Source: Pseudidiomarina gelatinasegens | GTDB taxonomy: Bacteria > Pseudomonadota > Gammaproteobacteria > Enterobacterales > Alteromonadaceae | Assembly (NCBI RefSeq): GCF_004025325.1 | Contig: NZ_RSFE01000002.1 | Location: forward strand, 186,001-250,000 | Reading direction: 5' to 3' | Length of the DNA stretch: 64,000 nucleotides | Shown: piece by piece, positions 1 through 64,000 of the stretch | Layout: each line of letters begins with the position of its first letter | Numbering within the stretch: the stretch's first letter is position 1 | Notes under the pieces: generated by a model | What the model was told of the DNA's origin: nothing | The model's input: only the letters and a program-made list of their open reading frames with translations | Databases searched by the model: none | Position numbers and translations under genes: made by a program

Positions 1-1
1 A

Positions 2-643
2 TTTGAAGCCATCATCGAAACCGCCATGCAAGGCAACTACGACATTATCGTTAAGGCCACCCATGAACACGAAGGTCTCGCTGCCCTGCTGTTCACACCA
101 ACTGATTGGCATTTGCTGCGCAAAGCACCGTGCAAGGTGTTGTTGGTGAAAGAGCATGAATGGCCCGAACACGGGAAGATACTTGCAGCAATTCATACCA
201 CCGGCGAACATGAACACCATCGTTCCTTAAACCGCATCGTCACCGAGGCGGCGCTACAGTTCGCACAATGCTTGCACAGTGACGTGCACTTGGTGAATGC
301 ATTTCCGGGCGCTCCCATTACAATCGCGGCTGAAATTCCCGAATTTGATACCACCAATTACCGCGAAACGATTCAAGAAAACCACAAAGTAGCCTTGGCT
401 GAACATGCCATGCCTTTTCATATCTCACCTCAAAATCAGCATGTTAGAGAAGGTTTGCCTGAACAGGTTATTCCTGAATTAGCTGAAGAACTTGATGCTG
501 AACTGGTTGTACTTGGAACCATCGGGCGTACAGGCTTTTCGGCTGCATTGCTGGGCAATACCGCTGAACACGTTATTGAGTCCATCAACTGTGATTTACT
601 TGCAGTAAAACCGGAAGGATTTGTGTCGCCAATTAAGCTATAA
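2..643 (+). CDS. uspE: Universal stress protein UspE (5' truncated by window edge)
   Basis: The reading frame is open from base 2, and the first in-frame ATG (26) is internal to the domain, so the gene begins outside the window. UspE-type proteins have two tandem Usp domains of about 300 residues in total; what remains is the end of the first domain and the whole second one. The C-terminal part shows the ATP-binding signature of Usp domains (GTIGRTG followed by LLGNTAE, about 40 residues from the end). The family is cytoplasmic and is induced by starvation and stress, with roles in motility and adhesion in E. coli. ttcA follows after 38 bases on the same strand, as near E. coli uspE/ttcA. The family assignment is strong; the UspE rather than another tandem-Usp label is inferred from context. 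Confidence 0.85.
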
Positions 644-681
644 TCGCTGCCGCTTTTTTATCGGTTTCAGTGAAGGTGCTT

Positions 682-1620
682 ATGCGCGCAGAAAATAATA
701 CGGAACAAGCCAATCAGCAAGGCTTTAACAAGCTCAAAAAACGACTTCGCCGTTCAGTTGGGCAAGCCATTCAAGACTTCAATATGATTGAAGATGGCGA
801 TCGCATCATGGTGTGTTTATCAGGCGGCAAAGACAGCTACACCCTGCTTGATATTCTACGTTTTATGCAACGCGTCGCGCCGATAAAGTTTGAGATTATC
901 GCGGTGAATCTTGATCAAAAGCAGCCCGGTTTCCCTGAGCATATTCTCCCCGAATACCTGCACAAAGAAGGTGTTGATTTCCGTATTATTGAAGAAGACA
1001 CCTACAGCATCGTCAAAGAAAAGATACCGGAAGGCAAAACGACTTGTTCGCTTTGCTCACGCCTGCGTCGCGGCATTTTATACCGTGTTGCCAGCGAGTT
1101 AGGAGCCACTAAGATTGCCCTTGGCCACCACCGGGATGACATGCTTGAAACGCTTATGCTGAATATGTTTTACGGCGGTACGATTAAATCAATGCCACCA
1201 AAACTTGTGAGTGATAACGGCAAGCATGTGGTCATTCGCCCGTTAGCCTATGCGCGCGAAAAGGACATTACCAAATATTCAGACTATATGGATTTCCCGA
1301 TTATTCCTTGCAACTTGTGTGGTTCACAGGAGAACCTACAACGTAAAGTCATTAAAGACTTACTGAAGCAATGGGACCGTCAGTATCCCGGGCGTATTGA
1401 GAGTATGGCAAGCGCACTGCAGAATGTTGTGCCTTCGCATTTGGCGGATACCGCGTTATTTGAATTCAAATCAATTCAAGCAACGGGAGAAGAAAATAGT
1501 GATGGCGATACTGCGTTTGATCACAGCACGCCAACCACTTTTTTGAATTATCGCGATGAAGAAGACGGCCAGAGTCTTGCTGATGAGTCCGGCGTTATTC
1601 GGGTGCTGAATTTAAGTTAG
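682..1620 (+). CDS. ttcA: tRNA 2-thiocytidine(32) synthetase TtcA
   Basis: TtcA thiolates cytidine 32 of certain tRNAs using ATP, an Fe-S cluster and a sulfur donor. The protein (312 aa, close to the E. coli length) has the PP-loop SGGKDS near residue 50 and the two cysteine pairs of the family: TTCSLC, and PCNLC about 90 residues later. A GTG at 670 would give four extra residues; I prefer ATG 682 because GAAGG (672-676) sits five bases upstream. The last 26 bases overlap the convergent bax gene. The last 50 residues are acidic and poorly conserved. Confidence 0.93.
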
Positions 1621-2422
1621 GCTCAAGCACATCAACAATAATCGGACGATTAACACGTATCATGGAATTTAATTCATGAATGTAGTCTTCGCCGCGCTCT
1701 GAATAACTCAACAGTCCTGGCGTGAGATCTAAGGCTCTCACGTCAGCACCCGCGCTACGGCGTTCCGCCCGCAAACGACGCAAGTCGAAGTAAGCAGGAT
1801 GCGTATTGATATTGCGCAAGTAGCTGCGAACTGAGGCATTGACCGAATCGAACTTGCGAACTTCATGGTTCATGCCATCAACGCGCGAGTCTGGTACTAA
1901 TCCACAGCCTGGAGAAAAACACCACTGACCGAAGAAGTTCAGGGCGTCTAAGGCGAAGCGTGACGTGCCCCACCCAGACTCGTTGGCAGCTTGCACCAAA
2001 ACCAAAGCTTCAGGCACCACGTCCACACGGCGCATCAGCACCCCAAATGTGGCTTCTAAATCATCATAATCAACTTCAACATTGTAACGCGAAGCAATCG
2101 TTTCAAGTTGCTGCCGCTGTTGCTTAGTCAGTTTTGTGCCGTTTTTTGTGATGTTCTCAAGTTCTAGCGCACTATTTCGCTCTGCTTCAATTTTTGCATT
2201 TTCAGCTTTAACGATAGGCGCCAAATAACCAAAGAAGGCCTGCTTTTTATCTCGCACGTCGGCAAAGTCATTAAAATTAGGCACTTCTGTTATGGTTGGC
2301 ACAGTAACCACAACCTCACTGACTACTTGTTCGGAGTATTCGGCTTTATCGTGGAATAAGGTTGGCAACCAGATTGTCAACGCCACCAATAAAACCGCAA
2401 AACTCCATCCCAAAAATCGCAT
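1595..2422 (-). CDS. bax: Bax-family glucosaminidase-domain protein
   Basis: A 275-aa protein with an N-terminal hydrophobic segment (about residues 3-20, signal peptide or anchor), followed by a charged linker and a mannosyl-glycoprotein endo-beta-N-acetylglucosaminidase-like domain. The [12 protein letters not shown] stretch contains the expected catalytic glutamate of this fold, and NFFGQWCF follows, as in E. coli Bax. The likely role is peptidoglycan cleavage in the periplasm, though Bax itself has no settled physiological function. GGAG lies just upstream of the ATG. The upstream membrane-protein gene ends two bases before the start, so the two are probably co-transcribed. The 3' end overlaps ttcA by 26 bases. 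Confidence 0.85.
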
Positions 2423-2424
2423 AG

Positions 2425-3222
2425 TTACTCCACTATTTCCGTGTCGGCCAAGCCGATAAGCGCATGATAAACAACGCCTATTGCGTTAAACGCCATCGGT
2501 AGGGTAAAAATTAATCCCAAAAACAATGGGATTGCACTGATTGCACAAATAATTACAACCAACGCCATAAATCCTAGTACGGGGAACATAGCTTTATTGA
2601 TCACCAGGAACGATGCCAGTAAAGCGCGGGGCGCATTCAGTTCACGGTCAATAATAAGTGGTACGGCAAACATCATCACCAGCTGCAAATAAATCACTGC
2701 CAGCATGACCAATACCACAGCAATCGCACCCCCTAACAGCATACCAATCGCAGCAAAAACACCTGCCACAACAGCCGTCAAAACCAGCTTAATAAAGGCC
2801 ACCAATACCAACTGTGGTGCAAACTTTAATACGCCGCGCAATATCCTAAGCGACGGCTTACGGTCTGCTGCATTAAGCATGCCAATATAAACGAGCATCG
2901 CCGCAAATGGCGCTAATATAAGTTCCTGCAGCAAGCTGCCAGCGATAAAGTTACCGACATTCACTTGTTCCCAGTCAATCTCGGTTTGTTCAGCAAGCAC
3001 CTGCTCGTCAAACGGGAATACCAACGCCAGCACATCCGAAACCACAATATTTAACGCCACAATACCGATGAATACACCGAGCATCCATGGCAGTGAACGC
3101 AACGTAATATCCCACGAGCGCTGCAGCAATTGCCCAATGGTTAGTTTAATCTCGCCACGCAAAGCTTGGCCAAAGTCCCCGACTGGTAAGTTGGGTGTCG
3201 TATTATTTGAATTATTAGACAC
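2425..3222 (-). CDS. Multi-pass membrane protein, YciC/BPSS1780-like
   Basis: A 265-aa protein with a short polar N-terminus and about six hydrophobic segments (roughly residues 40-62, 95-118, 132-155, 160-190, 205-230, 232-255). The layout and the motif around QLLQRSWDITLRSLPW resemble the YciC/BPSS1780 group of uncharacterised inner-membrane proteins; this is a resemblance judged by eye and no function is assigned. It precedes bax by two bases. A perfect -10 (TATAAT) and a 7+7 inverted repeat lie upstream, so transcription from this promoter may be controlled. Confidence 0.7.
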   Translation of the reverse strand: MSNNSNNTTPNLPVGDFGQALRGEIKLTIGQLLQRSWDITLRSLPWMLGVFIGIVALNIVVSDVLALVFPFDEQVLAEQTEIDWEQVNVGNFIAGSLLQELILAPFAAMLVYIGMLNAADRKPSLRILRGVLKFAPQLVLVAFIKLVLTAVVAGVFAAIGMLLGGAIAVVLVMLAVIYLQLVMMFAVPLIIDRELNAPRALLASFLVINKAMFPVLGFMALVVIICAISAIPLFLGLIFTLPMAFNAIGVVYHALIGLADTEIVE

Positions 3223-3254
3223 GCGAAAAATCTCCTTGTTGATTTTCGCCAGCG

Positions 3255-3284
3255 ATTATACGGTAACGATTAATGCGTTACCAA
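3255..3284 (-). promoter_or_regulatory. Promoter with operator-like inverted repeat
   Basis: On the minus strand TATAAT (3255-3260) and TTGGTA (3279-3284) are 18 bases apart. Between and over them lies a perfect inverted repeat, GGTAACG (3262-3268) and CGTTACC (3276-3282), with a 7-base A/T-rich centre. The arrangement suits a repressor site for the membrane-protein/bax unit. The cognate regulator is unknown. Confidence 0.5.
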
Positions 3285-3357
3285 TGGCAATACGGCTCAC
3301 TTATGGGATAATAAACCAAGTTCATATGAATTGATCACCTTTTGCCAAGGAGTTTTA

Positions 3358-3975
3358 GTGAAGTCTGGAACCAACCAACGCCGCTTTTCACGACGTCGCG
3401 CGACACCTTCTAAACCACGCACCGCGAATCCGCGGCTAATTTTATTAAACAAGCCGTATGGTGTGGTCAGCCAATTTTCTGGGGACGACGGTGAAGCAAC
3501 CCTAAAAGGTTTGGTTCCGTATAACGACGTTTACCCTGCGGGCCGTCTTGATAAAGATAGCGAAGGTTTATTGGTGTTGACGAATGACGGTGAGTTACAA
3601 CATAAAATTTGTCACCCAAAGCATAAACTAACCAAAACATACTGGGTGCAAGTTGAAGGTATTCCAACCGATGATTCTCTGCAGCAGTTGTGTGATGGGG
3701 TTGAACTTAACGACGGTATTACCCTGCCCGCAGAAATTATCCGTATGGATGAGCCCATAAACTTATGGCCACGCAATCCACCAGTACGGGAACGGAAGTC
3801 GGTTCCAGATTGTTGGCTCTGCATTAAAATCAGTGAGGGTCGCAACCGCCAGGTACGCCGAATGACAGCTGCTATTGGGCACCCTACTTTGCGCCTCATT
3901 CGCGCCGGAATTGGGCCGTGGTTATTACGTACTTTGCAGCCAGGCGAGTGGCGCGAAGAGCCTCCTGTGTGGTAA
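3358..3975 (+). CDS. rluE: 23S rRNA pseudouridine(2457) synthase RluE
   Basis: RsuA/RluB/E/F-type pseudouridine synthase, 205 aa. The catalytic-aspartate motif GRLDKDSEGLLVLTND is present, with the later RNRQVRRM motif typical of the family. The small size, the absence of an N-terminal S4 domain and the position just upstream of mnmA point to RluE, which modifies U2457 of 23S rRNA. I choose GTG 3358 because AAGGAG (3347-3352) is five bases upstream; an upstream TTG has no such site. In E. coli nudJ lies between rluE and mnmA; here it is absent and mnmA follows after 40 bases. Confidence 0.9.
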   Translation: MKSGTNQRRFSRRRATPSKPRTANPRLILLNKPYGVVSQFSGDDGEATLKGLVPYNDVYPAGRLDKDSEGLLVLTNDGELQHKICHPKHKLTKTYWVQVEGIPTDDSLQQLCDGVELNDGITLPAEIIRMDEPINLWPRNPPVRERKSVPDCWLCIKISEGRNRQVRRMTAAIGHPTLRLIRAGIGPWLLRTLQPGEWREEPPVW

Positions 3976-4015
3976 AATCCGCGGCCATTAAGAATCGCGA
4001 GTGTAGTTAGGGCAA

Positions 4016-5142
4016 ATGTCAGTAAATCAAAGCGAAAACGCTAGCAAAAAAGTCATCGTTGGTATGTCAGGCGGGGTTGATTCCTCGGTTTCTGCGTATC
4101 TGCTTCAACAGCAGGGCTATCAGGTAGAAGGCCTGTTCATGAAGAACTGGGAAGAAGACGATACCGACGAATATTGCGCGGCGGCGAGTGATCTCGCCGA
4201 TGCAGAAGCTGTCTGCGCTAAGCTGGGTATCGAACTCCATACAGTTAACTTTGCTGCGGAATACTGGGACAACGTGTTTGAGTACTTTTTAGAAGAGTAC
4301 CGTGCGGGTCGCACACCGAACCCAGACATCATGTGCAACAAAGAGATTAAGTTTAAAGCGTTTCTTGAATTTGCCGCCGGTGCGCTCGGTGCCGATTACA
4401 TAGCCACGGGGCACTACGTACGCAGACGCGAACACAATGGAAAATTTCAATTAATTCGTGGGCGCGACACCAATAAAGATCAGAGTTATTTCCTGTATAC
4501 CCTCGCGCATACCCATGTCGCGCAAACCTTGTTCCCTGTTGGTGATATTGAAAAGCCTGAAGTAAGGCGGATTGCTGAACAGCAAGGCTTGGTTACAGCC
4601 GACAAAAAAGATTCCACGGGCATTTGCTTCATTGGCGAGCGCAAGTTCAAAGACTTTTTACAACAGTACTTACCCGCACAGCCAGGCGTTATCGAGTCAG
4701 TTGACGGCGCAGTGCTGGGGCAACACGAAGGGTTGATGTATCACACACTTGGTCAACGTAAAGGCCTGCACATTGGTGGCCTCGCTGATGCCGGAGACGA
4801 ACCTTGGTATGTGGTTGATAAAGATGTGGAGCGAAATGTACTCGTGGTTGCACAAGGTAAAAATCATCCGCGCTTATTCTCTACCGGTTTAATTGCCGGC
4901 CAATTAGACTGGGTAGACCGCGAACCACGCCATGAAGCATTTGATTGTGTTGTTAAAACGCGTTATCGCCAACAAGATATTCCTTGCCGCGTTACACCAC
5001 TTGATGACGGCAAAGTACGCGTTGAATTTAACGAGCCTGTTGCGGCAGTTACACCAGGACAGTCAGCGGTGTTTTATCAAGGTGATGTGTGCCTAGGTGG
5101 CGGTATTATCGAACAACGTATCGCCAGTCATGAGGTGCTATT

Positions 5143-5146
<4 letters not shown>
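4016..5146 (+). CDS. mnmA: tRNA-specific 2-thiouridylase MnmA
   Basis: MnmA makes 2-thiouridine at the wobble position of Lys, Glu and Gln tRNAs using ATP and sulfur passed from the Tus relay. The 376-aa protein has the PP-loop MSGGVDSS near residue 18 and the two catalytic cysteines, in [10 protein letters not shown] and [12 protein letters not shown]. The C-terminal beta-barrel region (from [12 protein letters not shown]) is intact. Its stop overlaps the GTG start of hflD by four bases, so translation is probably coupled. Confidence 0.96.
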
Positions 5147-8328
<3,182 letters not shown>

Positions 8329-8332
<4 letters not shown>

Positions 8333-8748
8333 GCTTGCTGCTGCCACATTTCTTTGCTTTCAGATAACTGATACAAGTTTTCAGCGCGATTAATCAAATA
8401 CTGAGCGTATTTTTGCTGCTCAGGCTCATTCGTTGCTTGCTGCAATACGCCTTCTGCCTGCATCTGCCAACGCAGTGCAAAATAGCGCATGGCATCACGC
8501 GCATCTTTCGCGGCCTTGTCACCAATGATATCGGTCGGCACGTCGCCATTGATTACCCACAAGGTCTTTTTATCTTGTGTTGTAAATTTCCAAACCGCCA
8601 CATGTGGCACTAAATACCGACTGTCTTTCGAGAGAATACGGTCAGTAATAATGCCCTGCTCAGCAAGGTATTTATTCGCGGCCTGAAATTGCGCACGAAC
8701 CCATTCGGAAATTTGTTCTTCTGTCATTTTTGGCGGCTGTTCTGCCAT
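8329..8748 (-). CDS. Conserved protein of DUF4826 type
   Basis: A 139-aa soluble, charged protein rich in Gln, Ala and Trp. It has no signal peptide or membrane segment. The sequence (VPHVAVWKFTTQD, LWVINGDVPTDI, ARDAMRYFALRWQMQAE) resembles the DUF4826 family seen in Shewanella and relatives; this is by memory and unverified. No function is known. It is transcribed alone, convergent with roxA. Confidence 0.75.
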
Positions 8749-8867
8749 AATTTTGTCTCGCCCTACTGCTTATAATGGTTAACATATACGCTTAAATCGT
8801 TCAGTTATACTACCGAGATTTGGCTTAAACGCAACGGTTTTACCGACTGTAAACTTAGCTTGCAACA

Positions 8868-8884
8868 GTTTACGTAAACGTTAA
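8868..8884. promoter_or_regulatory. Palindromic operator, LiuR-like, upstream of leucine dehydrogenase
   Basis: The 12-mer GTTTACGTAAAC (8868-8879) is a perfect palindrome, and the 16-mer starting at 8869 (TTTACGTAAACGTTAA) is near-palindromic. It lies about 90 bases before the leucine dehydrogenase ATG. From memory, gammaproteobacterial LiuR, the MerR-type regulator of branched-chain amino-acid degradation, binds a TTTACGTwwACGTAAA-like site, and ldh belongs to that regulon in several genera. The regulator assignment is inference. Confidence 0.55.
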
Positions 8885-8971
8885 CAGTTTATTTCGGTAA
8901 TTCACTAGCGAAATACAGATCAAAATGCTAATGTTCGCGCAATTTTTTGGGATGAACGAGGATTACCTAGA

Positions 8972-10015
8972 ATGTCTCTATTCGAACACAAAGAGTTCGA
9001 CCAACACGAGCAAGTCGTGTTTTGTCATGACAAAGAAACGGGTTTAAAAGCAATTATTGCTATTCACGACACCACGCTTGGTCCATCGCTTGGTGGCACC
9101 CGTATGTGGAACTACCCTTCATCAGCCGAAGCATTAACTGACGTACTGCGCTTATCACGCGGTATGACATATAAAAGCGCCTTGGCAGGCCTGCCTCTTG
9201 GCGGCGGCAAAGCCGTTATCATCGGCGACGCAAAAACCATAAAAACGCCTGAATTGATGCGTGCTTATGGCCGTTTTGTAAACTCGCTCAGCGGTCGCTA
9301 CATCACTGCTGAAGACGTTAACATTCGTACCAGCGACATTGCTTATGTAGCTGAAGAAACAGCTTTTGTTGCTGGCACAGCAGAAAAAGCCGGTGACCCA
9401 TCGCCACACACAGCATTAGGCACCTACTTAGGGCTGAAAGCTGCCGCTAAACATAAGTTTGGTAGCGATGATTTGAACGGTATTAAAATCGCAGTTCAAG
9501 GCCTTGGTGCGGTTGGTTACGACTTTGCTGAATACTGTGCTAAAGAAGGCGCACAATTGTTCGTAACGGACATTAACGAAGAAGCCTGTGCCCGTGCAGC
9601 AAGTGAATTGAATGCCACGGTTGTTGGCTTGGACGAAATCTACGGCTTAGACGTTGACGTGTATGCACCTTGTGCACTTGGCGCGACCGTCAATGATGAC
9701 ACCTTAAAACTTATCAAGGCCAAGATCATTGCTGGCAGTGCGAACAACCAGTTAGCAACGCCTGCACACGATAAGATTGTCATGGACATGGGTATATTGT
9801 ATGCCCCTGACTACGTCATTAACGCCGGTGGTGTTATTCACGTTTGCAGTGAAGCTGCGAACATGAGCCGTGCAGAAACTGACAAGCGTGTGCGTGATAT
9901 CTACGACACCCTAGATCAAATCTTTGCTCGTTCAGCTGAAGAACAGCGTCCTACTGGCGAAATTGCTGACCAGATGGCGCGTGAAGTTATTGCAAACGCT
10001 AAAGCTGCGCGTTAA
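8972..10015 (+). CDS. ldh: Leucine dehydrogenase (Glu/Leu/Phe/Val dehydrogenase family)
   Basis: NAD-dependent oxidative deamination of leucine and other branched-chain amino acids to 2-oxo acids and ammonia. The 347-aa length fits leucine dehydrogenases rather than the larger glutamate enzymes. The glycine-rich motif LPLGGGK places the catalytic lysine at residue 80, as in the Bacillus enzyme. The Rossmann motif is GLGAVGYDFAEY (about 175-190). A GAGGA element precedes the ATG by about ten bases. The 3' end shares TTAA with the convergent ydiJ-type gene. A LiuR-like palindrome lies upstream. Confidence 0.92.
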   Translation: MSLFEHKEFDQHEQVVFCHDKETGLKAIIAIHDTTLGPSLGGTRMWNYPSSAEALTDVLRLSRGMTYKSALAGLPLGGGKAVIIGDAKTIKTPELMRAYGRFVNSLSGRYITAEDVNIRTSDIAYVAEETAFVAGTAEKAGDPSPHTALGTYLGLKAAAKHKFGSDDLNGIKIAVQGLGAVGYDFAEYCAKEGAQLFVTDINEEACARAASELNATVVGLDEIYGLDVDVYAPCALGATVNDDTLKLIKAKIIAGSANNQLATPAHDKIVMDMGILYAPDYVINAGGVIHVCSEAANMSRAETDKRVRDIYDTLDQIFARSAEEQRPTGEIADQMAREVIANAKAAR

Positions 10016-13000
10016 GCGCAGTTATTAGCAAGCCATTGAAGCGGGTGTAATGCCCGCTTTTTTGTGCTCATACGGTGCACTTGTGAGCGGCATGAAAAGC
10101 CCGTCGCAAGCGTGACGACATCCTGCTCCACCTTCGCTTTCCAACTCATATCGTAAAGCTTCTTGCTGGTTTCCTGATGTGCCAATTCATGACCATAAGT
10201 GCCAGCCATACCGCAACAACCGGTCGCAACTAAGTTTACGGGCACATGCCAAGTAGCAAATATCTGTTGCCACTGCTTCGCCGCCTTAGGCAGTGCGGTT
10301 TGTTCCGTACAATGACTGAGCAATTGCATGGGTTGCTCGGGTACGACTAAGCTTAATCTCTCGGCGCGGGATGGCAATACATCGCTTAACCATTCATGTG
10401 CCAGTAACACGCGATAGTTTTGTTCATCGGCAACATATTCACGATATTCATCGTGCAAACAAAGTACGGTCGAAGCATCAAGTCCCACTAATGGTAAACC
10501 TAATCCGGCAACCGTATTCAATTGTTGCGTCACGCGCGTTGCTGTGTCGGTAAAGGCATCAAGAAAGCCCTTAACATGCTGCGCCTTGCCGTTGCCCACA
10601 AACTCCAGCAACACAGGCCTAAAACCAAGACGTTCTGCAACGGTCCCGAATGCTTCGAGTAAGTCGGCCTCATAAAAGGTTGTAAACGGATCTTGCACCA
10701 TAACCACCAAGTCTTTTTGGTCCGCTGCACTTAATTGTGCCAGTTGATCAGCGGAATAGCTTGGCCATTGCAGTTTACGCCACCGTTGCGCGGCAGTTGG
10801 CGTAGATAGTTTAGGGGCATCAACGTACCCCACTACGCGCTCCGTAACCCATCGGCTAACGAAGTTATGGGTGAGAAAATTGCTAAGCCTTGGCAATTTC
10901 GCCATGGTTTTTGCAATAGGCTCCACATTTTTTACCAAATAGTCTTTTATTGGCCGCCGGTAGCGTTGATGATACCAAGCTAAAAATCGCGCTCGGAACC
11001 GCGGTACATCGACCTTCACAGGGCATTGGCTTGCGCATGCTTTGCAGGCAAGACAAGCATCCATTGATGATTTCACTTCATGGTTGAAATCATGTGGAAC
11101 CGAACTGGGCTGTTCTTGTAGCAAGTTGGCTTGTTTACCCTGCGGCAATCCTGACGGGTCAAACCCTTGTGCACTGCTTAATCGCAACCACTCACGAATT
11201 AAGGTAGCCCGCCCTTTGGGCGAATAACGCCGCTCGCCGGTGGCTTTGAATGACGGGCACATTGCCGAGTCGGCGTCATAATTAAAACACAGACCATTGC
11301 CGTTACAGCTCATCGCATCATTAAAGCTATCGCGAACATGAATGGGTATTTGACGATCATAAGCGCCGCGCTTGGTTGCATCCACCGACACCAGACTTGC
11401 ATCCGAGCCCCAAGGTGTACAGATTTTCCCTGGATTGAGCCGGTTATCCGGGTCAAATACAGCCTTAATCTTTTGCAGCTCGCCATAGAGCGATTCGCCA
11501 AAGAATGTTGGTGCGTACTCAGAACGATAGCCCTTGCCGTGTTCGCCCCACATTAAACCACCATATTTGGCAGTAAGCGCAGCAACCTTATCACTGATCA
11601 CACGCAGTAACTTTTCATCTTCCGGATTCGTCATATCGAGCGCCGGACGCACATGCAACACCCCGGCATCAACATGACCAAACATGCCATAATGCAGTTC
11701 GTATTCATCTAACAAGTGACGAAATTCGTCGATAAAGTCGGCTAAGTGTTCAGGCGGTACCGCAGTATCTTCGGCAAAAGCGACTGGTTTGCGTCTGCCC
11801 TTCGTGGCACCTAGCAAGCCAACGGCCTTTTTGCGCATGGCGTATACAGTTTGAATGCTGCGGGCATCCGTGCAAATTTGATAGCCAATCACACCCGCAT
11901 CAGGCTGATCTGAGATTAACGCATCAAGTTGCCCACAAAGATCCTGTACCTTGGTATCAATTTCACTTTGGTTTACCGCCGTGAATTCCACCATAGTAAT
12001 GCCGCGCATGGTTTGATTCGGCACGTCTTGTAGTTGTTCGGCCACTTGATGCCAAATAATGTCGTTACGGGCTAAATCAAGCACATTACTGTCAATGGTT
12101 TCAACGGACGTCGCGCGCGCTTTCACCAAAAACGGTGCATTGCGAAGTGCGGCCCGAAAATCACTGTATTTAACATTTACCAGTACTTTGTGTTTTGGAA
12201 TTTCGGTTAAATTCAGCCGCGCCTCACAGACAAAAGCTAAGGTGCCTTCAGAGCCCGCTAACAAGCGCGATAAATCAATCGTATCTTGCTCAGGGTTGTA
12301 GCAATGCTTTAAGTCGTAGCCAGTCAAAAACCGATTTAAGGCTGGAAATTTATCGTCAATGGCAGCGCGCTGTCCCACACAGGTCGCAAGTACTTGGCGG
12401 TAAATAGCGGCTTCTAAACTTTGGCCTTTGGCTTTATCTTCAGCTTCAGCACGAGAAATTGGCCGCGTTACCAAGCAGTCGCCGTTGATTAATACCGACG
12501 TTAACTCAAGAACATGATCACTCGTTTTACCGTATACCAGTGAGCCCTGCCCGGAAGCATCGGTATTGATCATGCCACCTATGGTCGCGCGATTGCTGGT
12601 TGATAAATCGGGAGAAAAGAATAAACCATCACTGCGCACTGCGTCATTGAGTGCATCTTTCACCACACCGGTTTGACAACGCACCCAATGGTCGGCTTTA
12701 TTTACTTCTGTGACCTCGGTGAAATAACGACTCAGATCAACCACAATGCCAGCCGTTAACGATTGACCATTGGTGCCAGTACCGCCGCCACGAGGCGCAA
12801 ATTGAATTCCACGGAAGCTATCGCGCTGGGCAACCTGCAGCGCCTGCTGCAATGCGGCCACGGTGCGCGGGTACAGTACCGCTTGCGGTGCCTGTTGATA
12901 AATGCTGTTATCCGTTGCAGCGACCATGCGACCCCCATAGGTCGCATCAATGTCGCCATCGAAACCTTGCGCATCAAGCGCTAGCAAATAGTCTTGATAA

Positions 13001-13071
13001 ACCGTTTCGATACGCGCTTCAAGGCGCTCATATGCGGTAAATATCGGTAATACTGATCGAGTTTCCGTCAT
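10012..13071 (-). CDS. ydiJ: YdiJ-family FAD-binding and 4Fe-4S dehydrogenase (D-2-hydroxyglutarate dehydrogenase type)
   Basis: A 1019-aa fusion with three parts. First, an N-terminal FAD_binding_4 domain (PRGGGTGTNGQSL near 90-105). Second, an FAD-linked oxidase C-terminal domain (VAFAEDTAVPP and HYGMFGHVDAG). Third, an Fe-S half with CLACKACASQCPVKV and a later TGCCGMAGT cysteine-rich motif like that of GlpC/LctE proteins. E. coli YdiJ has been reported to oxidise D-2-hydroxyglutarate; other D-2-hydroxy acids are possible. It lies 24 bases downstream of ppsA on the same strand, consistent with routing an organic acid toward gluconeogenesis. No stem-loop separates the two. Confidence 0.9.
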   Translation of the reverse strand: MTETRSVLPIFTAYERLEARIETVYQDYLLALDAQGFDGDIDATYGGRMVAATDNSIYQQAPQAVLYPRTVAALQQALQVAQRDSFRGIQFAPRGGGTGTNGQSLTAGIVVDLSRYFTEVTEVNKADHWVRCQTGVVKDALNDAVRSDGLFFSPDLSTSNRATIGGMINTDASGQGSLVYGKTSDHVLELTSVLINGDCLVTRPISRAEAEDKAKGQSLEAAIYRQVLATCVGQRAAIDDKFPALNRFLTGYDLKHCYNPEQDTIDLSRLLAGSEGTLAFVCEARLNLTEIPKHKVLVNVKYSDFRAALRNAPFLVKARATSVETIDSNVLDLARNDIIWHQVAEQLQDVPNQTMRGITMVEFTAVNQSEIDTKVQDLCGQLDALISDQPDAGVIGYQICTDARSIQTVYAMRKKAVGLLGATKGRRKPVAFAEDTAVPPEHLADFIDEFRHLLDEYELHYGMFGHVDAGVLHVRPALDMTNPEDEKLLRVISDKVAALTAKYGGLMWGEHGKGYRSEYAPTFFGESLYGELQKIKAVFDPDNRLNPGKICTPWGSDASLVSVDATKRGAYDRQIPIHVRDSFNDAMSCNGNGLCFNYDADSAMCPSFKATGERRYSPKGRATLIREWLRLSSAQGFDPSGLPQGKQANLLQEQPSSVPHDFNHEVKSSMDACLACKACASQCPVKVDVPRFRARFLAWYHQRYRRPIKDYLVKNVEPIAKTMAKLPRLSNFLTHNFVSRWVTERVVGYVDAPKLSTPTAAQRWRKLQWPSYSADQLAQLSAADQKDLVVMVQDPFTTFYEADLLEAFGTVAERLGFRPVLLEFVGNGKAQHVKGFLDAFTDTATRVTQQLNTVAGLGLPLVGLDASTVLCLHDEYREYVADEQNYRVLLAHEWLSDVLPSRAERLSLVVPEQPMQLLSHCTEQTALPKAAKQWQQIFATWHVPVNLVATGCCGMAGTYGHELAHQETSKKLYDMSWKAKVEQDVVTLATGFSCRSQVHRMSTKKRALHPLQWLANNCA

Positions 13072-13095
13072 AAAGCGCCCTGACCTTCCTACAAC

Positions 13096-15477
13096 TTAGC
13101 TGTGATGTTTCGCCAAATATAGCCACGTTTCGATAACCGTATCTGGGTTAAGCGAAACTGAATCGATACCCTGTTCAACCAACCATGCGGCAAAATCTGC
13201 GTGATCTGAAGGGCCTTGGCCACAGATACCAACATATTTGCCCTTTTTCTTAGCCGCTTGAATAGCCATTGACAGTAAGGCTTTGACCGCTTCATTTCGC
13301 TCATCAAACAGGTGTGCGATAACGCCTGAGTCACGATCTAAACCAAGGGTTAATTGAGTCAAGTCATTCGAGCCAATTGAGAAGCCGTCAAAAATATCCA
13401 GGAACTGATCGGCTAACAGAGCATTTGATGGCAATTCACACATCATAATGACACGTAAACCGTTTTCACCCTGCACTAAGCCTTGCTCAGCCAGCAGTTC
13501 GATAACCTTACGTCCTTCTTCTAGTGTACGCACGAAAGGAATCATTACTTCAACATTCGTTAAGCCCATATCGTTGCGAACCCGCTTAATGGCTTCGCAT
13601 TCCATCGCAAAACAATCACGGAAATCTTCAGATATATAGCGTGCTGCGCCACGGAAGCCGAGCATCGGATTTTCTTCATGGGGTTCATACTGACGCCCGC
13701 CAATCAGATTCGCATATTCATTCGATTTAAAATCGGACATGCGCACAATCACGCGCTCTGGTGAAAAAGCAGCTGCGAGTGTTGAAATACCTTCCGTGAG
13801 CTTACCCACGTAGTATTCACGTGGGCTGTCGTAGCCTGCCATGTAACCACGAATCTGCTGCTGCAGCTCAGCGCTCTGCTGATCGAAGTTTAAAAGCGCC
13901 TTCGGGTGTACGCCAATCATGCGATTGATGATGAACTCTAACCGCGCGAGGCCAACGCCTGCATGGGGTAAACTCGCAAAATCAAAGGCGCGATCTGGAT
14001 TACCAACATTCATCATGATCTTTAATGGTAGCGCAGGCATGTCGCCCACATCCGACGTAGTGACGTCAAATTCAAGTTCACCAGAATAGATATAGCCGGT
14101 GTCACCTTCGGCGCATGAAACGGTTACCGGAGCACCAGCTGCAATACGGTCAGTGGCATCACCACATCCCACAACCGCAGGAATTCCCAGCTCACGCGCA
14201 ATGATAGCTGCGTGACACGTACGACCACCGCGATTGGTCACTATCGCTGATGCCCGTTTCATAATCGGTTCCCAATCTGGGTCGGTCATGTCGGTTACCA
14301 ACACATCGCCAGGTTGTACTCGATCCATTTCAGAAATGTCGTTTAGAACACGCGCTACACCAGCACCAATTTTTTGCCCAATGGCGCGGCCTTCGGCCAC
14401 CACATCACTTTTTGCTTTCAGTGCGTAACGTTCAAGGGCCTGTCCATTCTTATTCGACTGCACTGTTTCTGGGCGCGCTTGCACGATATAAAGCTTGCCA
14501 TCAACGCCATCTTTCGCCCATTCAATGTCCATTGGACGGCCATAATGCTGTTCAATGATGACAGCTTGGCGCGCTAGCGCTTCAACTTCTGCATCGGTGA
14601 TTGAAAACTTGTTCGATAGTTCAGCTGGAATATCAACAATAGACGTTTGCTTGCCGTGATCAGTGGCATCCGAATAGATCATCTGTATTTTTTTACTGCC
14701 AAGATTACGGCGCAAAACGGCCGGACGTTCAGCTTTCAACGTTGGCTTGTGCACATAAAATTCATCAGGGTTTACGGCACCTTGTACGACCATTTCGCCA
14801 AGCCCATAAGAAGACGTTATAAACACAACTTGGTCGAAACCTGATTCGGTATCAATGGAGAACATCACGCCTGATGCAGAAATATCACTGCGTACCATGC
14901 GCTGAATACCCGCAGACAGCGCTACACCGCGGTGGTCATAACCTTGGTGTACACGGTAAGAAATAGCGCGATCGTTGAACAACGAAGCAAACACATGCTT
15001 AATTGCTTCCATTATGGCGTCAATGCCATGAACGTTAAGAAACGTTTCTTGTTGCCCAGCAAACGATGCGTCTGGCATATCTTCGGCAGTCGCTGAGCTA
15101 CGTACGGCGAAGCTCACTTCGCTATTACCGCCGCTCAACTGTTCATAGGCCGCGCGAATTGCTTGATCAAGTTCCGGTTGAAAAGGCGTTTCGATAACCC
15201 ATTGACGAATCTTTTTACCGGCTTCCGCTAAAGCGCGAACGTCGTCAGTATCAAGGTCATCGAGAATTTCATGAATGCGTTCGTTAACACCACTTTGCTC
15301 AAGAAACTCATTAAATGCTTCAGCGGTGGTTGCAAAGCCATTGGGAACATCAACCCCGGCACCAGCCAGGTGACTAATCATTTCCCCAAGTGATGCATTT
15401 TTACCGCCAACACGGTTTACATCATTCATCCCTAATTGATCATACCAAAGCACATAATCTTGTACGTTATTCTGCAC
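13096..15477 (-). CDS. ppsA: Phosphoenolpyruvate synthase PpsA
   Basis: Converts pyruvate and ATP to PEP, AMP and phosphate in gluconeogenesis. The protein (793 aa from GTG 15477) has the N-terminal ATP-binding domain ([10 protein letters not shown]), the phosphohistidine domain with [21 protein letters not shown], whose His carries the phosphate and whose preceding Thr is the regulatory site, and the C-terminal PEP/pyruvate-binding barrel. I choose GTG 15477 because GAGGAA lies six bases upstream and the product matches E. coli's length; an upstream ATG would add 35 non-conserved residues. The gene encoding its regulator, ppsR, is divergent from it. Confidence 0.96.
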
Positions 15478-15608
15478 GTTGAGTTCCTCGTGGAGTTTAG
15501 GCGTGACACAGTCACATAATTGACTGCTCGATTGGGAATGTATTTTACACATTGGGGCTGCACAAGTTAACATCTTATCCACTTTTATCTGCTTGGAATA
15601 TCGCCAAC

Positions 15609-16436
15609 ATGCGCACTATTTTTTACATTTCCGATGGAACGGCCCTTACCGCCGAAGCTTTCGGCAAAGCAATGCTCTCAATGTTTCCACTAAAAGTTGT
15701 TCATAAAACCTTAGCTTTTGTCGATACCATTGAAAAAGCTGAGTTGGCGACGCGTAAAATAAATCAAGCATTTGAAGAATCTGGTGAACGCCCAATTATA
15801 TTTCACACCTTTGTAAGCATTGACATAAAGCGCGTTATTACTGAAAGCCGTGGCAGTTGCTATGACTTCCTGGACTACTTTGTTGCGCCCTTAAGTAAAG
15901 AACTCGACATGGCCGCACAGCCTAAAACCCACCGTACGCATGGAATACAAGAAAATAATGACGAACGTGAAAATTATGATTTTCGTATTGATGCAGTGAA
16001 CTACACACTTGCCAACGATGATGGTAGTAACGTGTCAAATTACGACGAAGCAGATATTATTTTGCTGGGCGTGTCACGTACCGGTAAAACACCTACCAGT
16101 CTCTACTTGGCACTGCATTACGGCATTAAGGCTGCGAACTACCCGCTTACTGAAGACGATAATATGGAAAACTTGCAGCTACCTAAGGTGCTTAAGCCTC
16201 ATCGTCACAAGATTTATGGATTAACGCTCGACCCGCAGCGTTTGCACGAAATTCGCAGCAAGCGCCGCGAAGGCAGTCAATATGCATCCATGCAACAGTG
16301 CCGCTATGAATTGCAGGAAGTCGAGAAGATGTACCGCCGTGAAGCCATACCTTTTCTCGACTCTACCCGATTTTCAGTGGAAGAGATTGCCGCGAAAATA
16401 CTCGCTGAAACCAATCTTGAACGGCATCGCTTTTAA
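15609..16436 (+). CDS. ppsR: PEP synthase regulatory kinase/phosphorylase PpsR (DUF299)
   Basis: A bifunctional enzyme that inactivates PpsA by ADP-dependent phosphorylation of the threonine next to the catalytic histidine and reactivates it by phosphorolysis. The 275-aa protein has the family P-loop [11 protein letters not shown] (about residues 150-160) and starts with the conserved [15 protein letters not shown]. The start is ATG 15609; the upstream extension is not conserved. It is divergent from ppsA across 131 bases, the usual regulator-target arrangement. Its stop shares TTAA with the convergent DUF1338 gene. Confidence 0.94.
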
Positions 16437-17257
16437 GCGTTGCCGTCCTGCTCTTTTTGCGTGCGAGCATTGGTACTCTCGAAAATTTTGTCGGCTGAAG
16501 CGGCAACAAAACCAGTGTAGAGCTGATCAGGCGCTATCTCGTAACGCTTTGCGAATTCGTAAAAACAGCTTGGAATTACTTTTTCCATATCACTAAAGCG
16601 CACTGCGGTATGATCCGCCATGGTTGATGACTGCTCTAAAAACACTTCACGTGATCCTTTAATCTCGCCACCTGAAGTGTTCAATTGAAAACCAGCTTCT
16701 TTTAACGTTGCGTTCACTTGTTCGAGTGATTCAAAGTCAGGCAGCTCGTTCACGTTCACAGTAAAATGATTGGCTCGGAAACCAAAGGCAGCCATCCAAG
16801 CGGCATACTCACTTTCTTCAAGCAATTGCTCGTAATCGGTACTGCTGATTTGCCAGTGCGCGCCTGAGTATAAAAACTCTGGTTTTGCAACGCTTTGCGC
16901 ATCAACTTGTGCAACCAACGCGTTCACGATTCGTTGCAACTCTGGTGAAAACTCTTCCACCAACAGCTCTGAAATAAATATTTTCGGTAACCGAGGGTTG
17001 CTGTGTTCGTAATGCTTGGCCACCAGTTTCTTGGCTTCAAACACGTAGTCGCCACAAGCTTTATAGCCCATATCTTCAAAATGTTTAGCTAATGCAGCTA
17101 AGCGTACAGGTGCAATGTTGAACGTACGAAAAGCAACGTGGTCGTTAATGATTGACCGACCCTGCCCAAGTACTTGATGAACTTTCGCAGCTGACGGTGT
17201 TAACTGAACGTAATCGTTCCAAAGATTATCAAAAAATTGCTCAACAGAGTGTGACAT
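16433..17257 (-). CDS. DUF1338 protein (2-oxoadipate dioxygenase/decarboxylase-like)
   Basis: A 274-aa member of the DUF1338 fold. The longer homologs HglS/YdcJ are Fe(II) enzymes that turn 2-oxoadipate into 2-hydroxyglutarate during lysine breakdown. The probable metal ligands are visible: His in DHVAFRTFN (about residue 40), His in RANHFTVNV, and Glu in REVFLEQSS. This version is much shorter than HglS (about 460 aa), so its substrate may differ. It follows class II DAHP synthase by 29 bases on the same strand, a link I cannot explain metabolically. Confidence 0.8.
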
Positions 17258-17286
17258 ATACTACTATAACCTCGAAAATGTCTGAA

Positions 17287-18645
17287 TTAACCGCGGCCTT
17301 GGCGTGCTTCTTTCAATGAATCAGCAACAAGAAACGCTAATTCTAACACTTGGTCAGCGTTCAAGCGAGGATCACATTGCGTGCGATACCGTTGGGTTAA
17401 GTCACGTTCGCTTATTTGATAGGCGCCACCGGTGCATTCGGTAACATCTTCACCGGTCATTTCAAGGTGAACGCCACCAGGATAGGTGCCTTCTGCTTGG
17501 TGAACCGCGAAAAATTGGCGTAATTCCTGGTGTATCGCTTCAAAATTACGCGTTTTAAGACCATTTTCAGCCTTAACTGTGTTGCCATGCATTGGGTCGC
17601 TGGACCACACCACGTGGCGCCCTTCAGCTTTAACGCGCCGAACAATTGCTGGCAACGCATCGGCCAACGTATTCGCCCCCATGCGACTAATGAACGTCAT
17701 CCGCCCTGCTTCATTATCTGGATTCAGCACATCGAGCAAACGAATCACATCGTCAGGGCTTGTAGTTGGACCTATTTTAACGCCCAGCGGATTATGAATA
17801 CCACGCATAAACTCAACATGCGCATGGTCAAGTTGACGCGTACGCTCGCCTATCCATACCATGTGCGCAGAACAGTCGTACGGGAGCCCAGTAAGTGTAT
17901 CAGTGCGCGTAAGCGCCTCTTCATAAGGCAACAACAATGCTTCGTGTGACGTAAATAACTGGGTTTCGTGAATGGTCGCGTTGCTTTGCGCGTTAATGCC
18001 CAATACTTCCATAAATTTAAGTGCAGACTGAATCTGTTCAGCTACGCGTAAATATTGCTCTTTAAGCGGATTAGCCTCAACAAAGCTCATGTTCCATTTG
18101 TGCACTTTGTGCAAGTCGGCTAAACCGCCCTGCGCAAACGCGCGCAATAAATTTAACGTTGCTGCCGAATGATGGTAAGCATTGATCATTCGTTGTGGAT
18201 CAGGCTCTCGGGCCGCAGAAGTAAAATCTGCAGCATTGATAATATCACCGCGATAACTGGGAAGTGACACGCCATCAACGGTTTCGAGATCGCTTGAGCG
18301 TGGCTTGGCATATTGCCCTGCCATGCGGGCGACCTTCGTTACCGGACATGAACCAGCGAAGGTCAACACCACAGCCATTTGCAAAATAACTTTGAAGGTG
18401 TCGCGAATCTTTGGGGCAGTAAAATCGCTAAAAGTTTCCGCACAATCGCCGCCTTGCAGCAAAAATCCATGACCTTGGCTTACTTTGCCTAATTGGGTGC
18501 GCAACGCACGAATCTCTTCCGCAAAAACCAATGGCGGAAAAGTTTTTAGTTGCTGCTCAACACCTTGCAACGTGGGTAACGAAGCATAATTAGGCTGTTG
18601 CTGGATTGGTTTATCCCTCCAGCTGCGGGCACTCCAATTGGTCAT
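17287..18645 (-). CDS. Class II 3-deoxy-7-phosphoheptulonate (DAHP) synthase
   Basis: Condenses PEP and erythrose 4-phosphate, the first step of the shikimate pathway. The 452-aa length and motifs ([11 protein letters not shown] near 80, [51 protein letters not shown]) are those of the type II, plant/Mycobacterium-like enzyme, not the AroFGH type usual in enteric bacteria. Metal-binding Cys, His and Glu residues lie in these motifs. It is flanked by htpX (16 bases upstream) and a DUF1338 gene on the same strand. I see no leader peptide or attenuator. Confidence 0.94.
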
Positions 18646-18661
18646 GATTATCCTTATAAAT

Positions 18662-19534
18662 TTAAAGTTGCTCGAGCGCTCGAATGCGTTTTGCTAAAGG
18701 TGGATGGCTCATAAAAAGTTCGCTAAAGCTGCGTTTACTTTGAATGCCAAAAGCCAACATGGAGCCGTCGAGCGTTGACTCTTGTCCATTTTGCAATCGT
18801 TTTAATGCGGCGATCATTTTATGCTTACCGACCAGTGCCGCAGAACCAGCGTCTGCACGAAACTCTCGATGACGTGAGAACCACATTACAATGACACTTG
18901 CGAGAATACCAAACACCAATTCCAGCGCCATTACAATGCCAAAATAGGCAAAACCGCCTAGCCCTTGACCACTTTGCGAGCTACTGCGACTCGCATTATT
19001 GATCACCCCAGCAATCACGCGCGCAAAAAATATTACAAAGGTGTTCACCACGCCTTGTATCAAGGTCAGTGTCACCATATCGCCATTGGCAATGTGACTA
19101 ATTTCATGTGCAAGAACCGCTTCAACTTCGTCCTGATTCATGGAACGTAGTAGCCCTGTACTTACCGCAACTAACGAGCTTTTTTTGCTTGCACCCGTAG
19201 CAAACGCGTTGGGTTCAGGGGAATCGTAAATAGCCACCTCAGGCATTGGAATACCGGTCCTTTGAGCTTGCCCTGCAATGGTATTGAACAGCCATTGCTC
19301 GGTGCTATTACGCGGTTGTGTAATAACATGCGCCCCAACTGAGCGCTTCGCCAACCATTTTGACATAGCCAGCGAGATAAACGCACCACCAAAGCCAAAT
19401 AAAGCGGCAAATATAAACAAACTTTGATATTGCGAGGGTTCGATACCCAGTGCTGGAAGCACCAAATTCATCACCACACCAAGTACCAATAGAATTGCTA
19501 AGTTCGTTGCCAAGAAAAGACCAATCCGCAACAT
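18662..19534 (-). CDS. htpX: Membrane zinc protease HtpX
   Basis: A 290-aa inner-membrane M48 metalloprotease that takes part in quality control of misfolded membrane proteins alongside FtsH. Two N-terminal transmembrane segments (about 5-25 and 35-57) precede the zinc motif HEISH ([13 protein letters not shown]). A further pair of hydrophobic segments follows, then the third-ligand region [12 protein letters not shown]. In E. coli the gene is under CpxR control; I did not identify a CpxR box here. It is the first gene of a possible htpX-DAHPS-DUF1338 transcript. Confidence 0.95.
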
Positions 19535-19697
19535 TTTTATTAACCTCGTAATGACCCCAACGGATACCCCGATTTATAAGGGCGTTAGCCCTGAATTACA
19601 AGGCTTTTGCTATGTTTTTTATTACGTGTTTTGTTAAGCTATGGACCAATCTAGCTGCGAAATATGCATGATCTATTGCTGCAATCAGGAGAATCGA

Positions 19698-20414
19698 ATG
19701 AATTCTGCGCAATTATTACTCTTAAGTAGCTCACGCGCCGGCGAAAGTGACTATTTAGCGCCGTGTCTTGAGCCCATAGCAAACCTCTGCGAAACACGAA
19801 AGGTTCTCTTTATTCCGTACGCGGGTGTAACGATGCCGTATGCAGACTACACCGCAAAAGTTGCAGCTGCATTAAAACCACGAAACATTCACGTAGCTGG
19901 TATCGAAGCCGCTGCAGACCCGGTCAGAGCAATTGCCGAAGCTGAAGTCATTATGGTTGGCGGCGGCAATACTTTTCACTTACTTCAGCAGCTGTATCAT
20001 TTCAACTTAATAGCGCCTATCCAAGCTGCGGTGAGCCGCGGTACACCTTACATAGGTTGGAGCGCAGGTTCGAATATTGCCGGGTTAAGCATTCGTACCA
20101 CCAATGACATGCCAATCATTGAACCACCATCGTTTGCGGCGCTGAAACTGGTGCCGTTTCAACTCAACCCGCATTATACCGACTATCAACCACCTGGTTT
20201 TCATGGCGAAACGCGTGATCAGCGCCTCGCTGAATTTATGGTACTTGAACCCACCACGCCGGTAGTGGCTATCCCCGAAGGCACAGCGTTTAGAGTCTCG
20301 AAGCAAACCATGACCTACCAAGGCAACACACCAGGATTCGTATTCTTAAACGGCCAAAAACTCAAGCTATCACCGCAGCAAGACTGCAGCCAGTGGCTTA
20401 AAGCATCGAATTAA
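19698..20414 (+). CDS. pepE: Dipeptidase E (alpha-aspartyl dipeptidase)
   Basis: A cytoplasmic S51 serine peptidase that splits dipeptides with N-terminal aspartate. The 238-aa protein shows the nucleophile elbow GWSAGSNIAG, the MVGGGNTFHLL strand, and NPHYTDY near the substrate pocket. I choose ATG 19698 because AGGAG lies six bases upstream (19687-19691). The in-frame ATG 19 codons upstream adds an unconserved cysteine-rich stretch. Its last 17 bases overlap convergent bioD. Confidence 0.93.
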   Translation: MNSAQLLLLSSSRAGESDYLAPCLEPIANLCETRKVLFIPYAGVTMPYADYTAKVAAALKPRNIHVAGIEAAADPVRAIAEAEVIMVGGGNTFHLLQQLYHFNLIAPIQAAVSRGTPYIGWSAGSNIAGLSIRTTNDMPIIEPPSFAALKLVPFQLNPHYTDYQPPGFHGETRDQRLAEFMVLEPTTPVVAIPEGTAFRVSKQTMTYQGNTPGFVFLNGQKLKLSPQQDCSQWLKASN

Positions 20415-21087
20415 CGTTCAAGAAATCAGCTAATTGCCCTGCGTTGGCCTTGGGCGAATAGGGAATTTCGCCTAAACATGGTGCCCGAAGTAACTGCTTC
20501 AACGTAGCTATATTGGCGTTATATTCCGACATTGCGGTGCCCTGTGGTTGGTTGGCTATCCAACCGGCTAACTTCAGGCCGCGCCGTTCAATATCGGCTG
20601 CGGTAAGTAATGCATGACTTAAGCAACCAAGCTTCATATCAACCACTAACACAACTTCTGCAGCGGCTTCTTGTGCATAATCAGCTAAGCTCTCCGTATC
20701 GTTCAATGGCACCAACCAACCACCGGCGCCTTCGATAATCAAAATATCACCATGCGATGAGGCCACAACGTCTGTATGTTGCAATAAGTCTGCTAAATTA
20801 ACGGTTACCCCCGCTTGATTCGCGGCAATGTGCGGTGCAATGGGTGGCGCAAAACAAAATGGATTAACCCGCACGTATGAGTTTATCGATACCGCGATAT
20901 CGCAGGCTTCCATTAACTGTAACGCGTCCGCATTTCGTAACTGGCCCACAACGGTTTCAGCGCCAGCGGCTACCGGCTTTAATGGCACAATCTGGCGACT
21001 ATGCTTGCGTAGCGCATGAATGAGCGCCGTAGCACAGGTTGTTTTACCCGCATCGGTATCGGTACCAGTTATAAAAATTCGCTTCAT
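20398..21087 (-). CDS. bioD: Dethiobiotin synthetase BioD
   Basis: ATP-dependent carboxylation of 7,8-diaminopelargonate to dethiobiotin, the penultimate biotin step. The 229-aa protein begins with the P-loop FITGTDTDAGKTTCA and has the IIEGAGGWLVPL motif. It is the last gene of the minus-strand bioBFCD operon, 28 bases after bioC, and overlaps pepE's 3' end. Confidence 0.95.
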   Translation of the reverse strand: MKRIFITGTDTDAGKTTCATALIHALRKHSRQIVPLKPVAAGAETVVGQLRNADALQLMEACDIAVSINSYVRVNPFCFAPPIAPHIAANQAGVTVNLADLLQHTDVVASSHGDILIIEGAGGWLVPLNDTESLADYAQEAAAEVVLVVDMKLGCLSHALLTAADIERRGLKLAGWIANQPQGTAMSEYNANIATLKQLLRAPCLGEIPYSPKANAGQLADFLNVNSML

Positions 21088-21115
21088 TGATAACTCAACT
21101 AAATAACAATTAGAA

Positions 21116-21892
21116 TTAACCTTTAATTAATTCAATAAAGGCGATTTCCCAGCGCAAATACAGCACTCCATCGCCGCTCCGGTGCGCCTCCATAGCTGTT
21201 TCGACAGCACTCAGCTGTGACTTGGTAAGCCTGCTTGTTTGATGCAATGTATAATTAGCCCCAATACCTTTTAAGTCATGTAGCATGTCGCGAACTTGCT
21301 GGTATGGCACGGCAATGCTTTGTTGCGTGCAACGCACGGTTACACCGTGCAAGCGCTTTAAGCAGGCATCGAGCTGTTGTGTGTCAATAAATTTGTTATG
21401 CCGTACATTTCCGGTAACCCGTTGAAAGCAGCCCCCCAACGGCGCCAACGAGCCATCCATGACTGTACTCAAAACAGCACGCCCAGACGGCTTTAAACAA
21501 TCAACCAACTGCTGCAAGGTGTGAGGTAAATCAGTCACCCACTGCACCGCTAAATTGGCATAAATCGTGTCGATACTGCTTGGGGCAAACGGCAATGCTT
21601 CAATATCAGCTTGTACCCAACAGCCGGCGGAATACTCGGTTTGTGCTTGCTGTAACATACCTGCCGCAAAATCTAACCCAATATAGTGGCTGGCACTTTG
21701 TTGCAGCGCCAGCGTATTCACCCCCGGGCCACAACCGGCATCCACCGTTACACCGGTATTTTGCGGTAACATCTGCAGCAATGATTCTGCACATTGTCGT
21801 TGCAAGGAGTTGTGATCGCAGTAACTCGTGGCAGCTTTACTGAAATGTTGAGCAATTTTATTTTTATGAGCGTTGTTACTGTGCGCCAGCAT
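21116..21892 (-). CDS. bioC: Malonyl-ACP O-methyltransferase BioC
   Basis: SAM-dependent methylation of malonyl-ACP, which disguises it so that fatty-acid synthesis can build the pimeloyl chain. The 258-aa protein has the methyltransferase motif VDAGCGPGVNTLAL (about 50-63) followed by IGLDFAAGML, and ANLAVQWV as post-motif. It sits between bioF and bioD. No gene for a pimeloyl-ACP methyl esterase (BioH, BioG or similar) is in the cluster, so that function must be encoded elsewhere. Confidence 0.92.
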   Translation of the reverse strand: MLAHSNNAHKNKIAQHFSKAATSYCDHNSLQRQCAESLLQMLPQNTGVTVDAGCGPGVNTLALQQSASHYIGLDFAAGMLQQAQTEYSAGCWVQADIEALPFAPSSIDTIYANLAVQWVTDLPHTLQQLVDCLKPSGRAVLSTVMDGSLAPLGGCFQRVTGNVRHNKFIDTQQLDACLKRLHGVTVRCTQQSIAVPYQQVRDMLHDLKGIGANYTLHQTSRLTKSQLSAVETAMEAHRSGDGVLYLRWEIAFIELIKG

Positions 21893-21895
21893 GGT

Positions 21896-23023
21896 TCAAA
21901 CAACCTCTGTTTCAGTTAACCGCTGATAACAATCGGCCAATGCCGCAACAAAAGCGCGAATGTCCGCTTCTTTATGCTGAGCGGTGAGTGTTATGCGAAG
22001 CCGTGCTGTGCCCTCTGGCACCGTGGGTGGACGAATCGTGCCACATTTAAACCCTTGAGAATTTAGCGCTACGCCTATATTCATCACATTCGCATCACTT
22101 CCTACAACCAGTGTTTGAATGGCGTGCTGACTTGTCCCTAACGGAATATTCACGCGTTCGGTTAATTCACTGAATAACGCAACATTCGTATCCAGCTGCT
22201 GACGTAATCGTGCGCCTTCGGCACTCTGAACGATCTTAATCGCAGCGCTAACAGCCACAGCCTGCGCAGCAGGAAAAGCCGTAGAATATATAAATTCACG
22301 CCCGTAATTCACTAAATAGTCAATCACACTGTCGGTGCCCACTAATGCCGCACCCATCACCCCCAAGGCCTTACCAAACGTAGCTGTAATTAATGGCCCT
22401 TGTGTTTGGCTAAGCTGGCTTGCTGCGCTTCGACCGTCAACCCCGACAATTCCTAAACCATGAGCATCATCAACCCACAAATCAGCATCCAGAGCTGCCA
22501 GCTCGTGCAGCGGCGCACTATCGCCGTCCATGCTAAATAAACTTTCGGTGACAATTAAATTGGTAGCATCCGGGTTTAGTAGCTTCTTCGCATGCACAGC
22601 GTCGTTGTGCGCAAAACGTTTCCAGTGACGTTGCTCACGCACACCATCCAATAGTGATGCATGGCTTAAGCGGTCTAACAACACACGGCCATACAATGGC
22701 GCGAGGGCTCGCATGGTGCATTGATTTGCGCCAAACCCGCTACTGAACAGTAAAACATTATCGCGTTCGAGCCATTCACTGAGTTGTCGCCGTAAATAGG
22801 CATGTGGCGTTTGGTAACCAGCTACCAAGGGCGATGAGCCACTACCTGTCCCCCACTGCTGTACGCCTTGTTGAAAGGCATCACGCACTTGCGGGTGCTG
22901 CGATAAACCTAAGTAATCGTTACCAGAAAAGTCGTGCACCGCGGTAGGCACCGATAGACTGCGGTGTCTGCGTTGCTGATGGCGTAACTCAAGTTGCCGT
23001 TGTAAAACGCCCTGAATTTGCAT
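21896..23023 (-). CDS. bioF: 8-amino-7-oxononanoate synthase BioF
   Basis: PLP enzyme joining pimeloyl-ACP and L-alanine to form 8-amino-7-oxononanoate. The 375-aa protein has the lysine motif TFGKALGVMGAALVG, the cofactor aspartate region WVDDAHGLGIVG and the N-terminal DFSGNDYLGLS. It lies eight bases after bioB and three before bioC. Confidence 0.95.
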   Translation of the reverse strand: MQIQGVLQRQLELRHQQRRHRSLSVPTAVHDFSGNDYLGLSQHPQVRDAFQQGVQQWGTGSGSSPLVAGYQTPHAYLRRQLSEWLERDNVLLFSSGFGANQCTMRALAPLYGRVLLDRLSHASLLDGVREQRHWKRFAHNDAVHAKKLLNPDATNLIVTESLFSMDGDSAPLHELAALDADLWVDDAHGLGIVGVDGRSAASQLSQTQGPLITATFGKALGVMGAALVGTDSVIDYLVNYGREFIYSTAFPAAQAVAVSAAIKIVQSAEGARLRQQLDTNVALFSELTERVNIPLGTSQHAIQTLVVGSDANVMNIGVALNSQGFKCGTIRPPTVPEGTARLRITLTAQHKEADIRAFVAALADCYQRLTETEVV

Positions 23024-23031
23024 GATTGATG

Positions 23032-24072
23032 TTACCGAACTTCGTAATAGCGAACCGGTTCTTGCTGTTCCGCAACCGCATCGCTTATAACAGCTTGGTG
23101 CACTTCATCGCTGTAATCGCCATGAGGCATAGGTTCTAAACCCAAGCGTTCGAACAAGGCGAGGTCGTGATTCGTTTCAGGGTTGGCAGTGGTTAATAAC
23201 CGTTCGCCATAAAAAATTGAGTTAGCGCCAGCCATGAAGCAAAGGGCCTGCAGTTCGTCACTCATCGATTCCCGTCCGGCAGATAAGCGCACAAACGACT
23301 GCGGCATCAGAATACGCGCAATAGCAATGGTGCGAACGAATTCAAACGGGTCCATATCGTCCAGCTTTGCAAAGGGGGTCCCTTCAACTTTAACCAGCAT
23401 ATTCACTGGCACGCTTTCTGGGTGTTGCGGTAAGTTTGCCAATTGTGCCAATAATCCGGCGCGATCACGGCGACTTTCCCCCATACCAACAATACCCCCA
23501 GCACAAACTTTCATACCGGCATCGCGAACATTTTGTAGGGTCGATAAGCGGTCAGCATAGGTGCGTGTTGTAATGATTTTGCCGTAAAACTCGGGTGAGG
23601 TATCCAAATTGTGATTGTAATAATCGAGTCCAGCTTGCTTTAATACTTGCGCTTGCTGCGGGCTTAGCATGCCCAGTGTCATGCAGGTTTCCAAGCCAAG
23701 TTCTTTAACGCCCTTTACCATTTCAACTACGTACGGCATGTCACGATCTTTCGGGTTTCGCCATGCTGCGCCCATACAAAATCGGCTTGCGCCCTGCTCT
23801 TTGGCTGACTTGGCTTCGGCCAAAACCTTTTCCACCGCCATCAAGCGCTCTTTATCAACGTCTGTACGATAATGTGCGCTTTGCGGGCAGTATTTGCAGT
23901 CCTCTGGGCATGCGCCAGTTTTAATCGATAACAAGGTGCTGACTTGAACCGCATTCGGATCAAAGTTTTCACGATGCACCTGTTGCGCTTGGAATAATAA
24001 ATCATTAAATGGCAGCGCAAATAACGCTTCAATCTCTTGGATTTGCCAATCATGGCGAATCGTTGCTGACAT
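23032..24072 (-). CDS. bioB: Biotin synthase BioB
   Basis: Radical-SAM enzyme inserting sulfur into dethiobiotin. The 346-aa protein contains the 4Fe-4S motif CPEDCKYC (within [16 protein letters not shown], about residues 53-60). The downstream cysteines and arginine for the auxiliary 2Fe-2S cluster are also visible ([23 protein letters not shown]). It is the first gene of bioBFCD and is divergent from bioA over 119 bases. Confidence 0.97.
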
Positions 24073-24191
24073 GTTGAATGTCCTTTTTTATTCGAGTTGC
24101 TGAAGATTAGATATTGCACAGGGTACGGAGATTACCTAGACTGTCAACTTCAAATGCACACTTTTAATTACAAACGGCTACTTTTCAATCA

Positions 24192-25475
24192 ATGCTAACA
24201 ACAGACGACCTTCGTTTTGATCGCGATCACATTTGGCACCCCTACACATCGCTCAACAACCCGCTGCCTGTTTATCCAATAGCTGGTGCCGACGGGTGTG
24301 AACTTATTCTCGATGACGGCACCCGACTGATCGATGGCATGTCCTCATGGTGGGCAGCAATCCATGGTTACAATCACCCGGTGTTAAATGCGGCAGCCAC
24401 CAAGCAAATTAGTAGCATGAGTCATGTCATGTTCGGTGGCATAACCCATCAGCCAGCCATTGATCTTTGCAGAAGCCTGTTGAATGTCGTCCCCAAAGGC
24501 CTCAACAAAGTATTTTTGGCTGACTCCGGCTCGGTATCCGTTGAAGTTGCAATAAAGATGGCGGTGCAATATTGGTTTAGCCGCAACCAGCCCGATAAAA
24601 ATCGCATGGCAACCATTCGGGGCGGTTATCATGGCGACACCTTTGCGGCGATGTCGGTATGTGACCCCGTTAATGGCATGCACAGCTTATTTAAAGGCAG
24701 TCTGCGCGAGCAACTCTTCGCGCCAACGCCAGAGATTGGCCCGGACGATACGTGGCACCCCGAAGCGTTATTGCCGCTGCAACAGCTTCTTGAAAACCAT
24801 CAGCACGAATTAGCAGCACTTATTCTGGAACCAATCGTTCAGGGTGCGGGAGGAATGCGTTTCTATCATCCAGAATATTTACGTGGTGCGCGTGAACTCT
24901 GCGATAAATACCAAGTGCTATTAATTGCGGACGAAATAGCGACAGGTTTCGGCCGCACGGGTAAACTCTTCGCTTGTGAACATGCAGACATCACGCCGGA
25001 CATTATGTGTATTGGTAAGGCGTTAACTGGGGGCTACCTCACGCAAGCGGCGGTACTGTGTACCAACACCGTCGCCGACAGCATTAGCGCAGGCCCGGCT
25101 GGTGGCACCTTCATGCATGGCCCAACCTTTATGGGCAATCCGCTCGCTTGCGCAATCGCTACTGCCAGCTTAAAACTGCTATTGGACAGCCCGTGGCAGC
25201 AACAGGTTCATGCCATTGAGGCACAGTTACGTACAGAACTTGCAGTGGCAAAAGCTTACCCACAGGTCGCTGACGTACGTTGCTTTGGCGCGATAGGCGT
25301 TATTGAAATGCATAAACCGATTGATGTTGCTAAGGCCCAGCGGCTGTGTGTCGATAATGGGGTATGGATTCGCCCCTTCGGTAAGCTTATTTATGTGATG
25401 CCGCCCTTCATAATTTCGTCATCACAATTGACACAATTAACCCAAACCATGTGCAGGCTTGCGGCATCTGCGTGA
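24192..25475 (+). CDS. bioA: Adenosylmethionine-8-amino-7-oxononanoate aminotransferase BioA
   Basis: Class III PLP aminotransferase converting 8-amino-7-oxononanoate to diaminopelargonate with SAM as amino donor. The 427-aa protein has WHPYTS at the N-terminus, the cofactor motif [14 protein letters not shown], and the lysine in [10 protein letters not shown]. It is transcribed away from bioBFCD, the classical bio arrangement; I see no convincing BirA operator in the shared intergenic region. Confidence 0.96.
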
Positions 25476-25558
25476 TTTTCTCTTGAGTCTGACGCAAAGC
25501 AAGGTAACATATCAGCCTATTTTGTCTTTACACCCTAACTTACGGAGTTTGTAGGCCC

Positions 25559-26959
25559 ATGTCCTTCGCTACAATTGTCGATGTTTTATCGGGAAAAGTT
25601 GCCGTTGGTGATGAAGTGACTGTGCGCGGGTGGGTTCGTACCCGTCGCGACTCAAAAGCAGGCATTTCATTTATTAACGTGCATGATGGTTCGTGTTTTG
25701 ATCCAATTCAGGCGGTTGTCCCGAATAATCTCGATAATTATGAGAGCGAAGTGCTTAAGTTGACGACAGGCTGCAGTGTCGCCGTTACCGGCACCGTGGC
25801 AGAATCAGCTGGCAAAGGTCAAAGCTTCGAAATTCAGGCGACTGGGCTGCATGTCTACGGTTTTGTTGAAGACCCTGACACTTACCCGATGTCACCAAAG
25901 CCACACTCTATGGAATACCTGCGTGAATTTGCGCATTTACGTCCGCGCACCAATATCACCGGTGCTGTAATGCGGGTTCGTAACTGCCTATCGCAAGCAT
26001 TACATCGTTTCTTCCATGAACGCGGCTACCTCTGGGTGGCAACCCCTATTATTACAGCATCTGATGCCGAAGGTGCTGGCGAACTGTTCCGTGTTTCTAC
26101 GTTAGACATGATGAACTTACCGCGCACGGAAGCAGGTCAGATTGATTACAGCAAAGACTTTTTTGGTAAAGAAGCCTTCCTCACTGTTTCTGGCCAGCTA
26201 AACGGTGAGACCTACGCTTGTGCCTTAAGCAAAATTTATACCTTTGGCCCTACTTTTCGCGCTGAAAACTCGAACACCAGCCGCCATTTGGCTGAGTTCT
26301 GGATGGTCGAGCCTGAAGTTGCGTTTGCTGACTTAAACGACATCGCTTACTTGGCTGAAGATATGCTGAAGTATTGTATCAATGCGGTACTTGAAGAACG
26401 GGCGGATGACATGGCGTTTTTCCAACAGCGCGTGGATAAAAATGTACTTGATCGTCTGAATCATGTGGTTAGCAACAAGTTTGTGCATATGGATTATACC
26501 GACGCGGTGGAGATTCTGCAGAACTGCGGTAAAAAGTTTGAGTACCCCGTAGAATGGGGTACTGATTTACAGTCAGAACACGAACGTTATTTAGCTGAAG
26601 AGCACGTCGGTGCGCCTATTGTGCTGAAAAACTATCCGAAAGACATCAAAGCGTTTTACATGCGCCAAAATGATGATGGTAAAACTGTTGCAGCAATGGA
26701 CGTATTGGCACCGGGTATTGGCGAAATTATCGGCGGCAGCGCACGTGAAGAGCGCCTGGAGCGTCTCGACGCTCGTATGACGGAGCTCGGCCTACCGATT
26801 GAAGATTACAGCTGGTATCGTGACCTGCGTCGCTATGGCACCGCTCCACATGCTGGTTTTGGGCTCGGTTTTGAACGCTTGGTTACCTATGTAACCGGCA
26901 TGGGTAACATCCGTGATGTGATTCCATTCCCGCGGGCACCAAAGTCTGCTGAATTTTAG
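25559..26959 (+). CDS. asnS: Asparaginyl-tRNA synthetase
   Basis: Class IIb synthetase of 466 aa. The N-terminal OB fold binds the anticodon ([14 protein letters not shown], about 21-35). The catalytic domain shows motif 2 ([21 protein letters not shown]) and motif 3 ([10 protein letters not shown]). A strong factor-independent terminator follows 14 bases after the stop. Confidence 0.97.
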
Positions 26960-26973
26960 TTATCAACACGCAT

Positions 26974-27000
26974 AAAAAAACCAGCTTCGGCTGGTTTTTT
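26974..27000 (+). terminator. Rho-independent terminator of asnS
   Basis: CCAGC (26981-26985), a TTCG tetraloop and GCTGG (26990-26994) form the core stem, extended by A7 on the left pairing with T6 on the right. It can work on both strands, so it also protects the convergent nitroreductase gene. Confidence 0.93.
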
Positions 27001-27006
27001 ATTACC

Positions 27007-27558
27007 TTATTCAGGAAAACGAACTTTGCTTTGGATATCTTTATCGGGCTTTATTGGCGTAGGAACCGCCGGCGTACCCACGTAGAGAAAACCAACAATG
27101 GCATCATCCGGTGACAAACCAAGCTCGCCCTTTACCTGTTCATCTTCTGCAAACCAGCCCGTGCGCCAAATCGCGCCAAGCCCCTGCGCAAAGGCTGCTT
27201 GCTGCATAAGTAATGCGGTGCAAGCTGCACTCGCTAACTGCTCATCGCGCGGCACTTTATCGTGAGGTTGATACTTCATTGCAACCGCAATAACTAAGGG
27301 CGCCCGTAACGGCAGTTGACTTGCCTGCACCACCTGAGCTTCGGCCAAACCTTTCTCTGCAGACGCGCGCTGAAACACTTGACCCAGCTGTTGCCTGTTG
27401 CTGCCTTCATAAACAATAAACTCATAGGGCATCAAGGCCATATGATCAGGCGCCCGGCCCGCGGCCTTTAGCATCAAGTTAAACTGTTCTGAAGTTGGGC
27501 CAGGTTCTATAAGACGTGGCATGGATGAACGTTGTGTAAGCAGTTCCAGAGCGTGCAT
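27007..27558 (-). CDS. ydjA: Nitroreductase-family protein, YdjA-like
   Basis: A 183-aa FMN-dependent nitroreductase-fold protein with the same length as E. coli YdjA. Motifs include RSSMPRL for FMN phosphate, GRAPDHMALMPYEFIV, and GLGAIWRTGWFAED near the C-terminus. The natural substrate is unknown. I choose ATG 27558 because GAGGA lies just upstream; the longer in-frame start is not conserved. Confidence 0.88.
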   Translation of the reverse strand: MHALELLTQRSSMPRLIEPGPTSEQFNLMLKAAGRAPDHMALMPYEFIVYEGSNRQQLGQVFQRASAEKGLAEAQVVQASQLPLRAPLVIAVAMKYQPHDKVPRDEQLASAACTALLMQQAAFAQGLGAIWRTGWFAEDEQVKGELGLSPDDAIVGFLYVGTPAVPTPIKPDKDIQSKVRFPE

Positions 27559-27709
27559 AAAATCCTCAAGGCAATGAAGCAAAGCGACAGATTTGTTTGA
27601 ACAGCTAGCTTAGCAAATGATCACGCTCTGTTACATTGTCTTACTGGTTTCTGAGAAAATTCTACTGTAATCTTCATGGCATCTGTCATTAAATTTGGGA
27701 TTCCTACGT

Positions 27710-29563
27710 ATGAGCGGGACTGCTTCGGTATTCAAGAAACTCTTCGGCCTGATAAACACGATTCGCAAAATCATTGTGAATATCGTGTTTTTTATCGTTC
27801 TTATTATTGTCATCAGCTTATTTGCAGCTGACGAAGAGCCGATTCGTGTGCCAGACAACGGTGTACTGGTTCTAGAACTAAATGGTCGTTTAGTTGAAGA
27901 AAAAACATGGGTTGATCCAGTCGATGCGTTTTTTGACGAAATGCTCGGCGGCAGCGGTGCCCCAGCAGAAGTTTTAGTGAACGACGTGGTAAGCGCAATT
28001 GAAAATGCGGCAACCGATGATCGAATTAGCGGTATCCAGCTAAATATAAGCAGTTTTGCGGGTGGCGGTCTCAACAAAATGCAAGTACTGGGCGAGGCGT
28101 TAGCGCAGTTCCGCGAAACCGGCAAACCGGTAATGACCTATGCCGACGCGTATTCGCAAGATCAGTATTACGTCGCAGCTCATGCCGATAAAATCTATCT
28201 GAATCCGCTCGGCATGCTTATGTTTGAAGGCTATGGGTCATATCGCCTGTATTTCCAAGAGCTGCTCGAAAAACTAAAAATCAGCACCCACGTATTTAAG
28301 GTTGGTGCCTATAAGTCAGCAGTAGAGCCTTACACGCGTAATGATATGTCTGAGCAAGCACGTGAAGCCAATAAGATGCTGTATGACGAACTTTGGCAGA
28401 CCTATATTAATGACTTAGCCGAACTGCGTGACATTGATACCCGTATGCTCTCTGGCGACATCAATGACTTTTTAGCAGCTATTGAACAGCACGATAACGA
28501 TTTTGCCAAAATGGCAGTGGCCACTGGCTTGGTTGATGCACTGTATTCGCGCGAACAATTCCGCCAAGAAATGATTACCCTCACCGGCTTGGATAAAGAC
28601 GAGAAAAGCTGGCGCAAAATTGATCATGAAGATTATTTAGAGTCGCTCAATGGTCAAGCTTATTCAGCGGAAGAAACTGACCGCGCCAATATCGCTGTGG
28701 TGGTCGCACGTGGTGTTATTGTCGATGGCCATCAGAAACCAGGTTCAATTGGCGGTGATAGCACAGCTGAATTATTACGCAAAGCGCGCCTTGATGATCA
28801 AGTGAAAGCCGTGGTGTTGCGTATCGATAGCCCAGGCGGTAGCGGTTTTGCTTCTGAAGTTATTCGTCAGGAATTACTTGAACTGCAAAAAGCTGGCAAG
28901 CCAGTTATCGCATCCATGAGCAGCGTTGCGGCTTCTGGCGGTTATTGGATTGCGGCGAGCGCCGATGAAATCTGGGCGTCACCATCAACCATTACCGGCT
29001 CCATTGGCGTGTTTGGTATGTTCTTTACTATCGAAAACTCCCTGGCTGAAATTGGTGTTTACAACGACGGTTACCACACCACTAACCTGCCGGTATTGGA
29101 CATCACACGCGGCCTCGACGATGCGGCAAAACAAATGGTGCAACTAACCATCGAGAAATTCTATCGTGATTTCGTTGGTATGGTTGCTGAAAGTCGCGAT
29201 ATGACCTACGACGCCGTGCATCAAGTGGCGCAAGGTCGTGTATGGACTGGCGCTCAAGCGCAGAAGTTCGGCTTAGTTGATAAACTTGGTGAGCTTGATG
29301 ATGCCATTCGTGCAGCAGCCGAGTTTGCAGATATTGTTGAGTATGACGTGCAAGTTATTGAGCCTGAATTGTCGGTTCGCGAACAGTTCATGCGTGACTT
29401 ATTTGGTCAGGCCAGCTTGATTTTACCAAGCTCACTTGTCGAGAAAAATCACTCACCGATTGAAATGCAATTGCAACGTGTTTGGCAGGAAGTTAAATTA
29501 GTCGACAAATTTAACGATCCAAACGGTGTTTATGCACTGTGCGAACTCTGTCCACTACGGTAA
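27710..29563 (+). CDS. sppA: Signal peptide peptidase SppA (protease IV)
   Basis: A 617-aa S49 protease that degrades cleaved signal peptides at the membrane. One N-terminal transmembrane segment (about residues 18-40) precedes two tandem ClpP-like domains. The Lys of the Ser-Lys dyad is in KVGAYKSAVEPYTR, and the nucleophile serine is in SSVAASGGYWIAA of the second half. Full length, like E. coli SppA (618 aa). ATG 27710 is preferred to the TTG 15 bases upstream. ansA follows after three bases. Confidence 0.95.
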   Translation: MSGTASVFKKLFGLINTIRKIIVNIVFFIVLIIVISLFAADEEPIRVPDNGVLVLELNGRLVEEKTWVDPVDAFFDEMLGGSGAPAEVLVNDVVSAIENAATDDRISGIQLNISSFAGGGLNKMQVLGEALAQFRETGKPVMTYADAYSQDQYYVAAHADKIYLNPLGMLMFEGYGSYRLYFQELLEKLKISTHVFKVGAYKSAVEPYTRNDMSEQAREANKMLYDELWQTYINDLAELRDIDTRMLSGDINDFLAAIEQHDNDFAKMAVATGLVDALYSREQFRQEMITLTGLDKDEKSWRKIDHEDYLESLNGQAYSAEETDRANIAVVVARGVIVDGHQKPGSIGGDSTAELLRKARLDDQVKAVVLRIDSPGGSGFASEVIRQELLELQKAGKPVIASMSSVAASGGYWIAASADEIWASPSTITGSIGVFGMFFTIENSLAEIGVYNDGYHTTNLPVLDITRGLDDAAKQMVQLTIEKFYRDFVGMVAESRDMTYDAVHQVAQGRVWTGAQAQKFGLVDKLGELDDAIRAAAEFADIVEYDVQVIEPELSVREQFMRDLFGQASLILPSSLVEKNHSPIEMQLQRVWQEVKLVDKFNDPNGVYALCELCPLR

Positions 29564-29566
29564 TTC

Positions 29567-30577
29567 ATGACTAAAAAACGTATTTATGTCGCCTACACAG
29601 GCGGCACCATAGGAATGCAAAAATCGGCACAGGGATACATTCCTGTGCCCGGTTTTTTAACCGAATGTGTTCAGCGTATGCCCGAGTTTTATCGCGAGGA
29701 AATGCCTGAATTCACCATTCATGAATACACCCCTTTAATGGATTCATCGGACATGTCGCCAGCCGACTGGCAGCACATTGCCGAAGACATCCGCAGCCAT
29801 TACAGCGACTACGACGGTTTTGTCATTCTCCACGGAACCGACACCATGGCCTACACAGCCTCAGCGCTGTCGTTTATGTTCGAAAACCTAGCCAAGCCGG
29901 TAATTATTACCGGGTCTCAGATTCCACTTGCTGCGCTACGCTCGGATGGTCAAACGAATCTACTCAATGCCTTGTACATTGCAGCAAATTATCCAATTCA
30001 CGAAGTCGGTCTGTTTTTTAACAACATACTGTACCGCGGCAATCGTGCTACAAAAGCTGACGCTAATGGGTTTAATGCATTTGATTCGCCAAATTTTTCA
30101 CCGTTATTGCGGGCTGGTATCCAAATATCCGTTGAAGCTGGTGAAGTGAATGCGTTGGGTCATGAACCATTACGTCTTACTCCAGTAACCCCACAGGCTA
30201 TTGGTGTGGTCACCTTATACCCAGGCATCTCGGCCGCTATTTTTGATAATATGCTCCAACAGCCTGTTAAAGCGCTAATCATGCAAAGTTACGGTGTGGG
30301 TAATGCCCCACAAGACCCGCAGCTTTTAGCGAGCTTGCGGCGTGCAATTGAACAAGGTACGGTAGTGCTCAATTGCACCCAATGCTTCAAAGGTAAAGTG
30401 AACATGGGCGGTTACGCAACGGGCAACGCACTGGCACAAGTGGGCGTAGTCAGTGGTCATGACATGACTGTTGAAGCTGCTTTAACCAAACTTCATTACC
30501 TGTTGTCTCAAGACTTGTCGCAATCAGAGATCAATAACCTATTAGAAACCAACTTACGCGGTGAGTTGACCGCTTAA
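29567..30577 (+). CDS. ansA: Cytoplasmic L-asparaginase I
   Basis: Hydrolyses asparagine to aspartate and ammonia. The 336-aa protein has both threonine motifs of the family (YTGGTIGM near residue 10 and HGTDTMAYTASAL near 90). It has no signal peptide, which fits the cytoplasmic type I enzyme. It lies three bases after sppA and 38 before the symporter gene, a probable operon linking peptide, amino-acid breakdown and uptake. sppA-ansA adjacency is also seen in E. coli. Confidence 0.94.
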   Translation: MTKKRIYVAYTGGTIGMQKSAQGYIPVPGFLTECVQRMPEFYREEMPEFTIHEYTPLMDSSDMSPADWQHIAEDIRSHYSDYDGFVILHGTDTMAYTASALSFMFENLAKPVIITGSQIPLAALRSDGQTNLLNALYIAANYPIHEVGLFFNNILYRGNRATKADANGFNAFDSPNFSPLLRAGIQISVEAGEVNALGHEPLRLTPVTPQAIGVVTLYPGISAAIFDNMLQQPVKALIMQSYGVGNAPQDPQLLASLRRAIEQGTVVLNCTQCFKGKVNMGGYATGNALAQVGVVSGHDMTVEAALTKLHYLLSQDLSQSEINNLLETNLRGELTA

Positions 30578-30615
30578 GTTGCTCGTCCATTAAAACAACA
30601 ATAAGAAATAGAAAA

Positions 30616-31959
30616 ATGGCCCTAAAATCTCCTGCTTTTTCATCGCGAATTGGATTTATTCTAGCTGCTGCGGGCTCTGCCGTCGGTGTAGGTAACATAT
30701 GGGGGTTTCCAACCCAAGCCGCACAAAATGGCGGTGGTGCGTTCTTATTGGTTTATCTACTCATGGTTGCCCTACTCGCTTATCCAATGTTAGTTGCTGA
30801 ATTAACCATTGGCCGTATGCGTCAACGCAACCCGGTAGAGGCGCTGCGCGCACTCAGCGACAAACCGTTTTGGCGTAATTTCGGTGCGCTTACCGGAATT
30901 GTTGGCCTTGTGGTTTTGTCGCTCATATTGAGCTTCTATGCAATTGTGTCAGGTTGGCTTCTGGCATTTATGTTCGCGCCGTTAGCCGAACTAATGGGCT
31001 TTACTGCAGCAGCAACTTGGTTGACCGACTTTAGCGTGCAGCGCAACATGATCATGATGGTACTGTTTCTAGTACTCACCGTGCACGTTGTTCGCTCAGG
31101 CGTAACCGATGGTATCGAGCGATGGTCACGCCGCTTAATGCCGTTGTTGTTTGTTTTATTAATAGCTATGGCACTCTATATTCTTACGCTTCCAGGCGCT
31201 ATTGATGGCTTAAAGATGTACCTGACACCTGACTTTGAACAGGTCACCAACCCCAATCTCATTATTCGTGCCATGGGCCAAGCATTTTTCTCGCTCAGTT
31301 TGGGTGTATGTTGCATGATGACCTACGGTGCTTATTTATCAAAAGACGAGCATTTACCGCGCACCGCAGGTTGGGTTGCTGGGCTTGATACCTCAGTCGC
31401 ATTTTTGGCGGGCCTCTTGATCCTACCAGCAATGTTCGCTGCACAAGAACTAGGCGTTGAAATCTACGATCAAGCCGGTCAACTGCTTTCCAGTGACACG
31501 CTGGTATTCAACGTACTACCGGCAATGTTCGAATCGATGGGCTATGTCGGTTTATGGGTGGGTCTCGCGTTTTTCGCGTTGATGGTCATTGCCGCAATCA
31601 CCTCATCCATTTCTATGTTAGAAGCACCGGTTAATGCATTGGTTGAAGAAACCGGGCAGTCTCGTGCCCAAATGGTTTGGGTGGTAGGTGCAACAATTGG
31701 CTTAATTTCGTCGTTAATCATTTACAATTTTTCAGCCTTGTTCGGTGCGGTAGTGACACTTACAACCGTATACATGCAACCCCTACTCGCACTCATCTTT
31801 GGTCTGCTATTAACTTGGGTACTGCGTCAAAACTATTTACTGAAAGCCCTGCAAGACGGCGCGCCAGAAATGGAATCAAGTTGGTTTTGGAAAATCTGGC
31901 CATGGTACGTGAAGTTTATATGCCCAGTATTGATTTTACTGGTTATCTGGCGTGGCTAA
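30616..31959 (+). CDS. Neurotransmitter:sodium symporter family transporter (LeuT-like)
   Basis: A 447-aa integral membrane protein with about 11-12 transmembrane helices. The NSS signature is clear at the N-terminus: RIGFILAAAGSAVGVGNIWGFP, with the unwound TM1 that binds substrate and Na+, followed by NGGGAFLLVYL. The substrate is probably an amino acid; tryptophan, leucine or tyrosine transporters exist in the family and I cannot tell which applies. It is co-directional with sppA-ansA. No U-rich terminator exists on this strand after it. Confidence 0.9.
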   Translation: MALKSPAFSSRIGFILAAAGSAVGVGNIWGFPTQAAQNGGGAFLLVYLLMVALLAYPMLVAELTIGRMRQRNPVEALRALSDKPFWRNFGALTGIVGLVVLSLILSFYAIVSGWLLAFMFAPLAELMGFTAAATWLTDFSVQRNMIMMVLFLVLTVHVVRSGVTDGIERWSRRLMPLLFVLLIAMALYILTLPGAIDGLKMYLTPDFEQVTNPNLIIRAMGQAFFSLSLGVCCMMTYGAYLSKDEHLPRTAGWVAGLDTSVAFLAGLLILPAMFAAQELGVEIYDQAGQLLSSDTLVFNVLPAMFESMGYVGLWVGLAFFALMVIAAITSSISMLEAPVNALVEETGQSRAQMVWVVGATIGLISSLIIYNFSALFGAVVTLTTVYMQPLLALIFGLLLTWVLRQNYLLKALQDGAPEMESSWFWKIWPWYVKFICPVLILLVIWRG

Positions 31960-31988
31960 GTCTCTATAAAATCAGCTGACATTCGTAA

Positions 31989-32026
31989 TAAAAAAAGGCT
32001 CGGGACCAATCCAAGTTGTCCCGAGC
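31989..32026 (-). terminator. Rho-independent terminator on the minus strand
   Basis: GCTCGGGAC (31998-32006) pairs with GTCCCGAGC (32018-32026) across an 11-base loop. A7 at 31991-31996 and its neighbours give a U-run only for minus-strand transcripts. It lies 120 bases beyond the tatD stop. It could end the tatD operon, the candidate small RNA, or both. Confidence 0.85.
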
Positions 32027-32083
32027 TCAGGGGAATGGCTCAAGGGATTGAGCCGTGCGCTAACTCGATAAATGTCGAGGGTA
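31989..32083 (-). ncRNA. Candidate small RNA (or tatD 3' UTR-derived RNA)
   Basis: Three hairpins stand in a row on the minus strand: CTCGA/TCGAG (32064-32079), a perfect 7-bp stem with 4-base loop (32037-32054), and the terminator stem (31998-32026) with its U-run. A promoter-like pair lies just upstream: TTCGCA (32113-32118), 17 bases, TACAAT (32090-32095). Initiation near 32083 would give an RNA of about 95 nt. It contains no convincing ORF. I do not recognise it as a known sRNA. It may instead be the 3' UTR of tatD. Confidence 0.45.
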
Positions 32084-32089
32084 AGATTT

Positions 32090-32118
32090 ATTGTAGACAT
32101 AAATTTACCAAATGCGAA
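32090..32118 (-). promoter_or_regulatory. Putative promoter for the candidate small RNA
   Basis: The minus strand reads TTCGCA (4/6 to the -35 consensus), a 17-base spacer, and TACAAT (5/6 to the -10 consensus), between the tatD stop and the hairpin cluster. A promoter here would be pointless for tatD itself, which ends upstream of it. Confidence 0.4.
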
Positions 32119-32145
32119 TTTTTTGTGTAAAAAACGTACAAAAAA

Positions 32146-32928
32146 TTATTTGCGCACGTGCTTAAACAATGAATAAAAGTTTTGCGTCGTAACTTTTGCC
32201 ACTTCAGCGAGGCTCAAACCTTTCACGTCCGCGACGCATTTAGCTACATCAACCACATAAGCTGGCTGATTTTCTTTGCCACGGTGCGGCACCGGTGCTA
32301 ACCAAGGGCTGTCCGTTTCAATTAACAATCGCTCTAGCGGTAATGCCTGCACCACTTCGCGCAGTTCGGTCGCGTTACGAAACGATGCTATGCCCGATAT
32401 CGAAATATAGAAATCAAGATGTTCAATGGCCTGCTGCGCCATTTCAAGTGATTCAGTGAAGCAGTGTAAAACGCCTCCACAGCGCTGCGCCTGTCCCTCA
32501 CGTAACATCGCAATGGTGTCCTCACGCGCATCTCGAGTATGAATGATCAACGGTTTATCAAGCTCATTTGCGAGTTCAATATGGTACGCAAAGCTATCTT
32601 GCTGAATAGGACGGCTCTCCGGATCGTAAAAATAATCCAAACCCGTTTCGCCAATGGCAACTACTTCCGGCTCTGCAGCCCATTTACGTAACTGGTTGCG
32701 GTCAAGCGGATGCTTAGCAACGTACAACGGATGCACACCGCAGGAAATACTTACATCTGGGAAATCAGCAACTTGGTTGCGCATGGCAGGAAAATCATCA
32801 AGGGTCACGCCAATACAAAGCATGTGCTCTACTTTTGCTGCGCGCGCAGCTTGAACAATTTTAGAAAATTGCCCATCGAAATTTTTTAGGTCTATTTTGT
32901 CAAGATGACAATGGGAATCGACAAACAC
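32146..32928 (-). CDS. ycfH: TatD-family metal-dependent hydrolase (YcfH)
   Basis: A 260-aa TIM-barrel hydrolase of the TatD DNase family. The metal ligands are visible: VDSHCHLD at the N-terminus, GETGLDYFY, IIHTRDA, HCFTES and ETDSPWLAP. The holB-pilZ-tatD position identifies it as the YcfH type. The family has 3'-exonuclease or D-aminoacyl-tRNA deacylase-like activities, unresolved for this member. It is the last gene of the long minus-strand block. Confidence 0.92.
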   Translation of the reverse strand: MFVDSHCHLDKIDLKNFDGQFSKIVQAARAAKVEHMLCIGVTLDDFPAMRNQVADFPDVSISCGVHPLYVAKHPLDRNQLRKWAAEPEVVAIGETGLDYFYDPESRPIQQDSFAYHIELANELDKPLIIHTRDAREDTIAMLREGQAQRCGGVLHCFTESLEMAQQAIEHLDFYISISGIASFRNATELREVVQALPLERLLIETDSPWLAPVPHRGKENQPAYVVDVAKCVADVKGLSLAEVAKVTTQNFYSLFKHVRK

Positions 32929-32948
32929 AACAACTCCTCTAGGATGTC

Positions 32949-33311
32949 TTACATGGTGGCGGTTGGCGTGCCCGTATTACCTATCGCAGCAAGCTTCGAT
33001 TCAATCATATTTTTCAGCATCGCTTTATCATCGATAAACTGAACGCCAACGCCCTGTTGCTCTGGGCGCCCCGGCTTTGATGGAGCTAACCAGACGACTT
33101 TGCACTTCACAAAAACCGAATTTTGTTCACCAAACAAACGTACCTCCAACAGAAATTCATCACCATTTTTCAGAGGTTCATCTGTTGTTAGAAACAAGCC
33201 CCCACCTTTGATAAATGGCATGTAATAGCGCCGCAGCTGGGCTTCAGTGCCCAACACGATACGTTTTTTCGGTAACGCGGCCTCTGCTTGTGCTACGGTT
33301 TGTGTTTCCAT
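32949..33311 (-). CDS. pilZ: PilZ domain protein, type IV pilus PilZ type
   Basis: About 120 aa. The sequence RRYYMPFIKGGGLFLTT and the C-terminal GVGVQFID match P. aeruginosa PilZ, which also lies next to holB. Like that protein it lacks the RxxxR and D/NxSxxG motifs needed for c-di-GMP binding: the second motif is replaced by FIKGGG. It therefore probably acts through protein partners in type IV pilus assembly. The start is either ATG 33311 or GTG 33320; both overlap holB's 3' end. Confidence 0.88.
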   Translation of the reverse strand: METQTVAQAEAALPKKRIVLGTEAQLRRYYMPFIKGGGLFLTTDEPLKNGDEFLLEVRLFGEQNSVFVKCKVVWLAPSKPGRPEQQGVGVQFIDDKAMLKNMIESKLAAIGNTGTPTATM

Positions 33312-34258
33312 TGTAACCACTGTTGTTGTAATAGTAATGGTACGTTTAAGCCAGCTTGTTCACTTGTTGTTTTGCGCAAATTGTAACATAAAGCAAGCCA
33401 AGCATTGATTTCAGCAACGGTTATCTGTTCTCTTTGCAGCCAATCGACAGCGAGTTGATAGCTGCCCGGAAATCTTAAGCGCTGCTGTGCAACGCGTTGT
33501 TTAATCCGAATTAACTCATGCAACCATGCTTCGCTTGCATCGAGCCAGCCAGCCCAATCACTCTTAGTTGGCAAAGGCCACTTGCTATCTACGCAACAAG
33601 CCTGAGCCAAACGCCCAACATAGTCAATGTTATCACTAACTTCGCCTTTTAATGCGGCAAGAGCATGTAAAGGTGCACCTAAAAACTGTTGGCTACGCAA
33701 TTGCTCTTCAGGCGTTAAACTGCGTCCTAATTGTTGCACCAGCCACGCTTCAATCTCCGGCCAGCTCGGCTCATTTAATGTGTGCAGCCGCATGCGACTG
33801 CGAATCGTTGGCAACAGCGCACTGGTACGCTCAGGGCTCAAGATAATATACGTGTTTGCGGTAGGTTCTTCGAGTGTTTTTAACAGCGCGTTTGCAGCTT
33901 CTGTGGTCATGCGTTCGGCATTTTTTATCCAAGCCACTTTTGCACCATGCTGGCTTGCTGTCTGCTGCAATGCCTGAGTGAGCTCACGAATTTTATCCAC
34001 GCCGATGGCACGATTATCCTCGCTACGAAGCACGTAGTAGTCTGGGTGTGTTTCAGATTGAACCAGCAAGCAGCTTTTACAGCGCCCACAAGCACGTTGT
34101 GTTGGTTGTAAACACAACAAATAATGCGCCAAGGCTTGGGTGTATGCCTCAGCCCCCAAACCTTCACGTGCTGGAATGCAATGTGCATGACCAAAGCGTT
34201 GTTGCTGGTAATCTGAAACAACCTGCCGCCACGATTCACGCAACCAAGGTAAACTCAT
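33293..34258 (-). CDS. holB: DNA polymerase III delta' subunit HolB
   Basis: A clamp-loader subunit of 321 aa. It has the zinc-binding cysteines CGRCKSC after a first cysteine at CLQP, the ALLKTLEEP helix, and sensor-1 region YIILSPERTSALLPTIRSR. The usual SRC motif reads SRM here, the arginine being kept. The N-terminal P-loop is degenerate, as expected for delta'. It is 12 bases downstream of tmk, and its end overlaps pilZ. Confidence 0.92.
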   Translation of the reverse strand: MSLPWLRESWRQVVSDYQQQRFGHAHCIPAREGLGAEAYTQALAHYLLCLQPTQRACGRCKSCLLVQSETHPDYYVLRSEDNRAIGVDKIRELTQALQQTASQHGAKVAWIKNAERMTTEAANALLKTLEEPTANTYIILSPERTSALLPTIRSRMRLHTLNEPSWPEIEAWLVQQLGRSLTPEEQLRSQQFLGAPLHALAALKGEVSDNIDYVGRLAQACCVDSKWPLPTKSDWAGWLDASEAWLHELIRIKQRVAQQRLRFPGSYQLAVDWLQREQITVAEINAWLALCYNLRKTTSEQAGLNVPLLLQQQWLQWKHKP

Positions 34259-34270
34259 GTCGCCTCTGCG

Positions 34271-34894
34271 TTAATTAAATAAATGCTGTTCAAGTTCATG
34301 AAGTAAGTCGCGATGAACCGACTCCATGTCTTGATTGCTGTTAATGACGCAAATATTCGCATCATTCTCGGCAATCTCTAAATACCGGTTTCGAGTGCGT
34401 TCGAAAAATGCAACGTCTTCTTGCTCAATGCGATCAAGCTCACCGCGCTCACGCGCGCGGGCCAATCCTTTTTGGGGATCAACATCGAGTAGTAAGGTAA
34501 GATCAGGAACAAAATCGCCTAACACCAGTTTTCGTAATGCCGTTAGCTTTTCATCACCGAGTTGACGTCCGCCGCCCTGGTAGGCTCTGGAAGACAAGTC
34601 ATGACGATCGGCAATAACCCAAATACCCTTAGCCAATGCCGGCTTGATAACATTCTCAACCAGTTGTGAACGACTGGCGTACATCAGCAGCAATTCCGTT
34701 TCAGCCGTTAGCTTTTCTTCCCAATCACCCTTTACTAAATCTCGAATCGCCTCAGCAAGCTTCGTTCCGCCGGGTTCACGAACCGTTTGTGTGGCAATTC
34801 CTTTAGCATGCAGGTGATTCACAACACTCGCCATAGCGGAGCTCTTACCTGCCCCTTCCAGGCCTTCAATTACGATAAACTTGCCGCTTGGCAT
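34271..34894 (-). CDS. tmk: Thymidylate kinase
   Basis: Phosphorylates dTMP to dTDP. The 207-aa protein has the P-loop [12 protein letters not shown], the DRH-type motif [18 protein letters not shown] and a lid region rich in arginine ([12 protein letters not shown]). Its ATG overlaps the mltG stop by one base (TAATG), so translation is probably coupled. Confidence 0.96.
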
Positions 34895-35913
34895 TAGTTT
34901 TGATTCCTTTGGTATTTATTAACCGCGCGGTTGTGTTCCGCCAGTGTTTTGGAAAAAACATGGCCACCCGAACCATCCGCCACAAAATAAAAATAATCCG
35001 TTGTTTCAGGGTGAGCCGCGGCTTCGAGGCTACTAAGACTTGGCATGGCAATTGGAGTTGGCGGCAACCCATTAATTCGATAGGTATTGTACGCAGTTTG
35101 TTCGCGTAAATGTGCGCGCGTTAAATTGCCATCAAAGTCGTCGATTCCATATATTGTGGTTGGATCAGACTGCAAGCGCATACCGGCCCGCAAACGATTT
35201 ATAAACACGGAACTTACCCGTTTACGTTCGCCACTTAATCCTGTTTCTTTTTCAATGATTGAAGCCATAATAAGCAACTCGAAAGCATTTTCATAGGGTA
35301 AATCGGCGTCACGCGAAGCCCACACAGTAGATAACTCGCCCTGCATGCGCTGAAAAGCTTGTTTGAGGATATCAATATCTTTGGTGCCAGCGGTGTAGTT
35401 GTACGTGTCAGGGAAAAACTGGCCTTCAAAAGACGCCATCTCCACATTCAGGTGCGAAGCGAGTTGTTGATTCAGTTCCTTACGCGGAACATTTTGCAAG
35501 GTTTGCTTCAAATGGTCGCTTTGCTGCAGTTGCTGCAACCATTCGAGCAGCGTGCGCCCCTCAACGAGTGCTACACGAAATTGATATTGTTCGCCGTTAC
35601 GCAGCTTTTGCCAAAGCCCCTTCACTGTGTCTTCGGGCATTACTTGATACACGCCCGCCTGTAACCGCTCAGGCTTATCCAATATCCGACTGGCGAGATA
35701 CGTGGGGGTAACCTGCAACTGGGCACCTTGACTGTTGAGTTGGGAAATAATTGTACGTGCGTGCATGCCGCGTTTTACTTCGAATAGTAAAGGTTCAGGC
35801 ATACCTAAAGGTTGCTGTAATTGTTTGAACCCGTACCAAATTAGAAAAACACAGATAGCGAGTGCGATTACACTCGCAGCAATTAAGAATTGTATAAAAC
35901 GTTTGAATACCAC
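34894..35913 (-). CDS. mltG: Endolytic murein transglycosylase MltG (YceG)
   Basis: A membrane-anchored YceG-like enzyme that cuts nascent glycan strands and is thought to end chain elongation. A transmembrane segment lies near the N-terminus (about residues 7-27). A LysM-like region follows, then the catalytic domain with [12 protein letters not shown], containing the essential glutamate, and [13 protein letters not shown] 35913, with AGAGG nine bases upstream, gives 339 aa, the E. coli size. The ORF extends further upstream within pabC without conservation. The gene overlaps the end of pabC by 31 bases. Confidence 0.93.
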
Positions 35914-36674
35914 TGATGAACAACCTCTGGTAATAGCGCCTTGGGTAACACACGTTCGTCTATCTTCGCGATAGGCCGTGGACCCAACACAGTATTGCAC
36001 AAAAAAGCCTGCTGAGCTGAGGCAACCGAAGCATAAGTAGCTTCGGTAGGTATTGCTTCAAGCAACACGGCGGCGCAGATTTCAGCTTGCATAATACCGG
36101 CTATGCCGGCCGTTTTTAACAGCGGAATCCGCCAGTTATCGCCATCATACCAGAATAAATTGCTGCTGATCGCCTCTACAATGTGAAGCTGTGAATCACA
36201 AACTAATAAGTCATCAACGCCGAGCAAATCACGCTCCTGTGTCAACAGAACTTGTTCCAGGCGATTCAACGTTTTCAAGCCAGCCAGCAGCGGCTGTTGG
36301 GCTAACCGAAGTTTTGCTTGTGCAACGCTTAAGCCTTGGGTCGACCACTGCGGTAAATCAGAGATTGTCACGTACCAGTTAATCGGTTGGTTCGCTGCAA
36401 CACCATAGCCGCGCTGGCTAACACCTCGGGTAATAATGAGTTTTACCACACAGTGTTGATGCTCGGCAGCTATATGTTCCAATAATGACAGCACCTGCTC
36501 TTGCTCAGGTATTGCCATCGCCAAGCGTTCAGAGGCGATCGATAAACGTTGCCAGTGACGCGGCCAATATTCTATACGGTGGTGCCGAATAACGAGTGTA
36601 GTGAAGTGCCCATCGCCGAATTGCAGGCCACGGTCAAGGGATTGTGATGAGAGGGGTTGCCCATTGAGCCACAT
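35883..36674 (-). CDS. pabC: Aminodeoxychorismate lyase PabC
   Basis: Fold-type IV PLP enzyme releasing pyruvate from 4-amino-4-deoxychorismate to give p-aminobenzoate for folate. The 263-aa protein opens with WLNGQPLSSQSLDRGLQFGDG and has the lysine-containing GLKTLNRLEQVL. It begins three bases beyond a terminator-like hairpin that follows acpP, with no clear Shine-Dalgarno sequence. In E. coli fabF lies between acpP and pabC; here it is missing. Confidence 0.93.
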   Translation of the reverse strand: MWLNGQPLSSQSLDRGLQFGDGHFTTLVIRHHRIEYWPRHWQRLSIASERLAMAIPEQEQVLSLLEHIAAEHQHCVVKLIITRGVSQRGYGVAANQPINWYVTISDLPQWSTQGLSVAQAKLRLAQQPLLAGLKTLNRLEQVLLTQERDLLGVDDLLVCDSQLHIVEAISSNLFWYDGDNWRIPLLKTAGIAGIMQAEICAAVLLEAIPTEATYASVASAQQAFLCNTVLGPRPIAKIDERVLPKALLPEVVHQWYSNVLYNS

Positions 36675-36676
36675 AC

Positions 36677-36705
36677 AAAAAAGGCGGAATTTTCATTCCG
36701 CCTTT
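36677..36705 (-). terminator. Terminator hairpin between acpP and pabC
   Basis: AAGGCGGAAT (36681-36690) and ATTCCGCCTT (36695-36704) form a 10-bp stem with a TTTC loop. The A6 run at 36677-36682 gives U-rich RNA on the minus strand. It ends three bases before the pabC ATG, so pabC must be expressed by read-through or from within this hairpin. Confidence 0.9.
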
Positions 36706-36719
36706 CCGAATTCGATGAC

Positions 36720-36959
36720 TTAGTCGTTTGCGTGATTTTTCACGTAATCGATAGCAGCTTCAACGGTTCTGATTTTCTCTGCTTCTTCGTCTGGAATCTC
36801 GGTCTCAAACTCTTCTTCCAGAGCCATTACCAATTCAACGATGTCCAGCGAGTCTGCACCAAGGTCATTTTCAAAAGAAGCTTCTAATTTCACTTCTTCT
36901 TCTTTAACACCTAGTTGTTCAACGATGATTTTTTTTACGCGTTCTTCAATAGTACTCAT
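36720..36959 (-). CDS. acpP: Acyl carrier protein AcpP
   Basis: A 79-aa acidic carrier of growing fatty acyl chains. The phosphopantetheine serine lies in [18 protein letters not shown] (about residue 37). A 128-base gap separates it from fabG, enough for its own promoter, and a terminator follows it. This is typical of acpP, which is made in large excess over its neighbours. Confidence 0.97.
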
Positions 36960-37087
36960 TGTATATATGTCCCTTGATTTTAGGTCACGAGTTCAAAATT
37001 GGGCTTAGTGTAGTGAATGACGCGACAATAATAAAGCAAAAATTGGTCTAACCTTGACAGGTCGTACCCCTTGCCGCGAAAAATCAC

Positions 37088-37834
37088 TTATACCATTGCC
37101 ATGCCACCGTTTACGTGGATGGTTTCGCCCGTAATATATGCAGCGCCTGGTGAAGCTAAAAACACCACAGCTGCAGCAATTTCTTCTGGTTGGCCCAAGC
37201 GCGATGCCGGTATATTGGCGAAAATCGCTTGTTTCTGGTCATCTGTCAACGCTTTGGTCATATCCGTATCAATAAAACCTGGCGCTACGCAATTCACCGT
37301 GATACCACGCGCAGCTATCTCTTTCGCTAACGCCTTGGTAAACCCAGCCAAACCAGCTTTAGCAGCGCAATAGTTTGCTTGGCCAGGGTTGCCCGTGGTA
37401 CCAACTACCGATGAAATATTGATAATACGCCCTTGCCGACGTTTCATCATACCGCGCATAACCCCTTTGCTTAAACGATAAACAGACTTTAAGTTGGTGT
37501 CCATGACACTATCCCACTCATCGTCTTTCATTCGCATCAGCAGGTTATCGCGGGTAATTCCGGCATTATTGACAAGAATATCCAACTGCCCATAGGTGCT
37601 GTCAATATGCTTCAATACTGCCGCAATACTATCTGCATCCGTTACATTCAACGCAAGGCCTTCGCCGTTTGCGCCTAAATAATCGCTAATAGCTTGAGCA
37701 CCCTTTTCAGTCGTCGCGGTGCCAATAACTTTGACACCACGTGCCACCAATTGTTCGGCAATTGCTTTACCAATACCACGACTGGCGCCGGTTACTAAGG
37801 CAACTTGCCCTTCTAGATTCATTAAGTCAGACAT
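37088..37834 (-). CDS. fabG: 3-oxoacyl-ACP reductase FabG
   Basis: NADPH-dependent short-chain dehydrogenase of the elongation cycle, 248 aa. It has the cofactor motif TGASRGIG (about 15-22), NNAG, and the Ser-Tyr-Lys triad in INISSVVG and NYCAAKAG. It starts one base after fabD's stop. Confidence 0.97.
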   Translation of the reverse strand: MSDLMNLEGQVALVTGASRGIGKAIAEQLVARGVKVIGTATTEKGAQAISDYLGANGEGLALNVTDADSIAAVLKHIDSTYGQLDILVNNAGITRDNLLMRMKDDEWDSVMDTNLKSVYRLSKGVMRGMMKRRQGRIINISSVVGTTGNPGQANYCAAKAGLAGFTKALAKEIAARGITVNCVAPGFIDTDMTKALTDDQKQAIFANIPASRLGQPEEIAAAVVFLASPGAAYITGETIHVNGGMAMV

Positions 37835-37835
37835 A

Positions 37836-38753
37836 TCATTTCCTTGCTGCTAGAGCCTCAGCGGTATTTACCGCTTCACCCTGAATGGCTTTGTCGATTC
37901 GTTTATTTAACCCGGTAAGCACTTTACCTGGGCCAATTTCAAAAATTTCTGTAACACCCTGCTGCACCAGATATTCAACAGTTTCGGTCCATCGTACTGG
38001 TGAATGAAGCTGACGAACCAATGCGTCACGAATTTTATCAGCTTCGCGTGGCGCTTCTACATCCACATTATTCACGACCGGAACTTGCGGAGTATTTACC
38101 GTCAATTTACCGAGTTCAACCGCCATTTGGTCTGCCGCAGGCTGCATGAGCGAGCAATGCGATGGCACACTTACCGGTAACGGCAGTGCGCGCTTCGCGC
38201 CAGCTTTAATGCAGGCCGCGCCGGCACGCTCAACTGCTGCTTTATGGCCTGCAATTACAACCTGCCCCGGTGAATTAAAGTTCACCGCTGCTACAACTTC
38301 TTCTCCAGCTGACTCTGCACAAGCCTGCTTAACCAAGTCGTCATCTAAGCCAATAATTGCGGCCATCGCGCCAACACCAGCTGGCACCGCAGATTGCATC
38401 AACTTGCCGCGGGTAGCGACCAGCTTTACCGCATCTTTAAAATCTAAAGCACCGGCACACACCAGCGCAGAATACTCGCCCAAGCTATGCCCGGCCATCC
38501 ATTCAGGAGCCGGCACACCAGCCTGTTCTAAGGCGCGGTATAGCGCCACACTCGCAGTTAATAAAGCGGGCTGAGTGCGCTGCGTTTCATTGAGCTGCTC
38601 TGCAGGCCCATCTTGCACCAATGCCCATAAGTCATAACCAAGCACATGACTTGCTTCGGCAAAGGTCGCTTCAATGACTGGATATTCGGCGGCTACATCC
38701 GCCAACATACCAACAGCTTGTGAACCTTGTCCTGGAAAAACATAAGCTCGCAT
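37836..38753 (-). CDS. fabD: Malonyl-CoA:ACP transacylase FabD
   Basis: Loads malonate on ACP. The 305-aa protein has the nucleophile elbow AGHSLGEYSAL (Ser about 92), FPGQGSQ at the N-terminus, and the catalytic His in SVPSHCSLM. It lies 17 bases after fabH and is followed by fabG. Confidence 0.97.
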   Translation of the reverse strand: MRAYVFPGQGSQAVGMLADVAAEYPVIEATFAEASHVLGYDLWALVQDGPAEQLNETQRTQPALLTASVALYRALEQAGVPAPEWMAGHSLGEYSALVCAGALDFKDAVKLVATRGKLMQSAVPAGVGAMAAIIGLDDDLVKQACAESAGEEVVAAVNFNSPGQVVIAGHKAAVERAGAACIKAGAKRALPLPVSVPSHCSLMQPAADQMAVELGKLTVNTPQVPVVNNVDVEAPREADKIRDALVRQLHSPVRWTETVEYLVQQGVTEIFEIGPGKVLTGLNKRIDKAIQGEAVNTAEALAARK

Positions 38754-38770
38754 GAGTACTTCCTTATAAA

Positions 38771-39730
38771 TTAATATTCTACAAGTGCCGAACCCCAGGC
38801 AAAACCACCGCCAAAGGCTTCAAGTAATAATTTTTGACCGCGTTGAATCCGGCCATCACGAATTGCGACATCCAACGCAATGGGAACCGATGCCGCAGAG
38901 GTATTTCCCGTATATTCAAGTGTGGTAATCACCCTCTCCATCGGCATTTTTAACTTTCGTGCTGTCGCTTTAATGATACGTAAATTTGCTTGGTGTGGCA
39001 CCAACCAATCTAAGTCACTCGCTACCAGTTGGTTGGCTGCTAAAGTATCCACCACCAGCTCGCTAAGCTTGCTTACCGCAACCTTAAATACTTCATTACC
39101 CTTCATATACATCCAAGCTTCGCTTAACTGTTCCGGTGACGTACGCGACATGTGGTTCACACCAAGTAGATCAGCAAATTCACCTGCGCTATTTAAATGC
39201 GTTGATAAAATACCAGGCTTGTCTGATGCTTCAAGTACCGCAGCTCCAGCACCATCACCAAATAACACCAAGGTATTGCGATCATCCGGATGACATAACC
39301 GCGACAATACATCTGTGCCAATTACTAGCACCCGCTGATACATGCCATTACGAATATATTGGTCGGCAACGCTAAGGGCAAAGATAAATCCTGAACATGC
39401 AGCAGCAATATCGAAAGCCGGAATATTATTCTCGGTCAACGCCGCTTGAATTTCACACGCAACGCTCGGAAATGCGCGCTCTCCTGACGTGGTTGCCACC
39501 ACAATTAAATCAATATCGTCGGCTGCAACTTCTGCAGCCAATAGTGCCTGACGTGCTGCGGCTACACCCATGGTAGCAGCGCTTTCGCCAGCTTCAGCAA
39601 TGCGTCGTTCATGTATGCCAGTGCGTTCGACAATCCAATCGTGACTGGTTTCGACCCGCTGCTCCAGCATGGCATTCGTCAGGCGCTGGCTCGGTAAGTA
39701 ATGGCCAGTTCCCGCAATCGTTGCTTGCAT
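38771..39730 (-). CDS. fabH: 3-oxoacyl-ACP synthase III FabH
   Basis: Initiates fatty-acid synthesis by condensing an acyl-CoA with malonyl-ACP. The 319-aa protein has the Cys-His-Asn triad in [19 protein letters not shown] and YTGNTSAAS. With fabF absent from this locus, FabH is the only condensing enzyme encoded in the window. Confidence 0.97.
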
Positions 39731-39738
39731 AATAAGAT

Positions 39739-40764
39739 TTATTCCTGTTCTAACAGAACTTGTTCTACCCGATCGCGAATTCGCGTTGGTAGATCCCGTT
39801 GTGTCTCTTCCACGGCTTGCTCAATGGCGCTAAAAAATGCGCGTACATTTGCATCACCATGACTTTTAATGACGACACCCCGTAATCCTATCAAACTCGC
39901 GCCGTTGTAGTGGTCGGGCTTCAACCAATCCCATGAACGCTTTAAACGCTGATAAAAGAGTTTCACAAACCAACGGGTCAGCCAGTGGTCGTGAATATTT
40001 GATTTGATATTATTGAGAAGAAGTTCGGCCAGTCCTTCGCAGCTTTTCAGTGCAATATTACCGACAAAACCATCGCATACAATCACATCGGCTTTGCCAG
40101 AAAACAAGTCATCGCCTTCAATAAAGCCAATATAATTAATGTGTTGCGACTGCTGCAACAAAGCAGCTGTGGCTTTCACCACGTCATTACCTTTGATTTC
40201 TTCTTCGCCCATGTTTAGCAATGCAACCCGAGGTTGTTTAATACCTAATACCTCTTGTGCCGCGACTGAGCCCATCACCCCAAATTGGAATAATGTATCC
40301 GAATCACACACAGGATTTGCGCCTAAATCAAGAACGAATGCCGAACCGCCCTGCTGTTGAGGTATGGCTGACATTAATGCCGGTCGTAAAACACCCGGCA
40401 AGGTTTTCAGGGTAAAGTAAGCTTTGGTCATTAGCGCACCGGTATTTCCGGCGCTGACACACGCTGCAGCCTCTTCTGAGGCCACTAACTCTAACGCGAT
40501 ACGCATCGACGAGTCCGGCTTCGCACGCAGCGAATAGCCAGGTTTATCGGTCATGGTAACGGTTTGGCTTGCGTGCTTAAGGATAACGCGAGGGTGGTTA
40601 TCTATCTTCGCATGCTTTAGTAGCGGAATTAGCTCAGAGTCATCCCCAACCAGCATAAAATGAACGTCGGGAAATGTTTTTAACGCCTGTTGCAAAGCGT
40701 CAATTACAACTGAGGGGCCATGATCGCCCCCCATTGCATCAAGTGCCAGTGTCAGTGCGGCCAT
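39739..40764 (-). CDS. plsX: Phosphate acyltransferase PlsX
   Basis: Makes acyl-phosphate from acyl-ACP for phospholipid synthesis. The 341-aa protein starts with [12 protein letters not shown], a family hallmark, and has the conserved [12 protein letters not shown] and [16 protein letters not shown]. It is eight bases upstream of fabH and 21 after rpmF. Confidence 0.96.
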
Positions 40765-40785
40765 AGCCTCACTATCCTGTACTGG

Positions 40786-40956
40786 TTACTTGTTAATTAC
40801 TTTACGGCCTTTATAAAAACCATCAGCTGTTACATGGTGACGACGATGCGTTTCACCAGAGGTAGAGTCAACCGACAGTGTAGGGCCGCTCAGTGCATCG
40901 TGAGAACGACGCATGTCGCGCTTCGAACGAGTTTTCCGATTCTTTTGTACAGCCAT
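40786..40956 (-). CDS. rpmF: 50S ribosomal protein L32
   Basis: A 56-aa protein, found by translating the gap between yceD and plsX. It begins [20 protein letters not shown], the standard L32 N-terminus, and ends [10 protein letters not shown] strong AGGAG lies eight bases upstream of the ATG. There is no zinc-binding CxxC pair, as in other gammaproteobacterial L32. Position between yceD and plsX is conserved from E. coli. Confidence 0.97.
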
Positions 40957-40974
40957 TTACGCTATCTCCTAAGT

Positions 40975-41499
40975 TTATTTGCGCTTTAATTCTTGCAACA
41001 CAGCAAAAGGATTTCCTTTTGCTTCTGGGGAGTCTTCAATATCGCCCCACTGCATTGCGTTACTATCTACCCGACATTCGCGCTCGTCATGTTTGACCAC
41101 AACCGGCATCGCCAATATCAGCTCATCTTCGACCAACGCATGCAGATTCACTTCACCGAGTTCATCCAGCTCAACTGATTCGTAGCCCTCTGGCATATCG
41201 GTGGCCTTTTGCCGCTTCGTAACAGGCGCATAAATAAATGTGCACTGTAACGGAACCGTCATGGTATCACCGCAACGTTCGCAGCTTGCTTGCACAGTCA
41301 CCTGAGCATCACCGCGAATACGTTTTATGCCCTGCTCGTCAACTTCAAAAAATAATGAAGTATCCACATCAGGACATGGCTCAACCAATAACTCTTGCAA
41401 ACGAGCAAGCGCCTCCCCCGGAACTAATCCGATATAAGACAATTGCTTGCCGGCACTTTTAACCGGATCTACCGTAATCGGTACTCGAACCTTCTGCAT
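40975..41499 (-). CDS. yceD: YceD/DUF177 protein, 23S rRNA accumulation factor
   Basis: A 174-aa protein with the CERCGDTMTVPL motif typical of DUF177 and the usual acidic C-terminal half (DELGEVNLHALVEDELILAMP). E. coli YceD affects 23S rRNA accumulation. It heads the rpmF-plsX-fab group, 18 bases before rpmF. Confidence 0.92.
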   Translation of the reverse strand: MQKVRVPITVDPVKSAGKQLSYIGLVPGEALARLQELLVEPCPDVDTSLFFEVDEQGIKRIRGDAQVTVQASCERCGDTMTVPLQCTFIYAPVTKRQKATDMPEGYESVELDELGEVNLHALVEDELILAMPVVVKHDERECRVDSNAMQWGDIEDSPEAKGNPFAVLQELKRK

Positions 41500-41585
41500 A
41501 GGGCGCGAATATTAATGGAATCGATGCGTGAACACAAGTGCTTTTCGTAAAATTACATGGGTTTCAAGCCATATGTTTGCAAGGT

Positions 41586-42191
41586 TTACGGTGTGTTTTC
41601 GTCCAACAGTGGATTAATGCCCCAACTACGCAACATTGCAAGCAACCGAATGAGTGGTAATCCCACCAATGTGTTCGGGTCGTCGCCACGTAAAGCAGCA
41701 AATAGACTGATACCCAAGGCTTCACTTTTAAAGCTACCGGCACAATTTAGCGGCTGTTCCCGCTTTACATAGGCAACAATCTCAGCGTCACTCAGGTCAC
41801 GAAACCGCACCTCAAAAGGCTCTACGCATGACTGGAGCAGCAGTTGCTTGCTGTCATAAACAGCTAATCCAGTTAAAAACGTCACCGTTTTGCCGCGCAT
41901 GGCCTGCAACTGTTTAATCGCGTTCGCTTCAGTGCCAGGTTTACCCAGAATGGTGCCTTCTACGACGGCGACTTGATCGGAGCCGATTAATACATGCTCC
42001 GGAAACTTATTCGCCAGGGCTTTAGCTTTCGCTATAGCTAAGCGTTCAACCAGCGCCAAAGGCGATTCATTAACGAGCGGCGTTTCGTCAACTTCGGGCG
42101 CCGCCACGTCAAATTCACGCACAACCTTAGCCAGTAGCTCACGGCGAAATGGCGACGTGGAAGCAAGCACCAAATTCGTTTTCATAGACAT
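41586..42191 (-). CDS. yceF: Maf-like nucleoside triphosphate pyrophosphatase (YceF type)
   Basis: A 201-aa Maf-family pyrophosphatase. The family signature [12 protein letters not shown] is at the N-terminus, and [10 protein letters not shown] and the KPGT motif follow. YceF-type members hydrolyse m7GTP, a likely house-cleaning role. The first ATG (42191) and one two codons later are equally possible starts. In E. coli this gene is opposite to yceD; here both are on the same strand, 86 bases apart. Confidence 0.9.
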
Positions 42192-42232
42192 TAACCTACG
42201 GTTTCTTCACTTAGTAAACTATCTGCTCAGCG

Positions 42233-42874
42233 TTACACATAGCTTGGTAACGTGGCCAAATTATCCAGAATCGTTAAGGGCTGGTGCTGTAACAAACGTT
42301 GTGCATCATGCGCCCCAAAGCTTACACCAATGCGCGCTATTCCGGCATTTTCAGCCATGCGCATGTCATGCACTGAATCACCAACCATCACCGCCTGATG
42401 TGCCGAAAACCCTGTTTCCTCAAGAATTTCATTGAGCATGCGTGGATCGGGTTTAGACGCGGTTTCGTCGGCGCACCGTGATAGATGGAATAACTCATGA
42501 ATATTAGCTTCTTGCCAAACCCGTTCCAACCCGTGGCGCGCTTTACCCGTAGCAACGGCTAAGGTGTACCCTTTTGCCCGTAACCCTTCAAGCATTGCTT
42601 GCGCCCCTTCGAATAACGGTGAAGGCGTGATGTCATCATGCACATATTGCTGACGGTAAACGTGCATAAACGCGTCAAACTGTTCGCTCGACAGCCGACC
42701 AAACAATTGTTCAATCGCTGGTTCTAAACTGATACCAATAATTTCACGCACCGATTCCACCGTTGGAGCTGGTAGCGACAAAAGCGCTGCGGCACGCTGC
42801 ATCGAAGACACGATGCGCCCTACCGAATCCATCAAAGTGCCGTCCCAATCAAAAATTATCAGTGGGTACTTCAT
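42233..42874 (-). CDS. HAD-superfamily phosphatase (Gph-like)
   Basis: A 213-aa haloacid-dehalogenase hydrolase. Motif I is IFDWDGTLMDS with both nucleophile and acid/base aspartates, motif II is AVATGK, and motif IV is VMVGDSVHDMRMA. The helical cap between motif I and II is of the phosphoglycolate phosphatase/beta-phosphoglucomutase kind. The substrate is unknown. It starts in a 4-base overlap with rluC, so it is probably co-translated with it. Confidence 0.88.
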   Translation of the reverse strand: MKYPLIIFDWDGTLMDSVGRIVSSMQRAAALLSLPAPTVESVREIIGISLEPAIEQLFGRLSSEQFDAFMHVYRQQYVHDDITPSPLFEGAQAMLEGLRAKGYTLAVATGKARHGLERVWQEANIHELFHLSRCADETASKPDPRMLNEILEETGFSAHQAVMVGDSVHDMRMAENAGIARIGVSFGAHDAQRLLQHQPLTILDNLATLPSYV

Positions 42875-43836
42875 ATAAAACAGCGTCCGCCTAATCGAAT
42901 TAATGTTTGTCGTAAAGCTTCATCAAGCGGCGCATCAACGGTAATTTGTTTTTCCGTTTGCGGATGCTTAAAAGTAAGTTTATGCGCGTGTAAAAAAAGT
43001 CGATTCAATCCGACCTGCTGCATCTGTTGATCAAAATCGCTGTCACCGTATTTGGGGTCGCAAGCTATTGGGTGACCGGCATGCAGTGCATGCACACGAA
43101 TCTGATGTGTACGTCCGGTTATCGGAGAAGCTTCTACCAATGTACAGTGAGCAAACTGCTCAACAATACGAAAACGAGTTTCTGACGGTTTTCCAGCAGC
43201 ATCAACCCGTACCACCCGCTCACCTGATTTCAGTGTGTTCTTTAACAGCGGCGCAGCAATAAATTTCACATGTTTTTGCCAGTGCCCACGCACCAACGCC
43301 AAATATTGCTTATCCATGGCTTTATTGCGTAATTGCTCATGCAGGCTGCGCAGTGCTGATCGCCGCTTAGCAATGAGAATACAACCACTTGTCTCGCGGT
43401 CTAGCCGATGCACCAGTTCCATTTGTTTTGCATCCGGGCGCAGCGATCGTAAACTCTCAATCAACCCGAATTGCAAACCTGACCCACCGTGCACGGCAAG
43501 CCCAGCTGGTTTATTCATCACCATCAATACCTCATCTTCATAAAGTATTTGGTGTTGCAGCGCTTGCACTTGATCAAGTTTGGCAGACGGCAACGGATTC
43601 GCTTCCGCAATACGCACTGGTGGAATGCGAATTACATCGCCAACCTGCAGTTTATATTCGGGTTTAACGCGCTTTTTATTAACGCGCACCTCACCTTTAC
43701 GCAAAATTCGGTACACCAATGACTTGGGAACACCTTTTAATTGCGCAAGTAAATAGTTGTCGATGCGTTGCTCTTCGTAGCCAGATTCAACCGTCTGGAA
43801 GTGCACGCCTTGTGATATGTTTGTTTGTTCGCTCAT
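42871..43836 (-). CDS. rluC: 23S rRNA pseudouridine(955/2504/2580) synthase RluC
   Basis: A 321-aa RluA-family enzyme with an N-terminal S4 RNA-binding domain (RIDNYLLAQLKGVPKSLVYRI region cut by KGEVRVNKKR, about 24-60) and the catalytic motif HRLDRETSGCILIAK. It is divergent from rne across about 550 bases, as in E. coli, which supports RluC over RluD or TruC. Confidence 0.94.
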   Translation of the reverse strand: MSEQTNISQGVHFQTVESGYEEQRIDNYLLAQLKGVPKSLVYRILRKGEVRVNKKRVKPEYKLQVGDVIRIPPVRIAEANPLPSAKLDQVQALQHQILYEDEVLMVMNKPAGLAVHGGSGLQFGLIESLRSLRPDAKQMELVHRLDRETSGCILIAKRRSALRSLHEQLRNKAMDKQYLALVRGHWQKHVKFIAAPLLKNTLKSGERVVRVDAAGKPSETRFRIVEQFAHCTLVEASPITGRTHQIRVHALHAGHPIACDPKYGDSDFDQQMQQVGLNRLFLHAHKLTFKHPQTEKQITVDAPLDEALRQTLIRLGGRCFI

Positions 43837-44384
43837 AGGTGGCGGATTTTAGCATGAGCTCTTGACAATGTTCATCTTGTATTTACAACGATTTTCGTGG
43901 GATAATAATGAATCGGAAAAATCCGCACCGATTTATAGAGAGCGGTACATCATTTGCACAAAGCAATGATGCAGCTAAAGAGTAAAAATTTAACGCGTGG
44001 TTTGAGCGGAAAGCGTCACTGCCAATACGTCCACCTCAGCTTACGAAAGTGCGTAGCCAAAGCTACGGCGTCGAGAAGTTGATGGCACGGAATATCATTG
44101 GCTCATCTTCATCCGAATTTGGATGATGAAGATTGATTGAGCGCGCCGCCTTTAATTAAATCAAACCAGAATTGAAGAACCAGTGCTGCAACGCAGTATG
44201 GCCTTTACAAGCGCATTTCGGCTTGGTAACAAATTGCAATCTCACGTTTATAACTAGTTGTTGAACGGGAGATGGATGTTAGGTGTTGATCGACTAACCC
44301 TAACCTAAAACAATTCAATCTCGAAATAGCGATGGCGAAAGCCTGTCGTACCGTGTTGTGGCCCGACATAATGAGTCACATACA
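43837..44384 (+). promoter_or_regulatory. rne promoter region and long structured 5' leader
   Basis: The 548-base gap between rluC and rne holds no gene. TTGACA (43862-43867) with TACAAC (43884-43889), and a GATAAT (43901-43906), are promoter candidates. Downstream are several stems: 43948-43957 with 43963-43971, CGTAGC/GCTACG (44052-44067), and a long hairpin 44101-44142 (ATCTTCATC with GATGAAGAT, closed by GCTCA/TGAGC). E. coli rne has a leader of comparable length (about 360 nt) in which hairpins mediate RNase E autoregulation. The same use here is inference. Confidence 0.65.
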
Positions 44385-47327
44385 ATGAAAAGAATGCTAA
44401 TTAATGCAACGCAGCAAGAAGAACTGCGCGTTGCGCTGGTTGATGGCCAGCGTCTTTACGATCTGGATATCGAAAGCCCAGGTCACGAACAAAAGAAAGC
44501 GAATATTTACAAGGGTAAAATTACCCGCATCGAACCAAGCTTAGAAGCCGCCTTTGTTGACTATGGTGCAGAGCGTCACGGTTTCCTACCTCTCAAAGAA
44601 ATTGCGAAAACTTACTTCCCTAGCGGCTATTCATTCTCTGGGCGTCCGAACATCAAAGATGTAATCTCGGAAGGCCAGGAAGTGATTGTTCAAATCGATA
44701 AAGAAGAGCGCGGCCAAAAAGGCGCAGCCTTAACTACCTTTATTTCGCTTGCTGGTAGCTATTTGGTGCTTATGCCAAATAACCCACGCGCAGGCGGCAT
44801 TTCACGCCGTATTGAAGGCGAAGAACGTAGTGAATTAAAAGCAACGCTAGACGCATTAAATCTGCCAAACACCATGGGTTTAATCGTGCGCACCGCAGGT
44901 GTTGGTAAATCACAAGAAGAACTTGAGTGGGACTTAAACGTTTTATTGCACCACTGGGAAGCCATCGAAAAAGCAGCAAACTCGCGCCCTGCTCCGTTCT
45001 TAATTCATCAAGAAAGCAATGTGGTGTTTCGTGCTATTCGTGATTATCTACGCCGTGACATTGGCGAAGTACTTATTGATAACCCGAAGATTTTTGAGCA
45101 AGTACGTGAACACGTCACGTTAATTCGTCCTGATTTCGTTAATCGCGTAAAAATTTATCAGGGTGACGTTCCATTATTTAATCATTACCAAGTTGAAAGC
45201 CAGATTGAATCTGCATTCCAACGCGAAGTACGTTTGCCATCAGGCGGTTCAATCGTTATTGACCCAACTGAAGCATTAACTTCAATTGATATTAACTCTG
45301 CCCGCGCTACCAAAGGCGGTGACATTGAAGAAACGGCCTTCCAAACCAACTTAGAAGCAGCAGAAGAAATTGCACGCCAATTGCGCCTGCGCGATGTTGG
45401 CGGCTTGGTTGTTATCGATTTCATTGATATGACACCTGCTCGCCACCAGCGAGAAGTTGAAAACCGTTTACGTGACAGCTTGAAACAAGATCGCGCTCGC
45501 ATTCAATGCGCACGCATTTCACGTTTTGGTCTGTTAGAAATGTCCCGTCAACGTCTGCGCCCATCACTTGGTGAAGCGTCAAACCACGTGTGCCCACGTT
45601 GTACCGGCCACGGCACCATTCGTTCAGCAGAATCGCTGGCACTGTCAATTTTGCGCTTAATTGAAGAAGAAGCGTTAAAAGACAACACCATTCAAATACA
45701 AGCACAAGTACCTGTTACTGTTGCAACCTATTTGTTGAACGAAAAACGCCAATCAATTTTTGATATTGAAAAACGTCATGATGTATCAGTGTTGGTCATA
45801 CCAAACCAACACTTAGAAACGCCTCATTTTGACGTGAAACGTTTACGTAGTGATGAGCTAGATGAAGCCAACAGCTTCACCTTAATTGAGAAGCCGGAAG
45901 ACACCACCACCGAGATTGTGCTCAATAAAGACAAGCCAAGCTTTGAAGAGCCCGCATTAAAAGGCTTACAAGCGCCGGCTGCTCCAGCGCCAACCGCTGC
46001 ACCAGACAAACCTGCTGCACAGAAAGCTACCGGCCCTGGGCTATTCACTCGTCTAGGTAAATGGTTAAGCGCGCTCTTTAGTAGTGAAGACGATGCGTCG
46101 ACGAAAGACAAGAAGTCGCCGCAACAGCGCCCGAATGGAAACAATCAGCGCCGTAACAACCGTGGTGGTAACAACAATCGTCGCCGTGGTAACAACCGCA
46201 ATCGTAACCGTGACGCGGAGAAAGAAGGCACAACGGTTGATGCATCGGCTAAGCCAGCTGATAACAAGCCTGCAAAAGACGACAACAAAGAGCAACGCAA
46301 TGAGCGTGGTGGTCGTCGCAGTCGTGGTGGTCGTAACCGCAACAAACCAGCAACTGATCAACAAGATACAAGTGCTGTAGCGAAAACGGCAGAAGCCACT
46401 GCGCCAGAAGCCGCCAACGAAGAACGTAAACCAGCGAAGCCTAAAGTTCGCCGTCAACGTCGTAAATTGGATCAATCTGTACGTGTTGGTACCGAGCACA
46501 GTGATGCGGCACCACAAACAAGTGCACAAGTTGATGCTGCTGCAGAAGCAAAAGCATCGCAGCAACAGTCCCAAGCAACTACTGACGAAGCCAAGCCAAC
46601 AGCGGCAGCTACTCCAGTAGTAGATAAAGCTGTTGAACAAGAACCTGAAACCAAGCCTGCAGCAGACGCAGCGCCAGAAGCGGATGCAACCGAAGCGGAA
46701 GCAAACGATCGCAGCCGCAATCGCAGCCGTCGTTCACCACGCCATCAACGTGCTGCTGGTCAGCGTCGTAAAGCAGAGCAAGAAAATGGTGATGCGGAAG
46801 CTAAAACGGATGACGTTAAAGCGGATGAAGCGAAAGCCGAGCCAGTAAAAGCCGAAGAAACAACGGCACCGGAAGCCATTTCAGCTGAACCTGAAGTTAC
46901 CGTTGCTCCAACGGCTGCTCCTGAGCCTGAAGTTGCAAAAGAAGAAGTTACAAAAGCAGAGCTCGCTAAGCCTGAAAATGCTGATGTAGCGGAAACAGAA
47001 GCAACCAAACCGGCTACTGAAGAACCGGCACCTACTGCAGCTCCAACGCCAACAACTGAACCCGAAGCCGCTGAAGTTGCAGCAACCGAAACGGCTGAGA
47101 AGCCTAAGCCTGCGAAGGCTGCCGAACCAGCAAAAGCGATTCATGTGCGCGGTAAAACCACCACCGCAGCAATGACCAAAGCTAGTGCCGTTGTACGTAC
47201 AGACGACTTCACGCCGCTTAATGTGGCCGACAGTAATGTACGACTGCAGTTTAGCAAAGACTCACGCGTAGCGAGCTTTGCCGAAGCGCGCTCAGTCACT
47301 TTTGCTGAAATGACTAAAACCCAATAA
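44385..47327 (+). CDS. rne: Ribonuclease E
   Basis: The main endonuclease of mRNA decay and rRNA/tRNA processing, and the scaffold of the degradosome. The 980-aa protein aligns closely with E. coli over the N-terminal half: S1 domain (about 36-118), 5' sensor, DNase I-like site with DINSARAT and IDFIDMT, and Zn-link CPRCTGHG. After about residue 520 it is low-complexity. An Arg/Asn-rich RNA-binding block ([20 protein letters not shown]) is followed by Ala/Pro/Glu/Lys-rich repeats and a short conserved C-terminus. ATG 44385 matches the E. coli start (MKRMLINA); there is no strong Shine-Dalgarno site, as expected for a gene under translational autocontrol. Confidence 0.97.
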
Positions 47328-47342
47328 GGGTTAACAGGTAGT

Positions 47343-47374
47343 AAAAAAAATCCCAGCTCATGCTGGGATTTTTT
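47343..47374 (+). terminator. Bidirectional terminator between rne and the S9 peptidase gene
   Basis: AATCCCAGC (47349-47357), loop TCAT, GCTGGGATT (47362-47370), with A8 on the left and T6 on the right. It serves both convergent genes. Confidence 0.94.
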
Positions 47375-47394
47375 ATATCTGAAACAAGCAAATG

Positions 47395-49866
47395 TTACTT
47401 CAGGTTTTCTTCAAACAATTTAAATATACGGCGGTACTCATCTAACCAACTTGAAGGCTGACGGAAGCCGTGCGGCTCAACTGGGAAGATAGCCGTTTCA
47501 AAGTCTTCTTTTTCATGTTCGATTAAACGCTGAACAACCCGCACACTGTCTTGGAAGAACACGTTGTCATCAACCATCGGTGAGTTGATCAACAGCGCAT
47601 CTTCTAACCCCTCGGTAAAGTAAATTGGTGAACTACGGCGGTATGCAATCGGATCATCATCAGGCAAATTCAAGATGTTTGACGTATAGCCCGTGTTGTA
47701 GTGAGCCCAATCACTTACTGGCCGCAACGCTGAACCAGCTTTAAATAGACCAGGTTCATTAAACAGCGCCATAAAGGTTAAGAAACCACCGTACGAACCA
47801 CCATAGGTACCCATACGATTGGTATCAACGTGCGTGTTCTCACCCGCCCACTTCACTACATCAATTAAGTCTTCAACTTCAGGCGTGCCCATCTGACGAT
47901 AAATAGCGGTACGCCAGTCACGGCCATAACCTTTAGACCCACGATAATCAAGGTCAAGTACCACATAGCCTTGTTCGGTTAAGAACGTATGGAACATAAA
48001 CTCGCGCTGATATCCCGACCAGCCGGCATGAGCATTTTGTAAGTAGCCTGCACCATGAATAAACACCACAGCCGGATATTTCTCAGCACGGTTCGGATCA
48101 TAGTCTTTCGGGTAATAGACACGCGTGTATATCGGGTCAGCAACATGGCTTGACGCGATAGGCACAATCTCTGGGGCTACCCAATCATACGCCATGAACG
48201 TATCTGTCGCAGTGTGCGTTAAACGCAGCGCGGTATCCGTACCGATTGTTTGTACGTACAATTCTTCAGGTTGCAGCGCAGTAGAATGTTTTATCAACAA
48301 CTGGTCTTCTTGTGGGCTAAGCTCATAGTTGTTAATGCCACCAAGCTTAGTCAGTTGCTCAAGCGCAGCATTATCGGTGCGAACGCGATAAATTTCATAA
48401 TTTCCCGGGTGCGGTTTATTGGCACTGAAATAAATGAATTCGCCGTTTCCACTCACAGTCGGGTCTTCGGTGACAAATTTGCCGCTGGTGAGTTGCTTGG
48501 TGCTGCCATTAAGTGGTTTTACATAAAGGTGCGAATAGCCATCGGCTTCTGACTGGAACCACAACGTCGCGCTGTTCGGTAAAAAGCCAAATTCGTTATG
48601 GGTATAGTTAATCCAAGCTTCGTCATGCAGGCGGTCTTGGTTTACCAGACGCTTTCCAGCGAAATCAATACTCGCAATCCAACGATCTTTATTGTCCCAA
48701 GCTTCCAGCATTAAAGCTGCGTGCTCACCGTCATCCGTCCAACGAATTGCACCCTCACGCCAGCCCCAGTCTTGCAATAATGTTATTGGACGAGGCTTTT
48801 GTTCTGACTTATAGGTTTTGCCTTGCGCGGCATAATTCTCACGACGCACATCAGCAAGAACATCATCATTCCAACCTGGTAATGTGTTGTAAGTTAACGT
48901 GGTCTGTTCGCCGGTACTTAAATCGAGCACCAGTACTTCATGCTCAACCGGTTTTGCATCAGCAACACGAGAGCGCACAGGTTGTGCAGCAACACGGCCA
49001 TCGTCAGTTACATAATTTGGCATGATATCGCCATCAGCGCGCCACTTTTGCGGCTCACTAATTGCTACAATCAGCTTGTCGCCGGCTGGCGATAAGCTCG
49101 CTGCAACCACCTCTTTACCCTGCCCCAAGTAAAATGGTTTCGGTGCGAGAGACTCATTGTTGCTCTGCAGTGCCTGTTGCTGTTCAAATTGATCAGCTTT
49201 ATTTTTCCGCTCAACTTGCACAAACTCGATTAAATCCAACTGCTCACGCGCCACGAAGTCTTTAGGCTCGCTATTCGCCTTTGGCGCATCGGCCGTTTCT
49301 AAAGCAGCAATTTGTTGGGTTAATCCGGTGCTCGGTTCCACCACAAAAAAGTCATTACCTTCGCGATACGCAAGACGTCCATCAGTTAAAAATAGCAATT
49401 GCGACTGGCGCGCTTCGTCACGTGTTAACTGGCGGGTTTGCTTATTAGCGATATCACGAACAAAGATATTGCCTTCAAAGGTATAGGCTAACAGTGACTT
49501 GTCGCTATTATACACACCATTGTTGTAGGCATAATTGTGGAGTTTATCGAGCGGCACTTGGTGCGCATCTTTGCCAACTGGCTGATGATACCAGTCACGA
49601 AGTTGCGAACCTTCGCGTTTTTGTTGGAACAGTACCCCACTGCCATCAAGCATCCAGTAGGCACTTTCTGGTGAACGTGCTACCCAGTCTTGGTCCGCCA
49701 TGATCTGGTTCAGTGTCAACGCTTGTCCAGCAACTGCTTGAGTGTTCTCTGCTGTTGTTAGAACCGCCGGTGGTTTGCTAGCGGTTTGTGACGTGGAGGC
49801 ATCGGTCATCGCGCATGAAGCGCTCATTAACGCCGCGGCAATAGCAATTGCTACTTTTGTTTTCAT
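47395..49866 (-). CDS. S9-family peptidase, dipeptidyl peptidase IV type
   Basis: An 823-aa secreted prolyl-oligopeptidase-family enzyme. The N-terminal hydrophobic segment (about 3-18) ends at Cys19; the preceding SAS is a poor lipobox, so periplasmic or outer-membrane anchoring is uncertain. A beta-propeller domain (about 60-560) is followed by the alpha/beta-hydrolase domain. The triad is Ser in GGSYGGF (about 691), Asp in SPMVDDNV (about 766) and His in PVEPHGF (about 799). Its likely role is removing dipeptides from imported peptides. It is monocistronic, with terminators on both sides. Confidence 0.9.
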   Translation of the reverse strand: MKTKVAIAIAAALMSASCAMTDASTSQTASKPPAVLTTAENTQAVAGQALTLNQIMADQDWVARSPESAYWMLDGSGVLFQQKREGSQLRDWYHQPVGKDAHQVPLDKLHNYAYNNGVYNSDKSLLAYTFEGNIFVRDIANKQTRQLTRDEARQSQLLFLTDGRLAYREGNDFFVVEPSTGLTQQIAALETADAPKANSEPKDFVAREQLDLIEFVQVERKNKADQFEQQQALQSNNESLAPKPFYLGQGKEVVAASLSPAGDKLIVAISEPQKWRADGDIMPNYVTDDGRVAAQPVRSRVADAKPVEHEVLVLDLSTGEQTTLTYNTLPGWNDDVLADVRRENYAAQGKTYKSEQKPRPITLLQDWGWREGAIRWTDDGEHAALMLEAWDNKDRWIASIDFAGKRLVNQDRLHDEAWINYTHNEFGFLPNSATLWFQSEADGYSHLYVKPLNGSTKQLTSGKFVTEDPTVSGNGEFIYFSANKPHPGNYEIYRVRTDNAALEQLTKLGGINNYELSPQEDQLLIKHSTALQPEELYVQTIGTDTALRLTHTATDTFMAYDWVAPEIVPIASSHVADPIYTRVYYPKDYDPNRAEKYPAVVFIHGAGYLQNAHAGWSGYQREFMFHTFLTEQGYVVLDLDYRGSKGYGRDWRTAIYRQMGTPEVEDLIDVVKWAGENTHVDTNRMGTYGGSYGGFLTFMALFNEPGLFKAGSALRPVSDWAHYNTGYTSNILNLPDDDPIAYRRSSPIYFTEGLEDALLINSPMVDDNVFFQDSVRVVQRLIEHEKEDFETAIFPVEPHGFRQPSSWLDEYRRIFKLFEENLK

Positions 49867-49910
49867 TATTTTGGGTCCTTGTTAGCCTAGCAATATTAGG
49901 CCATTAAACC

Positions 49911-49944
49911 AAAATGCCCAGCAACTTACGAGCTGGGCATTTAC
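49911..49944 (-). terminator. Terminator after maiA
   Basis: An 11-bp stem, AAATGCCCAGC (49912-49922) with GCTGGGCATTT (49932-49942), lies between maiA and the S9 peptidase gene. The U-run on the minus strand is short (four bases, then GG). Confidence 0.8.
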
Positions 49945-49974
49945 TTGTTGCGATGAAACTCTTGGTTATTGCGG

Positions 49975-50616
49975 TTAGCTTTCGGCGTCAGGCTGTTTAT
50001 TGGGGTGTGCAGCAGCAACCCAAGGCAACTCAATTAAGCGCGCATAAATACCACGAAGCAACGGATAATCGTCCAACGCAATGCCAAAACGTTCAGCACT
50101 GTACACCTGTGGAACAAGACACACATCCGCCATTGAAAAGTCCTCACCAACACAGTAAGTGCCGGATACTTCTTCAAAATTCCGTTCCAATGCCGTGAAA
50201 CTTTGCTTAAACCAGTGCTGTAACCATGCTTGTTTTGCCGCATCGTCTGCACCAAGTTCACGCACGAGGTATTGCTGAACCCGCAAATTAATCAAAGGCT
50301 GCAGTTCACTTGCAATATCCAGTGATAACGCGCGGATTGCACCGCGTTTTTGTGCATTGCCAGGCAATAACGAAGGCTTAGGGTGTTTTTCTTCCAAGTA
50401 TTCAATAATCGCTAGCGACTGATGCAAAATAACCGTTCCATCCACCAACGTTGGCACTAAACCATTCGGATTTAGCTGGCGATATGAAAGCTTATGTTGC
50501 TCGCCACCTTCTTTAATTAAATGAACGGGAATGTAGTTATAATCTAACTGCTTATAGTTGAGCGCGATACGCGCTCGGTAACTGGCGCTCGAGCGCCAGT
50601 AGCCATAGAGTTCCAT
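49975..50616 (-). CDS. maiA: Maleylacetoacetate isomerase MaiA
   Basis: Glutathione-dependent (zeta-class GST fold) isomerase of maleylacetoacetate to fumarylacetoacetate in tyrosine breakdown. The 213-aa protein has the zeta signature YWRSSASYRARIAL, with the catalytic serine, and NPNGLVPTLVDG. I choose ATG 50616 because GGAGT lies seven bases upstream; the longer ORF runs into the fahA gene. It is the last gene of the hppD-hmgA-fahA-maiA operon. Confidence 0.94.
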   Translation of the reverse strand: MELYGYWRSSASYRARIALNYKQLDYNYIPVHLIKEGGEQHKLSYRQLNPNGLVPTLVDGTVILHQSLAIIEYLEEKHPKPSLLPGNAQKRGAIRALSLDIASELQPLINLRVQQYLVRELGADDAAKQAWLQHWFKQSFTALERNFEEVSGTYCVGEDFSMADVCLVPQVYSAERFGIALDDYPLLRGIYARLIELPWVAAAHPNKQPDAES

Positions 50617-50632
50617 AGAGTTGACTCCGCGA

Positions 50633-51658
50633 TTAATCGTCAGACGGTGTGTACTGAACCACTTTTTGATCAATGCTGCCGAAAATACTGTGGTTACTCG
50701 CGTCCGTCATTTCAATTTTGATGGTGTCACCAAATTGCATAAACCCAGTACTTGGTTTGCCGTCGCGAATAGTTTCAATCATTCGAACTTCAGCAATACA
50801 GCTATAACCTACTCCACCTTCTTCAATCGCGCTGCCATGATCCGTGCCTTGTTTATTCGACACCGTACCTGAGCCAATCACGGCACCAGCACCTAAATGA
50901 CGAGTTCTTGCGGCATGCGCAACTAATTGTGCAAAGTCGAAGGTCATATCTTCACCGGCATTGGGTTTACCAAATGGCTTACCGTTATAGTAGCTCAACA
51001 ATGGCAAATGCACCTTGTTATCGCGCCATTTATCACCCAACTCATCTGGAGTAACGGCTACCGGCGAGAACGCTGAAGACGGTTTAGACTGGAAAAAGCC
51101 AAAGCCCTTGCCTAATTCATTTGGGATTAATCCGCGTAATGACACGTCATTAACCAACATCAATAAACGGATGTATTCTCCGGCCTGTGCAGGCTCAATT
51201 CCCATAGGCACATCATCTGTAATAACAGCAATTTCGCCTTCAAAATCGATACCCCAAGCGGTGTCAGCCATTTCAATGTCATCTTTTGGACCCAGAAAAT
51301 CATCTGAGCCGCCTTGATACATCAACGGATCAGTCCAGAAGCTTGGTGGCATTTCGGCATTACGCGCACGGCGAACCAATTCGACATGGTTCACATACGC
51401 ACTGCCATCCGCCCACTGGTAGGCGCGCGGTAGCGGTGATTCACACAAGCTTTCATCGAAATCCTGTGCATCACTGAGTTCACCGTTATTAAGCGCTTGA
51501 TACACTTTTTCAAGTTCAGGCGCTACGCCATCCCAATCATCAAGAACTTCTTGCAACGTGGCGGCTAATGCCGGCACAGCTACTGCTTTCTTCAAATCGC
51601 GACTAACCAGCATCAGCTGACCGTCGCGCATTCCATTTCGATAAGTCGCAAACTTCAT
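50633..51658 (-). CDS. fahA: Fumarylacetoacetase (FAA hydrolase family)
   Basis: Cleaves fumarylacetoacetate to fumarate and acetoacetate, the last step of the homogentisate route. The 341-aa protein has the metal-binding acidic residues in GIDFEGEIAVITDDVP and the family motif GAVIGSGTVSNKQG. It lies between hmgA and maiA, with gaps of 6 and 16 bases, which sets its function well. Confidence 0.93.
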   Translation of the reverse strand: MKFATYRNGMRDGQLMLVSRDLKKAVAVPALAATLQEVLDDWDGVAPELEKVYQALNNGELSDAQDFDESLCESPLPRAYQWADGSAYVNHVELVRRARNAEMPPSFWTDPLMYQGGSDDFLGPKDDIEMADTAWGIDFEGEIAVITDDVPMGIEPAQAGEYIRLLMLVNDVSLRGLIPNELGKGFGFFQSKPSSAFSPVAVTPDELGDKWRDNKVHLPLLSYYNGKPFGKPNAGEDMTFDFAQLVAHAARTRHLGAGAVIGSGTVSNKQGTDHGSAIEEGGVGYSCIAEVRMIETIRDGKPSTGFMQFGDTIKIEMTDASNHSIFGSIDQKVVQYTPSDD

Positions 51659-51664
51659 AGTTAG

Positions 51665-52810
51665 TTATGCCTTATTGTCGTCTGTGGCTTTCCAGCTATT
51701 CACATAATCAGGGTTTTCGACACTTGCGCACACATCACCCATGGTGAGGGCATGGCGGGTATCGAGCATTACTGCCACTTCATCCGTAAACTTCTTGCGG
51801 TACTCTTGCCCTGCTTGAAATGCTTTCGGATGTGGCCCGTGCGTAAACCCAGCTGGGTGAAAGGTTACCATACCTTTATCAATGTTATCACGGCTGAAGA
51901 AGTCACCTTCGTGATAGAACAGCACTTCGTCGTAGTCGTCATTGTTATGATAGAAAGGCACTTTGAGTGCACCCGGATCTGATTCAATCGGGCGCGGCAC
52001 AAAGGTACAGACCACAAAACCGTCGGCGACAAAGGTGGTGTGTGCCGAAGGCGGTAAATGGTAACGATGGCTCATCAATGGACGAATATCGCGCCAATTG
52101 ATACGAACCGGGGCTAAATCACCGTGCCAGCCTATAGCATCCAATGGGTTAAACGGATACGTAATGACTGAAACTTCGCCATGACGTTTTACCTGCACCT
52201 GCCAGCTTTCTTCACTGTATTGCGCTTTAAACGCGTCATCTATATCTGGCGTATCAAGACAAGCTGGATCAAAAATAGCGTGATTACCAACCAAGCCTTT
52301 CTCAGGCAGTTGATACGCGCTATTTGTCGCTTCAATCATGACAATGTGCATTGGCTCAATTGGCTCTAATCGCCACGAGGTTGAACGCGGAATTGAGAAA
52401 TAATCACCTTTCTCTAGCGTTATATGCCCGTAGTCACAATACAGCTCACCGCGGCCTTCGTGAATAAACAGCAGTTCGTCACCGTCCGCATTGCGCACCA
52501 AATAGTCCATGGCGCGCTGACAATGCCAAATGCGAAATTTGCAATTCGCATTATGCAGCAGCATGGGTACTTGCCACGGAGACTCGGTTGCCACATTGGT
52601 TAATTTGTTGAAGTCGAAATTGCGTGGTCGCAAGTCGCCTTCCCAGTTACTCCAACCTGTTGGAGCATGGCGATGATGAAAGTGCGTAGCGGGCCCAAAG
52701 AAACCACTACGCCCTACTTCACGTTCATAGATCGCTTGCTCCGGAAAGTCAGCATGAGCCTGCTTTGAGGCCACACCAACTTGTTTCGGAAAGCTAATCC
52801 ATTTACGCAT
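51665..52810 (-). CDS. hmgA: Homogentisate 1,2-dioxygenase HmgA
   Basis: Fe(II) dioxygenase opening the ring of homogentisate to maleylacetoacetate. The 381-aa protein belongs to the shorter bacterial branch (human HGD is about 445 aa). The cupin core shows LLFIHEGRGELYCDYG, and the C-terminal metal-binding part has VLFYHEGDFFSRDN followed by HPAGFTHGPHP, supplying His and Glu ligands. It overlaps hppD by eight bases. Confidence 0.92.
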   Translation of the reverse strand: MRKWISFPKQVGVASKQAHADFPEQAIYEREVGRSGFFGPATHFHHRHAPTGWSNWEGDLRPRNFDFNKLTNVATESPWQVPMLLHNANCKFRIWHCQRAMDYLVRNADGDELLFIHEGRGELYCDYGHITLEKGDYFSIPRSTSWRLEPIEPMHIVMIEATNSAYQLPEKGLVGNHAIFDPACLDTPDIDDAFKAQYSEESWQVQVKRHGEVSVITYPFNPLDAIGWHGDLAPVRINWRDIRPLMSHRYHLPPSAHTTFVADGFVVCTFVPRPIESDPGALKVPFYHNNDDYDEVLFYHEGDFFSRDNIDKGMVTFHPAGFTHGPHPKAFQAGQEYRKKFTDEVAVMLDTRHALTMGDVCASVENPDYVNSWKATDDNKA

Positions 52811-53867
52811 CGCTCAATACCCCACGGCGGATTTGATCTTCTTCAATGGATTCAAACAGTGCTTTAAAGTTACCTTCGCCAAAGCCTTCGTTACCTTTGC
52901 GCTGAATGATTTCGAAGAACACAGGGCCAATCACCGTTTGGGTAAATATCTGCAACAAAATGCCGTCTTTCATTGGCGCGCCATCAATCAAAATTTGTAA
53001 CTCACGCAATTTCTCAAGGTCTTCTTCATGACCTTCAACACGCTCATTCACTTTGTCATAGTACGTGTCTGGTGTTGGCATAAAGTCCATACCAATCTTG
53101 CGTAAGTCGCGCACTGTTTTATAGATATCGTCTGAAGTTAACGCAATATGCTGGATGCCTTCGCCTTTATACTCACGCAAATATTCTTCGATTTGTGATT
53201 TATCATCGTGTGATTCATTAATTGGAATACGAATCTTGCCACACGGCGCGGTCATTGCGCGGCTGAGTAGTCCAGTTAGCTTGCCTTCGATGTCAAAGTA
53301 GCGAATTTCACGGAAGTTACCGATACGCTCGTAGAAGCCAGCCCAGGTGTCCATGTTGCCACGGAATACGTTGTGCGTAAGGTGATCAACTTCATACAGA
53401 CCTGCTGCATGATCTTTCATCTTCGCTTCCCAATTCTCATAGAAGTTAAAATCGGTTGCGTAAATAGAGCTATCAACGAAATAAAGCACGCTTTCGCCGA
53501 TACCATAGACCGCAGGGAACTCCTCTTCACCTTCAGCAATATTGCGCTGAAATGGTTTTGCGCCATTCGCAACAGCATGCTCAAGAGCATGTTTCGCGTC
53601 TTTTACACGCCAAGCCATGCCACATACGCTCGGGCCATGTATTTTGGCGAAATCTTCAGCTTGGCCACCAACTTCTGAATTGATAATAAAGTTGATGTCA
53701 TTTTGCTTATACAGCCATGCTTCTTTCGATTTATGCTTCGCAACTTCAGTAAAACCTAACTTGGTAAACAAGTCTTTCAGCGCAGCAATACCTGCAGCAT
53801 CAGGCGCCGTATATTCAACAAACTCGAAACCGTCGGTTTGTAGCGGGTTATAATTAATATCAGTCAT
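52803..53867 (-). CDS. hppD: 4-Hydroxyphenylpyruvate dioxygenase
   Basis: Non-haem iron enzyme converting 4-hydroxyphenylpyruvate to homogentisate. The 354-aa protein has the two-histidine, one-glutamate iron site: His in DHLTHNVFRG, His in GIQHIALTS, Glu in GPVFFEIIQRKG. I choose ATG 53867 because GAGGAA lies just upstream and the product fits the family; the longer frame is not conserved. It heads the catabolic operon and has a TyrR-box-like palindrome about 150 bases upstream. Confidence 0.95.
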   Translation of the reverse strand: MTDINYNPLQTDGFEFVEYTAPDAAGIAALKDLFTKLGFTEVAKHKSKEAWLYKQNDINFIINSEVGGQAEDFAKIHGPSVCGMAWRVKDAKHALEHAVANGAKPFQRNIAEGEEEFPAVYGIGESVLYFVDSSIYATDFNFYENWEAKMKDHAAGLYEVDHLTHNVFRGNMDTWAGFYERIGNFREIRYFDIEGKLTGLLSRAMTAPCGKIRIPINESHDDKSQIEEYLREYKGEGIQHIALTSDDIYKTVRDLRKIGMDFMPTPDTYYDKVNERVEGHEEDLEKLRELQILIDGAPMKDGILLQIFTQTVIGPVFFEIIQRKGNEGFGEGNFKALFESIEEDQIRRGVLSDA

Positions 53868-54012
53868 AGTTTCCTCGTTATTCATTTGCGTGAACGCGTT
53901 GTTCGAATTTTTGGACGCGTTTAAAGAATTTATCCACTCTACTATGCGCATTTAGCGGGGACAGCGCTAGGCGCACTCGAACATTAGCGCGGTGGTTGGA
54001 AAACCAACAATA

Positions 54013-54030
54013 TGTAAAGTATTTGATACA
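54013..54030. promoter_or_regulatory. TyrR-box-like operator upstream of hppD
   Basis: TGTAAA-GTATTT-GATACA on the plus strand: one perfect half-site, a 6-base spacer, and a 4/6 second half. The invariant G at position 2 and C at position 17 of the TyrR box (TGTAAA-N6-TTTACA) are both present. Confidence 0.65.
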
Positions 54031-54116
54031 GATCAATAATAGGCAGGTTTGCAGGCTCTGCGTGTCAGCTTTTCAATACAAGTGTGGTAAAGGCGTAAAG
54101 AAAAGAATACAACGAC

Positions 54117-54216
54117 GTTAGTCGTTATTCGTTATTCGTTATTCGTTATTCGTTAGTCGAACGCTTCGCTCTTCGTTAATTCAAAAACAACAACCAATAA
54201 CGATTAACGATTAACG
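54117..54216. repeat. 7-bp tandem repeats with inverted counterpart
   Basis: GTTAGTC, four copies of GTTATTC and a closing GTTAGTC form six exact 7-bp units (54117-54158). The complementary series AATAACG, ATTAACG, ATTAACG follows at 54196-54216, ending just before the tyrR stop. A transcript could fold into a long A/T-rich hairpin. This may act as a weak terminator or be a dispersed repeat. It is not a CRISPR: the units are too short and lack spacers. Confidence 0.85.
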
Positions 54217-54222
54217 AACATC

Positions 54223-55773
54223 TTATTTCTTCCGCGTTTTCCCAATACCATAGTCACGTAATTTATTGGCTACCGCCGTGTGCGACAAACCGAGCTTTTT
54301 GGCTAACTGGCGTGTGCTTGGATAACTCGGATATAAACGACGCAAGATGGTTGCCTCGAACTTCTTCACAGTTTCATCCAAGCTGCCTTCTTCGAGGTCA
54401 ATCGCAACATTCTCTTGCAGGGTATCAGCGCCTGGCAGATAGATATCATCAACATCCAGTGTGTCGCCCTCAGACATGGATATTGAACGAAATAGCACGT
54501 TTTCTAGCTGGCGGACATTACCTGGCCACTGATACCGCTGCAATGCTTCGCGACAACCTCGCGTCAATAACATCAAGCTGCGGCCCAGCCGCTGACAGGC
54601 CTGAACGGTAAAGTGTTCAGCCAAAATGGCGATATCTGACTTGCGATCGCGTAATGGCGGCACCTGTAAGGTCAGCACATTCAACCGGTAAAACAAATCT
54701 TCACGGAAACTGCCCGCTTCAACCCGCTCAATTAAATCATCTTGGGCGGAACATATAATGCGGACATCAACCGTCACTTCCTCTTCCTCACCAATGCGGC
54801 GAAAACGACCATCTTGGATAAAGCGCAGCAGCTTGGCTTGCAAGCCGTTGGACATCTCACCAACCGCATCGAGCAACACCGTGCCGCCATTCGCTTGCTC
54901 AAAAATTCCTTTTTTAGCTTCAGTATATGGGCCCAAACTGCCTTTGCCGTGGCCAAATAATTCACTTTCAGCGACGTTATCGGGTAATGCAGCACAATTA
55001 ATCGCTAGAAACGGTTTATCTGCGCGGTGGCTGGCTTGGTGGCATGCGCGTGCCAACAGTTCTTTACCGACACCCGTTTCACCTTGAATAAGCAGTGGCA
55101 CATTGAGTTCTGCCATGCGTGCAGCTTCTTTCAATAGGCGTTTAATACTGGCGTGCTCACCTAATATTTGTGTGAACGCATCATGATTGATACCGCGCTG
55201 CCACTGTTCCACTAATGGCTGTGGTTTACAGGTAATAACGGCCCCAGCAAAACTGTTTTTACCGGTTTCATCAGCAACCCATACTGGCAGTAAGTCCGCA
55301 AAATATTTTGCACCACCGGCACTAATTTGTTCCACGGTTGGTTCGGTCGGTTGCTTTTCCAACCAACGCTGCACCGAAAAACCCGACAGCCATAAGCTTA
55401 TCGATGTGCCCACTAAGTCGGTGCGGTTGTCACTCAATACCTGATGTGCCGCATCGTTGGCGATATCAATCACACCTTTGCTGTCGACAGAAAGTATGGG
55501 GTCAGGAAGTTTACTCAGTAACAGCTTAAATTCGAAATGCTCGCGCTCAGAAGGCATGTAAGCAATTGTTTTTACGTCTTTTACGTTCGGTATTCTGCGA
55601 ATTTCCGGCATTAAATGCTGAAAATCTTTAAATTCCAGTTCAGGAAAATTCAGAAAGATTTTCCCTTTGGGATCCACCTCAATGCCACGTAGATCGATTT
55701 CATGATCGCGGAGTATTTGTAATACATCTTGCGCAATACCAAGACGGTCGTCGCAGGTTATTTCCAAACGCAT
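54223..55773 (-). CDS. tyrR: Aromatic amino-acid regulator TyrR (PhhR)
   Basis: A 516-aa regulator: N-terminal ACT domain (about 1-75), PAS domain (about 80-185), AAA+ domain (about 200-430) and C-terminal Fis-type helix-turn-helix (STRQLAKKLGLSHTAVANKL). Walker A is GETGVGKE (231-238). The Walker-B segment reads LLDAVGEM, with Ala303 in place of the usual Glu. The GAFTGA loop is absent (GHGKGSLGPYTEA), as in E. coli TyrR, so activation of sigma-54 is not expected. ATG 55773 matches the E. coli start. It lies between the phh and hpp operons and probably controls both. Confidence 0.94.
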   Translation of the reverse strand: MRLEITCDDRLGIAQDVLQILRDHEIDLRGIEVDPKGKIFLNFPELEFKDFQHLMPEIRRIPNVKDVKTIAYMPSEREHFEFKLLLSKLPDPILSVDSKGVIDIANDAAHQVLSDNRTDLVGTSISLWLSGFSVQRWLEKQPTEPTVEQISAGGAKYFADLLPVWVADETGKNSFAGAVITCKPQPLVEQWQRGINHDAFTQILGEHASIKRLLKEAARMAELNVPLLIQGETGVGKELLARACHQASHRADKPFLAINCAALPDNVAESELFGHGKGSLGPYTEAKKGIFEQANGGTVLLDAVGEMSNGLQAKLLRFIQDGRFRRIGEEEEVTVDVRIICSAQDDLIERVEAGSFREDLFYRLNVLTLQVPPLRDRKSDIAILAEHFTVQACQRLGRSLMLLTRGCREALQRYQWPGNVRQLENVLFRSISMSEGDTLDVDDIYLPGADTLQENVAIDLEEGSLDETVKKFEATILRRLYPSYPSTRQLAKKLGLSHTAVANKLRDYGIGKTRKK

Positions 55774-55797
55774 AAGCACAACTTCTGATAAGTATTT

Positions 55798-55815
55798 TGT
55801 AAACTTTAATATACA
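55798..55815. promoter_or_regulatory. TyrR-box-like operator upstream of tyrR
   Basis: On the minus strand TGTATA-TTAAAG-TTTACA: left half 5/6, right half 6/6 to TGTAAA-N6-TTTACA, with correct spacing. It lies 25 bases before the tyrR ATG and directly after the phhB terminator, suggesting autoregulation. Confidence 0.75.
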
Positions 55816-55816
55816 C

Positions 55817-55856
55817 AAAAAAAGCCCTCGGGATAAGTATCCTCGAGGGCTTTTTT
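55817..55856 (-). terminator. Terminator between phhB and tyrR
   Basis: A7-GCCCTCG-GGAT (55817-55834), loop AAGT, ATCC-T-CGAGGGC-T6 (55839-55856): an 11-bp stem with one bulged base and U-runs possible on both strands. Confidence 0.94.
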
Positions 55857-55873
55857 AAGTCGTCCGAGCAGTA

Positions 55874-56218
55874 TTAATCTTGATTTAATACGCCGTCTGT
55901 ACGGGCTGCCATAATAAAATCGTTTTTGTGCAAACCGTTAATGGCATGCGTCCACCACGTTACAGTCACTTTGCCCCACTCGGTCACCAAGGTAGGGTGA
56001 TGAAATTCAGCTTCAGCAATGTCACCTACTTTATTGGTGAATGCGAGCGCTAGTTTGAAGTTTTTAAACTTAAACTCACGTTCTAACTGCATCACGCCAT
56101 CGCGTACCACCGGCGTCCAATCTGGAATTTCACGAATTAGCTCCGCAAGTTCCGCATCAGTAACTTTTGGCGCTTCAGCATTACACGCTTCACATTTTTG
56201 TTGTTTTAAATCAGACAT
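55874..56218 (-). CDS. phhB: Pterin-4a-carbinolamine dehydratase PhhB
   Basis: Regenerates the pterin cofactor of phenylalanine hydroxylase. The 114-aa protein has the EFHHPTL active-site motif and the later [15 protein letters not shown] with the conserved His. It follows phhA by 28 bases, the standard pairing, and is followed by a terminator. Confidence 0.95.
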
Positions 56219-56246
56219 TCGAATCCTCTATTCACATCAATCAGGG

Positions 56247-57050
56247 TTAAGCAGCGTCAGTTTTCGGCTTTGGTGGAAATTTCGGTTCAAACAAACCTAA
56301 CTCCATCGCTTCACGAACCAACGCCATAATATCTAAATCAGCAATTTCAAATAATTCTTCAGTACTACCAATGGTGTAATAAATCGGTTGCATGATATCA
56401 ATCCGATAAGGTGTACGTAGCGCATCGAGTGGCACTAAAGGCTTACGTTCAGGTTTATCACTATTGATTGCATATTCGGTTTCACCTGGCGACGATAAAA
56501 TTCCGCCACCATAAATACGTAGGCCGTCGGCAGTTTTTAACAAGCCAAATTCTACCGTAAACCAATACAAGCGCGCTAAATAAACGCGCTCTTTTGGTGT
56601 GGCATTTAAACCGAGCTTGCCATACTGGTGCGTGAAATGTGCGAACGCTGGGTTTGTCAACAATGGACAATGCCCAAATATCTCATGAAAAATATCAGGT
56701 TCTTGCAAGTAATCAAATTCTTCACGCGTACGAATAAAGGTGGCAACCGGAAATTGTTTATTCGCTAACAACCGGAAAAACTCGTCAAACGGAATCAACG
56801 CCGGAACTTGAGCAACTTGCCAACCGGTTGTCGCTTGCAGCACTTCATTTACTTCGTGCAACTGCGGAACGCGGTCTAGCGGCAAACCTAAAAGGTCAAG
56901 GCCGTGCATGTATTCGTCGCAGGCTTTTCCTGGAATATGTTTAAGCTGGCGCTCAACAAGATCGTGCCACACGGCATTATCCTCGTCACTCCAGGCAATA
57001 ATACCATTCTCGTCGGGCTGTCTTGAAACATAGTTGCTTTGTTTACCCAT
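56247..57050 (-). CDS. phhA: Phenylalanine 4-monooxygenase PhhA
   Basis: Pterin- and iron-dependent hydroxylation of Phe to Tyr. The 267-aa protein is the bacterial monomeric type without an ACT domain. The iron ligands are visible in PDIFHEIFGHCPLL (two His) and the Glu in RLYWFTVEFGLL. ATG 57050 overlaps the end of the methionine gamma-lyase gene by eight bases, so the two are co-transcribed. Confidence 0.96.
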   Translation of the reverse strand: MGKQSNYVSRQPDENGIIAWSDEDNAVWHDLVERQLKHIPGKACDEYMHGLDLLGLPLDRVPQLHEVNEVLQATTGWQVAQVPALIPFDEFFRLLANKQFPVATFIRTREEFDYLQEPDIFHEIFGHCPLLTNPAFAHFTHQYGKLGLNATPKERVYLARLYWFTVEFGLLKTADGLRIYGGGILSSPGETEYAINSDKPERKPLVPLDALRTPYRIDIMQPIYYTIGSTEELFEIADLDIMALVREAMELGLFEPKFPPKPKTDAA

Positions 57051-58284
57051 AGCGGACTTGTTCCCCTGTTGTTTGTGTTTGGCTATTTGCACAAGCGGCA
57101 AACGCTTGTTCCAAATCAGCGATAATGTCGTCGGTGGCTTCTAAACCAACCGAAATACGAATAAGTGTTTCGCTAATTCCCGCAGCGGCACGTGCCTCTG
57201 GTGTGTAGGGCGAGTGCGTCATCGACGCAGGATGCTGAATTAACGTTTCAGCATCACCTAAGCTCACGGCAATTGTTATCAATTGCAAGCTATCCAGTAG
57301 CTGTTGTGCTGTGTGTATATCGCCATGCAATTCAAATGCAATCACAGCACCAGCGCCATGCATCTGCGTACCCATTAACGCTTGTGCTGGGTGATCACTG
57401 AAGCCCGGGAAATAAATCGATTTCACCATAGGCTGCTCACGCAAATACTCTGCTACTTTGACTGCATTCGCGCAATGACGTTCCATGCGAACATCCAGCG
57501 TTTTTAAACCACGCAAAATGAGCCATGCGTCATGCGGGCTCATGGTCGCCCCCATATCCTTGAGTGTCGTGAGCTTGATTAACTCAATATCTTCTTCGCT
57601 GCCGCAAACAATACCAGCGACAACATCACCGTGCCCATTCAGGTATTTAGTGGCACTGTGCAAAACAAGATCAGCGCCATGCTTGCCTGGTTGCTGCAAC
57701 AGCGGCGTCATGAAGGTGTTATCCACCACTAAGCGCGCCTCGCGTTCATGCGCAATGTCGGCAATTGCTTGAATATCGATTACTTTTAAGTGCGGATTAA
57801 CTGGGGATTCTAAAAATACAAGCTTCGTTGTATCTCGCATTGCTGCGCGGGTTTGTTCAAGGTCCGCCATATCAACAAAGTCGACCGCAATGCCGAAACG
57901 CGTAAATAAATGTGAGAACAGCGCAAAACTACAACCATAAATGGCATCGGAAACCAATACGTGGTCGCCGTGTTGCAGAAAGGCCAGCATACTCGCTGAA
58001 ACAGCGCCCATGCCTGTTGCCGTTGCTGCCGCCGCCGGGAATTCCTCGAGTGCTGCAACCCGCTGTTCAAGTTCAGTAACCGTCGGGTTGCCAAGCCTGC
58101 TGTAAATGTACCCTGGTTCTTCGCCCGCGAAACGCGCTGAGCCTTGCGCCGTATTTTCAAAAGAAAATGTCGCAGTTTGATAAAGAGGCGCAACCAAAGC
58201 GCCGTGCTCATCCCGGCGTTTACCACCGTGAATGGTCAGCGTCGCTGGCCGCCATTGCGTTTTGTCTTTGTTATTAGTGCGCAT
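57043..58284 (-). CDS. megL: Methionine gamma-lyase
   Basis: PLP enzyme splitting methionine to 2-oxobutyrate, methanethiol and ammonia. The 413-aa protein is close to P. putida MGL, including the IYGCSFALF motif with the active-site cysteine that separates MGL from most cystathionine lyases. The cofactor lysine is in HSATKYLNGHGD, and SLGDAETLIQHPASMTHS near the C-terminus is shared. Cystathionine gamma-lyase remains possible. AAGGAG lies 11 bases before ATG 58284; a longer start at 58323 cannot be excluded. It leads the operon with phhA and phhB. Confidence 0.88.
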   Translation of the reverse strand: MRTNNKDKTQWRPATLTIHGGKRRDEHGALVAPLYQTATFSFENTAQGSARFAGEEPGYIYSRLGNPTVTELEQRVAALEEFPAAAATATGMGAVSASMLAFLQHGDHVLVSDAIYGCSFALFSHLFTRFGIAVDFVDMADLEQTRAAMRDTTKLVFLESPVNPHLKVIDIQAIADIAHEREARLVVDNTFMTPLLQQPGKHGADLVLHSATKYLNGHGDVVAGIVCGSEEDIELIKLTTLKDMGATMSPHDAWLILRGLKTLDVRMERHCANAVKVAEYLREQPMVKSIYFPGFSDHPAQALMGTQMHGAGAVIAFELHGDIHTAQQLLDSLQLITIAVSLGDAETLIQHPASMTHSPYTPEARAAAGISETLIRISVGLEATDDIIADLEQAFAACANSQTQTTGEQVRYG

Positions 58285-58361
58285 TGGCAGAAAATCTCCT
58301 TGTTGTAGGCCAACAGAGTGCATTCAGCCCCGAATGAACGCAACAGTGAACTTTGATGTCG

Positions 58362-58391
58362 ATCATATTTTGCTGTAACGGAAATTTTCCA
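58362..58391 (-). promoter_or_regulatory. megL-phhAB promoter overlapped by a TyrR-box-like operator
   Basis: The minus strand has TATGAT (58362-58367) and TGGAAA (58386-58391) separated by 18 bases. The 18-mer TGTAAC-GGAAAT-TTTCCA on the plus strand (58374-58391) matches TGTAAA-N6-TTTACA at 5/6 in each half, with the key G2 and C17. The box covers the -35 and part of the spacer, about 90 bases from the ATG. Confidence 0.6.
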
Positions 58392-58398
58392 CCTGCAT

Positions 58399-58433
58399 AA
58401 AAAAACCCGCTGCAGGGCAAACCTATCAGCGGG
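58399..58433 (-). terminator. Terminator of the pspABC operon
   Basis: CCCGCT (58406-58411) pairs with AGCGGG (58428-58433) over a 16-base loop, with A7 (58399-58405) giving a U-run on the minus strand. It lies 65 bases after pspC and directly upstream of the megL promoter. Confidence 0.85.
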
Positions 58434-58497
58434 CTACTCACGGTGTTCTTGGGCAAGACCATTATCCGGTATTCATGTGTGCGCTGTGTTAAATCTG

Positions 58498-58893
58498 TTA
58501 CAAACGATCCAGTTCGCGATCGATCTGATATGCATTGGATGTTACATAACGTTCCATCTTTTGCAGCGAACGTTCCAGCTCATTAAATTCCTGTGTAATT
58601 TCCTGAAATGCGCGCTGTGGTGGCTCGCCGGCTTGCCAAACTTTCGTCTTAACACCAAGGTTGTGATGCGTATGGCTTACCGGTTGAGGCTTTTTTTCGT
58701 CAAGAATAAACCACATAGCAACATAGATGACTAAGACGAAACTTGAACTGAAAATTAAAGCCGTGACCGCAATAATGCGCACCAACCAAACTTCAATATT
58801 AAAATAGGCTGCAATACCCGCGCATACGCCGGCAATCTTGCCGTTGGCCTTATCACGCGTTAAGGTTTTGCGTTCTTTGCAATCGTTACTCAT
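58498..58893 (-). CDS. pspC: Phage shock protein C
   Basis: A 131-aa inner-membrane protein. The PspC domain (about 10-65) has KIAGVCAGIAAYFNIEVWLVRI and one transmembrane helix (VTALIFSSSFVLVIYVAMWFIL, about 44-65). The C-terminal part is a coiled-coil-like tail (QEFNELERSLQKMERY). With PspB it senses envelope stress and recruits PspA. ATG 58893 gives the ATGA overlap with pspB. Confidence 0.93.
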   Translation of the reverse strand: MSNDCKERKTLTRDKANGKIAGVCAGIAAYFNIEVWLVRIIAVTALIFSSSFVLVIYVAMWFILDEKKPQPVSHTHHNLGVKTKVWQAGEPPQRAFQEITQEFNELERSLQKMERYVTSNAYQIDRELDRL

Positions 58894-59126
58894 GCGCGCT
58901 CCCTCCATTTCGGTGAATCGGCATCAAGAATTGATTCTAAGGTTTTGATGCGGTCACGCATACGCTCCGCCTGGTGAGCAAGCTCTTGCAATTGCAACAA
59001 CTCTTCTTGGCTCAAACCTTGACCGATTTTGCGTTGGCTACGGTAATGCATAATGATCCATATTGGTGCTACAAAGATCATAAAAAGAATTATCGGAGCG
59101 CCAATCATTGGGACTAAAATATCCAT
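58890..59126 (-). CDS. pspB: Phage shock protein B
   Basis: A 78-aa protein with one N-terminal transmembrane helix (about 6-27) and a cytoplasmic helical tail rich in leucine and charged residues (ELLQLQELAHQAERMRDR). It works with PspC to relieve PspA inhibition of PspF. The sequence WIIMHYRSQRK is a family hallmark. It overlaps pspC by four bases. Confidence 0.94.
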   Translation of the reverse strand: MDILVPMIGAPIILFMIFVAPIWIIMHYRSQRKIGQGLSQEELLQLQELAHQAERMRDRIKTLESILDADSPKWRERA

Positions 59127-59197
59127 GTGTTTCTCGTCTCTCGTTGTTCAAAGGCCGTGGGTGTCCGCAAACACCCACACCGGTTGGCAACAATAAA

Positions 59198-59875
59198 TTA
59201 CGCTTTGTTGTCTGTTTTATCTTTTTTAACGCGTGCTTTCATCGCTTCAAGTTCGTCGCTGATTTTGTCATCAGTTTCGAGTTGAGCAAATTCATCACGC
59301 AAGGTTTTCTTGCCTAGGTCATAAGCTTCCACTTGCGACTCTAGATCATCAATCTTTGACTCGAATCGCTCGAAGCGCAACATTGCATCATCAATTTTTC
59401 CACTATCAATGGTCTTTTTCACTTCCAAACGGCTGCTAACAGCACGTTGGCGCATGATAATGGTTTTCTGACGTGCTTTGGCGTCGGCTAATTTTTCTTG
59501 CAACTGACCAACTTCCTCGCCTAAACGATTCAGATGTTCATCAATACGTGCCACATCTGATTTTAAGCTTTCAGCATTCGCTGTGGCTTTCTGTTTCTCA
59601 ACTAAAGCCATGCGAGCTAAGTCGTCACGATCTTTGCTCAGCGCCAGTTCAGCTTTCGCGTCCCACTCCGCTACTTCTTTGTCGAAGCGAGCAAGTTGGC
59701 GCTCTGTGTCTTTCTTCTCTGCAATCAGGCGTGCTGATGTAGAACGTACTTCTACCAACGTGTCTTCCATTTCCTGGATAATTAGACGAACCATTTTTTC
59801 TGGATCTTCCGCCTTATCCAACAGTGCGTTGATGTTTGAATTTACGATATCTGTAAAACGTGTAAAGATACCCAT
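59198..59875 (-). CDS. pspA: Phage shock protein A
   Basis: A 225-aa PspA/IM30 coiled-coil protein that stabilises the inner membrane and, in the absence of stress, binds and inhibits PspF. It opens with an amphipathic helix (MGIFTRFTDIVNSNINALLDKAEDPEKM) and continues as long helices (cut here: RLIIQEMEDTLVEVRSTSA). ATG 59875 is preceded by GAGGA. A sigma-54 promoter lies 57 bases upstream. pspD, E and G are not found next to the operon. Confidence 0.95.
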   Translation of the reverse strand: MGIFTRFTDIVNSNINALLDKAEDPEKMVRLIIQEMEDTLVEVRSTSARLIAEKKDTERQLARFDKEVAEWDAKAELALSKDRDDLARMALVEKQKATANAESLKSDVARIDEHLNRLGEEVGQLQEKLADAKARQKTIIMRQRAVSSRLEVKKTIDSGKIDDAMLRFERFESKIDDLESQVEAYDLGKKTLRDEFAQLETDDKISDELEAMKARVKKDKTDNKA

Positions 59876-59931
59876 GTTCGTGTCCTCATAAAGCGTCAAT
59901 TAAAATTTGAATTAAGTTCGCTGAAATACCT

Positions 59932-59947
59932 TGCATGTACCGTGCCA
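59932..59947 (-). promoter_or_regulatory. Sigma-54 promoter of pspABC
   Basis: The minus strand reads TGGCACGGTACATGCA: TGGCAC, five bases, then ATGCA, with the -24 GG and -12 GC correctly spaced. It is 57 bases from the pspA ATG and opposite to pspF, whose product is the expected activator. Confidence 0.92.
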
Positions 59948-60011
59948 ACTTTTGAAAACTCGTGCAACCAGCTTATTTATAAGGTTTTTTATGGTTTTGT
60001 TAAAAAACAGT

Positions 60012-60039
60012 TTGACGCGCAGCGGTTATGAAATACACT
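60012..60039 (+). promoter_or_regulatory. Putative sigma-70 promoter of pspF
   Basis: TTGACG (60012-60017), a 16-base spacer and TACACT (60034-60039) lie 50 bases before the pspF ATG. Binding of PspF to upstream sites of pspA would overlap this promoter, giving negative autoregulation as in E. coli; the UAS itself I cannot define. Confidence 0.5.
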
Positions 60040-60089
60040 AATAATTAGTCAAATTCACCAATGACGATAATAACAGCGTGGTGCCAACC

Positions 60090-61211
60090 ATGAGTCGCTT
60101 TCGCGAAGCCGATAATTTAATCGGGCAAGCAAATAGTTTTCTCTCTGTTCTCGAGCAAGTTTCGCAAATTGCCCCTTTAGATAAACCTGTTCTAATTATT
60201 GGTGAGCGTGGTACCGGTAAAGAACTCATCGCGGCGCGGTTGCACTTCCTTTCAAAACGCTGGGAACAAAATTACATCAAATTAAATTGCGCGGCCTTAA
60301 GTGAAAGCCTGCTCGAAAGTGAGTTGTTCGGCCATGAAGCCGGCGCTTTTACCGGTGCACAGAAACGTCATGAAGGTCGTTTTGAGCGTGCTGACAATGG
60401 CACTTTATTTTTGGACGAGCTTGCAAATACCTCTGCTTTAGTTCAAGAAAAAATTCTTCGCGTTATTGAATATGGTGAATTTGAACGCGTTGGTGGCACC
60501 AAAACTGTGCGGGTTGATACACGTTTAATCGCAGCAACCAATGAAGACTTACCTAGCCTTGCAGAGGCTGGTAAGTTCCGTGCCGATTTGCTGGACCGCC
60601 TCGCCTTTGACGTAATTACATTACCTCCGCTACGCGAACGCCTTGATGACATACTGGTATTAGCTGAGCATTTTGCGATTCAAATGGCGCGTGAGCTCAA
60701 CTATGAACTCTTTAGTGGGTTTACTGAAAGTGCCCGTAAAACACTCCTCGACTACCACTGGCCAGGGAACGTACGGGAGCTGAAAAACGTCGTCGAACGC
60801 TCCGTTTATCGCATTGGTAGTGGCCATATCCCGGTTAGCGACGTTGTGATCGATCCGTTTCATAGCCCTTACCGCCCTGCTCCTGCAGCGCATCGTGAGG
60901 CTCACAAGTCACCAATGAATGGCAATACCAGTGCAGCCCCACCTACCACACCAACTGCTTCAGCCGTTTCGGGCGACAACCAGTCGTCGGCAGCACCAAG
61001 TTCAACACAGGCTGTAGGAATTTGTGTTGATTTTGAAAATGGCGGTATCGACTTTAAAGAAATCACTGCTGAATTTGAAGTAGATGTGCTGCAACGAGCA
61101 TTGCAATACGCACAATTTAACCAAAAGAAAACAGCAGAAATCCTTGGCTTAACCTATCATCAGCTACGTGGCTATTTGAAAAAATATCAACTGCTTGAGG
61201 GGCAAGGCTAA
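60090..61211 (+). CDS. pspF: Sigma-54 activator PspF
   Basis: A 373-aa enhancer-binding protein without a receiver domain. The AAA+ domain starts at the N-terminus: Walker A GERGTGKE (38-45), GAFTGA loop (85-90) for sigma-54 contact, Walker B LFLDE (106-110), and WPGNVREL (224-231). The C-terminal Fis-like helix-turn-helix is in QKKTAEILGLTYHQLRGYL. It is about 50 residues longer than E. coli PspF because of a Pro/Ala/Ser/Thr-rich linker (about 258-310). ATG 60090 is chosen by alignment; GTG 60078 is an alternative. Its stop directly abuts the sapA ATG. Confidence 0.94.
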   Translation: MSRFREADNLIGQANSFLSVLEQVSQIAPLDKPVLIIGERGTGKELIAARLHFLSKRWEQNYIKLNCAALSESLLESELFGHEAGAFTGAQKRHEGRFERADNGTLFLDELANTSALVQEKILRVIEYGEFERVGGTKTVRVDTRLIAATNEDLPSLAEAGKFRADLLDRLAFDVITLPPLRERLDDILVLAEHFAIQMARELNYELFSGFTESARKTLLDYHWPGNVRELKNVVERSVYRIGSGHIPVSDVVIDPFHSPYRPAPAAHREAHKSPMNGNTSAAPPTTPTASAVSGDNQSSAAPSSTQAVGICVDFENGGIDFKEITAEFEVDVLQRALQYAQFNQKKTAEILGLTYHQLRGYLKKYQLLEGQG

Positions 61212-62834
61212 ATGCTAAACAAGATGATGGTGGCTGGTAGTGCGCTTTTTATTGTCGCCTGCGGCCCCATAGACGAAGCGAGCGACGTTCACCATGACGG
61301 GTTGGTGTATTGCTCCGAAGGTAACCCTGAAAGCTTCAACCCTCAACTTGGTACCTCAGGCACAACCGTTGATGCAACCTCAGCACAACTTTATGACCGA
61401 CTGCTCGACTACGACGCTAAACTGCAACAATTCGTTCCAGCATTAGCGCGCGGCTGGCAAGCATTCGATAAAGGTACGCGATACCGTTTTGACTTGCGCG
61501 AAAACGTGCAATTTCATACTACTGACTGGTTCACTCCGTCACGAAGCTTTAACGCCAAGGATGTTATCTTCAGCTTTGAACGCTGGTTAGATAAAAAGCA
61601 CCCCTATCATGACGTAAATGGCGGTCGTTACCCATTTTTCCGCTCCAGTGGTCTTATCAACCTTATTGAAAGGGTCGAGCGGGTGGACGACTACACTGTT
61701 GATTTCCACCTTAAACGCTCTGATAGCTCATTCTTGGCCAATTTAGCCACCGACTTTGCGGTAATTCTATCCGAACAATATGCTACGCAACTGCTGCATC
61801 AGAAAACGCCCGAGCAAATCGACCGCTTCCCTGTGGGCACCGGACCCTTTGAGTTTGAATTATTTCGCAAAGACTTCATCATCCGGTATCACGCCCATGA
61901 AGATTACTGGCGTGAACAGCCGGAAATTAAACGCTTGGTTTATGTGATTACGCCGAACGCCAATAAACGCATGCTTAAGTTGTTAACTGGCGAATGCGAC
62001 GTTATTCCTTATCCGCTTATTAATGAACTGTCGAAATTGGATCATGACGCTGAAATAAAAGTTGGCAGCTCAGTCAGCCCAAACATCTCGTTTTGGGCAT
62101 TTAATACACAGCAACCACCATTTGATAATGTGCTGGTACGGCAAGCATTAGCACACGCAATTAACCGTCCTGCAATAATTCAAACCATTTATAACGGCAA
62201 TGCGCGGTTGGCGACGGGTATGCTGCCAGAAACTTCATGGGCCTATAGCCCAGTGCAACAAACCTACCCGTACGACCCAGCAAAAGCGCGTGCTCTATTA
62301 GAGCAGGCTGGATATCCAAATGGTTTCAGCATGTCAATTTGGGCCATGCCTGTGCAACGCGCTTACAACCCAAATGCGCACCGTATGGCCGAACTGATGC
62401 AGTCCGACCTCGCTCAAGTTGGAGTGCAGGTCAACATCGTCAGCTACGAATGGAATACATTCCGTCAACGCCTTGTGGCCGGTGAGCACGATAGCGTATT
62501 AATTGGCTGGGTTGCTGACAATGCCGACCCCGATAATTTCTTCCGGCCTATTTTAAGTTGTGCGGCTGCGCGCAGCGGGAATAACCGCGCGTTGTGGTGT
62601 AACCCTGAGTTTGACCAACTGTTGGTGGATGCTATTGCTGAAAGTGATCTTGATCAGCGTAAACATTTATATCAGTTCGTTGAAGATATGGTAATGCAGC
62701 ATGCACCGTTAGTGCCTATCGCGAACTCGCTGCGTTTTCAGGCGCACCGAGCTGATATCGAAGGCGTCGAATTGCCGCCGTATGGTGGCATCAACTTCCG
62801 TTATGCACGGAGGGTGAACGATGTTCCGCTATAG
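61212..62834 (+). CDS. sapA: Peptide ABC transporter substrate-binding lipoprotein SapA
   Basis: A 540-aa SBP_bac_5 family protein. The N-terminal segment ends in IVAC (Cys17), a lipobox, so it is predicted to be membrane-anchored, unlike the soluble periplasmic SapA of enterics. The family region RGWQAFDKGTRYRFDLRENV and the GTGPFEFELF motif are present. Sap systems are tied to antimicrobial-peptide resistance and, for SapBCDF, putrescine export in E. coli. The ATG follows the pspF stop with no gap, so its synthesis may be coupled to PspF. Confidence 0.9.
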   Translation: MLNKMMVAGSALFIVACGPIDEASDVHHDGLVYCSEGNPESFNPQLGTSGTTVDATSAQLYDRLLDYDAKLQQFVPALARGWQAFDKGTRYRFDLRENVQFHTTDWFTPSRSFNAKDVIFSFERWLDKKHPYHDVNGGRYPFFRSSGLINLIERVERVDDYTVDFHLKRSDSSFLANLATDFAVILSEQYATQLLHQKTPEQIDRFPVGTGPFEFELFRKDFIIRYHAHEDYWREQPEIKRLVYVITPNANKRMLKLLTGECDVIPYPLINELSKLDHDAEIKVGSSVSPNISFWAFNTQQPPFDNVLVRQALAHAINRPAIIQTIYNGNARLATGMLPETSWAYSPVQQTYPYDPAKARALLEQAGYPNGFSMSIWAMPVQRAYNPNAHRMAELMQSDLAQVGVQVNIVSYEWNTFRQRLVAGEHDSVLIGWVADNADPDNFFRPILSCAAARSGNNRALWCNPEFDQLLVDAIAESDLDQRKHLYQFVEDMVMQHAPLVPIANSLRFQAHRADIEGVELPPYGGINFRYARRVNDVPL

Positions 62835-63849
62835 TTTACGCCGCATGGTGTTGCTGTTGGTCACGCTGTGGCTACTAACGCTGTTAATTTTTGCGCTTAA
62901 TTATTGGTACCCGGGTGACCCACTCACCAACATGACAGGTATCAAGTTCAGCGATACACTCGCCTACCAGCAAGCACTGGTAGCGCGTGGTTTTGACGGC
63001 AGCCTGCTCAGCCAATATTTCAGCTTTATGGCGCATTTGCTGCAAGGCGACTGGGGCGCCTCGATGGTAACCGAGCAACCAGTTTTTGCCGAAATCAAAC
63101 CATTGCTTGGCGCAACGCTTGAGTTAGGCCTACTGGCGATGTTGTTAGCGATTGTGTTGGGTATTCCACTCGGCGTGTATGCCGCCATACAGCAACGTGG
63201 CAAACTGGACCGACTCATTATGGGGCTAAGCTTAAGCGCCTATTCGATTCCAGTTTTTTGGCTGGCACAGCTGTTCATTTTATTATTTGCTGTAAAGCTT
63301 GGTTGGAGCCCAATATCCGGTCAAATCGATCCGCTGTATGCCATCGATATTAATACAGGCTCCATTCTCATCGATATCTGGTTGAGTGACTCTGATTATC
63401 GAATAGCAGCTTTCACTGATGCCCTTAATCACTTATGGGTGCCCGTAATCGTGCTATCGATAATGCCGCTCACCATGCTGATTCGAATTATGCGCAACGC
63501 CGTGCTTGATGTATTGCAACAAAACTTCATTAAAGCGGCGCGAGCACGCGGTTTAAGCGACAGCACCATTATGTTTCGGCATACATTGCCCAATGCAATG
63601 CAACCCGTGGTGCGTCAGCTGGGGCTGCAATTTAGTGTGTTAATGACCAACATTATTATCACTGAGGTGATATTTAACTGGCCAGGCCTCGGCAGCTGGC
63701 TGGTAAAAAGTATCTATGAACGTGATTTCCCGGTTATCCAAGGTGGCTTACTGGTACTTGCTTCCATCATTCTATTGGTCAATGTCATGGTTGATTTAGT
63801 GCATGCCTGGCGCTACCCGCACATTAGGAAGGAAATCGATGCCAAATAA
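62821..63849 (+). CDS. sapB: Peptide ABC transporter permease SapB
   Basis: A 342-aa DppB-type permease with about six transmembrane helices (first at about 8-28). The EAA-loop is near the C-terminal third (AARARGLSDSTIMFRHTLPNAMQP, shown in part). It overlaps sapA by 14 bases and sapC by 11, as expected for a tight operon. Confidence 0.93.
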   Translation: MFRYSLRRMVLLLVTLWLLTLLIFALNYWYPGDPLTNMTGIKFSDTLAYQQALVARGFDGSLLSQYFSFMAHLLQGDWGASMVTEQPVFAEIKPLLGATLELGLLAMLLAIVLGIPLGVYAAIQQRGKLDRLIMGLSLSAYSIPVFWLAQLFILLFAVKLGWSPISGQIDPLYAIDINTGSILIDIWLSDSDYRIAAFTDALNHLWVPVIVLSIMPLTMLIRIMRNAVLDVLQQNFIKAARARGLSDSTIMFRHTLPNAMQPVVRQLGLQFSVLMTNIIITEVIFNWPGLGSWLVKSIYERDFPVIQGGLLVLASIILLVNVMVDLVHAWRYPHIRKEIDAK

Positions 63850-64000
63850 CCGCAGTATTTATTACCAGTATCGAGAGCCTTCACCGCTACGCTCATTGTG
63901 GCTGCACATGAGTACCAACCCATTTGCGGTGGCCGCCATATACATATTTAGCTTTATGTTGCTGGCGATGATTTTATCGCCCTTGGTTGCGCCCTATAGC
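63839..64000 (+). CDS. sapC: Peptide ABC transporter permease SapC (3' truncated by window edge)
   Basis: The first 54 codons of a DppC-type permease, running off the window. It begins MPNNRSIYYQYREPSPLR, then a hydrophobic helix (FAVAAIYIFSFMLLAMILSPLVA), the N-terminal pattern of SapC. GGAAGGAA lies five bases before the ATG. sapD and sapF presumably follow. Confidence 0.88.
   Translation, partial: MPNNRSIYYQYREPSPLRSLWLHMSTNPFAVAAIYIFSFMLLAMILSPLVAPYS

Follow-up and report, generated by a model that had tools for sequence, protein, structure and literature searches.

A predicted SdsR (RyeB) small RNA gene beside a TatD-family gene in Pseudidiomarina gelatinasegens

The short region between a sodium-dependent symporter gene and a TatD-family nuclease gene of Pseudidiomarina gelatinasegens carries, on the minus strand, a promoter-like pair followed by three hairpins and a U tract. 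The first-pass annotation of this DNA had read the region as a candidate small RNA of about 95 nt. Is the element an RNA gene, from which strand would it be made, and to which family does it belong? The analysis covered the surrounding stretch of 64,000 nucleotides (the window) together with related loci of the genus, the family and the order. From sequence evidence we conclude, with a probability of about 0.94, that the element encodes SdsR (RyeB), a small RNA that acts by base pairing. This conclusion is based on covariance-model membership, the core, the family-wide covariation of the terminator, a promoter-like element, and the presence of rpoS and hfq genes.

Identity of the element and layout of the locus

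On the minus strand, positions 31990–32092 were matched by the Rfam model RF00111 (SdsR_RyeB); the score was 61.7 bits, for a gathering score of 38, and the E value in the window was 6.1e-9. The model of SraC/RyeA, RF00101, which belongs to the same clan, matched the plus strand as a mirror image of the RF00111 match with 52.7 bits (gathering score 37), and no other Rfam family reached gathering level in the 64-kb window. The gene is present as a single copy in its own genome (one RF00111 match), as is usual for this RNA although the Rfam definition does not require it. It includes the conserved core, hairpin 2 and the intrinsic terminator of the family, and the RNA is an ordinary RF00111 member that standard Rfam annotation would name. 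Both rpoS (456.6 bits) and hfq (99.9 bits) were detected in the genome with scores over the cut-offs.

The minus strand had been chosen correctly in the first-pass annotation, as the RF00111 match lies there, and the promoter-like pair, the three hairpins and the U tract were all found in place. The pair consists of TTCGCA (32118–32113) and TACAAT (32095–32090) separated by a 17-base spacer. The 5' end of the transcript was placed about 8 nt after the -10 because the 5' boundary of the Rfam match (32092) would overlap the -10, and transcription would thus start near 32082, as deduced from the position of the promoter. With this start, the sequence supports a stand-alone minus-strand RNA of about 93 nt with a promoter and an intrinsic terminator, close to the length first proposed. 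The features of the locus are the following:

30616..31959, plus strand: sodium-dependent symporter gene facing sdsR (PF00209, NF037979)
31986..32115, plus strand: mirror-image match to RF00101 (SraC/RyeA); no promoter of its own or strong terminator seen
31990..32082, minus strand: SdsR (RyeB) small RNA, predicted transcript of about 93 nt (RF00111 match; deduced 5' end)
31990..31996, minus strand: terminator U tract, seven T, one base past hairpin 3; also the expected contact of Hfq
31998..32026, minus strand: hairpin 3, the intrinsic terminator stem, 9 bp with an 11-base loop; double-sided changes in 7 of the 9 pairs
32037..32054, minus strand: hairpin 2, 7 bp with a 4-base loop; five basal pairs identical in all 34 aligned sequences
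32050..32063, minus strand: near-invariant core TTAGCGCACGGCTC, 14 nt, letter-for-letter as in E. coli SdsR; probable seed
32064..32079, minus strand: hairpin 1, 5 bp with a 6-base loop, lineage-specific; absent from the consensus fold of 11 relatives
32090..32096, minus strand: extended -10 of sigmaS type, CTACAAT; at the same distance in Pseudidiomarina and concentrated upstream of sdsR
32113..32118, minus strand: -35-like TTCGCA with an A tract before it, TTAGCA in several relatives (consensus scan and relatives)
32146..32928, minus strand: TatD-family nuclease gene (YcfH type), a recurrent neighbour of sdsR (PF01026, TIGR00010)

The stop codon of the symporter gene is 30 bases from the sdsR U tract. 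On the other side, an A+T-rich inverted repeat is located at 32119–32145, between the stop of the TatD-family gene and the -35 of sdsR, and its sequence is kept in the loci L009, L017, L032 and L033. The repeat is a candidate for a weak terminator serving either strand, or for an upstream promoter element. The neighbour first labelled tatD does belong to the TatD family, but it resembles PRK10812, the YcfH model (326.9 bits, under the cut-off of 438), more closely than PRK10425, the model of TatD proper (130.7 bits). The protein is 86% identical to its counterpart in Pseudidiomarina marina and also to that of one gammaproteobacterial MAG.

Fold, covariation and promoter

The 93-nt RNA folds at -32.7 kcal/mol while the mean of the shuffled sequences was -20.5 (z = -3.86), and none of the 200 shuffles equalled it. 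Also the plus strand folds well (z = -4.25). In a 4-kb stretch, the consensus scans found six promoters (5.1 expected) and five terminators (4.6 expected from shuffles), neither number being above chance, and therefore the relatives had to decide. It is the Rfam match and the conservation that raise the promoter and the terminator above chance. If the element consisted of chance hairpins or of a plain bidirectional terminator, such scan results would be expected and the converging symporter and TatD-family genes would be a natural setting, but the E value of the Rfam match, the conservation and the covariation described below, as well as the plus strand having no T run after the hairpin, make this explanation next to incredible. 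Chance hairpins as such were rejected on the Rfam match and the covariation.

Covariation was studied from an alignment of 34 sequences, consisting of the window and 33 of 38 extracted sequences; left out were three duplicates, one near-duplicate, and one sequence replaced by the identical sequence of the window. The window's own copy among the loci, L012, was not included in the alignment. The extraction pattern had failed to pick up five further loci (L015, L022, L026, L028 and L030), each of which matches the model built from the 34 sequences.

The core was nearly invariant, with one position differing in three of the 34 sequences. The middle stem had been described in the first-pass annotation as a 7-bp helix with a 4-base loop, reading GGGA on the plus strand, and it is present as such at 32037–32054. 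Its upper two pairs vary over the 34 sequences and the last one is unpaired in ten of them. Altogether nine of the 16 pairs of the structure had changed on both sides, and double-change cells numbered 50, against 16.7 (sd 3.0) in the shuffles. When the pairing partner was shifted by one to three columns, pairing dropped from 93.8% to 20.9–51.3%, a comparison biased in favour of the true register as the structure was derived from the window itself. None of the 500 shuffles reached the observed pairing, the double-change cells or the covariation score, while the number of double-changed pairs was reached by 11 and the number of pair types by 22 of them.

The covariation that the first-pass annotation had proposed looking for in the stems was thus found in the terminator across the family, but the 11 closest relatives included no pair with a double-sided change (0 of 16). 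The suggestion that the hairpins form a selected fold was upheld for hairpins 2 and 3 and failed for hairpin 1, which is outside the consensus fold of these 11 relatives. All three hairpins as a single conserved fold were accordingly rejected, the consensus retaining only hairpins 2 and 3, and hairpin 1 is a local trait.

Two peculiarities were observed in other copies. In one locus from a genome of the family (G040, L020:1467–1537), a 22-base unit comprising the beginning of the SdsR core forms a repeat of 3.2 copies with 100% matches, which runs into the core and may represent a multiplied seed region. In the three Colwellia copies L089:2904–2967, L093:3795–3856 and L105:3809–3871, the CCATTCCCCT linker is worn down.

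An extended -10 resembling CTACACT marks sigmaS promoters. The Pseudidiomarina relatives have CTACACT or CTAAACT at an equal distance from the RNA, and CTACAAT of the window differs by one letter from the commonest form. The pattern CTAnRMT was present within 130 nt upstream of the core in 63 of the 76 distinct regions, whereas random segments of the same loci gave a mean of 5.0 (highest 10) and shuffled upstream regions a mean of 12.7 (highest 20). On the sdsR strand of the 76 loci, altogether 293,453 bases, CTACACT occurred 36 times; 33 of the occurrences fell in the 160 nt preceding the core, and another two were located 164 and 187 nt upstream of it. The pattern CTAnRMT was absent within 130 nt in the remaining 13 of the 76 regions, including six high-scoring loci of enterobacterial type (L172–L177), and the motif therefore does not strictly define the family. 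The promoter sequence of sdsR thus appears sigmaS-like and conserved, and sigmaS dependence is predicted.

Distribution, neighbours and orientation

RF00111 was detected in 127 of the 147 genomes of the family (E up to 0.001), in 122 of them over the cut-off, and in 100 of the 197 genomes of the order, in 92 of them over the cut-off. No match was found in 20 of the family genomes or in 97 of the order genomes, in searches run with stricter filters by which weak copies can be missed. Within the genus, a match was present in five of five genomes, among them the own genome. In a separate genus of the data set (g7; genomes G006, G055, G090, G118 and G142), none of the five genomes searched had one.

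From the 80 TatD-family loci that were fetched, 20 were scanned with Rfam, and RF00111 was found in 14. The model built from the 34 sequences likewise had matches in 14 of 75 sources, four of which (the window, L029, L058 and L077) were in the model's own alignment; it found no sdsR within the fetched flank of the Vibrio loci among the 75. In all 12 loci of Pseudidiomarina/Idiomarina type (L032–L043), sdsR comes after the TatD-family gene on the same strand, while in L067 (Aliagarivorans) and L077 (Colwellia) it is on the opposite strand. A diverged SdsR was detected in Aliidiomarina haloalkalitolerans (L044:3838–3916); it scored 49.6 bits with our own model and fell below the gathering-level listing of Rfam.

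Three loci (L071, L088 and L100), in which the match lay about 2 kb away from the gene or on its wrong side, were removed before the loci were counted. In 18 loci, including the own locus L012, sdsR is located on the 3' side of the TatD-family gene, co-directional with it (17 distinct upstream sequences, L009 and L033 being identical), and in 36 loci, with 36 distinct upstream sequences, it is convergent to a ycfH/tatD-like gene. L044 of Aliidiomarina is one further convergent case, and in 23 loci the TatD-family gene was outside the fetched flank. These counts are not numbers of independent events, because also other loci may be near relatives of each other. The convergent loci span four families of the order (f1, f6, f9 and f15) as well as TatD-family-gene relatives; the co-directional loci that carry a name are all from Pseudidiomarina, Idiomarina or Idiomarinaceae, in addition to one MAG.

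In L036, L032 and L044, the TatD-family gene and an asparaginase gene converge and sdsR is placed between them, pointing with the TatD-family gene in L036 and L032 and with the asparaginase gene in L044. The simplest reading of these sequences is that sdsR was flipped in place in an ancestor of Pseudidiomarina and Idiomarina. No description of the placement beside a ycfH/tatD-like gene or of the flip was found in the open-licence papers searched.

The orientations bear on the possibility that SdsR has no promoter of its own and is mainly cut from the 3'UTR of a row of tmk-holB-pilZ-ycfH-like genes, presumably an operon. In the window the RNA does come after the TatD-family gene and shares its strand, and nothing but the A+T hairpin was seen between them. 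However, the promoter-like element just upstream is conserved, and in the 36 convergent loci of other lineages sdsR is on the opposite strand and therefore cannot be cut from the mRNA of the TatD-family gene there. Such processing is thus a highly improbable source of the RNA, and transcription from its own promoter is the reading followed here.

The gene facing the 3' end of sdsR varies among the relatives. It is a symporter gene in the window, L033/L009, L035 and L041 and an asparaginase gene in L017, L032 and L036. Instead of a facing gene, seven loci (L034, L037, L038, L039, L040, L042 and L043) have a same-strand open frame of 380–542 codons, and three of these (L038, L040 and L043) also list a short facing frame of 110–138 codons. 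For the window, the listing of facing frames gives an overlapping 100-aa frame, and the 30-base distance to the symporter gene was taken from the window sequence and its genes. Because the facing gene changes between relatives, a conserved role as the 3'UTR of the symporter mRNA, offered as an alternative in the first-pass annotation, is unlikely, and it was dropped as a candidate function.

More generally, the plus strand could be the functional one, either as an antisense RNA resembling RyeA/SraC or as a symporter mRNA 3'UTR that folds into the same hairpins and is sequestering or stabilising. The RF00101 score and the good fold of the plus strand agree with this, and the consensus scan found no plus-strand terminator at 31397–33711; with the symporter stop so close to the U tract and only the A+T hairpin as a nearby terminator, antisense read-through is possible. 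On the other hand, the minus strand scores higher and owns the U tract, the plus-strand match mirrors the same stems, and the facing gene (symporter, asparaginase or a same-strand frame instead) is not conserved. We therefore regard a plus-strand function as very unlikely, SdsR on the minus strand being the preferred reading.

A broader proposal can be made from the arrangement of the loci, although we consider it speculative and rather unlikely. According to it, several families of the order have kept sdsR beside a ycfH/tatD-like gene, where it is able to flip in place, and a dedicated RyeA RNA would not be required as its antisense partner. This part would be played in most of the lineages seen by the convergent ycfH mRNA, through its run-off 3' end, and in Pseudidiomarina, after the flip, by the 3' end of whichever gene faces sdsR, here the symporter gene; housekeeping transcription in the growth phase would then hold SdsR low until growth stops. 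Several flipped relatives are without any facing gene, which counts against a 3' end as the antisense partner. The flip of sdsR beside a constant neighbour is a natural experiment on the importance of the antisense RyeA strand.

Proposed function and comparison with known systems

According to PMC6610125, SdsR of E. coli is made mostly by the sigmaS polymerase and RyeA by sigma70, each lowering the other; RyeA, a dedicated RNA about 270 nt long, has a sigma70 promoter of its own, and SdsR acts on tolC, mutS and yhcB. PMC10954441 reports that SdsR lowers yeaGH in nitrogen-starved E. coli. For Salmonella, PMC4014581 lists SdsR among the sigmaS-controlled RNAs and describes a cost in stationary-phase fitness from deletion of the SdsR locus, in which SraC was removed too.

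Extrapolating from the E. coli and Salmonella members, the sigmaS RNA polymerase would make SdsR when growth slows, with transcription beginning near 32082 and ending at the U tract at 31990. Hfq would bind at the 3' terminus of the RNA, and mRNAs would be repressed through pairing with the exposed core (GAGUUAGCGCAC...). SdsR of the present genome should do the same kind of work with targets of its own.

Sites complementary to the core were not enriched in the five genus genomes, where 96 were found (the five sdsR loci included) against 83 for the reversed control pattern. The start regions of mutS (found in 5/5 genomes), tolC (5/5) and zapG, also called yhcB (4/5, L132 giving no entry), paired with the RNA no better than 51 start regions of the window, the only exception being one mutS of the five that was in the best 14%; the test used duplex energies without accessibility, and the 51 regions were taken at the first ATG. 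All five genomes have a partly complementary site inside the coding sequence of mutS, at about +1553 to +1571, with three mismatches in the own genome and one, two, four and four in the others, and its similarity was taken as protein constraint. With the PrkA model, used for the E. coli target yeaG, the match was limited to about 53 positions, in frames of 787–820 aa that were taken as Lon. The E. coli target sites in mutS, tolC and zapG are thus not supported here by sequence, with which pairing elsewhere would be compatible. No SdsR target in these small-genome marine bacteria was found in the open-licence papers searched.

The present results place a well-studied stationary-phase small RNA in small-genome marine bacteria and indicate which of its parts are held, namely the core, hairpin 2, the terminator and the promoter type, and which are free to change, namely the 5' domain, the neighbours and the orientation.

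For comparison, a 112.4-bit RF00111 locus that matches 5375 of 5426 E. coli genomes was used as the query to find the sdsR stretch of E. coli. This stretch lies between yebY and pphA in the E. coli record, where it carries no annotated feature. The synteny with yebY in enterobacteria is described in PMC5913331; the yebY/pphA neighbourhood, which the Rfam definition does not include, is not present in the window, where a YcfH-type TatD gene and a symporter gene flank the RNA. SraC/RyeA has its counterpart in the plus-strand match over the gathering score, the mirror image of RF00111, but while RyeA of E. coli has its own promoter, simple and weak scans of the plus strand of the window revealed none, only the A+T hairpin. 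Between E. coli SdsR and the element of the window, the 5' domain is not conserved, that of the window being short and unrelated, with a lineage-specific hairpin; the letters of the terminator stem differ, and the E. coli target sites lack support in the window organism. Common to E. coli and the window are the 14-nt core, most of hairpin 2 and the CCATT-CCCT linker after it, and the E. coli and Salmonella RNAs share with that of the window an intrinsic terminator, a length of about 100 nt, and a promoter with a sigmaS-like -10.
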